Virus record (IMG/VR): IMGVR_UViG_3300042471_000340
Span: 1-29,157 of that record
DNA length: 29,157 nt
From: a virus
Reading direction: 5' to 3' (one strand)
The notes under the pieces are model-generated. The model did no database searches, was not told the DNA's origin, and worked only from the letters and a program-made list of their open reading frames with translations. The translations under genes were made by a program, and so were the position numbers. Positions within the stretch are counted from its first letter, which is position 1. Each line of letters starts with the position of its first letter. Shown in pieces: positions 1 through 29,157 of the stretch.

Positions 1-1
1 A

Positions 2-661
2 TCTACGGCGGGACTGGATACGACCTATCAGGTGGTAGGCGAGGGCATCCCTAATGCCACCTACATCAGCGTAGTGAACAACGGCACCACGGTCACGCTC
101 TCGCAGGCTGTCACGGCTGACGGAACGGGTGCCGTGGTGACTTTCCAAAAGGTGCGCTACGACCTGCCTGCCGACTACGATGCCATCATCCCGCGTACCC
201 AATGGGACAAGAGCAAGCGATGGGAATTGCTCGGCCCCGAGGACGCGCAGCAATGGCAATGGCTGCTGTCGGGCTATATCTCGACCGGCCCGCGTATCCG
301 GTGGCGACTGCTCGGCAAGTACTTTCAGATTTGGCCGGGTATCTCGTATGACGAGGTGCTTGGCTTTGAGTACCGCAGTAACGCATGGGTCGAGGATGCG
401 GCGGGTGCGCCAAAGACCTCGTTTACCGCCGACTCGGATACCTGCATTTATCCCGACCGGCTCATGGTGCTGTCTACCAAACTCAAGTACTTTGAGGCGA
501 AGGGCTTTGACACAACCGCCATGTATCGCAACTACTTGCAGGAACTTGAAACCTGCATCGCGCAGGATACGAGCGCGGCGAACCTGTCCTTTGCCCCGCG
601 ACCGGGTACGGTGCTGATCGGGTACGACAATCTCCCTGACAGCGGCTACGGGATTGACTGA
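2..661 (+). CDS. Probable head-tail adaptor/connector protein (5' partial)
   Basis: The reading frame is open to the left edge, so the true start lies outside the window. About 219 residues are visible; a GTG at position 32 is in frame but is probably internal. The protein is mixed alpha/beta with many aromatic residues (WQWLLSGYI, KYFQIWPGI). It sits directly before a propeller-like tail hub candidate, the place taken in podoviruses by P22 gp4-like or T7 gp11-like adaptors that bind the portal. That function is inferred from position and general character, not from a motif. The stop and the next start share one base (TGATG), so the two genes are translationally coupled. The capsid gene that normally precedes such an adaptor is not in the window. 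Confidence 0.6.
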   Translation, partial: STAGLDTTYQVVGEGIPNATYISVVNNGTTVTLSQAVTADGTGAVVTFQKVRYDLPADYDAIIPRTQWDKSKRWELLGPEDAQQWQWLLSGYISTGPRIRWRLLGKYFQIWPGISYDEVLGFEYRSNAWVEDAAGAPKTSFTADSDTCIYPDRLMVLSTKLKYFEAKGFDTTAMYRNYLQELETCIAQDTSAANLSFAPRPGTVLIGYDNLPDSGYGID

Positions 662-2217
662 TGGCGCGTCGGCAACTCATTCAGCGCAACGCGGCCTCGG
701 TTGCTTCCCTGCCTGCCCCTGTGGGCGGGTGGAACGCCCGTGATTCGCTTGCGAACATGGATGAAACCGATGCCGTGACGCTGGAAAACTTTTTCCCAAC
801 CGTGTCGAGCGTTGTGCTGCGCGGTGGTTACGAGTCTTGGGCGACCGGCCTCGGCGGGCAGGTTGAAACGCTGATGCACTACGCAGGCGCTACGACGAGT
901 CGCTTGTTTGCCGCTGCTACGGCTCCGAATGCCATCTACGATGTGACCACGCAGGGCGCTGTAGGCGCTGCGGTGGTGTCGAGCCTGTCTAATGCCCGAT
1001 GGGAGTATGTGAACTTCACGACGGCGGGCGGTAACTTCATGTACGCCGTCAACGGGGCGGACTCGCCGCGCCTTTACAACGGCACGACTTGGACGGCAAT
1101 CACGGGCGTATCGTCCCCGGCGATCACGGGCGTCACTACGACCAACCTTTCTAACGTCACGCTGTTTAAGAATCGCGTGTGGTTCATCGAAAAGAATACG
1201 CTGAAGGCGTGGTACCTGCCGACCTCTAGCGCAGGCGGTGCGGCGGCTGTCCTCGATTTGTCCTCTATCGCCAAACTTGGCGGCGTGTTGGTTGACCTTG
1301 ACACTTGGACGATTGACGCCGGATATGGCGTGGATGACAACCTCGTATTTGTGACGAGCGAGGGCGAGGTCATCGTCTACCGTGGAACCGACCCGTCGAG
1401 CGCGGCAACGTGGGCGCTTGCGGGTATCTGGAAACTCGGTGCGCCGATTGGCAATCGTTGCCTGCTGAAGTACGCGGGCGACTTGTTGCTCTTGACCTAT
1501 GACGGCCTGATGCCGCTTGCACAGTCGCTGCAGTCCTCGCGCCTTGATCCCCGCGTGGCGCTGTCAAACAAGATTCAGGGCGCTATCACGGCTGCAACGG
1601 TCAATTACGGCTCGTCGTTCGGGTGGCAGATTGTGTACTCCCCGAAAAATGCTGCCGTATGGGTAAACGTGCCGGTCGCTACCGGGCAACAAGAGCAGTA
1701 TGTGATGAACACCATTACGACCTCTTGGTGTAAGTTCAAGGGTTGGCCGTCTTTCTGTTGGGAAATCTTTAACGGAAACCCCTACTTCGGCGGTGCCGGG
1801 TTTGTCGGCAAGGCGTGGGATGACGGCTATACCGATGGGTCGGCAAACATCGCCGGAAACTGCCTGCAGGCGTTCAACTACTTTGGCAGTCGCGGCGTCA
1901 AGAAATACTTTACCCGTGCGCGTCCCTCGCTCTTTACCAACGGACAACCGCAAGTGCAGTTGAGCATGAACATCGACTTTGACACGATGGACACCAGTTC
2001 CGCGCTGTCATATTCGGGTTCAGCCTTTGGCGCGTGGGGCGTTGGGTTGTGGGATTCGATGTTGTGGGGTTCAGACCTTCAGATCACTAACTCGTGGCAG
2101 GGGATTACCGGCATCGGGTATTGCGGCGCACTACAGTTGAAGTCGGCGTCGTCCGGCTTGCAGATTGAGTGGGCGGCGACCGATGTGGTTTTCCAAACCG
2201 GATGGGCGGGCGTATAA
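661..2217 (+). CDS. Probable tail hub / DNA-stabilisation protein (P22 gp10-like role)
   Basis: This 518-residue protein starts with a basic stretch (MARRQLIQRN) followed by the block PVGGWNARDSLANMD and ENFFPTVSSVVLRGGY, a pattern I associate with phage structural proteins next to the adaptor. The rest is rich in G, T, S, W and Y with repeated beta-strand-like segments and short turns. That would suit a propeller-type hub such as P22 gp10 (packaged DNA stabilisation) or T7 gp12. It lies between the adaptor and the ejection proteins, the expected place for a tail tube/hub component. The start overlaps the adaptor stop by one base. The end overlaps the start of the acetyltransferase. The structural class is inferred; I see no catalytic motif. 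Confidence 0.6.
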   Translation: MARRQLIQRNAASVASLPAPVGGWNARDSLANMDETDAVTLENFFPTVSSVVLRGGYESWATGLGGQVETLMHYAGATTSRLFAAATAPNAIYDVTTQGAVGAAVVSSLSNARWEYVNFTTAGGNFMYAVNGADSPRLYNGTTWTAITGVSSPAITGVTTTNLSNVTLFKNRVWFIEKNTLKAWYLPTSSAGGAAAVLDLSSIAKLGGVLVDLDTWTIDAGYGVDDNLVFVTSEGEVIVYRGTDPSSAATWALAGIWKLGAPIGNRCLLKYAGDLLLLTYDGLMPLAQSLQSSRLDPRVALSNKIQGAITAATVNYGSSFGWQIVYSPKNAAVWVNVPVATGQQEQYVMNTITTSWCKFKGWPSFCWEIFNGNPYFGGAGFVGKAWDDGYTDGSANIAGNCLQAFNYFGSRGVKKYFTRARPSLFTNGQPQVQLSMNIDFDTMDTSSALSYSGSAFGAWGVGLWDSMLWGSDLQITNSWQGITGIGYCGALQLKSASSGLQIEWAATDVVFQTGWAGV

Positions 2218-2645
2218 TCACAGGCGCACCAGTTGGTGCGTGGGTTGCAGAGGTTTTAGGCAGAGGCTATTTCGCGGAAAGGTCGGAAGCGATAGGGTTA
2301 GAGCGTGACGGGCAAATTGTCGCAGGCGTAATCTACGAGGAATACTGCGGCGCAAGCATTGTCTGTCACATCGTCATCGCGGGCCGACTCACATCACGCT
2401 ATTTAGCAGCGATTTTTGACTATCCGTTCAATGTTGCAGGCGTTGGCAAAATCATCGCGCCTGTATCGAGCGGAAACGCCAAAGCGTTGCGGGTAGTCAA
2501 GAAAATGGGCTTCGTCGAGGAAGGTCGCATCAAGGATGCGCGTCCTGATGGAGATTTTGTGATGTTGACGATGACACGCGATGCGTGTCGTTACTTGGAC
2601 GCGAGATATGGGCAAAAAGTCACCGAAGCCGCCCCCGGCACCTGA
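2202..2645 (+). CDS. GNAT-family N-acetyltransferase (phage type)
   Basis: The 147-residue product fits a single small GNAT domain. The central strand and loop (IVAGVIYEEYCG) are followed by a beta strand and helix, then the C-terminal signature NAKALRVVKKMGFVEEG, the usual N-x-A-x6-GF-x-x-EG end of GNAT folds. GNAT enzymes transfer acetyl from acetyl-CoA to an amine; the substrate here is unknown. I chose the ATG at 2202 because the upstream GTG region is deep inside the tail gene and MGGRIITGAPVGAWV looks like a proper N terminus. The gene overlaps the hub gene by 16 nt and the next gene by 38 nt, so it belongs to the late virion operon. Small GNAT genes recur at this site in podoviruses and might modify virion or host proteins (inference). 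Confidence 0.8.
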   Translation: MGGRIITGAPVGAWVAEVLGRGYFAERSEAIGLERDGQIVAGVIYEEYCGASIVCHIVIAGRLTSRYLAAIFDYPFNVAGVGKIIAPVSSGNAKALRVVKKMGFVEEGRIKDARPDGDFVMLTMTRDACRYLDARYGQKVTEAAPGT

Positions 2646-4632
2646 TTACGCGGGTGCTGCACAGCAGCAGGGCATCGCCAACCTAGAGGCAGCGCGGCTC
2701 ACGGCGCGGCTGTCGAATCCTAACGTCATCACCCCGCTTGGCGGGCAGCGCGTGACCTTCGGGCGTCCGCAGTTCAATCGTGCGGCGTATGACGCTGCGA
2801 TGGCGAATTGGCGGTCGCGTCAGCCGCAGGCTACCGGCGCGCCGGCTACCGGCACCCCGCCCCCCTCTGCCCCTGTTGATATCGGCGGTGGCGCGATGCA
2901 GCCCGGTGGCGGCAGTCAGCGCGTGGAGATGGGCGGCGAGCCTATGGGCTTGTATGGCGGTATGAAAGCCGAAGGGATGCCCGCTGCGCGGCGTCAAGCG
3001 TTGGGATTGGACGATGACCGGGAGTTTTCGCAGGGATTCACCACGCTGCCCACCGGGTCGCAAGTTCCGACCGCGATGCTTCTCGGCGGCGGTCGCCTTG
3101 ATGCGTCCGGCATGGGGCCGGGGCAGATGCAGCGGTTTAATCAGGGCTACGGCGGCGGCGAGTACATGGGCGATGTGATGCCCACCCGCGATATGTTTAC
3201 CGAAATGGTGGACTTGGATACGCCCATGATTGAGCAGTATCTAACTCCCGAGGCGCAGGCGACCCTAGAGGCGCAGCAGCGGGTAGAGCGTGCGCTGTCC
3301 GGCCTCGGTGAGCAGGCCATCGGGCGCGTGTCGGATATCTACGGCACCAACTTTACCCCGCAGGGGCTTCCGGCGCAGCAGTTCCAGTTCGGCGGGTACG
3401 GCGACATTGGCGAGGCTCCGGATCTCGGCGCGATGGGTCAGGCCCGGGCGGGTGTGAACGCGCTGCCGGTCAACTTTGGCCCCACGGCGGGGCAGTACGG
3501 ACTCGCGCAGGGTGGCGTAGGCGCTCCGTCGCTTCGCGGTCAGTACGACCTCACGGGCGTGGGCGATGTTGCCCGCGCACCGGGCGCTGCTGCGGCGATG
3601 CAGGGCGGGCCTACGGCTCCGGGGCTGCAGGGGCAGTTGGATACGTCCAACCTTGCCGCGATGCCCGTAAACGCCGGTATGACGGCGCAGCAGGCCATAA
3701 TGTCGCGCCTTGACCCACAGTTGCAGCGTCAGCGGGCGCAACTTGAAACGCAGTTGGCGAATCAGGGTCTTGTCCGTGGCGGCGAGGCGTTTAACGCTGC
3801 CATCACGGAGCAGCAGCAGCAGGAAAACGACCTTCGGACGCAAGCGGCGTTGCAGGGATTGAACCTCGATATGGCGGCGCGTCAGCAGGGCTTGGGCGAG
3901 GCGCAGGCGTTGGGTGGGTTTGCCAATCAAGCGGCTCTGGCGGGCTTTGGCGCGGGCCAGCAGGCCACCGCAGCGCAGAACGCGGCGGCGCAACAGAACT
4001 TCCAGAACGCTCTTGCGCGTCAGGCTGCGGAAAACCAAGCGCAGGGGCAAGCGTTTGGGCAGCGGGCGCAGGCCGGTCAGTTTGGCAACGAGGCGCAGTT
4101 GGCGGCGTTCCAAGCGGCGATGCAGAATCAGGCGGCTGGCAATCAGGCCATCGCGCAGAACTTCCAGCAGGGCATCGGCGCTGCGGGGGCGTACAACACC
4201 GCTGCCGGTCAGCAGTTCGGGCAGGATATGGATATCGCAGGGCTGTATAACGCTGCCCTCGCGCAGAACCAGCAGACGGCGTTGCAGCAGGCGCAGGCTC
4301 GTGCGGCGATGCAGGGTCAGCGGTTCAATCAGGCGCAAGCGGCGGCATCGTTCCAGAACGCGCAGCGTCAAGCGGCGTTGCAGGAACAGTTGGCGTTGCG
4401 GTCGCAGCCGCTTAACGAGATTGCGGCGATCATGGGCGGCGCACAGGTGCAGATGCCGCAGTTCCAAGCCTATCAGGGCGCGGATGTGGCGGCGGCTCCA
4501 ATCTTCGGCGCACAGCAGGCGGCGGGTAACTTCGCGCAACAGAACTACGCTAACCAGACTGCGGCGTATAACGCTCGTATGGGCTTGTACGGCAATCTGG
4601 CGGGCGCGGCTGGTTCTTACTTCGGGGGTTAA
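2608..4632 (+). CDS. Large Gln/Ala/Gly-rich virion protein, probable DNA-ejection protein
   Basis: I set the start at the ATG giving MGKKSPKPPPAPDY, because the upstream in-frame ATG lies well inside the acetyltransferase. The product is about 674 residues. Residues 1-60 are basic and proline-rich followed by NPNVITPLGGQRVTF, a block I recognise from unannotated podovirus virion proteins. The middle is glycine-rich. Residues from about 370 to 600 are strongly Q/A/N-rich, predicted helical and probably coiled coil (QQQQEN, FQNALARQAAENQAQGQ). It heads a set of three long low-complexity proteins between tail hub and fibre, which matches the position of P22 gp7/gp20/gp16 or T7 gp14-16 ejection proteins. 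The ejection role is inferred from position and composition. No lysozyme domain is visible. Confidence 0.55.
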   Translation: MGKKSPKPPPAPDYAGAAQQQGIANLEAARLTARLSNPNVITPLGGQRVTFGRPQFNRAAYDAAMANWRSRQPQATGAPATGTPPPSAPVDIGGGAMQPGGGSQRVEMGGEPMGLYGGMKAEGMPAARRQALGLDDDREFSQGFTTLPTGSQVPTAMLLGGGRLDASGMGPGQMQRFNQGYGGGEYMGDVMPTRDMFTEMVDLDTPMIEQYLTPEAQATLEAQQRVERALSGLGEQAIGRVSDIYGTNFTPQGLPAQQFQFGGYGDIGEAPDLGAMGQARAGVNALPVNFGPTAGQYGLAQGGVGAPSLRGQYDLTGVGDVARAPGAAAAMQGGPTAPGLQGQLDTSNLAAMPVNAGMTAQQAIMSRLDPQLQRQRAQLETQLANQGLVRGGEAFNAAITEQQQQENDLRTQAALQGLNLDMAARQQGLGEAQALGGFANQAALAGFGAGQQATAAQNAAAQQNFQNALARQAAENQAQGQAFGQRAQAGQFGNEAQLAAFQAAMQNQAAGNQAIAQNFQQGIGAAGAYNTAAGQQFGQDMDIAGLYNAALAQNQQTALQQAQARAAMQGQRFNQAQAAASFQNAQRQAALQEQLALRSQPLNEIAAIMGGAQVQMPQFQAYQGADVAAAPIFGAQQAAGNFAQQNYANQTAAYNARMGLYGNLAGAAGSYFGG

Positions 4633-4635
4633 GGC

Positions 4636-4812
4636 ATGAATCCGATGAACACGATGTACGCGGGGCAGGTTGACCCGACCAAGCCGCAAAAACTCGCGCA
4701 GTTGCTTCAGAACCAGACTTCGGTGCCGCAGGCGAACGGGCAGAAAAAGCAGTTTTTCAGCCTCGCGCCGACCACGCAGCCCAACCCTTACGGTGGCATG
4801 AATGGCAGATAA
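4636..4812 (+). CDS. Small unknown virion-cluster protein
   Basis: This 58-residue ORF begins three bases after the preceding stop and ends 11 nt inside the next gene, so it fills the gap exactly. The sequence starts MNPMNTMYAGQVDP and is rich in Q, N and P with no membrane segment. Tight packing between two virion genes supports real translation. No family is recognised; a small structural or assembly protein is possible. Confidence 0.6.
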   Translation: MNPMNTMYAGQVDPTKPQKLAQLLQNQTSVPQANGQKKQFFSLAPTTQPNPYGGMNGR

Positions 4813-6028
4813 CCGTTACAAGCAGGTTCAGGCGTTCAACGCGCCGACTGCATACGATCAGCAGATGGTCGAGGCTCGTCGCCGTCGCCGGATGGCTGAA
4901 GCCCTCGCGCAACAGGCGTATGTCCCGCAAGATGTGGGCGTTGCGCCTATCCCTGCCGCTGCACCGCTTGTGCAGGGCTTGCAGGCGTTCCTGTCTGCCC
5001 GTGCAGCGCGTAAGGCTGACGAGGCCGAGGAGAAGGCGGGCGCTGCTGCTACGCGCACCGGGGCGGAGTTGGCGCGGTTGCTGACGGGCGGGCGGTTGCC
5101 GGAAACCGAAGCGGCGTTGACGGAGGTTACGCCTGCCGGTCGTATCGGCCCCGCAAAGGTCGAGGACTTGACCGAGGTTGCGCCTGCCGGTCGCATCGGG
5201 ACTGCGCCTACGCAGGACGATATCATGCGCCTTGCGATGACTTCGGGCGGCGTGGCTGCGATGAAAGGAAACCCGCTGCTTGCGGCGAGGCTTGCGCGGA
5301 CGATGGAAACCCCCGATGCCGAGGAGTATTACGCCCCCGTTGAGACTACCGAGGGTCTTGTGCAGTTCGGCAAGCGTGGCGGCAAGCGTGCAACCGGGAT
5401 GCAAGCACCGGAGCGGCAGAAAGCCGAGGCTATGTCCGGTCTTGGGCGGTTGATTGCCGAGCGTAATGCGCTGCCTGAAGGCGACCCGAGGCGGGCTGTT
5501 TACGATCAAGCGATTGAGAAGGAAACGCGCATTCCTGCGGGGTCAAGCGTGAACATCACGAACATCCCGCCGATGAACGAAAATCAGGCTAACGCAGCCG
5601 GGTTTGCGGACAGAATTGCCAATGCTTTGCCGGTGCTTGAATCTACTTCGCCCGGGCGAGGTGCGCGTATTCTTGAAAACGCACCGCTGTCGATGGGCAA
5701 CGAGTTTTTATCTGGCGGGGCGCAACAGTTTTTCCAAGCCGAGCGCGATTTTATCAATTCCGTTTTGCGGCGTGAGTCGGGCGCGGTCATCAGCGAGGAA
5801 GAATTCGTTAATGCTCGGCGGCAGTATATCCCGCAGCCGGGTGACAAACAGGAAGTGCTTGACCAAAAGCGCAGGAACCGCCAAACCGTGCTGCGGTCGA
5901 TGGGTCGCGCTGCAGGCCCATCGTATCAGGCTGCGCCGGTTGCCCCGCCGACCGCCCCGGCTGCGCCGACTTCCGGCAAGGCTCGGCGCACCGCTAGCGG
6001 CGTTTCGTACTCGATTTTGGAAGATTGA
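4802..6028 (+). CDS. Probable internal virion / DNA-ejection protein
   Basis: The 408-residue protein has a basic helical N terminus (EARRRRRMAEALAQQ near residues 25-40), an Ala/Glu-rich middle and a conserved-looking C-terminal part. That part contains FINSVLRRESGAVISEEEF followed by QYIPQPGDKQEV, a pair of blocks I have seen in podovirus virion proteins that lack a firm annotation. A proline/alanine linker and the tail SYSILED close the protein. Around residues 105-137 a 17-residue unit (LTEVxPAGRIG) is present twice. The gene sits second of three in the presumed ejection set. Function is inferred from context. The start overlaps the preceding 58-aa ORF by 11 nt. Confidence 0.55.
   Translation: MADNRYKQVQAFNAPTAYDQQMVEARRRRRMAEALAQQAYVPQDVGVAPIPAAAPLVQGLQAFLSARAARKADEAEEKAGAAATRTGAELARLLTGGRLPETEAALTEVTPAGRIGPAKVEDLTEVAPAGRIGTAPTQDDIMRLAMTSGGVAAMKGNPLLAARLARTMETPDAEEYYAPVETTEGLVQFGKRGGKRATGMQAPERQKAEAMSGLGRLIAERNALPEGDPRRAVYDQAIEKETRIPAGSSVNITNIPPMNENQANAAGFADRIANALPVLESTSPGRGARILENAPLSMGNEFLSGGAQQFFQAERDFINSVLRRESGAVISEEEFVNARRQYIPQPGDKQEVLDQKRRNRQTVLRSMGRAAGPSYQAAPVAPPTAPAAPTSGKARRTASGVSYSILED
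5117..5199 (+). repeat. Two-copy 32-bp coding repeat (51-bp period)
   Basis: Two 32-bp copies (5117-5148 and 5168-5199) encode the peptide LTEVxPAGRIG twice in the same frame. They differ at a few third-position or neutral sites and are separated by 19 bp. This is an in-frame local duplication inside a virion protein gene. Confidence 0.85.
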
Positions 6029-6030
6029 CG

Positions 6031-7959
6031 ATGCCCACTTACGAAATCGAAGGCAAAAAGGTTAAGACGGAAAAGCCGCTGACCGATGTAGAGATTGAGG
6101 AGATTGCATCCTCTATCAAGTCAACGGCCCGTGGCGCGGCGATGCCCACGGCTGCTCGGGGCGCGCTGACTTTCGCGCAAGGCCCGACGCTTGGCTTTGC
6201 CGACGAGTTGGCGGGTGCATCGGCGCTTGGGATGCTTGGTCGGTCGTATGCGATGGGCGGCACCGACACGCCCCCGAGCCGTGCGGATTACACCGGCCCG
6301 CGTGATGTGGTGCGCGGTGCCACGCGCAGTTTTGCAGAACAATACCCGATTGGGTCAACCGCGCTGCAGATGCTTGGCGGCGCTGCGCTTGGCGGTGTTG
6401 GCGCTGCTAGATCGGCGGCGCTGACCGTTCCGCAGCGACTTGGGCAGGCGCTAAAGACTGGTGCTGTCACAGGCGGCGCGACTGGCGCGGGGGAGAGCGA
6501 AGCGGAAACGCTCGGCGGCATCGGGCTTGATGCGCTGACCGGCGCGGGAACCTCTGCCGTTCTCGGCACCGGGGCGCAGGGTACGGGCATGGCTATGTCT
6601 GCGGTCGGTCGCCGTGGCGCTGCGGCGGTGCGGGAGCGGTCGGCAGAGGACTTGGCGCGGGAGAGGTTGGCGCAAGTGTTGGCGCGTGAAATGCCCGACA
6701 AGATGCAGATGCAGAACGACCCTTTCCAAGCGTTCGCGCAACGAAAACTTGGGCGACTTGGCGAGGGTGCGCCGCTTGCTGCTGTCGGCCCGCAGACGGT
6801 CGGGCAGATTGACCTGCTTGCATCCATGCCGGGTACTGCCGCAAAGCAGTTGGATGTGACGCGGCGGCGCATCGCCTCGGAGCGCGGGCCGGTCATTGAG
6901 TCTGCCGCCGAAAGGCTGCTCGGGGCGCAGGGTATGCCGTTCCGCGCCACGCTGTCGGGGTTTGCACAGGCCAAGCAGGACGCCGCGCAGCCGTTTTACG
7001 ACCAGTTGCGCGGCACCTCGTTTGTCGCTGACGATGGGCTTGTGTCGCTGCTCAATCGCGCCACGCGAGCGCAGGGGCCAGCGCGGGAATTGGCAGAAGT
7101 GTCTGGCGAGTCGTTGCCCGACTTGTCGCAGGTCAAGCCGGGAATGCCCGTGCCGTTTGAGGCGCTTGATCGGATTAAGCGTGCGCTCTTTGACATTGAG
7201 GAAGGGGCGCGGGGCGAGTTTAACAAAGCCACGGAACGCTCTAGAGAATACGGCAAACTTCGTAACGAACTGATTGAAAAACTTGACGAGTTATCGCCTA
7301 AAGACCGTGCGGGCAATTCCATTTACAAGACGGCGCGTGACACTTTTGCGGGCGGCGCTGAAATCGAAACCGCTATGCGGCGCGGGTCTGAATCCCTGCG
7401 GCTTGGCGTCGAGGACTTGGGCGAACTTGTTAACGGCATGAGCCGTGGCGAGTTGGACGCCTTCCGGCTCGGCGCGGCACAGGCGTTGCGTGACAAGATT
7501 GGCACGCAGTCGGGGCAGACGCAGTTGCTTAACGCATGGAAGGAGCCTGCCTTGCAGGGTCGCCTGCGGCTTATCTTCGGCAACAACTTCAACGATTTTC
7601 GGCGCGTGCTGCTTGGGCAGGAACGGGTCAAGTCGGTTGAGCGTGCGGGGCAGGGGTCGCAAACCTTTGCGCGTCAGGAAGCGCAGCGCGACCTCAACGA
7701 CTTTATGGAAACCGTCGATGTGGCGCAAAATGTGCAGACGGGTAATGTGCTTGGCGGTATCCGTGCGGGGGCGCGTCGGTTGCAGATGCCGGAAGCCTCG
7801 CGCAACGCCCTTGCGCGGATGCTGTTGCTTCGCGGGTCTGCGGCGCAACAGGAGATTGCTAACGCGCAGGCTTACCGCGATGCGCTGGCTCGTCGCCGTG
7901 CGCGTGCGGCAGGCACTACGGGCGGCGCTGCGGGCGCTGCCACGATCAATCAGGAGTAA
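6031..7959 (+). CDS. Probable large ejection/internal virion protein
   Basis: I chose the ATG at 6031 (MPTYEIEGKKVKTEKPLTD) over a TTG two codons earlier. The product is 642 residues. The N terminus carries a charged beta-like segment, then LTFAQGPTLGFADELAG and long Ala/Gly stretches with mild hydrophobicity (residues 30-180). Proteins with this start are common in podovirus tail regions and resemble P22 gp16-type ejection proteins in layout, able to enter or cross membranes during DNA delivery. The remainder is charged and helical. It follows the previous gene with a 2-nt gap and precedes the tail fibre. Role inferred; no enzymatic motif found. Confidence 0.55.
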   Translation: MPTYEIEGKKVKTEKPLTDVEIEEIASSIKSTARGAAMPTAARGALTFAQGPTLGFADELAGASALGMLGRSYAMGGTDTPPSRADYTGPRDVVRGATRSFAEQYPIGSTALQMLGGAALGGVGAARSAALTVPQRLGQALKTGAVTGGATGAGESEAETLGGIGLDALTGAGTSAVLGTGAQGTGMAMSAVGRRGAAAVRERSAEDLARERLAQVLAREMPDKMQMQNDPFQAFAQRKLGRLGEGAPLAAVGPQTVGQIDLLASMPGTAAKQLDVTRRRIASERGPVIESAAERLLGAQGMPFRATLSGFAQAKQDAAQPFYDQLRGTSFVADDGLVSLLNRATRAQGPARELAEVSGESLPDLSQVKPGMPVPFEALDRIKRALFDIEEGARGEFNKATERSREYGKLRNELIEKLDELSPKDRAGNSIYKTARDTFAGGAEIETAMRRGSESLRLGVEDLGELVNGMSRGELDAFRLGAAQALRDKIGTQSGQTQLLNAWKEPALQGRLRLIFGNNFNDFRRVLLGQERVKSVERAGQGSQTFARQEAQRDLNDFMETVDVAQNVQTGNVLGGIRAGARRLQMPEASRNALARMLLLRGSAAQQEIANAQAYRDALARRRARAAGTTGGAAGAATINQE

Positions 7960-7962
7960 CCC

Positions 7963-9309
7963 ATGAGTTTTAACGGTTCCGGCACTTTTGTCATTAACTC
8001 CTCCGGTCAGCCGGTAGTCGCCAATACGGTAGCCTCTGCCACCGTCTTTAACGCCTTCACCGCCGATATCGCCACCGGCCTTTCGACCTGTATTACGAAA
8101 GACGGCCAGACCACGCCCACGAACAACATCCCGATGGGCGGGTTTAAGATTACTGGCCTCGGCGCAGGGACAGTTGGCACCGATGCTGTCCGTCTGTCGC
8201 AGTTGCAGGCTGGTACGGCGCAGTTGTTGGCGGTGAGCGGCACGGACACGCTGACGGCGTTGGGTACGCCTACTGTGACGGCGTATGCCACGGGCAACCT
8301 CTTTTACTTCGTCGCTGCGGCGACCAACACCACTTCGGTCACGCTGAACGTGGACGGCCTCGGCGCAAAGGCTGTGACGCGCCACGGCTCTACGGCACTC
8401 GTCGCGAACGATATCCTCGTGGGCGAGGTGTGCCTTGTGGTGTACGACGGTACGCGCTTCCAGTTGCTTAACCCCGGCTCGTATACCAATCTCAACGTGT
8501 CGGGCAATCTCACGCTCAACGGCGGAACAACCAATGGCGTGGCGTACCTCAACGGCAGCAAGGCGCTGACCTCCGGCTCGGCGCTGGTGTTCGACGGCAC
8601 GAACCTCGGCATCGGGACGAGTTCGCCGGGATACAAGTTGACCGTGCAGAGTGCGATTGACACCTACGCCTTTAACATCCGCGACACCATCGGCAACGAG
8701 CGCGTGTTGATTGGCTCTCGCGCAACAGCCCCGGTTGACAACATTACGCCTGTGCAAATGGGCAACGACAACACGGGCAACCTGTTCCTGTCATCCAGAA
8801 CGAACAGCGCATCCGGCATCAACTTCTACACCAACGCCGGAACAGCGGCATCGCTTCGCGCCACGCTCGACAGCAGCGGCAACCTCGGCATTGGGACGAG
8901 TTCGCCGGGAGCGAAGTTGGAGGTTAACGGCAACATCAACATTCAGTCTACAGGGCGCATCGGATATCTAGCGCAAACCGATATTGCAACTGTCTCCGGT
9001 GCGACAGTTCCTAATTACGGGATTGGCGTAGGCACGTTCACAGGATTTGGCGGCCCCGGTGTCGCAATTTCTGGCTACTACGGACTGCTCTTCTGCACAA
9101 ATTCCGCAGAGCGTATGCGCCTCGACAACAACGGCAACCTCGGCATCGGAACCACATCCTTCGGCACTTCCGCAGTCGGCGTCATCGGCATTGCCAACGG
9201 CACCGCGCCGACCACTTCCCCCGGCGGCATGGGGCAACTGTATGTCGAGGGCGGTGCGCTCAAGTATCGCGGCAGCAGCGGCACCGTCACCACCATCGCT
9301 AACGCATAA
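7963..9309 (+). CDS. Tail fibre protein
   Basis: This 448-residue protein is rich in T, N, G, S and has the repeated motif [15 protein letters not shown] (near residues 218 and 312) plus a related NLGIGTTSF near 392. Such repeats occur in trimeric beta-structured phage fibres and their host-recognition regions. The N-terminal part ([18 protein letters not shown], then [15 protein letters not shown]) matches the start of many podovirus fibre proteins; the GG-K-I-T-G-L block is typical. The last 30 residues ([18 protein letters not shown]) resemble a fibre tip. No obvious chaperone/peptidase domain follows. It lies between ejection and lysis genes, as expected for an attachment protein. Confidence 0.85.
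8609..9163 (+). repeat. Dispersed fibre repeat (CTCGGCATYGGGACGAGTTC)
   Basis: A block of about 30 bp encoding [10 protein letters not shown] occurs near 8609-8637 and 8881-8911 with almost identical DNA. A diverged third copy occurs near 9139-9165. The DNA-level identity suggests recent duplication or gene conversion within the fibre gene. Confidence 0.75.
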
Positions 9310-9319
9310 GGAGACACGC

Positions 9320-9466
9320 ATGGAACTCACCCTCAAACTGACCCGCGACGAAGTGCAGGCCATCCTGCAAGTGCTTGGGCAGTTGCCGACGAGCAGCGGC
9401 GCGTGGCCTCTGGTGGTCAAGATTCAGGCGCAGGTTCAGCCACAGGTGGAAGATGCAGCCGCCTGA
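9320..9466 (+). CDS. Small conserved-type phage protein, 48 aa
   Basis: The ORF starts with ATG preceded at good spacing by AAGGAG, a strong ribosome-binding site. The product starts MELTLKLTRDEVQAILQVLGQLP and ends QPQVEDAAA. Short proteins with this helix-rich pattern (LKLTxxEVxxILxxLGQLP) recur between tail fibre and lysis genes in podoviruses; none has a known function that I can name. It overlaps the following XhlA-like gene by 14 nt, which couples it to the lysis cassette. Confidence 0.75.
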   Translation: MELTLKLTRDEVQAILQVLGQLPTSSGAWPLVVKIQAQVQPQVEDAAA

Positions 9467-9701
9467 TTGGAGCGACACAAAGGAGCGGCGACTGCGCGAG
9501 GTAGAAAGCCGGTTGGGATCGCATGAGGATGTCTGCACGGAGCGTTATCAGCGCATCCGCGATGACTTCAGCGACTTCCGTTCATCGCTCGCCGATGCCA
9601 AAAAGGAAATCAGTAACACCAATCACCTGTTGGTAAAACTTGGCGTTGGGCTGCTTGGCGGCATGGCGACCATTCTTGCCACAATCGTATTCTTCAAATG
9701 A
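9453..9701 (+). CDS. XhlA-like holin-associated membrane protein
   Basis: The 82-residue protein has a charged, helical, probably coiled-coil N-terminal half (KERRLREVESRLG, YQRIRDDFSDF) and a single C-terminal transmembrane segment (about residues 58-80, VGLLGGMATILATIVFF). This layout is that of XhlA-type haemolysin/holin-associated proteins, which work with a holin and amidase to cause lysis. It overlaps the amidase start by 4 nt (ATGA). The family is assigned by layout and neighbours, not by a strict motif; a stand-alone holin is the main alternative. Confidence 0.65.
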   Translation: MQPPDWSDTKERRLREVESRLGSHEDVCTERYQRIRDDFSDFRSSLADAKKEISNTNHLLVKLGVGLLGGMATILATIVFFK

Positions 9702-10210
9702 TTTACCTTTCCGCAGGTCATTTTCCCGCAGCCCCCGGCGCGGCGTGGAAAGGCTTTGTCGAACATCCCGAGGCAGATAAGTGGGTGCGCGAGTTACGCG
9801 GATACCTTGACCACGCTGTTATAGTCCCGCCGATGGAGTTGGGCGCAAAAATCCGGTGGATAAACGAGCGGTGCGCCCGTGATGACTACCTCGTGGAAGT
9901 GCATTTCAACAAGGCAGGGGATAACCCATCCGCGCACGGTGCCGAAACGCTTTATGCGCCGGGGTCGGCTAGGGGGCTAGAGTTTGCAACCGATCTACAG
10001 CGCGTCCTTGCCCGGTACTTCCGCAATCGCGGGGTAAAGGAGGGGTGGCTGCACGGCGACCCGAAAAAGGGTGCGCTCGGCCTACTCGCCAAAACCCGCT
10101 GCACAGCGGTTATCATTGAGCCAGAGTTTGTTTACCACGCAGCGCGAATCAATGAACATCGCGGGTTGTGCTGCGCGGCCCTTGCTACCGCGATGAGGAA
10201 ACACCAATGA
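9698..10210 (+). CDS. Endolysin: N-acetylmuramoyl-L-alanine amidase (Amidase_3-like)
   Basis: The 170-residue enzyme should cut the amide bond between N-acetylmuramic acid and L-alanine in peptidoglycan. Visible features of zinc amidases of the Amidase_3/AmiC type are SAGHFP with H8 as first zinc ligand, a glutamate around E22-E25 as possible second ligand, VEVHFN with H69 as third ligand, GAETLY (81-86) after it, and the catalytic-type glutamate in VIIEPEFV (E141). There is no signal peptide, so it should need the adjacent holin for release. It starts at an ATG overlapping the upstream stop by 4 nt and ends overlapping the holin-like gene by 4 nt, so the genes are translationally coupled. 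Confidence 0.88.
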   Translation: MIYLSAGHFPAAPGAAWKGFVEHPEADKWVRELRGYLDHAVIVPPMELGAKIRWINERCARDDYLVEVHFNKAGDNPSAHGAETLYAPGSARGLEFATDLQRVLARYFRNRGVKEGWLHGDPKKGALGLLAKTRCTAVIIEPEFVYHAARINEHRGLCCAALATAMRKHQ

Positions 10211-10431
10211 CCGTTGAAACCGAAGTGACGAAGAAGGATTGGGTGGTCGGTTCGCTCAAGTCTAAGACCATGTGGTTCTCTGTTGTCCTGCTGTTGCTGT
10301 CCACCGTGGCGCAGTATCAGGCCGCGTGGGAACCGCTGCTCGGCGCGTGGGGGCCGCTGCTTGGTCAGGCGATCGCCGTCGCCGTGGCTGCGCTGCGCCT
10401 TGTGACCTCGACGCCCGTCGCTCACAAGTGA
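10207..10431 (+). CDS. Putative holin (two transmembrane segments)
   Basis: The 74-residue protein has a soluble start (MTVETEVTKKDWVVGSLKSK) followed by a hydrophobic segment at about 22-38 (MWFSVVLLLLSTVAQY) and a second at about 49-66 (LLGQAIAVAVAALRLVT). The pattern KSKTMWF then a TM, and a closing LRxVTSTPV, matches small phage holins that open the inner membrane for the endolysin. It is coupled to the amidase upstream (ATGA overlap) and to the Rz-like gene downstream (GTGA overlap). Confidence 0.75.
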   Translation: MTVETEVTKKDWVVGSLKSKTMWFSVVLLLLSTVAQYQAAWEPLLGAWGPLLGQAIAVAVAALRLVTSTPVAHK

Positions 10432-10817
10432 TTTGGGTACGCCTCGCCATCACGCTTGTGGTGGCGGGGTGCGCCCTCGCAGGGGCGTATGCGTCATATA
10501 ACTATGGCGTAATGTCCGAAAAGGCACGCTGGTTGCGTATTAGTGTAGAGGTCGGGAAAGATTACGCCCGTGCCGTCGAGCAGCAACAGGCGCGAATTGT
10601 GACCCTAGAGGCTGACCTTGCCGCAGAACGAAAGCGGTTCAAGGTAAAACGAGAGGAGGTTATCCGTGTCATATCGACCGACCCGCCTAGTGTTGAGTGG
10701 GGTGCTGTGCGTATTCCTGACCGGGTGCGCGACTCCCTCGGTGGTGCAGCAATGCCCGCCGATCCCGGTGGTTCTGACGGAGCCGTGCGACCTGCAGGAA
10801 CCGAAACTAGAGACTAA
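10428..10817 (+). CDS. Rz: i-spanin (Rz-like)
   Basis: I take the GTG that overlaps the holin stop by 4 nt. The 129-residue product has one N-terminal transmembrane segment (about 3-24, VRLAITLVVAGCALAGAYA) followed by a long charged coiled-coil region (YARAVEQQQARIVTLEADLAAERKRF). This is the layout of inner-membrane spanin subunits, which bridge to an outer-membrane lipoprotein and disrupt the outer membrane at the end of lysis. The second half overlaps the Rz1-like gene in another frame, as in lambda. Its sequence past residue 80 (PPSVEW onward) is probably constrained by that overlap. Confidence 0.82.
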   Translation: MIWVRLAITLVVAGCALAGAYASYNYGVMSEKARWLRISVEVGKDYARAVEQQQARIVTLEADLAAERKRFKVKREEVIRVISTDPPSVEWGAVRIPDRVRDSLGGAAMPADPGGSDGAVRPAGTETRD

Positions 10818-10920
10818 CGCCGACCTCGCGTTGGCTTACCTTGACGCGCTGCAATGTATCAGCGCCACGCATGACAAACTCCGCGCCATTCGGGATATTT
10901 CGTCATGCCGCGCAAAGTAA
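10666..10920 (+). CDS. Rz1: o-spanin lipoprotein (Rz1-like), overlapping Rz out of frame
   Basis: The 84-residue protein starts at a GTG with a very strong upstream site (GAGAGGAGGT). Its N terminus is a lipoprotein signal: a basic start, a hydrophobic core (LVLSGVLCVFL) and the lipobox L-T-G-C with Cys21 as the lipidated residue. A proline-rich stretch follows (PPIPVVLTEPC). This is the outer-membrane half of a spanin pair. It starts inside Rz in a different frame and runs 103 nt past its end. It also overlaps the start of the next small gene by 16 nt. The lipoprotein requires an outer membrane, so the host is very probably Gram-negative. Confidence 0.85.
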   Translation: MSYRPTRLVLSGVLCVFLTGCATPSVVQQCPPIPVVLTEPCDLQEPKLETNADLALAYLDALQCISATHDKLRAIRDISSCRAK

Positions 10921-11123
10921 AATACACGCCGGTTCAGATATCGGACGGCGCGTGGTACCGCATCCGTGGGTATACGCACCACGAGTGCTGCGATTGTGCT
11001 TTGGTTCACAAGGAGGAATATCGTATGAATGACGGTCACATTGAGTGGCGCACCTCGCGGGACGAAAAGAAAACCGCCAAGCGGCGCAAGGAACTTGGCA
11101 TCAAGGTGTCCCGTGAGGCGTAA
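10905..11123 (+). CDS. Small protein with CC-x-C cluster, unknown function
   Basis: The 72-residue protein has HHECCDCALVH near residues 25-35, then a charged region (EEYRMNDGHIEWRT) and a basic C terminus (KKTAKRRKELGIKV). The cysteines could bind metal. I recognise this as a common small phage protein that lacks an assigned function. It starts inside the Rz1-like gene and ends where the next gene begins, so it is part of the same operon. Confidence 0.7.
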   Translation: MPRKVKYTPVQISDGAWYRIRGYTHHECCDCALVHKEEYRMNDGHIEWRTSRDEKKTAKRRKELGIKVSREA

Positions 11124-12141
11124 GGCGTCCGACGAGGCGATGCTTGCGGCTGTGGCGCGGCACGGTGGAAACCGGACAGCGGCGGCGCAAGAAATCGGGT
11201 TGAGCCTGCGGAACCTGCAGGCGCATCTCGCTCGGCTGCGTAACGAAAACAAGGCGACCGAGGAAAGCCTTGTCTTTACGCCTATCCCTGACGATGATGT
11301 GTCGATAGAGGAACTTGTTGAGCAGCGCAAGCGCAAGTTTGCCCACAAGCGCGACCACGAGGAAGCATCGAAACTGATACCCGTAAAGGTAAAAGGTTCG
11401 CTGCCGGTCGGCCTCCTTCACTTTGGCGACCCGCACGTTGACGATGACGGCACGGACATTGAGGCGCTAGAGCGTCATACGGCGCTCGTAAACGCCACAC
11501 CGGGGCTTTTCGCCTGCAACGTGGGCGACACTACGAACAACTGGTGCGGGCGTCTGGCGCGGTTATACGCCGACCAGACAACGAGCGCGGCGCAGGCGTG
11601 GAAACTCGCAGAGTGGTTCATCGGGCGCTGCAAGTGGCTTTACATGATCGGCGGCAACCACGATTTGTGGTCAGGTGCAGGCGACCCGCTACGGTGGATT
11701 GCAAAGCAGCAGGGCGCGATGTACCGGGCATCCGAGGCGCGTATTGCGTTGCAATTTAGCAACGGCGCAGAGGTGCGGGTAAACGCTCGGCACGACTTCG
11801 CCGGGTCAAGCATCTGGAACCCCGCACACGGCCCGATGAAAGCGGCCATGCTTGGCACCCGCGACCATATCTATGTCGCCGGACACAAGCATGAGAGCGC
11901 CTACAGCGTCCTCAAAGACCCGGTGCAGGGTATCACCATGCACACGATCAAGGTGGCCTCATACAAGGTCTACGACCGTTATGCGCGGGATAAGGGGTTC
12001 CGCGACAATGCTCTTTCGCCTTGCGCGGTAACGGTTATCAATCCCCGCCTACCGGCCACGCATCCGGACATGGTGAAGGTGTTTTGGGAACCGGAGGAAG
12101 GCGCGGACTACCTGACCTATCTACGCCAAAAGGTTAAGTAA
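11113..12141 (+). CDS. HTH-domain calcineurin-like metallophosphoesterase
   Basis: I take the GTG at 11113; the preceding in-frame ATG at 11029 lies inside the upstream gene and would add 28 residues. The 342-residue product has an N-terminal helix-turn-helix (about 8-42: AVARHGGNRTAAAQEIGLSLRNLQAHL). A metallophosphoesterase domain follows with GDPH (105-108), GD (138-139), GNHD (181-184), a histidine at 227 and GHKH (257-260). Those are the five metal/catalytic motifs of the calcineurin-like superfamily, here complete. The family hydrolyses phosphomono- or diesters; a DNA nuclease role is possible given the HTH. It is the last rightward gene before the convergent leftward operon. The fusion order (HTH first) is seen in some phage genes but the role is unknown. 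Confidence 0.85.
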   Translation: MRRKASDEAMLAAVARHGGNRTAAAQEIGLSLRNLQAHLARLRNENKATEESLVFTPIPDDDVSIEELVEQRKRKFAHKRDHEEASKLIPVKVKGSLPVGLLHFGDPHVDDDGTDIEALERHTALVNATPGLFACNVGDTTNNWCGRLARLYADQTTSAAQAWKLAEWFIGRCKWLYMIGGNHDLWSGAGDPLRWIAKQQGAMYRASEARIALQFSNGAEVRVNARHDFAGSSIWNPAHGPMKAAMLGTRDHIYVAGHKHESAYSVLKDPVQGITMHTIKVASYKVYDRYARDKGFRDNALSPCAVTVINPRLPATHPDMVKVFWEPEEGADYLTYLRQKVK

Positions 12142-12199
12142 TCGGCAAAAACTTAACAGGTCTACGACAACAAGTTAAGTAATCCCCAAAACGTTAACA
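12133..12199. repeat. 26-bp direct repeat, two copies, each an imperfect palindrome
   Basis: Copies at 12133-12158 and 12174-12199 match at 22 of 26 positions and are 41 bp apart. Both begin GTTAAGTAATC and end TTAACA. Each copy is itself bounded by GTTAA and TTAAC, so each reads similarly on both strands. The pair straddles the ends of two convergent operons and overlaps the end of the phosphoesterase gene and of the 35-aa ORF. Confidence 0.8.
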
Positions 12200-12269
12200 C
12201 GATGGCGGTGCAGACGAGTAGGGACTGAAACAGCCCCGAGATGACTTTGTCGAAATCAGGGGCGTTCAT
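12162..12269 (-). CDS. 35-aa single-pass membrane peptide
   Basis: Last gene of the leftward chain. It starts with ATG 4 nt after GGAGG, so the ribosome site is within the preceding gene, whose stop lies 14 nt downstream of this start. The product begins MNAPDFDKVISG and is hydrophobic from about 12 to 34 (LFQSLLVCTAIVLTFWGLL). A one-helix membrane protein is predicted. Function unknown. The alternative that it is chance translation is reduced by the site spacing and the operon position. Confidence 0.5.
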   Translation of the reverse strand: MNAPDFDKVISGLFQSLLVCTAIVLTFWGLLNLLS

Positions 12270-12408
12270 CGTTCCTCCACGCTGACCCCTTGCAGGCGGG
12301 GTATTGCATCCATCCGTTCCAGTCCTTGTGCGAACACCATATCGTGCCGGTTCGCCGGGTAATCTCTGCCGACCAGAAACAGGTATCGCAAATCACGCCA
12401 ACAGCCAT
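12256..12408 (-). CDS. 50-aa cysteine-rich small protein
   Basis: The product begins MAVGVICDTCFWSAEI and has Cys7 and Cys10 (C-x-x-C), Cys25 with His27, and Cys39 near the end (YPACKG). That arrangement is suggestive of a small zinc ribbon. Several aromatic residues are present. It starts inside the preceding membrane ORF and overlaps the following one. No family is recognised with confidence. Confidence 0.6.
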   Translation of the reverse strand: MAVGVICDTCFWSAEITRRTGTIWCSHKDWNGWMQYPACKGSAWRNDERP

Positions 12409-12482
12409 ACGGACAGCCCCGCTAAAAAGGCGATGATAACCCCACGGGTGGCGTATTCGGCTACTTGATCCCAACGGCTCAT
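12393..12482 (-). CDS. 29-aa membrane peptide
   Basis: The start ATG overlaps the TGA of the gene before it (ATGA), and its own end overlaps the following Cys-rich gene. The peptide starts MSRWDQVAEYATRG and then has one hydrophobic segment (VIIAFLAGLSVWLLA) to the end. It is too short for most gene callers, yet the 4-nt overlap supports translation. A tiny membrane protein of unknown role. Confidence 0.5.
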   Translation of the reverse strand: MSRWDQVAEYATRGVIIAFLAGLSVWLLA

Positions 12483-12823
12483 TTGCTCCCCCTCGCACGG
12501 ATGGCGTCGGCGCACCGAAGTTCCGCGTCTGACTGCCTGTACCACCCATCAACCCTCGACTGCTCTCCGCGTTTGTCACACACCCGCGCACACGCCTCCC
12601 GCTCGGCCTCGACCGCTTCCGCAATCTCGCGCCGTCGGTTCACGCACAGGGGCTTCTGGCAGTCGGGGCCGCAGGTGTGGATGGATTGTGCCTCGCGGTG
12701 GGCGATGACGAGGGCGGCGAAGCGTTGCAACGGCTCTTCAACGCCAGTCAAAGCCCATTCCTTACCGCCACACAATTCGTCCGAAACTTGATTGTAAATC
12801 CTGATGATGTCCTCGCGTGTCAT
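12479..12823 (-). CDS. Small phage protein with C-terminal EREACARVC...CADAIRARG block
   Basis: The 114-residue protein begins MTREDIIRIYNQ. A helix LQRFAALVIAHREAQ is followed by a cluster CGPDCQKPLC and the block EAEREACARVCD, ending CADAIRARG. I recognise this C-terminal pattern from very many phage early genes of unknown function. It is coupled to its neighbours by 4-nt overlaps on both sides. The cysteines may bind a metal; no activity is known to me. Confidence 0.75.
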   Translation of the reverse strand: MTREDIIRIYNQVSDELCGGKEWALTGVEEPLQRFAALVIAHREAQSIHTCGPDCQKPLCVNRRREIAEAVEAEREACARVCDKRGEQSRVDGWYRQSDAELRCADAIRARGSK

Positions 12824-13320
12824 GCCTTGTCCTCCTTCGTGATGCCGTAGTGCCGTTCGGCGGCGCGGAAGCCACTAAAAAAATCTACGGATGGCGACGG
12901 ACTCCACCACGGGGCGCTTGCCGCAATTACCTGCTCTACCGTCGCAGGCTCCCGCTTGGCCCACCCCCTCGCGCCCAATACCTCAGCCAGTACATCGGCC
13001 TCGGCCTCGCCCGCAGCGATGCGCGAGTACGCAGTCTCCAGCCAATGCGAGCCGATGAGGTAGCCGGGGTGTACCGGCTCCCGCGTGGCGTCCGGCTCGG
13101 GAAGCAGTCCCTTTACCTGACCGGGCTTGACCCTGTTGGCAACGCGCTCAAGCGCGGCTTCGTTGTCCTTCGCGGAACAGATGGCGTCCGGCTCCGCGAG
13201 CGCGGCGACGAGGGCGTTACGAGCCTCTGCAATTTGCCACACGGGGGTGCTTTGCCAAGCAACCACCAAAGCCTCACGCACCTGCTCAACCACAGCGCGG
13301 GGCAGGGTGATGTTGCTCAT
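12820..13320 (-). CDS. Unknown early protein, paralogue of a nearby gene at its N terminus
   Basis: I start at the ATG giving MSNITLPRAVVEQVREAL because it overlaps the upstream TGA by 4 nt; the longer in-frame extension is inside the membrane ORF. The product is 166 residues. The first 12 residues and a later ALVAALAEP block match the small gene at 13493 at the DNA level too, so this is a related but longer copy. A middle part is helical (SAKDNEAALERVANRV), and the end (FFSGFRAAERHYGITKED) is unlike the paralogue. Function unknown. Confidence 0.7.
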   Translation of the reverse strand: MSNITLPRAVVEQVREALVVAWQSTPVWQIAEARNALVAALAEPDAICSAKDNEAALERVANRVKPGQVKGLLPEPDATREPVHPGYLIGSHWLETAYSRIAAGEAEADVLAEVLGARGWAKREPATVEQVIAASAPWWSPSPSVDFFSGFRAAERHYGITKEDKA

Positions 13321-13496
13321 GACAGCACCACCGCAATCCACGCCTTGAACAGCACCGGCACCGCGAACACCGCCCACAGCGCGAGAATCCACCCCGGAGG
13401 GCGCTTCTCGTTCTGCGACCAGTAAACAGTGACCACAATGCTGAACCCAATCAGCATCATAGCGTAAATCTGAAACAGAACGGCGTTGTCGCTCAC
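13317..13496 (-). CDS. 59-aa two-pass membrane protein
   Basis: It starts at the GTG inside the conserved junction motif. The product begins MSDNAVLFQIYAMM and has two hydrophobic segments (about 6-26 and 35-58) separated by a short loop (SQNEKRPPG). Such a two-helix hairpin would suit a small inner-membrane protein; a holin-like protein is possible but the lysis cassette lies elsewhere. It overlaps the following gene by 4 nt. Function unknown. Confidence 0.6.
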   Translation of the reverse strand: MSDNAVLFQIYAMMLIGFSIVVTVYWSQNEKRPPGWILALWAVFAVPVLFKAWIAVVLS

Positions 13497-13738
13497 GGCT
13501 TCACCTCCTTGATCGTAAAGGTCGGCTGGTCGCGGTTGGTGTTGTAGCCCTCGACCTGTGGCTTCTGCTCCGCGAGCGCGGCGTCGAGGGCGGCGAGGGC
13601 TTTACGCACCACGCGAACCGGGGCGCACTCCCGGCATTTTTCCTCGCCGCAATCATCGTCCGAAGCATTGACGATTCCACGCAACGAGTTTCGGATGTGC
13701 AGCCCCACAGCGCGTGGCAGGGTGATGTTGTCGCTCAC
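13493..13738 (-). CDS. Small early protein (SDNITLPRA family), 81 aa
   Basis: The GTG start lies in a conserved junction. The product begins MSDNITLPRAVGLHIRNSL and carries a CGEEKCREC cluster in the middle, then ALAALDAALAEQ and the shared end IKEVKP. Two blocks match the longer gene at 12820, including 24 nt near the start (AACATCACCCTGCC then CGCGCTGTGG), so the two are duplicates with different middles. Function unknown. Confidence 0.7.
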   Translation of the reverse strand: MSDNITLPRAVGLHIRNSLRGIVNASDDDCGEEKCRECAPVRVVRKALAALDAALAEQKPQVEGYNTNRDQPTFTIKEVKP

Positions 13739-13812
13739 GGCTTCACCTCCTTTGTTGCCCACGCCATAAACCTGCGCCAGACCCACCCTAGCATCCGTTC
13801 AAGTGCGCTCAC
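13735..13812 (-). CDS. 25-aa ORF ending in the shared junction
   Basis: A GTG overlapping the TGA of the 32-aa gene starts a 25-residue peptide (MSALERMLGWVWRRF ... TKEVKP). The frame closes precisely in a full copy of the junction motif, like the much longer genes around it. That exact fit makes translation plausible. It may be a true tiny protein or a relic that keeps ribosomes moving to the next gene. Confidence 0.45.
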   Translation of the reverse strand: MSALERMLGWVWRRFMAWATKEVKP

Positions 13813-13907
13813 GACAGAACCATCCATGTCAGCGCCGTCGCGCAAGCGGCAGCGATGAACACGCGCACGGCGATTGCCAGTAGTTCCTGCGGGGTCTTGA
13901 TGCTCAC
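13809..13907 (-). CDS. 32-aa single-pass membrane peptide
   Basis: It starts with GTG in the junction after GGGGGTGAAGCC. The peptide begins MSIKTPQELLAIAVRV and is hydrophobic from about 8 to the end (IAVRVFIAAACATALTWMVLS). It overlaps the 25-aa ORF by 4 nt. Function unknown. Confidence 0.5.
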   Translation of the reverse strand: MSIKTPQELLAIAVRVFIAAACATALTWMVLS

Positions 13908-14191
13908 GGCTTCACCCCCTCTGCCTTGTCGATGGCGGCGCGGGCTGCTGCGACTACATCGTCTGGCGCTAGTGTTTGCCACCCGAGCAAATCTGTGAGC
14001 GCCTCCAACAGATCCGGCGCGGCGGCGATCAGGCGGGCGTTGGCGGCAGACTCGTCTCCGCTCCGACGGCCGCCCAAGCCGTGCGCGCCCTTAAGGTGCG
14101 TCATAATCGCAACCCGGCCCCGGTCAGGGCCGGTCACAAAGTACGCCTCGTCAAGATGGGCCTCCCACGGCCCCGGTGTGTGCTTGCTCAC
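13904..14191 (-). CDS. HTPGPW-type phage protein, 95 aa
   Basis: The product starts MSKHTPGPWEAHLDEAYFV and includes the strongly recurring block ANARLIAAAPDLLEAL near residues 51-66. It ends with AxAAIDKAEGVKP. This is one of the commonest small unknown proteins of temperate and lytic phages of proteobacteria; no biochemical role is known to me. The start is GTG within the junction, and the end carries a slightly degraded copy of the same junction (GGGGGTGAAGCC). Confidence 0.85.
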   Translation of the reverse strand: MSKHTPGPWEAHLDEAYFVTGPDRGRVAIMTHLKGAHGLGGRRSGDESAANARLIAAAPDLLEALTDLLGWQTLAPDDVVAAARAAIDKAEGVKP

Positions 14192-14349
14192 GGCTTCACC
14201 TCCCGCGCTTTAAACGCGATATTCACTCTCTCAAGCAAAAACAGCCACGGGAAAAGCACAGCAAGAATAACGAAACCAATGGGGAGCAGCGCATACGCCA
14301 CCGCAAAACCCACCTGCCGCCATACAAACTTGATCTCTTCTTCTGTCAC
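14188..14349 (-). CDS. 53-aa single-pass membrane protein
   Basis: From a GTG in the junction. The product begins MTEEEIKFVWRQVG and has a long hydrophobic segment at about 12-38 (FAVAYALLPIGFVILAV then LFPWLFLL), possibly one long or two short helices, then the shared tail FKAREVKP. Function unknown; another member of the set of tiny membrane proteins in this operon. Confidence 0.6.
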   Translation of the reverse strand: MTEEEIKFVWRQVGFAVAYALLPIGFVILAVLFPWLFLLERVNIAFKAREVKP

Positions 14350-14561
14350 GGCTTCACCTCCTTTATCAAATTGTCGATGGCTTCTCGCACTGCGCTCCAC
14401 TCTGTCGCGTCGATTTTGATTTCGCCTTGACCGCCCGTTGTCTGCTTAACCACAAGGAACTCACCGCCGCCTTCGTCAGTGATTTCCACCTGCGTGGCAG
14501 ACTCGTCATAAATAGGCTTGCCTTCCGGCACGACCGTTAATTGCGTCACTCGGATTTTCAC
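14346..14561 (-). CDS. Small beta-rich early protein, 71 aa
   Basis: The product starts MKIRVTQLTVVPEGKPIYDE, then QVEITDEGGGEFLVVKQ, then IKIDATEWSAVREAIDNL. Three strands then a helix are likely. I recognise this layout from small phage proteins with a consistent IAIDxxEWxxLRxAID ending. No function is known. It begins with GTG and ends with EVKP, both within copies of the junction sequence. Confidence 0.75.
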   Translation of the reverse strand: MKIRVTQLTVVPEGKPIYDESATQVEITDEGGGEFLVVKQTTGGQGEIKIDATEWSAVREAIDNLIKEVKP

Positions 14562-14797
14562 GGCTTCACCTCCTCTGCTTTGGCGATGGCGGCGCGGGCG
14601 CATTTTTGATACTCGTAATCCATTGCGTTGACGGTGGCAATCCAACGCAACGCCTCCAACAGTTCCGCGTTCACGCTGTGCAAGCGGCGCAGTTCGGTGG
14701 CGGCTGGTTCCAAGTCATTCCATGAACTTGCTATTGAGTCCCACTGAAGCCCTTCAATGGAATCAGCCAACCGCAGGGCTTCGGGTTGCGTGGTCAC
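14558..14797 (-). CDS. MTTQPEALRLA-type small phage protein, 79 aa
   Basis: The product begins MTTQPEALRLADSIEGL and continues with AATELRRLHSVNAELLEAL, the most recurrent part of this small family, then CARAAIAKAEEVKP. It is helical, with leucine spacing suggestive of a short coiled coil. I know this type from many phage early regions without a function. The start is GTG in a junction with one base change (GGTGCAGCC). Confidence 0.82.
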   Translation of the reverse strand: MTTQPEALRLADSIEGLQWDSIASSWNDLEPAATELRRLHSVNAELLEALRWIATVNAMDYEYQKCARAAIAKAEEVKP

Positions 14798-14997
14798 GGC
14801 TGCACCTCCCGCGCCTTGAGCATCGCGTCGGCGTGGATGTACCTTGCCTGCTCCCGCGTAAACTTCGTGCCGTGCTGAATGTCTGCGATGTCAGCGTCGG
14901 TCGCGTGAGTAGCGAACCAGTCGCGCAGGGTCATGCCGTACCACGCGCTGTCGTCGCCCTGTGGAAACGCCGGGCCGCCGTCGTTGATCGTGCTCAT
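14794..14997 (-). CDS. INDGGPAFP-type small phage protein, 67 aa
   Basis: The product starts MSTINDGGPAFPQ, followed by GMTLRDWFATHA and a C-terminal YIHADAMLKAREVQP. GGPAFP then GMTLRDWFA is a well known phage signature of unknown function. It has an ATG start with a strong site (GGAGG, 8 nt upstream) and a promoter-like region before it, so it probably begins the second leftward transcription unit. Confidence 0.85.
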   Translation of the reverse strand: MSTINDGGPAFPQGDDSAWYGMTLRDWFATHATDADIADIQHGTKFTREQARYIHADAMLKAREVQP

Positions 14998-15019
14998 ATC
15001 GTCGTCCTCCTGTGTATAG

Positions 15020-15060
15020 TCTTTAACGACTTTACCGCAAATCGTGCGCCTGTGGTAAAG
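15020..15060 (-). promoter_or_regulatory. Putative second leftward promoter with GGTAAAG inverted boxes
   Basis: Reading leftward, TTACCA (15053-15058) and TAAAGT (15029-15034) are spaced by 18 bp, a moderate sigma-70-like pair. The CTTTACC at 15030-15036 and GGTAAAG at 15054-15060 form an inverted pair with the same sequence as boxes in the divergent region near 20200-20300. The gene starting at 14997 follows at a normal leader length. The promoter is inferred. Confidence 0.45.
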
Positions 15061-15076
15061 ATAAATCCGAAATGGG

Positions 15077-15160
15077 TTAATCGTCTCGGGATAGCCAAAG
15101 CAGGTACCCCACCGCGATTGTAAGCGTGGTCAACCACCCTCCGGCGACAACCACAATCAT
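15077..15160 (-). CDS. 27-aa membrane peptide (tentative)
   Basis: An ATG preceded in frame by a GTG opens a 27-28 residue ORF (MIVVVAGGWLTTLTIAVGYL then LWLSRDD) with one transmembrane segment. It has no clear ribosome site, but a 5-codon ORF (MKPYK) bridges it to the gene before by overlapping stops, and that bridge resembles a worn copy of the junction (GAAGCCGT). It could be real or chance. Confidence 0.35.
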   Translation of the reverse strand: MIVVVAGGWLTTLTIAVGYLLWLSRDD

Positions 15161-15173
15161 CACTTGTACGGCT

Positions 15174-15434
15174 TCATGGGGCGTCAAGAGCGTTCTCCGC
15201 AATCACCCTTGCCGCAGGGTCAGGCAATCGCGCAATCGCCTGTAATGCGCTCGTAAGCCGGTATATCGCCGCATCTGCCTCGCGGATAGCCTCTAAGTCG
15301 GTTACGCGCCACGCCTCAAGGGTCGCCACCTCGCGTTTTAGGTGGGCAAGGGTGCCGACGATGCCGTTATGGGTGGTAATCAGCCCGTGCAGATCGGCAA
15401 GCGCCGCCTCCAACTCCCGGTCTGTGAGTTTCAT
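15174..15434 (-). CDS. Coiled-coil small protein, 86 aa
   Basis: The product starts MKLTDRELEAALADLHGL and continues with a long helix (HLKREVATLEAWRVTDLEAI, then YRLTSALQAIARLP). Heptad-like spacing suggests a coiled coil, so a partner-binding or multimeric role is possible. The ATG overlaps the stop of the gene before by 4 nt. No family recognised. Confidence 0.65.
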   Translation of the reverse strand: MKLTDRELEAALADLHGLITTHNGIVGTLAHLKREVATLEAWRVTDLEAIREADAAIYRLTSALQAIARLPDPAARVIAENALDAP

Positions 15435-15607
15435 CGCGCCTCCCGCTTCGGCATTTCCGCGCCCTGCATCAGATACGCCGGGGGCAAGTTGTCGAGCCTG
15501 ACCGTGGGCTTACCACCGCCCTCAACCCGGCTGATTTCACGCTCTAATGCTGCGAGGCGCAGTTTCAGCATACGCCACTCGTGCCACAACTGGTCAAGGT
15601 GGCTCAC
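15431..15607 (-). CDS. Small helical protein, 58 aa
   Basis: I take the GTG overlapping the upstream TGA by 4 nt (MSHLDQLWHEWRMLKLRL). The front half is a helix with regular hydrophobics (LWHEWRMLKLRLAALEREISRV); the back half has a loop with GGGKPTV and ends AEMPKREAR. The tail and the next start overlap. Function unknown. Confidence 0.6.
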   Translation of the reverse strand: MSHLDQLWHEWRMLKLRLAALEREISRVEGGGKPTVRLDNLPPAYLMQGAEMPKREAR

Positions 15608-15801
15608 GCCATCCGGTACGCTGCCCATGACTTGCCCCCCTTGCTGACTCGGTTGGTAACGATGTTGTGTCCCGCCATCCGCAAGGTGCAGATGCGCGAG
15701 GCAAGCCGGAACGACCCAAACCGCCGCAGCGCGGTCATCGGGTCAAGGGCTTTGCCCGTCTGCAGGTAAGCCAGTATCCGGGCGTCCTGTGTCTTGGTCA
15801 T
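15604..15801 (-). CDS. Helix-turn-helix protein (HTH_39-like), 65 aa
   Basis: The product begins MTKTQDARILAYLQTGKALD, then PMTALRRFGSFRLASRICTLR and a wing-like end (GHNIVTNRVSKGGKSWAAYRM). This is the pattern of a small winged helix found in many phage early regions (Pfam HTH_39-like, called by eye). It could be a DNA-binding regulator or an accessory to the neighbouring recombination genes. The overlaps on both sides are 4 nt. Confidence 0.75.
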   Translation of the reverse strand: MTKTQDARILAYLQTGKALDPMTALRRFGSFRLASRICTLRMAGHNIVTNRVSKGGKSWAAYRMA

Positions 15802-16082
15802 ATCAAATCCTCCTTCAACAGTTGGTTAATCGTCCTCGCCATGCCTTCAAGGTGCAGCAGCCGCACATAGTCGCGGTCGAGGTCAAGGTGCGCCCGCCGA
15901 TCAATTGCATCGTGACAGGCCGAGCATGACCACGCGCCTAGCAGGTCGGGAGCCTTCAGCCCCATGCCGCTAATCCCCGCAATCCGCACATGGGCAAGCA
16001 CCACCGTCTCGCTGTTGCAGTTGCAGACCTCGGGGATACGCACCATGCAGCCCCGGCCCCGTGCCTCTTTACGCAGGTTCAT
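15798..16082 (-). CDS. DUF1364 family protein (YbcO-like putative nuclease)
   Basis: The 94-residue product starts MNLRKEARGRGCMVRIPEVC, with Cys12, Cys20, Cys22 and His31 followed by GISGMGLKAPDLLGAWSCSACHDAID with Cys53, Cys56 and His57. The start, the GISGMG...PDLLGAW block and the paired Cys/His are features of DUF1364, to which E. coli prophage YbcO belongs and which has been linked to nuclease activity. I chose the ATG overlapping the upstream TGA. Such genes often lie with nin-region recombination genes, as here with NinB. Confidence 0.85.
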   Translation of the reverse strand: MNLRKEARGRGCMVRIPEVCNCNSETVVLAHVRIAGISGMGLKAPDLLGAWSCSACHDAIDRRAHLDLDRDYVRLLHLEGMARTINQLLKEDLI

Positions 16083-16891
16083 ACGCCGCACATCCCTTCA
16101 CATTCGTTGTTAAACATATCGACCTGCCCGTGGTCAGCGGCGGTGGACAGGTCTACTTGGTCAAGCGGGACGCATGAGCGGTGCATAAACTGCCGCCCCC
16201 GCATACCCCGTGCCGGTTCGCGGATGATGCGGTCAATTTCCACCGCATCGGCCCACGCCTCGGGGTCAGCCTTGACCGCCCGCCATTCGTGGTCGGAGTG
16301 ATACGGGCATCCGATGCAGGATGACTTCGGCGGCAGCGGGTAGCCTTTGCGCTCCATCCAGTTAAGGCAGTCGTGCCGCGCCATGCCCTTTTCGATAAGA
16401 GGCCAGCGGTGAACCTTCCACGCTTCCTGCGACGGTTTCATTCGCATTGCTTCGTCGGTGCTGATGCCGATAAAGGTTTCGCACAGGATGCCCTTTGCCC
16501 TTTGGCGCGGAACCAGTCCGACCAGTTCGCGGGTCTTTTTGGTCAGCGGGCCGATTTTGAATTCGGCGGTGCATTGCCGCCGCCCCATTGCCCGGTCGCC
16601 GTTTAACATTTCCATGTGCCACGGAATCGCGGCGAATTTGCCGCCGCTGGTGTTTATGCTGGTAAGCGCCGCATCGCGCAGGCTTCCTTTCGTCACCCGA
16701 TACACCGGGAACGGGTGCGGGCAACGCTGAATCTCTGCGTCGAGCCAGTCCAACCACTCGTACACCTTGCGCGGCTCCCATTGCGTGTCCGCGAAAATGG
16801 CAGCGTCCACGGGGTCGAGTTCGCCGTGCGCGATCATCAGCGCAAGTGTGCTGCTCTGAACGCCAGCGCCGAGGGAAAGAAAACGCTTCAA
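16079..16891 (-). CDS. PP-loop ATPase, PAPS-reductase-like, phage type
   Basis: The TTG start overlaps the NinB stop and follows GAGGTG at good spacing; there is no better start in frame. The 270-residue product has the PP-loop variant SLGAGVQSS (residues 6-14), AIFADTQWEP (31-40), a cysteine in RRQCTAEFKIGP (C107), the pair C192-x-x-C195 in SSCIGCP, and the end NECEGMCGV with C264 and C268. This resembles the adenosine phosphosulfate reductase/DndC superfamily, whose members activate a substrate with ATP and often handle sulfur. The substrate of the phage form is not known to me. The position among recombination genes is common for this type. It could modify nucleic acid or counter a defence; that is speculation. 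Confidence 0.8.
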   Translation of the reverse strand: MKRFLSLGAGVQSSTLALMIAHGELDPVDAAIFADTQWEPRKVYEWLDWLDAEIQRCPHPFPVYRVTKGSLRDAALTSINTSGGKFAAIPWHMEMLNGDRAMGRRQCTAEFKIGPLTKKTRELVGLVPRQRAKGILCETFIGISTDEAMRMKPSQEAWKVHRWPLIEKGMARHDCLNWMERKGYPLPPKSSCIGCPYHSDHEWRAVKADPEAWADAVEIDRIIREPARGMRGRQFMHRSCVPLDQVDLSTAADHGQVDMFNNECEGMCGV

Positions 16892-17307
16892 GATTGCACC
16901 TCGTTGTAAATCGGCTCCGGCAGCGGCCCAATGCCCAAGTCCATCAGCCTGTTTTCGATGCCGTGCAGGTATTCGGTGAACTCCGCTGCGGTCATGCGCG
17001 AAGTGCGCTTCAAGGGTCGCAGGCGTTTCTTGCCAAAGCCCTCTAGCGTCTCCCACCCCCACACCTCGCCCAAAAAATATTCGTGCAGGTCATCCCGCGT
17101 CCACCCCGCCAACGCTTCGCCGCCTGCCTCTAGCACCATCGGGTAAACGACACCCCAGAGGTAAGCGTTTTGCTGATTCGTGCGGGGCTTCTTCCACTCG
17201 GCTACTTCCACCGACCACACACGGTCAGGGGCAAGCCCCTGAACCATGCGCGTGATGGCTGCTGCCATCGCGTCAGCGGAAGTGCCTTTGGGGAAAACGC
17301 GCTTCAT
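16888..17307 (-). CDS. ninB: NinB-family recombination protein
   Basis: The 139-residue protein contains WKKPRTNQQNAYLWGVVYPM (about 38-57), the core signature of NinB (lambda Orf-like) proteins. The following WTRDDLHEYFLGEV and RTSRMTAAEFTEYLHGIENRL match the usual second half. NinB/Orf binds single-stranded DNA and assists phage recombination by loading or regulating strand exchange. The start overlaps the SSB-like stop by one base (TGATG). The end is coupled to the PP-loop gene. Confidence 0.9.
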   Translation of the reverse strand: MKRVFPKGTSADAMAAAITRMVQGLAPDRVWSVEVAEWKKPRTNQQNAYLWGVVYPMVLEAGGEALAGWTRDDLHEYFLGEVWGWETLEGFGKKRLRPLKRTSRMTAAEFTEYLHGIENRLMDLGIGPLPEPIYNEVQS

Positions 17308-17561
17308 CAGAACGGGATATCGTCGTTAGGGTCGGACTCGTCCATCACCGGGGCGCGGGTCGCCTTCGGCGCGGCTTTCTTCGGCTCAAAGCGCAGCGAC
17401 ATAAACTTGTCGCCGGTTTTCTGACTCGCCTTGATCCACGCGCTGATGTTCAAGTCCACGCCGTCGATGACAGCAGACCCCCGGTAATCGGGGCGCTTGT
17501 CGTTGCCGCCCTTGTCGTTTTTGAACAGGACGCCGCGATTGTTGTTGTCGTACTCTTTCAC
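17307..17561 (-). CDS. Putative ssDNA-binding protein with SSB-type acidic tail
   Basis: The 84-residue product begins MKEYDNNNRGVLFKNDKGG and has YRGSAVIDGVDLNISAWIK then FMSLRFEPKK, a pattern of alternating strands that would suit an OB fold. It ends DESDPNDDIPF, which is the acidic DDIPF tail seen on bacterial SSB proteins that recruits repair enzymes. Placed between exonuclease and NinB it fits a role in covering single strands in annealing recombination. The GTG start overlaps the exonuclease stop and follows GAGGTGAAACT, a diverged form of the junction motif. The fold assignment is an inference. Confidence 0.72.
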   Translation of the reverse strand: MKEYDNNNRGVLFKNDKGGNDKRPDYRGSAVIDGVDLNISAWIKASQKTGDKFMSLRFEPKKAAPKATRAPVMDESDPNDDIPF

Positions 17562-18175
17562 AGTTTCACCTCTTGCAGTTTAGAAACCTTGTCACTCAAC
17601 TCGGAAAGGAACTTGGTCACTTCGGCCTCCAGTTCCGCGATGTGCTTTTCATCACGCGGCACACGCTTGATAAACAACTGAAGGTGCGGCGGGAGCCGGG
17701 GGTCGTAGGATGCGAAGTCGCACCACGCCGAAGCCGTGCAAGCCATCTGCCATTGCATCTGGATGATGTATTTCCCCGGCACGGTATCCGTGAGGATGTA
17801 TTCCAGATGGGTCGCGGTCGCAGGACACTTGAACTCGACCAACCCCTCGCCAGACCCGCCAATGCGCCCGTCAGGGGACGCGCCCGATCCCGCAATGATA
17901 GCGTGGTCAATGAACCCGACTTCCTCGACCAGTTCGCCCGTCTTGGCGCTGTAGGCGGCGCGGGCGTTCGGCTCCTGCTCCACGCCCCACTCCATCGCGG
18001 GGCTAGTGAAGGACGATGCCTTCTGCCCCGTCAGCCGTTCCACAACGAGGTCAGCCATGTAGTTTGCGCGTGAGGCCGCAGAGCCGCTTTTGGTCTTGGC
18101 GACCACATCAGCCACGCGGGAGGCCGTAACCTTGCCGAGCCGTGCGGCGAACCATTCGTCGGTGCGCTGTTCCAT
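17558..18175 (-). CDS. YqaJ/lambda-exonuclease-type alkaline exonuclease
   Basis: The 205-residue product has the N-terminal RTDEWFAARLGKVTASR block, the helix MEWGVEQEPNARAAY with E66, the nuclease core SPDGRIG (D102) then VEFKCP (E114, K116), and a Q-rich strand PGKYIIQMQWQM. These are the motifs of the YqaJ/lambda exonuclease family, a PD-(D/E)XK nuclease that chews 5' ends of double-stranded DNA to leave 3' strands. It follows the annealing protein directly (1-nt overlap), forming a Red-like two-component recombination system. Length is typical. Confidence 0.92.
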   Translation of the reverse strand: MEQRTDEWFAARLGKVTASRVADVVAKTKSGSAASRANYMADLVVERLTGQKASSFTSPAMEWGVEQEPNARAAYSAKTGELVEEVGFIDHAIIAGSGASPDGRIGGSGEGLVEFKCPATATHLEYILTDTVPGKYIIQMQWQMACTASAWCDFASYDPRLPPHLQLFIKRVPRDEKHIAELEAEVTKFLSELSDKVSKLQEVKL

Positions 18176-18693
18176 CAGGCCAGTTCCTTTTTGCGGGCGG
18201 TGAAAGCGTCCATGTGGACGGCGCGGATAGCGGGGTCAAGCGACTTGAACAGGGCGACGAGCGCCGCCGAGTCAGCCGCCGCAGAAATCTGCGCCAACAC
18301 CTCGGGGTTAGGCTCGACCTTTTCCGATTCGGGCAAGTCCTCGCCTGCGTAAATGTAGAGGCCGAGGCCGTGCATCGCAATCGCTTTGGCAAGGCACCGC
18401 ATGATGGCGGTATTGATCGCGAAAGCATCGGGGTTGACGATGGCGCGGTTCCGGTTGTCCATGACCGGCAGAACGCAGGTCTTGGTGTTGCCCTTCACCT
18501 CGACCGATACCTTGACCATCGCGGTGCCGTCCGGCAGGAACATCGCAGGGCGGTCGGCCCATTCATGCGCGTTCCACCACGCGCCGGGGTCAATCTTCAG
18601 CACCTCGGCCCACGCCCACGCCCACGACAGATAAGACAGGTTGCCTTTCTTTTCGATGTGGTCGTTTACGTTGATTTTCAGCAGTTCGCTCAT
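18175..18693 (-). CDS. DUF1071/Sak3-type single-strand annealing protein
   Basis: The 172-residue product begins MSELLKINVNDHIEKKG followed by NLSYLSWAWAWAEVLK, the diagnostic start of DUF1071 proteins, assigned to the Sak3 group of Rad52-like annealing proteins. Later parts include WADRPAMFLPDGTAMVKVSV, TAIMRCLAKAIAMHGLGLYIYAGEDLP. It should anneal complementary single strands produced by the neighbouring exonuclease. The C-terminal 40 residues are helical and charged and may contact partners. The ATG overlaps the previous stop by 4 nt. Confidence 0.9.
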   Translation of the reverse strand: MSELLKINVNDHIEKKGNLSYLSWAWAWAEVLKIDPGAWWNAHEWADRPAMFLPDGTAMVKVSVEVKGNTKTCVLPVMDNRNRAIVNPDAFAINTAIMRCLAKAIAMHGLGLYIYAGEDLPESEKVEPNPEVLAQISAAADSAALVALFKSLDPAIRAVHMDAFTARKKELA

Positions 18694-18845
18694 TTGAACA
18701 TCCTCTTTGCCTTTTCGTTCATTTCGCGCAGTTCCGCAAGCAACTCGCGGTGCCGGTCGATATCGGCCTGCGTCCACTTCAGGAACACCAATTCCTCAAA
18801 GTACCGGCGCTCCTCGTTTTCTTGCTGCTGCCGCCCGTCATCCAC
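18690..18845 (-). CDS. 51-aa charged helical protein
   Basis: From a GTG placed 6 nt after GGAGG, inside the end of the small membrane gene. The product begins MDDGRQQQENEERRYFEEL and is mostly helical and highly charged through to KAKRMFK. No family is recognised. It directly precedes the annealing protein gene. Confidence 0.6.
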   Translation of the reverse strand: MDDGRQQQENEERRYFEELVFLKWTQADIDRHRELLAELREMNEKAKRMFK

Positions 18846-18966
18846 GTTGCACCTCCTCAACCGTGCAGCCGCCATCGCCGCAAGGCACAAGCGCGGCGGC
18901 AATCAGCACAAGCGCCACAATCAGCCCAAGCAGGATAGCGGCTCGGGTCGCCTCGTCGCGGCTCAC
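18838..18966 (-). CDS. 42-aa single-pass membrane protein
   Basis: It starts with GTG in a copy of the junction (GGAGATGAAGCCGTGA). The product begins MSRDEATRAA and has one hydrophobic segment (about 10-28, AILLGLIVALVLIAAALV), then a short tail with two cysteines (PCGDGGC). It may be an inner-membrane peptide whose cysteines form a disulphide; this is an inference. Its end contains the ribosome site for the next gene. Confidence 0.6.
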   Translation of the reverse strand: MSRDEATRAAILLGLIVALVLIAAALVPCGDGGCTVEEVQRG

Positions 18967-19229
18967 GGCTTCATCTCCTTAATCGCGTCAATGGCTTCCT
19001 GCGCGTGGCAATCAGACGCCCTCGCCGCCGCCCACGCTGCCACCCCTGCCGCCGTATAAGCCGCCCACGCTGCCGCCTCCGCTGCCGACCCCGCAGGCGC
19101 GGCACGGTAAGCCGCCCACGCTGCCTCTTCCGTGCGCTCCTTGAGCATCGTCGCCCACGTTTCGGCGTACTCGGGCGCAGGCTCGTGCGCCTCCAGCGCC
19201 GCCCACATTTCGGTCAGTTTCGTGGTCAT
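18963..19229 (-). CDS. Ala/Trp-rich repeat protein, 88 aa
   Basis: I start at the ATG overlapping the upstream stop (MTTKLTEMWAALEAHEPAP). After an ordinary first third, the protein becomes a run of alanines spaced by W and Y (EEAAWAAYRAAP, then AEAAAWAAYTAAGVAAWA), ending EAIDAIKEMKP. I recall the MTTKLTEMWAALEAHxPAPEY start from other phages. The repeats probably form amphipathic helices. Function unknown. The end carries the eighth junction copy. Confidence 0.7.
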   Translation of the reverse strand: MTTKLTEMWAALEAHEPAPEYAETWATMLKERTEEAAWAAYRAAPAGSAAEAAAWAAYTAAGVAAWAAARASDCHAQEAIDAIKEMKP

Positions 19230-19627
19230 CGCGCCACCCGCTGCGCGTCCGCGATGTAACCCGCAGCGCGACGAAACGACACGGACGCTTGCCGCGCTTC
19301 GCCAACCCACGTCCCCATCCACTCGGCTGCGTCAGCCAAAGCGCGGGCGGCGTCAGAATCGACGTTCATCGCGTGGCGGTACAAGTCATCCATGCTCGAC
19401 TGGTCGCGGTGCGCCATCGCCCGGTCGAACGCCGCGCCCAAGTCGCAAGCCTCGGCAAGCGAGGTCAGCGTCTCAAACTGCGCCCACAGGTCAGACCCGC
19501 GATGGTTCAGCGTCACGGGGTCAACGCGCAGGGCGAGGAAGGCGAGTTTCATCGCGGCGAGTTCCTGTTGCGCGGCCTGCAGGTTGGCGTTTTCGGCCAG
19601 CAGGTCAGCCATTGATCGGTACGTCAT
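19226..19627 (-). CDS. Unknown helical early protein, 133 aa
   Basis: I chose the ATG at 19627 because GGAGG lies 6 nt before it; the ATG two codons upstream would sit on the ribosome site. The product begins MTYRSMADLLAENANLQAAQ with a coiled-coil-like stretch and ends ADAQRVAR. Helices dominate. No family recognised. Confidence 0.65.
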   Translation of the reverse strand: MTYRSMADLLAENANLQAAQQELAAMKLAFLALRVDPVTLNHRGSDLWAQFETLTSLAEACDLGAAFDRAMAHRDQSSMDDLYRHAMNVDSDAARALADAAEWMGTWVGEARQASVSFRRAAGYIADAQRVAR

Positions 19628-19638
19628 GGTCATCCTCC

Positions 19639-19911
19639 TTAGTCGATGTAAAGTGATTCGCGGTAATCGCGCTCGGCCTCGTATCGTTCCTGCGCTTTCC
19701 ACTCGCGGTTTACCGTGTCGGCGTGTTCCTCAAACTCGTCAGCAAGTTTGTCATCCCACACGGCGACGGGCGACGGCAGGTTGTGCCATGTGCCATCGTC
19801 GAGGGCGATAGCGACGATGCGCTGGTCGTGGCACTCGCCTTCCGACACACCGGCCTCGACCATGCAGGTCAAGCCGTCAGCGAAGTCGTATTCAAGGGTG
19901 TAGGTGGACAT
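19639..19911 (-). CDS. Unknown acidic small protein, 90 aa
   Basis: The product begins MSTYTLEYDFADGLTCMVEAG and continues with DGTWHNLPSPVAVWDD, then a helical acidic end (EEHADTVNREWKAQERYEAERDY). The front part is probably a small beta sheet. The start follows AGGAGC at normal spacing, downstream of a terminator-like hairpin. No family recognised. Confidence 0.7.
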   Translation of the reverse strand: MSTYTLEYDFADGLTCMVEAGVSEGECHDQRIVAIALDDGTWHNLPSPVAVWDDKLADEFEEHADTVNREWKAQERYEAERDYRESLYID

Positions 19912-19925
19912 ATCTGTTGCTCCTG

Positions 19926-19950
19926 AAAAGGCGGGGTGGCAGTCCCCCGC
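19926..19950 (-). terminator. Terminator-like hairpin inside the leftward operon (possible attenuator)
   Basis: Reading leftward, GCGGGG (19945-19950) and CCCCGC (19931-19936) form a 6-bp perfect stem with an 8-nt loop (GACTGCCA), followed by C then TTTT at 19926-19929. It sits between the first and second genes of the operon, so it could end a fraction of transcripts and so favour the first gene. The T run is short. Confidence 0.6.
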
Positions 19951-19959
19951 TGTGGTGGG

Positions 19960-20151
19960 TTAGGCGGCGGGGGGCTGCACTTCGATTCGGAAGCGGCGGT
20001 TTGCGTAGTAGCGCGTAGCGTCAGCAAGGGCCGCTTCGTGTTCGTCCTTCCTGCTGCTGACCTTGATAAACACGCAATACCCGTTCGGCTGCGTGACCGT
20101 GTAAAGACGGGTATCAAAAACGCAAATGCTGTAGTTGGCGCGGAAGTTCAT
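19960..20151 (-). CDS. First gene of the leftward operon, unknown, 63 aa
   Basis: The product begins MNFRANYSICVFDTRLYTV with a mixed hydrophobic/charged pattern and ends YYANRRFRIEVQPPAA. It has probable beta strands (YCVFIKVSSR) and no motif that I recognise. A good ribosome site (AGGAGC) precedes the ATG. The gene follows promoter PL and operator boxes, so it should be the first early product. Confidence 0.7.
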   Translation of the reverse strand: MNFRANYSICVFDTRLYTVTQPNGYCVFIKVSSRKDEHEAALADATRYYANRRFRIEVQPPAA

Positions 20152-20172
20152 GTCGTTGCTCCTATCTGTGGA

Positions 20173-20189
20173 GCCAGCACCGTGCTGGC
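20173..20189. repeat. Inverted repeat in the leader of the leftward operon
   Basis: GCCAGCAC and GTGCTGGC flank one central base. In RNA it makes a 7-bp stem with a 3-nt loop, located between the PL -10 and the first start codon. It may affect translation or mRNA stability. Confidence 0.65.
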
Positions 20190-20197
20190 ATGGGGTT

Positions 20198-20225
20198 ATC
20201 TTACCCGAGTCTTTACCCGTTGCAA
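20198..20225 (-). promoter_or_regulatory. Leftward early promoter PL
   Basis: Reading leftward, TTGCAA (20220-20225) and TAAGAT (20198-20203) are separated by 16 bp, a sigma-70-like pair. Two TTACCC/TTTACCC boxes (20201-20206 and 20212-20218) lie on the -10 and in the spacer, so a bound repressor would block this promoter. Confidence 0.6.
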
Positions 20226-20303
20226 GCGTTTTCTTTACCTACCGCATCCGAAACGGAATGATTGCCTTTTACCCGCGCCGGGGGTAAAGTCCGGGGGTTT
20301 ACC
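20199..20303. promoter_or_regulatory. Operator array of TTTACC(C) boxes in divergent region
   Basis: Boxes occur at 20201-20206, 20212-20218, 20234-20239, 20268-20274, (inverted) 20282-20288 and 20298-20303. The 20268 and 20282 boxes form a perfect palindrome, TTTACCC-N7-GGGTAAA, while the others are single half-sites in the same orientation. The region is 165 bp long and divides two diverging operons, the normal location of a lambdoid-type operator. The bound protein is presumably the adjacent Cro-like regulator (inference). Confidence 0.7.
20262..20290 (+). promoter_or_regulatory. Rightward promoter of the Cro-like gene
   Basis: TTGCCT (20262-20267) and TAAAGT (20285-20290) are separated by 17 bp. 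The palindromic operator occupies the whole spacer and the first four bases of the -10 element. This would give tight autorepression. The initiation codon follows 26 nt later with ACGGAG as ribosome site. Confidence 0.6.
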
Positions 20304-20316
20304 TTACGGAGTACCT

Positions 20317-20553
20317 ATGGATATCAAGCCTTTTTTCGACCTGTTGGGCAAGCAGTCCCGAGTAGCACGGGCGTTCGGCGTAACCGATGCTGCTGTGCTG
20401 AAATGGAAGCGTGACGGGCGCATCCCGGCGCATCGTGTAGAGCGCGGAGCGGCGATTCTGGCGGCTGCTGCGTTACCCGAGGGGTGCAGTCTGACCCCGC
20501 CTGAAACCGCTGTAGAAGCCTCTGGCGCGATCACGGCGACTGCTGTAGAGTGA
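20317..20553 (+). CDS. Cro-like HTH transcriptional regulator
   Basis: The 78-residue protein starts MDIKPFFDLLGKQSRVARAFGV and has a helix-turn-helix at about residues 13-40 (SRVARAFGVTDAAVLKWKRDG then RIPAHRVERGAAI). This is the pattern of short Cro/YdaS-like repressors in lambdoid and related phages. It lies next to the TTTACCC operator array and is the first rightward gene. Its role would be to repress its own promoter and PL. No partner cI gene is seen in the window. The C-terminal 25 residues are low complexity. Confidence 0.82.
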   Translation: MDIKPFFDLLGKQSRVARAFGVTDAAVLKWKRDGRIPAHRVERGAAILAAAALPEGCSLTPPETAVEASGAITATAVE

Positions 20554-20560
20554 CCTCCAC

Positions 20561-20629
20561 GGGGCGGCTCTGTCCGCGCTGACGCTCCATCCTCCCGCCA
20601 GCGGTGGCAAGACCACCCGGAGCCGCCCC
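20561..20629. repeat. 10-bp inverted repeat with internal hairpin
   Basis: GGGGCGGCTC (20561-20570) and GAGCCGCCCC (20620-20629) are perfect complements separated by 49 nt. Inside, GGTGG and CCACC flank a 5-nt loop (CAAGA). A stable branched RNA is possible just after the Cro-like stop codon, perhaps a 3' end structure. Confidence 0.7.
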
Positions 20630-20644
20630 ACCTCCCCCCAGAAA

Positions 20645-20724
20645 CGACAAAGCCCCACCGGGGCAGATGGGGCCTTGACGCCGAGGACTGGCCTCGGATA
20701 CGCTATCAATGCAACTTGAGCGTG
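20645..20724 (-). ncRNA. Candidate small RNA, about 80 nt, with promoter and terminator
   Basis: A promoter reading leftward (next entry) would start transcription near 20724. The transcript would have three successive hairpins: ACGCT/AGCGT (14-nt loop), CCGAGG/CCTCGG (5-nt loop), and GCCCC-GGT-GGGGC followed by TTTGTCGTTT. The last is a rho-independent terminator form. No ORF of note is present. The target is unknown; it would be antisense to nothing annotated, as the region lies downstream of the Cro-like gene. Confidence 0.5.
20652..20664 (-). terminator. Terminator of the candidate small RNA
   Basis: Read leftward, GCCCC-GGT-GGGGC gives a 5-bp GC stem with a 3-nt loop, followed by TTTGTCGTTT (20642-20651). 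Read rightward the T run is missing, so it should act mainly leftward. Confidence 0.55.
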
Positions 20725-20730
20725 GAACGG

Positions 20731-20759
20731 ACTTTACCGGACGATTTCGGACAAGTCAA
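20731..20759 (-). promoter_or_regulatory. Leftward promoter of candidate small RNA
   Basis: Read leftward, TTGACT (20754-20759) and TAAAGT (20731-20736) are separated by 17 bp. The -35 is one base from TTGACA. The -10 word TAAAGT preceded by GG is shared with three other promoters in this window (20285, 21035, and leftward 15029), which supports its use. Confidence 0.55.
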
Positions 20760-20939
20760 GGCCGCGCCTGATGCTCGGGCGGTCTGGTCGGGGAAACAAC
20801 GCACAGGCCCACCTTAAACCTACATCGGGGCAGCCAGCCTGTAGGTGCGCGGCGTATCGTCGGGAAGCGCAAATGGCAGCCGATGGGACGAACATCTGCC
20901 AAAAGTAGCCGACAGCGGATGGCTCCGTCAGTCATCTTT

Positions 20940-20981
20940 CCGCACGATTCGCTGTAGGCAGATTCCGTCTACACCGTGCGG
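20940..20981. repeat. Nested inverted repeat (possible origin element or RNA)
   Basis: CCGCACG (20940-20946) and CGTGCGG (20975-20981) are perfect complements; inside, TGTAG (20953-20957) and CTACA (20969-20973) pair with an 11-nt loop. The element sits 78 nt upstream of the replication-type gene. Confidence 0.65.
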
Positions 20982-21012
20982 ACTCACCATCAGTCATCAG
21001 GGTTTAAGACAC

Positions 21013-21040
21013 TAGACAATCCTGAAATCTAGGGTAAAGT
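21013..21040 (+). promoter_or_regulatory. Rightward promoter of the replication/late genes
   Basis: TAGACA (21013-21018) and TAAAGT (21035-21040) are 16 bp apart, and a strong ribosome site (GAGGAGG) lies 5 nt before the ATG at 21059. A GGGTAAAG box overlaps the -10, as at the repressor boxes near 20282, so control by the same regulator is possible. Confidence 0.5.
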
Positions 21041-21058
21041 CATGGTGAGGAGGACACC

Positions 21059-21574
21059 ATGAACGAACTTGACGAGCAGGCATGGGAACGGTGGGTAGCC
21101 TTTCGCAAGGCAATACGCAAACCGATTAAACCCGCAAGCGAACAAACGATGAAACTCAAACTGTCGCGCTACGGCGCAGAACAGGGCGAGGTGGTAGACC
21201 AGTCCATCAGCAACCAATGGCAAGGGCTGTTTGACCTAAAGAAAGCCGCGCCTCGACCGGGCGAGAAGGTTGAGAAAACCGACAAACAACGCGCCGCCGA
21301 TGTTGCCCGCCACGCTGAACAAGACGAATGGGCTGCAAAGGCATGGGGGAAACAGGAACCGACCCCGCTGCACCGGCTGAAACTGTGCGATGCGTACCTT
21401 GCGCGGTTGACGATGCGTGAAGCGGATAAAGACGCATGGGATCGGCTGCGCGATGCTGCAGCGGCTGCCATCCGTGACGCTGACCCTAAAGACGTGCTGA
21501 ACGACCCGCATTTGGTGGGGATGGTGCGGCACTTGTTCGGGGAGCGTGGCTTGGGGAGGCTGCGGAACCGATGA
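21059..21574 (+). CDS. Replication-associated protein (WQGLF-type domain)
   Basis: The 171-residue product begins AWERWVAFRKAIRKPIKPAS (from residue 8), then MKLKLSRYGAEQGEVVDQSISNQWQGLF. This domain is typically the C-terminal part of phage replication initiation proteins and helicase loaders. Here it begins the protein, so the usual DNA-binding N terminus is missing. The rest is helical and charged with no ATPase motif. The position after a structured non-coding region and a promoter fits a replication role. It overlaps the next gene by 4 nt. Confidence 0.72.
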   Translation: MNELDEQAWERWVAFRKAIRKPIKPASEQTMKLKLSRYGAEQGEVVDQSISNQWQGLFDLKKAAPRPGEKVEKTDKQRAADVARHAEQDEWAAKAWGKQEPTPLHRLKLCDAYLARLTMREADKDAWDRLRDAAAAAIRDADPKDVLNDPHLVGMVRHLFGERGLGRLRNR

Positions 21575-21927
21575 AGATACGAGGCCGGTATTACAACCCC
21601 ACGTTAACCGAACCACAGTATCGTGAGGCGTTAGCAATCGCCGCTCGACAACGCGCCATTCCGACCAACAAAGAATTATGCCGGAAGCACGATGTACCGC
21701 TGTGGTGGACTGTGCATCAAGCCGGATACCGCGCTGCGGCTAAACACAAGGCGTTTTGGGCAGACTACAGCGCCGCACGGATAGCGCGTAAAGAATGGCT
21801 CGGGCTGCTAGAGCAACGCGCAAAGGCGTGGAACGTCAAGGCGCACATCATTTCCAAAGCGATATCGCACGGCATCAAAACTTACGACAGGGCATCATGC
21901 GCGGCTTCAACTTCCAATCAGACCTGA
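21571..21927 (+). CDS. Unknown protein, 118 aa, near replication gene
   Basis: The product begins MKIRGRYYNPTLTEPQYREAL and contains AIAARQRAIPTNKELCRKHDVPLWWTVHQAGYRA, which may be a helix-turn-helix-like region (about 25-55). The C terminus is low complexity (RASCAASTSNQT) and overlaps the next gene by 31 nt, so the last residues may be unconstrained. It follows the replication gene with an ATGA overlap. No family recognised. Confidence 0.65.
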   Translation: MKIRGRYYNPTLTEPQYREALAIAARQRAIPTNKELCRKHDVPLWWTVHQAGYRAAAKHKAFWADYSAARIARKEWLGLLEQRAKAWNVKAHIISKAISHGIKTYDRASCAASTSNQT

Positions 21928-22223
21928 ACGCGGACAACGACCTCCCGCCAAACCCTTACCGGGCGCTGTGGGCTGCGGTACTCTGGCAGGCCATCACCGA
22001 CTGCACCAAGACAGGCCGTGAAGATGGGTGGCAGGCGATGCGGTGGATAAACAGCACGGAGGGCGGCATCGGGTCGATGCAATGGATATGCGATATGATC
22101 GGCCTTGACCATGCGCGGCTGCAGATGCGGTGCCAGACACGCGAGGGGCGAAAGGCTATAATCGGCGCAAGGAAGAAGGGCGGGTTTCAACCACGATGCG
22201 TTATGCCATGCGACGAGATATGA
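21897..22223 (+). CDS. Small phage protein (PYRALWxAVLWQA type), 108 aa
   Basis: I begin at the ATG giving MRGFNFQSDLNADND since the upstream part of the frame is inside another gene. PYRALWAAVLWQAITDCT, then GWQAMRWINST and SMQWICDMIGLDHARLQM, match a recurrent set of small phage proteins upstream of terminase genes. No function is known to me; the helix composition suggests a small helical bundle. The end overlaps the nuclease gene. Confidence 0.7.
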   Translation: MRGFNFQSDLNADNDLPPNPYRALWAAVLWQAITDCTKTGREDGWQAMRWINSTEGGIGSMQWICDMIGLDHARLQMRCQTREGRKAIIGARKKGGFQPRCVMPCDEI

Positions 22224-22519
22224 ATGACGGAGCCGTAGCCGATGCGGTAAAGGCTGCGGGGTTCGATGTATGGGACTTTGCCCGTGCGGGTCACTCCATC
22301 CCCGACAAGTTGGCGGTCAAGCCGCTGCCGTGCGGTAAACCATTTGTGTGCTGGCTTGAAATCAAACACGCTAACGGCAAGTTGAGCGATAAGCAGGCGG
22401 CATTTCGCTCAGTCTGGGAACCGCGCGGCGAGTGGATAGAGGCACGCGATCCCGAGGCGACGGTGAGGCAGTTGCGGGAACTTTACCAGTTGGCGATTCG
22501 CCCCGAATACGCACTTTGA
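22196..22519 (+). CDS. Small PD-(D/E)XK nuclease (VRR-NUC-like)
   Basis: I start at the ATG giving MRYAMRRDMNDGAVAD; a shorter start (MRRDMNDG) is possible. The 107-residue product has GHSIPDKLAV, then WLEIKHANGKLSDKQAAF. D in the IPD loop followed by E-x-K is the catalytic pattern of small PD-(D/E)XK nucleases such as VRR-NUC/RusA-like resolvase types. A role in resolving branched DNA during packaging or recombination is likely. It overlaps the preceding gene by 28 nt and leaves 13 nt to the next. Confidence 0.75.
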   Translation: MRYAMRRDMNDGAVADAVKAAGFDVWDFARAGHSIPDKLAVKPLPCGKPFVCWLEIKHANGKLSDKQAAFRSVWEPRGEWIEARDPEATVRQLRELYQLAIRPEYAL

Positions 22520-22532
22520 TACACTACACCCC

Positions 22533-22895
22533 ATGAACCACAAGCCCGCCGCTACTTTCGTCGCCACTTTGCTGCATAGCGCAACGGTCGCGCATCTGAT
22601 GCACTTGCAGACGAAATCCTACGCAACCCATGTGGCGCTCGGTGACTACTACGACGCCATCGTGGGACTGGTGGACAAGTACGCGGAAGCCTATCAAGGC
22701 TGTTACGCCATCATTGACGAGTACCCGGCCACTTTCCCGGTGGCAAAGGAACCGAAAGGCTACTTCAAACGTCTTTACGAGTTCGTAGACGCGGCCCGTA
22801 AGACGCTGCCGAAGGAATCGCACCTCGACAACATCGCGGACGAAATCAGCGAACTGATCGACTCGACGCGGTATAAACTCAACAACTTGTCGTAA
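22533..22895 (+). CDS. DUF5856/Dps-like ferritin-fold protein
   Basis: The 120-residue product begins MNHKPAATFVATLLHSATVAHLMHLQTKSYATHVALGDYYDAIVGLVDKY split across two helices, with H, D and E residues (HLMHLQTKSYATHVALGDYYD) placed like a Dps-family metal site. This resembles DUF5856 proteins of phages. A ferritin-like or DNA-protective role is possible, but the family is not well characterised. It sits between the nuclease and the terminase small subunit. Confidence 0.72.
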   Translation: MNHKPAATFVATLLHSATVAHLMHLQTKSYATHVALGDYYDAIVGLVDKYAEAYQGCYAIIDEYPATFPVAKEPKGYFKRLYEFVDAARKTLPKESHLDNIADEISELIDSTRYKLNNLS

Positions 22896-22912
22896 CGCCG
22901 AAAGTAAAGCCT

Positions 22913-23218
22913 ATGGCTAACGGAGAGCGTTTTAAAAACGGTGGCAAACCCGGCCCCGGTAGGCCAAAGGGGTTGCCCAACAAGGCCACAGCCGCCGCAC
23001 GGGAGGCCATAGCGCGATTCGTGGACGGGAATGCCGACCGGCTGCAGGGGTGGTTAGACGAGATACACGCCGAGAAGGGCGCACAAGCCGCTTTCGATTG
23101 CTTCACCTCGTTGGTTGAATACCATGTACCGAAACTTGCCCGCACGGAATTGACGGGCAAGGACGGCGAATCGCTAGTGGTTGAGATCACGCGCCTTGCG
23201 AATCCGCCTCCCCAATAA
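22913..23218 (+). CDS. terS: Putative terminase small subunit (AT-hook-like N terminus)
   Basis: The 101-residue product has a basic, proline/glycine-rich N terminus (FKNGGKPGPGRPKGLPNK), resembling an AT-hook, and then a helical part (ATAAAREAIARFVDG, RLQGWLDEIHAEKGAQAAFD). A conserved-looking FTSLVEYHVPKLARTEL follows. Its place directly before TerL with overlap, and the DNA-binding start, indicate the small terminase. That is inference from context plus the pattern; an unrelated DNA-binding protein cannot be excluded. Confidence 0.7.
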   Translation: MANGERFKNGGKPGPGRPKGLPNKATAAAREAIARFVDGNADRLQGWLDEIHAEKGAQAAFDCFTSLVEYHVPKLARTELTGKDGESLVVEITRLANPPPQ

Positions 23219-24581
23219 CTGGACGCCGCGCCCGTATCAGATGGATGCGTGGGCGTACCTAGAAAACGGGGGCCGACACGCAGAATTGATATGGCATCGT
23301 CGCAGCGGTAAAGACGATATCGCGCTGCACCGGAGCGCGTGTGCCGCCTTCGAGCGCGTGGGCAATTACTGGCACATGCTTCCCGAGTACGCGCAAGCCC
23401 GCAAAGCGATTTGGGAAGCGGTAAACCCGCACACCGGACGGCAGCGCATTGACGAGGCTTTCCCGATGGAGATTCGGGAAGTCACGCGCAATGACGAAAT
23501 GTTTATCCGATTTAAGAACGGCTCGACTTGGCAAGTGGTCGGCAGCGATTCGTATAACCGGCTTGTCGGCTCAACGCCTATCGGCGTGGTTTACTCCGAA
23601 TGGGCAATCACTAACCCTGCGGCAAGGGCATATCTGCGCCCCATCTTCAAAGAGAACAACGGGTGGCAAATCTTTATCACCACTCCGCGAGGCCACAACC
23701 ACGCTTATAAAAGTTTTTACTCTGCAAGGGCAACGCCGGGAACATTTACTCAAATCCTTACCGCTGCGGATACCAGAATCCTTACCCGCGATCAGTTAGA
23801 AGAAGAACGACGGGCCTACATTGGGGAAAACGGCGAGGACGAAGGCGAGGCAATCTTTCAGCAGGAATACTTCTGCTCTTGGGATGCCGCAATCCTCGGT
23901 GCGTATTACGGTAAGGAAATGCGAAAGGCTGACGAGCAGGGGCGTATTGGGCCTGTGCAATGGGACGAGCATCTAAAGGTCTATACCGCATGGGACTTGG
24001 GCTACAAAGACGATACCGCCATCTGGTTTTACCAAGTGCTGCGCGGCGAGGTGCGCGTCATCGACTTTTACTCGGTCAGCGGCGCAAGCATTGAGCAGAT
24101 AGCGGACGCCGTGAAGGTAAAGCCCTACCGTTACGCTAAACACTACCTTCCCCACGATGCCCGTGCAAAAACACTAGCGGCGGCTGGCAAAAGCATCATC
24201 GAACAACTGGCATCGCATCTGGGCTTTGCGAACCTTGCCGTGGTGCCTGAACTGTCCGTGCAGGACGGCATTCAAGCGGTGCGTCAGGTCTTGCCGCGCT
24301 GTTGGTTCAACGAGGACGGGTGCAGGGACGGCATCGAAGCCCTGCGCCAGTATCAGCGCGAGTACGACGAGGACAAGAAAGCGTTTAGGCAGACGCCGCG
24401 CCACGATTGGGCTTCGCATCCGGCTGACGCTTTTCGTATGCTAGCATTGGCATACAGAGAGGACGCGCCGACAACGGAGCGCCCTGCGGAACCTCGGCCG
24501 TTGATGGTCGGGCCAACCAACACCGCTACGCTTAACGATATGTGGGCGACGGCGCAGACGAGTCGGAGAACACGGATATGA
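23196..24581 (+). CDS. terL: Terminase large subunit
   Basis: The product has a Walker A variant HRRSGKDD (K39 by this start), Walker B GVVYSEWA (E134), coupling motif ITTPRG (160-165), and a C-terminal nuclease with WDLGYKDDT (D266) and HPADAFRMLA. These are the paired ATPase and nuclease parts of TerL, which packages DNA into the prohead. The start is uncertain: TTG at 23196 gives MRIRLPNNWTPRPYQ and a TTG 15 nt upstream gives five more residues; neither has a clear ribosome site, so translation is probably coupled to the TerS gene it overlaps. Length about 461 residues. Confidence 0.93.
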   Translation: MRIRLPNNWTPRPYQMDAWAYLENGGRHAELIWHRRSGKDDIALHRSACAAFERVGNYWHMLPEYAQARKAIWEAVNPHTGRQRIDEAFPMEIREVTRNDEMFIRFKNGSTWQVVGSDSYNRLVGSTPIGVVYSEWAITNPAARAYLRPIFKENNGWQIFITTPRGHNHAYKSFYSARATPGTFTQILTAADTRILTRDQLEEERRAYIGENGEDEGEAIFQQEYFCSWDAAILGAYYGKEMRKADEQGRIGPVQWDEHLKVYTAWDLGYKDDTAIWFYQVLRGEVRVIDFYSVSGASIEQIADAVKVKPYRYAKHYLPHDARAKTLAAAGKSIIEQLASHLGFANLAVVPELSVQDGIQAVRQVLPRCWFNEDGCRDGIEALRQYQREYDEDKKAFRQTPRHDWASHPADAFRMLALAYREDAPTTERPAEPRPLMVGPTNTATLNDMWATAQTSRRTRI

Positions 24582-24880
24582 GTACGGCTGATCCCTACCG
24601 CTTCCAGTATGAAACGGTCGCGGCCTCGCAGACTAACCAAGTCCTCGGCGGCACGGGTGCAATCGGTGATTACCTGCACCGCGTTATCGTTGTTGTGAAC
24701 ACCGCTGCGACCTCGACGGTTACGATTCTCGACAACGCAATCACGGTCTTTACGATGCCCGCCAACACCTCGGTTGGCGTGTATAGCCTAGAGGTGAACG
24801 CTGTTAGCGCATCGGGTTCGTGGCGCGTAACCACGGGCGCGGGCGTGACTGTCGCCGCTGTGGGCATCTTCTCGGCTTGA
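24578..24880 (+). CDS. Small beta-rich virion protein, 100 aa
   Basis: The ATG overlaps the TerL stop by 4 nt. The product (MSTADPYRFQYETVAAS, then QTNQVLGGTGAIGDYL and later TSVGVYSLEVNAVS) looks like one jelly-roll or beta-sandwich domain of the type used for head decoration. Function is inferred from position between TerL and portal and from beta-rich composition; it is not similar to the later decoration proteins. Confidence 0.65.
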   Translation: MSTADPYRFQYETVAASQTNQVLGGTGAIGDYLHRVIVVVNTAATSTVTILDNAITVFTMPANTSVGVYSLEVNAVSASGSWRVTTGAGVTVAAVGIFSA

Positions 24881-24898
24881 TAACCCGCGAGGGGCAAT

Positions 24899-27136
24899 AT
24901 GGAACCTGAAACCAGCCCCGTGCAAAAGTGGCTCGGCGTCATCGCGTCGTATGACTCCGAGTTTGGCAAGTGGGAAGCGCGGGCGAAGAAGATTCTAAAG
25001 CGTTACCGCGATGACACTCGCGGGCAGACGAACAACGAAACCGCCAAGTTCAACATCCTTTGGTCGAACGTCCAGACGCTTGTGCCTGCGGTGTTCGCCC
25101 GGTTGCCGAAGGCCGATGTATCGCGGCGGTTTGGCGACAACGATCCGGTGGGGCGTGTAGCGGCTACGCTTGTCGAGCGGGCGCTAGACTTTGAGATTGA
25201 GCATTACCCTGATTTCCGTTCTGCCATGCGGTATGCGGTCGAGGACAGGTTCCTCCCCGGTCGCGGCATCGCATGGGTGCGGTACGAGCCGCACGTTACG
25301 CGCATCGGCGTAGGCGATGAAGGGCTGCAGGCGACCGAGGACGTCGAGGGCGCGGACTTGGAGCGCATCGAATACGAGTGCGCCCCTGCTGATTACGTCC
25401 ATTGGAAGGATTTTGGACACTCTACGGCGCGGACGTGGGAGGAGGTGACCTGCGTATGGCGGTGGGTCTACATGACCCATGAAGCCCTCGTAGAGCGTTT
25501 TGGCGAGGATAAGGCAAAGGTCATCCCGCTTGACTCTGGCCCGGAGCCGCTTAACGCCTACAACGAGCGCAAGCGGGTAAACAACCGCGCCAAGATATGC
25601 GAACTGTGGGACAAGACCACCAAGCGCGCGTTCTGGTTCTGCAAGGGCTACCCGCAGATTATTGACGAGCGCGAAGACCCGCTAGGGTTGGAAAACTTCT
25701 TCCCCTGCCCCCGCCCGCTGTACGCCACCACGACGAGCGACACGCTTGTGCCGGTGCCGGACTTCACGCTTTACCAAGACCAAGCCGCCGAGTTGGATAT
25801 CCTGTCTGACCGCATCGACGGACTGGTTAAGGCGCTGCGCGTTCGCGGTGTGTATGACGCATCCCAACCGGCTTTGCAGCGATTGCTGACCGAGGGCGAG
25901 AACAATGCGCTTATCCCGGTCGACAAGTGGATGGCGTTTAGCGAGAAGGGCGGGCTGAAGGGGTCGGTTGACCTGCTGCCCATTGATCAGATTGCCGGTG
26001 CGCTGATTCAATGCTATTCGGCGCGTGAGCAAATCAAGGGTCAGATTTACGAGATTACGGGTATCTCGGACATCATCCGGGGCCAGACTGCGGCGAGTGA
26101 GACAGCGACGGCGCAGCAGATTAAGGGGCAGTACGCCTCGCTCCGCTTGCGGTCGATGCAAGAGGATGTGGCGCTTTTTGCAACGGAACTGCTGCGGTTG
26201 AAGGCGCAGATTATCTGCACCAAGTTTCAGCCGCAGACCATCCTCGCGTATGCCGCTGCCGAGCAGATGAGCGATGCGGATAAGGCTGTCATCCCGCAGG
26301 CGCTAGAGTTGTTGCAGGACAGCCCGCTGCGTAACTTCCGCATTGATGTGGCTGCGGATAGCCTCGTGCAGATTGACGAAGCGCAGATGAAGCAAGACCG
26401 CATGGAATTCTTGCAGGCGTTCGGCGGGTTCATGCAGCAGGCGTTGCCGGTTGCCGTTGCCCGTCCTGAGATGGCTCCGATAATGTCTGAACTGATGAAG
26501 TTCGGCGTTCAGGCGTTCAAGCAGGCGCGTCCGCTAGAGGGTGCCATTGAGCAGGCGATGGAGCAGATGAAGGCAACGCAGGGCCAGCCCTCGCCTGAAC
26601 AGCAGGCCGCAGAGGGTCAAGCGCAGGTCGAGCAGCAAAAAGCGCAAGTTCAGATTCAGTTGGAACAGGCGAAGATGCAGGCCGCGCAGCAGGTTGAAAG
26701 CGCCAAGTTGCAGATGGAGCAGCAGCGTATCGCCGCTGAACAGCAGGCCGAGGCGCAACGGATGCAGTTTGAGGCGCAGTTGAAGGCGCAGGAAATGCAG
26801 AACAAGACCGAGTTGGAGAAGTGGAAAGCCAATCTCGACGCGCAGACGAAAATCCTCGTGGCGCGTATCTCTGCCAACCCCGGTGTTGACCTTCCCAACA
26901 TTGAGGCGCAAGCCTCGCAGACGCAAGCGATGGCACAGACGGTCAACAACGACTTGCGGCAGGCGATGGAGGGTTTGCAGCAGATGCAGGCGCAGCAGGC
27001 GCAGCAATACGCCGAGACTTTGGCTTACCTGCAAACGGCTATGCAGGCGATGTACGCACCCAAGCGCATCGTTCGCGGCGCTGACGGTAGAGCAGCGGGC
27101 GTTGAGATTGTGCGCGATCAACAGGCGATAAATTGA
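24899..27136 (+). CDS. Portal protein
   Basis: The 745-residue protein begins MEPETSPVQKWLGVIASYD and has the pattern of podovirus portals: KKILKRYRDD, NILWSNVQTLVPAVFARLPKADV, then FLPGRGIAWVRYEPHV, EYECAPADYVHWKDF and a C-terminal, very Q/A/E-rich coiled-coil region (about 560-680). Portals form a 12-mer ring at one vertex through which DNA passes and to which the tail attaches. It follows the terminase, the normal order. The long Q-rich barrel end would extend into the head. A weak GAGGGG ribosome site precedes the ATG. Confidence 0.92.
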   Translation: MEPETSPVQKWLGVIASYDSEFGKWEARAKKILKRYRDDTRGQTNNETAKFNILWSNVQTLVPAVFARLPKADVSRRFGDNDPVGRVAATLVERALDFEIEHYPDFRSAMRYAVEDRFLPGRGIAWVRYEPHVTRIGVGDEGLQATEDVEGADLERIEYECAPADYVHWKDFGHSTARTWEEVTCVWRWVYMTHEALVERFGEDKAKVIPLDSGPEPLNAYNERKRVNNRAKICELWDKTTKRAFWFCKGYPQIIDEREDPLGLENFFPCPRPLYATTTSDTLVPVPDFTLYQDQAAELDILSDRIDGLVKALRVRGVYDASQPALQRLLTEGENNALIPVDKWMAFSEKGGLKGSVDLLPIDQIAGALIQCYSAREQIKGQIYEITGISDIIRGQTAASETATAQQIKGQYASLRLRSMQEDVALFATELLRLKAQIICTKFQPQTILAYAAAEQMSDADKAVIPQALELLQDSPLRNFRIDVAADSLVQIDEAQMKQDRMEFLQAFGGFMQQALPVAVARPEMAPIMSELMKFGVQAFKQARPLEGAIEQAMEQMKATQGQPSPEQQAAEGQAQVEQQKAQVQIQLEQAKMQAAQQVESAKLQMEQQRIAAEQQAEAQRMQFEAQLKAQEMQNKTELEKWKANLDAQTKILVARISANPGVDLPNIEAQASQTQAMAQTVNNDLRQAMEGLQQMQAQQAQQYAETLAYLQTAMQAMYAPKRIVRGADGRAAGVEIVRDQQAIN

Positions 27137-27143
27137 GGTAAAC

Positions 27144-27542
27144 ATGGCTACTTACAACAAGTTTAATGCGTGGGCTGAAAACATGCCGGAAGGCGCCAAC
27201 CTCGGCACCGACCAGTTTGTGATTGCCCTCTCCAACACCGCGCCGGTTGCGACTAACAGCGTGTTGGCCGATATCACGCAGATTTCGTATACCAATTTGT
27301 CCTCGCGCAACGTCACGACAACGAGCGCATCGCAGACAAGCGGCACCTTTACGCTTGTCCTTGCCGACTTGGTGATGACGGCATCGGGCGCTGTCGGCCC
27401 GTTCCGCTATGTCGTGCTGTTCGATGACACCGTGGCGGGTGACCCGCTTGTGGGCTGGTGGGACTACGGCTCGTCAATCACGATGGCAAGCGGTGAAACC
27501 TTTACGGTGGACTTCACCGGCGCTGCGATCACGTTGAGTTAA
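27144..27542 (+). CDS. Head decoration/structural protein, 132 aa
   Basis: The product starts MATYNKFNAWAENMPEG, then TDQFVIALSNTAPVATNSVLADITQISYTNLSS split over a beta-rich run, and AVGPFRYVVLFDDT ... GWWDYGSSITMASGETF. I recognise this as a phage virion protein that is common next to capsid genes and is usually called structural or decoration. A GAGGTAAAC ribosome site precedes the ATG by a few bases. The precise site on the virion is unknown. Confidence 0.75.
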   Translation: MATYNKFNAWAENMPEGANLGTDQFVIALSNTAPVATNSVLADITQISYTNLSSRNVTTTSASQTSGTFTLVLADLVMTASGAVGPFRYVVLFDDTVAGDPLVGWWDYGSSITMASGETFTVDFTGAAITLS

Positions 27543-27544
27543 TC

Positions 27545-28846
27545 GTGATTCTCCTTACCTCCACCTCCGACCTCATCCGGCTCACGACGAGTGACGCGGG
27601 TGCGGTTCATGTGCAGGCGTCGTATGTAGACCTGTCTGGGTCTACGGTCACGCCGGGGCGCACGAATACCGTCATCTCGACGGCTACGACCACAACGGTG
27701 GTGGCGTCTCCGGCATCCTCGACGCAGCGCAACCTCAAGTCGCTGATCGTGTTCAACGATTCCGCGACCGCTGCGAACAAGGTCACGGTGTTCCACACGG
27801 ACGGCACTACGGCGGTGGACCTGTATCAGGTCTCGCTCCCGGCGCAGACGGGTGTGGTCTACACCGATGGTCAGGGCTGGACGCTGTACGGCAACACGCG
27901 ACCGACCAACACGCAGACCTTCAGCGCCAACGGCAACTGGAACAAGCCCACGGCCTTCACGCCGAAGGTGGTTCTGGTGCGTGCGTGGGGCGCGGGCGGT
28001 GGTGGCGGTGGCGGTGGAAGCCTGTCCACGGCTGTCGTCACGAAGGGCGGTGCAGGCGCGGGCGGTGCGTGTCGCGTGGAGGCCATCTTTACGGCTGACG
28101 CGCTGACCAATACGGTGAGCGTGACCATCGGCGCGGGTGGCTCTGCGGGCGCTGCGGGCGCGGCTGGCGCTGCGGGTGGCGATGGCGGCATTGGCGGCAA
28201 CACGACCTTCGGCTCGTACCTCACGGCCTACGGCGGTGGCGGTGGCGCGGGCGGACAGATTTCCGCTTCGGCGACGGGCGGCGGTGGTGGTGGTGGGTGC
28301 CATGCTGCGGGCGGTTCCGGCTCAGGTTCAACCGCTGGCACGGGTGGAGTTCCGACAAGTACAGGTCCGGGCATCGCCGGTCAAGGAATCACCGGCACCA
28401 ATGCCTCCTCGACCACGCATTACGGTTGGGAAGGTGGCGGTGGTGGCGGTGGTTCTACGAGCACACCGGCTGGCCTCGCGGGCGGCGGCTCCGTGTGGGG
28501 CGGCGGTGGTGGTGGGTCTGGCGGGCATCGAAGCGCAACGCCTGCGGTCGTGGTGGCAACGGCTGGTGGTGCCAACGGTTCTGCTTTAGGCGGCGGCGGC
28601 GCGGCAGGCACGGGCGGCGCGACTCCCACGGCGGGCAGTCCCGGCTCGGCTACCAACGGCGTTGCAGGCGGTCAAGGCGGCGGTGGTGGCGGTTCCACGG
28701 TCACGGCCTCAACGAATGGTGCTGCGGGCGGCGCGGGTGGTCTTGGCGGCGGCGGTGGCGGCGGCGGTGGCGCGGGCAACAATCCCGGCACGGGCGGCGC
28801 TGGTGGCGTCGGTGGCGACGGGTATTGCATCGTAATGGCGTGGTGA
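27545..28846 (+). CDS. Head-fibre/decoration protein with glycine-rich domain
   Basis: The 433-residue protein starts at a GTG. Residues 1-110 (MILLTSTSDLIRLTTSDAG, then SYVDLSGSTVTPGRTNTV) form a beta-rich domain that is nearly repeated in the next gene. A short linker (SANGNWNKP) is followed by about 300 residues that are mostly glycine with A, S, T (GGGG runs). Such polyglycine regions form packed PG-II helices in some phage adhesins. The last residues are GDGYCIVMAW. The first domain presumably docks to the capsid and the glycine region projects. Function is inferred. Confidence 0.72.
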   Translation: MILLTSTSDLIRLTTSDAGAVHVQASYVDLSGSTVTPGRTNTVISTATTTTVVASPASSTQRNLKSLIVFNDSATAANKVTVFHTDGTTAVDLYQVSLPAQTGVVYTDGQGWTLYGNTRPTNTQTFSANGNWNKPTAFTPKVVLVRAWGAGGGGGGGGSLSTAVVTKGGAGAGGACRVEAIFTADALTNTVSVTIGAGGSAGAAGAAGAAGGDGGIGGNTTFGSYLTAYGGGGGAGGQISASATGGGGGGGCHAAGGSGSGSTAGTGGVPTSTGPGIAGQGITGTNASSTTHYGWEGGGGGGGSTSTPAGLAGGGSVWGGGGGGSGGHRSATPAVVVATAGGANGSALGGGGAAGTGGATPTAGSPGSATNGVAGGQGGGGGGSTVTASTNGAAGGAGGLGGGGGGGGGAGNNPGTGGAGGVGGDGYCIVMAW

Positions 28847-28850
28847 CGCC

Positions 28851-29157
28851 GTGATTCTGCTCACCTCGACTTCGGACAAGGTGCGGGTAGTCACGGGATC
28901 GGCGGGGACGATTTCCGTCCATGCGTCATTCGTTGACCTCTCCGGTACTACGGTCACGCCTGCCCGCACGAATACGAGCATCACGACTGCGACCACGACC
29001 GATGTGGTTGCATCGCCCGCGTCCTCTACGCAGCGCACGGTCAAGGTGCTGTCCGTGTTCAACGATGGCGCAAGCCAGACCGTGACGGTGCAGCACACGG
29101 ACGGCACGACCACGGTTGACCTGTGGGCGGGTACGCTCGCCGCGCAGTCCGGCATCG
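28851..29157 (+). CDS. Second head-decoration paralogue (3' partial)
   Basis: A GTG 4 nt after the previous stop opens a frame that runs off the right edge with about 102 codons visible. The protein MILLTSTSDKVRVVTGSAG, then SFVDLSGTTVTPARTNTS, and HTDGTTTVDLW closely matches the first 105 residues of the gene before it. This is a tandem duplicate. Whether it too has a glycine-rich end cannot be seen. Confidence 0.8.
   Translation, partial: MILLTSTSDKVRVVTGSAGTISVHASFVDLSGTTVTPARTNTSITTATTTDVVASPASSTQRTVKVLSVFNDGASQTVTVQHTDGTTTVDLWAGTLAAQSGI

Follow-up and report, generated by a model that had tools for sequence, protein, structure and literature searches.

Gene neighbourhood of the locus

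The window, i.e. the whole stretch of DNA analysed, is the IMG/VR virus record IMGVR_UViG_3300042471_000340 of a lake phage, with a length of 29,157 bases. According to PHROG matches, it encodes portal, terminase, amidase and endolysin, together with a leftward recombination block comprised of a Sak-type annealing protein, a YqaJ exonuclease, SSB and a NinB-like protein. No close relative of the window was found among annotated phages and plasmids searched by DNA; the top protein relative of its O-like gene belongs to MW202691.1, an uncultivated spring-water podovirus.

The studied locus is bordered on the left by a Cro/YdaS-like HTH gene (20317..20553, + strand; PHROG 409 and 35), whose product scores slightly under the Pfam cut-off for both P22_Cro and YdaS_toxin. 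On the right it is bordered by an O-like replication gene (21059..21574, +), represented only by its C-terminal half, which aligns to positions 222-309 of 346 in PHROG 678 and to 180-261 of 272 in PHROG 6451. Between them are located a leftward small RNA (sRNA) gene, a rightward promoter embedded in it, and a large structured RNA termed ncRNA2. A strong inverted repeat, GGGGCGGCTC...GAGCCGCCCC, without a T-tract, follows directly after the Cro-like gene (20561-20629). Immediately before the O-like gene there is a promoter-like TAGACA-16-TAAAGT (21013-21040, +), and GGTAAAGTC is common to this region and to the sequence that precedes the Cro-like gene, at 20283.

The order Cro-like gene, sRNA, O-like gene is conserved among relatives, with either the O-like gene or a shorter relative of it downstream of the sRNA. 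Extra genes are inserted on the Cro-like side of the locus in some relatives. In four of them (L140, L193, L260 and L289), inserts placed between the Cro-like gene and the sRNA resemble, by eye, DNA cytosine methyltransferases, and end at a constant distance of 137 nt from the sRNA terminator.

The leftward small RNA

At the level of sequence, the interval 20759-20641 on the minus strand is confirmed as a small-RNA gene. A promoter precedes three hairpins, the last of which is an intrinsic terminator, and the predicted transcript (20641..20724, -) is about 80 nt long. The sigma-70-type promoter (20731..20759, -) is composed of TTGACT at 20759-20754, 17 nt, and TAAAGT at 20736-20731, just as described in the initial annotation. 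The three successive stem-loops claimed for the following ~80 nt all fold. These are hairpin I (20700..20723, -), with a conserved GCA in its loop, hairpin II (20681..20697, -), and hairpin III (20640..20680, -), an intrinsic terminator with a T-rich tail, detected also by a terminator scan. The MFE of the minus-strand stretch is -39.1 kcal/mol (z -4.6), and none of 200 shuffles was equally good. The covariance model R1 matches the window at 20637-20724 (-) with 82 bits. The claim that the stretch lacks an ORF also holds, in the sense that no ORF is conserved, length and frame varying freely among relatives.

Consensus scans returned 4 promoter-like sites where 2.8 were expected, and 9 terminator-like ones where the expectation was 8.5. 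As such scans are unable to tell the sRNA signals from chance, conservation in relatives is decisive. Rfam gave no match at the gathering score in the window, none at E 10 in 20540-21060, and none in the relatives at the sRNA or at the neighbouring ncRNA2.

Conservation and covariation

Relatives were collected via the O-like protein (80 loci) and the Cro-like protein (20 loci), and further ones using two patterns in ncRNA2 and one in the sRNA terminator, the terminator-pattern loci being those among the matches listed. The sRNA was detected by R1 in 88 of the 100 protein-fetched loci, in all 88 on the leftward strand. Ten of the 12 negative loci, from the O-protein set, have less than 400 nt before the O-like gene; of the remaining ones, L083 ends at the sRNA site, and L101 is only distantly related. 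Among loci fetched via ncRNA2, R1 detects the sRNA in 71 of 79. As judged by these matches, practically all relatives with an O gene carry the sRNA, provided that their contigs extend to the site.

Promoter placement is equally regular. In each of the 115 pattern-found loci among the matches listed, TTGAC(A/T/G) precedes the terminator by 76-85 nt. Within these 115 listed matches, the leftward -35 is TTGACA in 104 loci, the spacer equals 17 in 101, and the -10 follows YAnnnT, with A2 and T6 kept, in every locus. Because A2, T6 and spacers close to 17 were favoured in scoring the -10, the stronger evidence comes from the -35, which lies at a constant distance.

A covariance search of relatives had been named beforehand as one check on this RNA, and it revealed conserved stems with compensatory changes. 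In an alignment of 85 distinct rows fitted to the R1 model, both sides changed in 17 of 24 base pairs (4/5 in hairpin I, 6/6 in hairpin II, and 7/13 in hairpin III), although the statistics ignore kinship and related rows are not independent. The covariation score is 0.222, compared to 0.061 in shuffled alignments and at most 0.049 with slid partners. A separate stem search, in which G-T and A-C were treated alike, disclosed more than 30 different stems of hairpin II. Regarding strand specificity, the terminator hairpin III read on the minus strand shows G-T 72 times and A-C not once, and G-U is favoured on the minus strand in hairpin II as well, while the signal of hairpin I is ambiguous, with A-C exceeding G-T on the minus reading. 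A comparison of sense and antisense folding energies of hairpins I and II was discarded as misleading, probably due to promiscuous folding of G-rich loops.

Of the earlier proposal of a phage-encoded regulatory RNA, the small RNA itself is thus strongly supported by the conserved promoter, terminator and covarying stems, and the regulatory role is likely, judging from genomic position. One explanation assumes that it acts mainly by base pairing, either in trans or as a cis-antisense RNA in the manner of OOP on cII, i.e. by pairing with the message that extends from the Cro-like into the replication gene and exposing it to RNase III. The place, direction and size are those of OOP, compensatory stem changes indicate that RNA structure matters, and hairpin II loops are mostly C-rich. 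We nevertheless consider this explanation somewhat unlikely. Loop sequences are unconserved apart from GCA, the sRNA ends ~88 nt beyond the Cro-like stop and so has no coding overlap in the window, and its pairing with ncRNA2, flanks or flanking leaders is no better at its own locus than at foreign loci.

The opposing rightward promoter and its leader hairpin

The sRNA gene contains an embedded promoter of the opposite direction, TTGACG-18-TACGCT (20675..20704, +), with a predicted start near 20711 and directed into the replication region. It was found in all 120 loci tested, with TTGACG in 119 and TTGGCG in one, followed by TAnnnT; the spacer is 18 in 69 loci, 17 in 50, and 16 in one. In many of the 120 loci TTGACG is dictated by the terminator pattern, and loci fetched only by protein, e.g. 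L014, carry it too. With TTGACG in place, the -10 would arise by chance with a probability of 4.8% per locus.

This promoter explains otherwise puzzling invariants of the sRNA. CGTCAAG before the terminator corresponds to its -35, the TA after hairpin I together with the bulged A within hairpin I to its -10, and the GCA loop to its start region. The two promoters are placed face to face, some 13 nt separating their predicted starts, and the terminator of the leftward RNA is situated directly past the rightward -35 box.

A dyad is located inside the sRNA promoter spacer (20730..20757, +). It is better than shuffles in 60 of 62 distinct spacers, and its loops are constant while its arms vary. 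In the plus-strand reading, non-Watson-Crick pairs are G-U in 21 cases and A-C in one, a bias that indicates an RNA hairpin in the leader of the rightward transcript. Since dyads occur in both promoter spacers, they might also be regarded as DNA-level operator sites for a repressor, with the RNA being incidental. This is very improbable, because the arms vary with compensation around constant loops and the G-U pairs are strand-specific; in addition, the other promoters of the locus do not repeat the spacer words (8.3 vs 8.17, p 0.23). Operator words that the sRNA promoter shares with other parts of the locus did not exceed those in foreign controls.

The neighbouring structured RNA

Directly to the right of the leftward promoter lies ncRNA2 (20772..20999, +), a 228-nt structured RNA with two pseudoknots, identified by covariation and more striking as a finding than the sRNA. 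Relatives were sought with a DNA profile, and more than 90 distinct variants are available. The hand-drawn structure includes nine helices, the two pseudoknots among its features, with paired cells at 95.6%. Both sides changed in 32 of 51 pairs, and the covariation score is 0.395 against 0.172. RNAalifold, used alone, reproduces a large share of the nested part. The folding energy of the single sequence is not significant on either strand because pseudoknots are ignored in this calculation, and the structure was settled by covariation. In 84,980 species genomes surveyed for prophage relatives, two pattern matches were dismissed as chance, as the rest of ncRNA2 was missing and the matches had the look of ordinary coding DNA.

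Two direct repeats are found in ncRNA2, X1 after GGCTCC (20927..20936, +) and X2 after CACCA at the 3' end (20989..20998, +). Within one phage the two copies are almost the same, but they vary from one phage to another, the distant MW202691.1 included, so that X2 co-varies with X1. This suggests that alternative pairing may take place near the ribosome-binding site. In many loci, the end of ncRNA2 falls shortly before the start of the replication gene. MW202691.1 is a complete phage (L331:2700-3000) in which the same direct-repeat layout is accompanied by a leftward TTGACT-16-TAAACT promoter; R1 detected no sRNA in it.

One slot, three modules

The slot between the leftward promoter and the O-like gene is occupied by ncRNA2 in 223 loci (a number inflated by fetching with ncRNA2 patterns), by a second RNA-like class in 78, and by a DUF1376 protein in 12. 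None of the classified loci carries two modules. In the O-protein set alone, the respective numbers are 33, 35 and 5, with seven contigs being too short. The second class (alignment A5; e.g. L021:2273-2475 and L043:2686-2894, +) is characterized by the invariant GGGGG(T/G)TAGGGGGG and apparent compensatory changes, and has no Rfam match. The sRNA is retained with all three modules and is thus independent of which of them comes next. In one locus, four 22-bp iteron-like repeats lie between the sRNA and the O-like gene (L004:2511-2597). The three-way slot, the adjoining large structured RNA and the promoter opposing the sRNA were all overlooked in the initial annotation.

That annotation had offered an origin or primer RNA as an alternative. 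The sRNA does adjoin the replication gene, and the GC skew of the window changes sign at about 20-21 kb. However, the RNA is self-terminated and directed away from the replication gene, and it persists where iterons or the DUF1376 protein replace ncRNA2; the primer role once proposed for lambda OOP was later considered unlikely (PMC3985674). We regard it as very improbable that the sRNA serves as a primer or belongs directly to the origin, an idea unsupported for the sRNA itself, although its neighbourhood does resemble a replication-control region.

The DUF1376 protein (e.g. L014:2553-3017, +, compared with 21059-21574 of the window) corresponds to the N-terminal half (1-144) of the 272-position primosomal family PHROG 6451, and the O-like protein to its C-terminal half (180-261). 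Neither Phage_rep_O nor DUF1376 domains were found in the window record, which may be incomplete. The DUF1376 domain search is weak as a negative, being also empty in every control genome; direct tblastn gave no significant DUF1376 match. Mutual exclusion and this domain bookkeeping, in a possibly incomplete record, raise the idea, unlikely as it is, that ncRNA2 and the second RNA class took over the origin-recognition half of a split initiator. The origin would then be RNA-based, the O-like protein would be only the C-terminal, helicase-recruiting half, and the sRNA with the face-to-face promoter would be the control element of the origin. The idea has some precedent, since RNA-based prophage replication is on record for phages in mycobacteria (PMC7157519). 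A slot in which structured RNAs and an initiator protein domain replace each other makes RNA-based phage origins directly testable.

Proposed control of replication transcription

The letters themselves show the two promoters, the terminator, and, for either strand, hairpins at the RNA level; we infer firing of both promoters, interference, antisense pairing, and an effect on replication. Polymerase starting at the leftward promoter would cross the entire rightward promoter and would be stopped by the terminator immediately beyond the rightward -35 box. In this way, leftward transcription would occlude or collide with rightward transcription, the presumed source of ncRNA2, as a structured leader RNA, and of the replication-gene message. 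The first 14-20 nt of the sRNA would also be complementary to the 5' end of the rightward transcript. The length of the sRNA would be limited to that needed for crossing the rightward promoter. We see about an even chance that leftward transcription shuts off rightward replication transcription, the outcome being either an off-switch for transcription of the replication gene or a mutually exclusive toggle.

Interference alone would not call for the compensatory changes observed in hairpin II, so the RNA itself probably acts as well. A rightward transcript from the Cro promoter could cover the region, in which case the antisense overlap would be 80 nt instead of 14.

Comparison with known systems

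In phage lambda, OOP and its leftward promoter pO have a modulating effect on cII and on replication; pO has been proposed to tune replication jointly with pR, and OOP RNA, besides silencing cII, contributes to replication silencing from plasmids (PMC3985674, PMC5869508, PMC3349717). OOP is leftward, about 77-80 nt long and self-terminating, has its own promoter, and is placed between the cro region and gene O (PMC3349717, PMC3985674). The sRNA described here is likewise leftward and located between Cro-like and O-like genes, and its sequence signatures are those of a short, self-terminating RNA with its own promoter. In contrast, OOP is antisense to the cII 3' end, while no cII-like gene was identified beside the phage sRNA, which has no coding overlap (about 88 nt separate the upstream stop from the RNA end). 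Also unlike OOP, the sRNA has a covarying three-hairpin fold and a rightward promoter inside its gene. R1 gave no match in the lambda cII-O region and left lambda oop undetected. The sRNA probably works like OOP in most testable respects, while not being a demonstrated member. As neither antisense overlap with cII nor a detectable relationship to OOP was found, we report it as a new RNA family of the OOP kind, with the predicted opposing promoter as its new built-in feature. OOP-like RNAs have been known mainly from lambda, and their role in replication has been argued over for decades. Hundreds of freshwater phage contigs keep a compact OOP-like RNA with a built-in opposing promoter, and with so many of them covariation can reveal what is needed.

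Face-to-face promoters form the repressor switches of phages 186 and P2, in which both transcripts are protein-coding. Convergent promoters a few tens of bp apart are common to these switches and the locus studied here, as is control by transcriptional interference, presumed in our case. Here, however, the leftward product is a terminated RNA of 80 nt, and the region concerned is that of replication.

In ColE1 (RNA I / RNA II) and in other antisense replication controls of plasmids, a small hairpin RNA with a terminator opposes a large structured RNA, which is the combination found in the replication region of this phage. In ColE1-type control, complementarity extends over the whole length of the small RNA, whereas the embedded promoter predicts an overlap of 14 nt at the 5' ends only, and read-through from the Cro promoter would give the full length. 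A further difference from ColE1 is that a replication protein gene follows.
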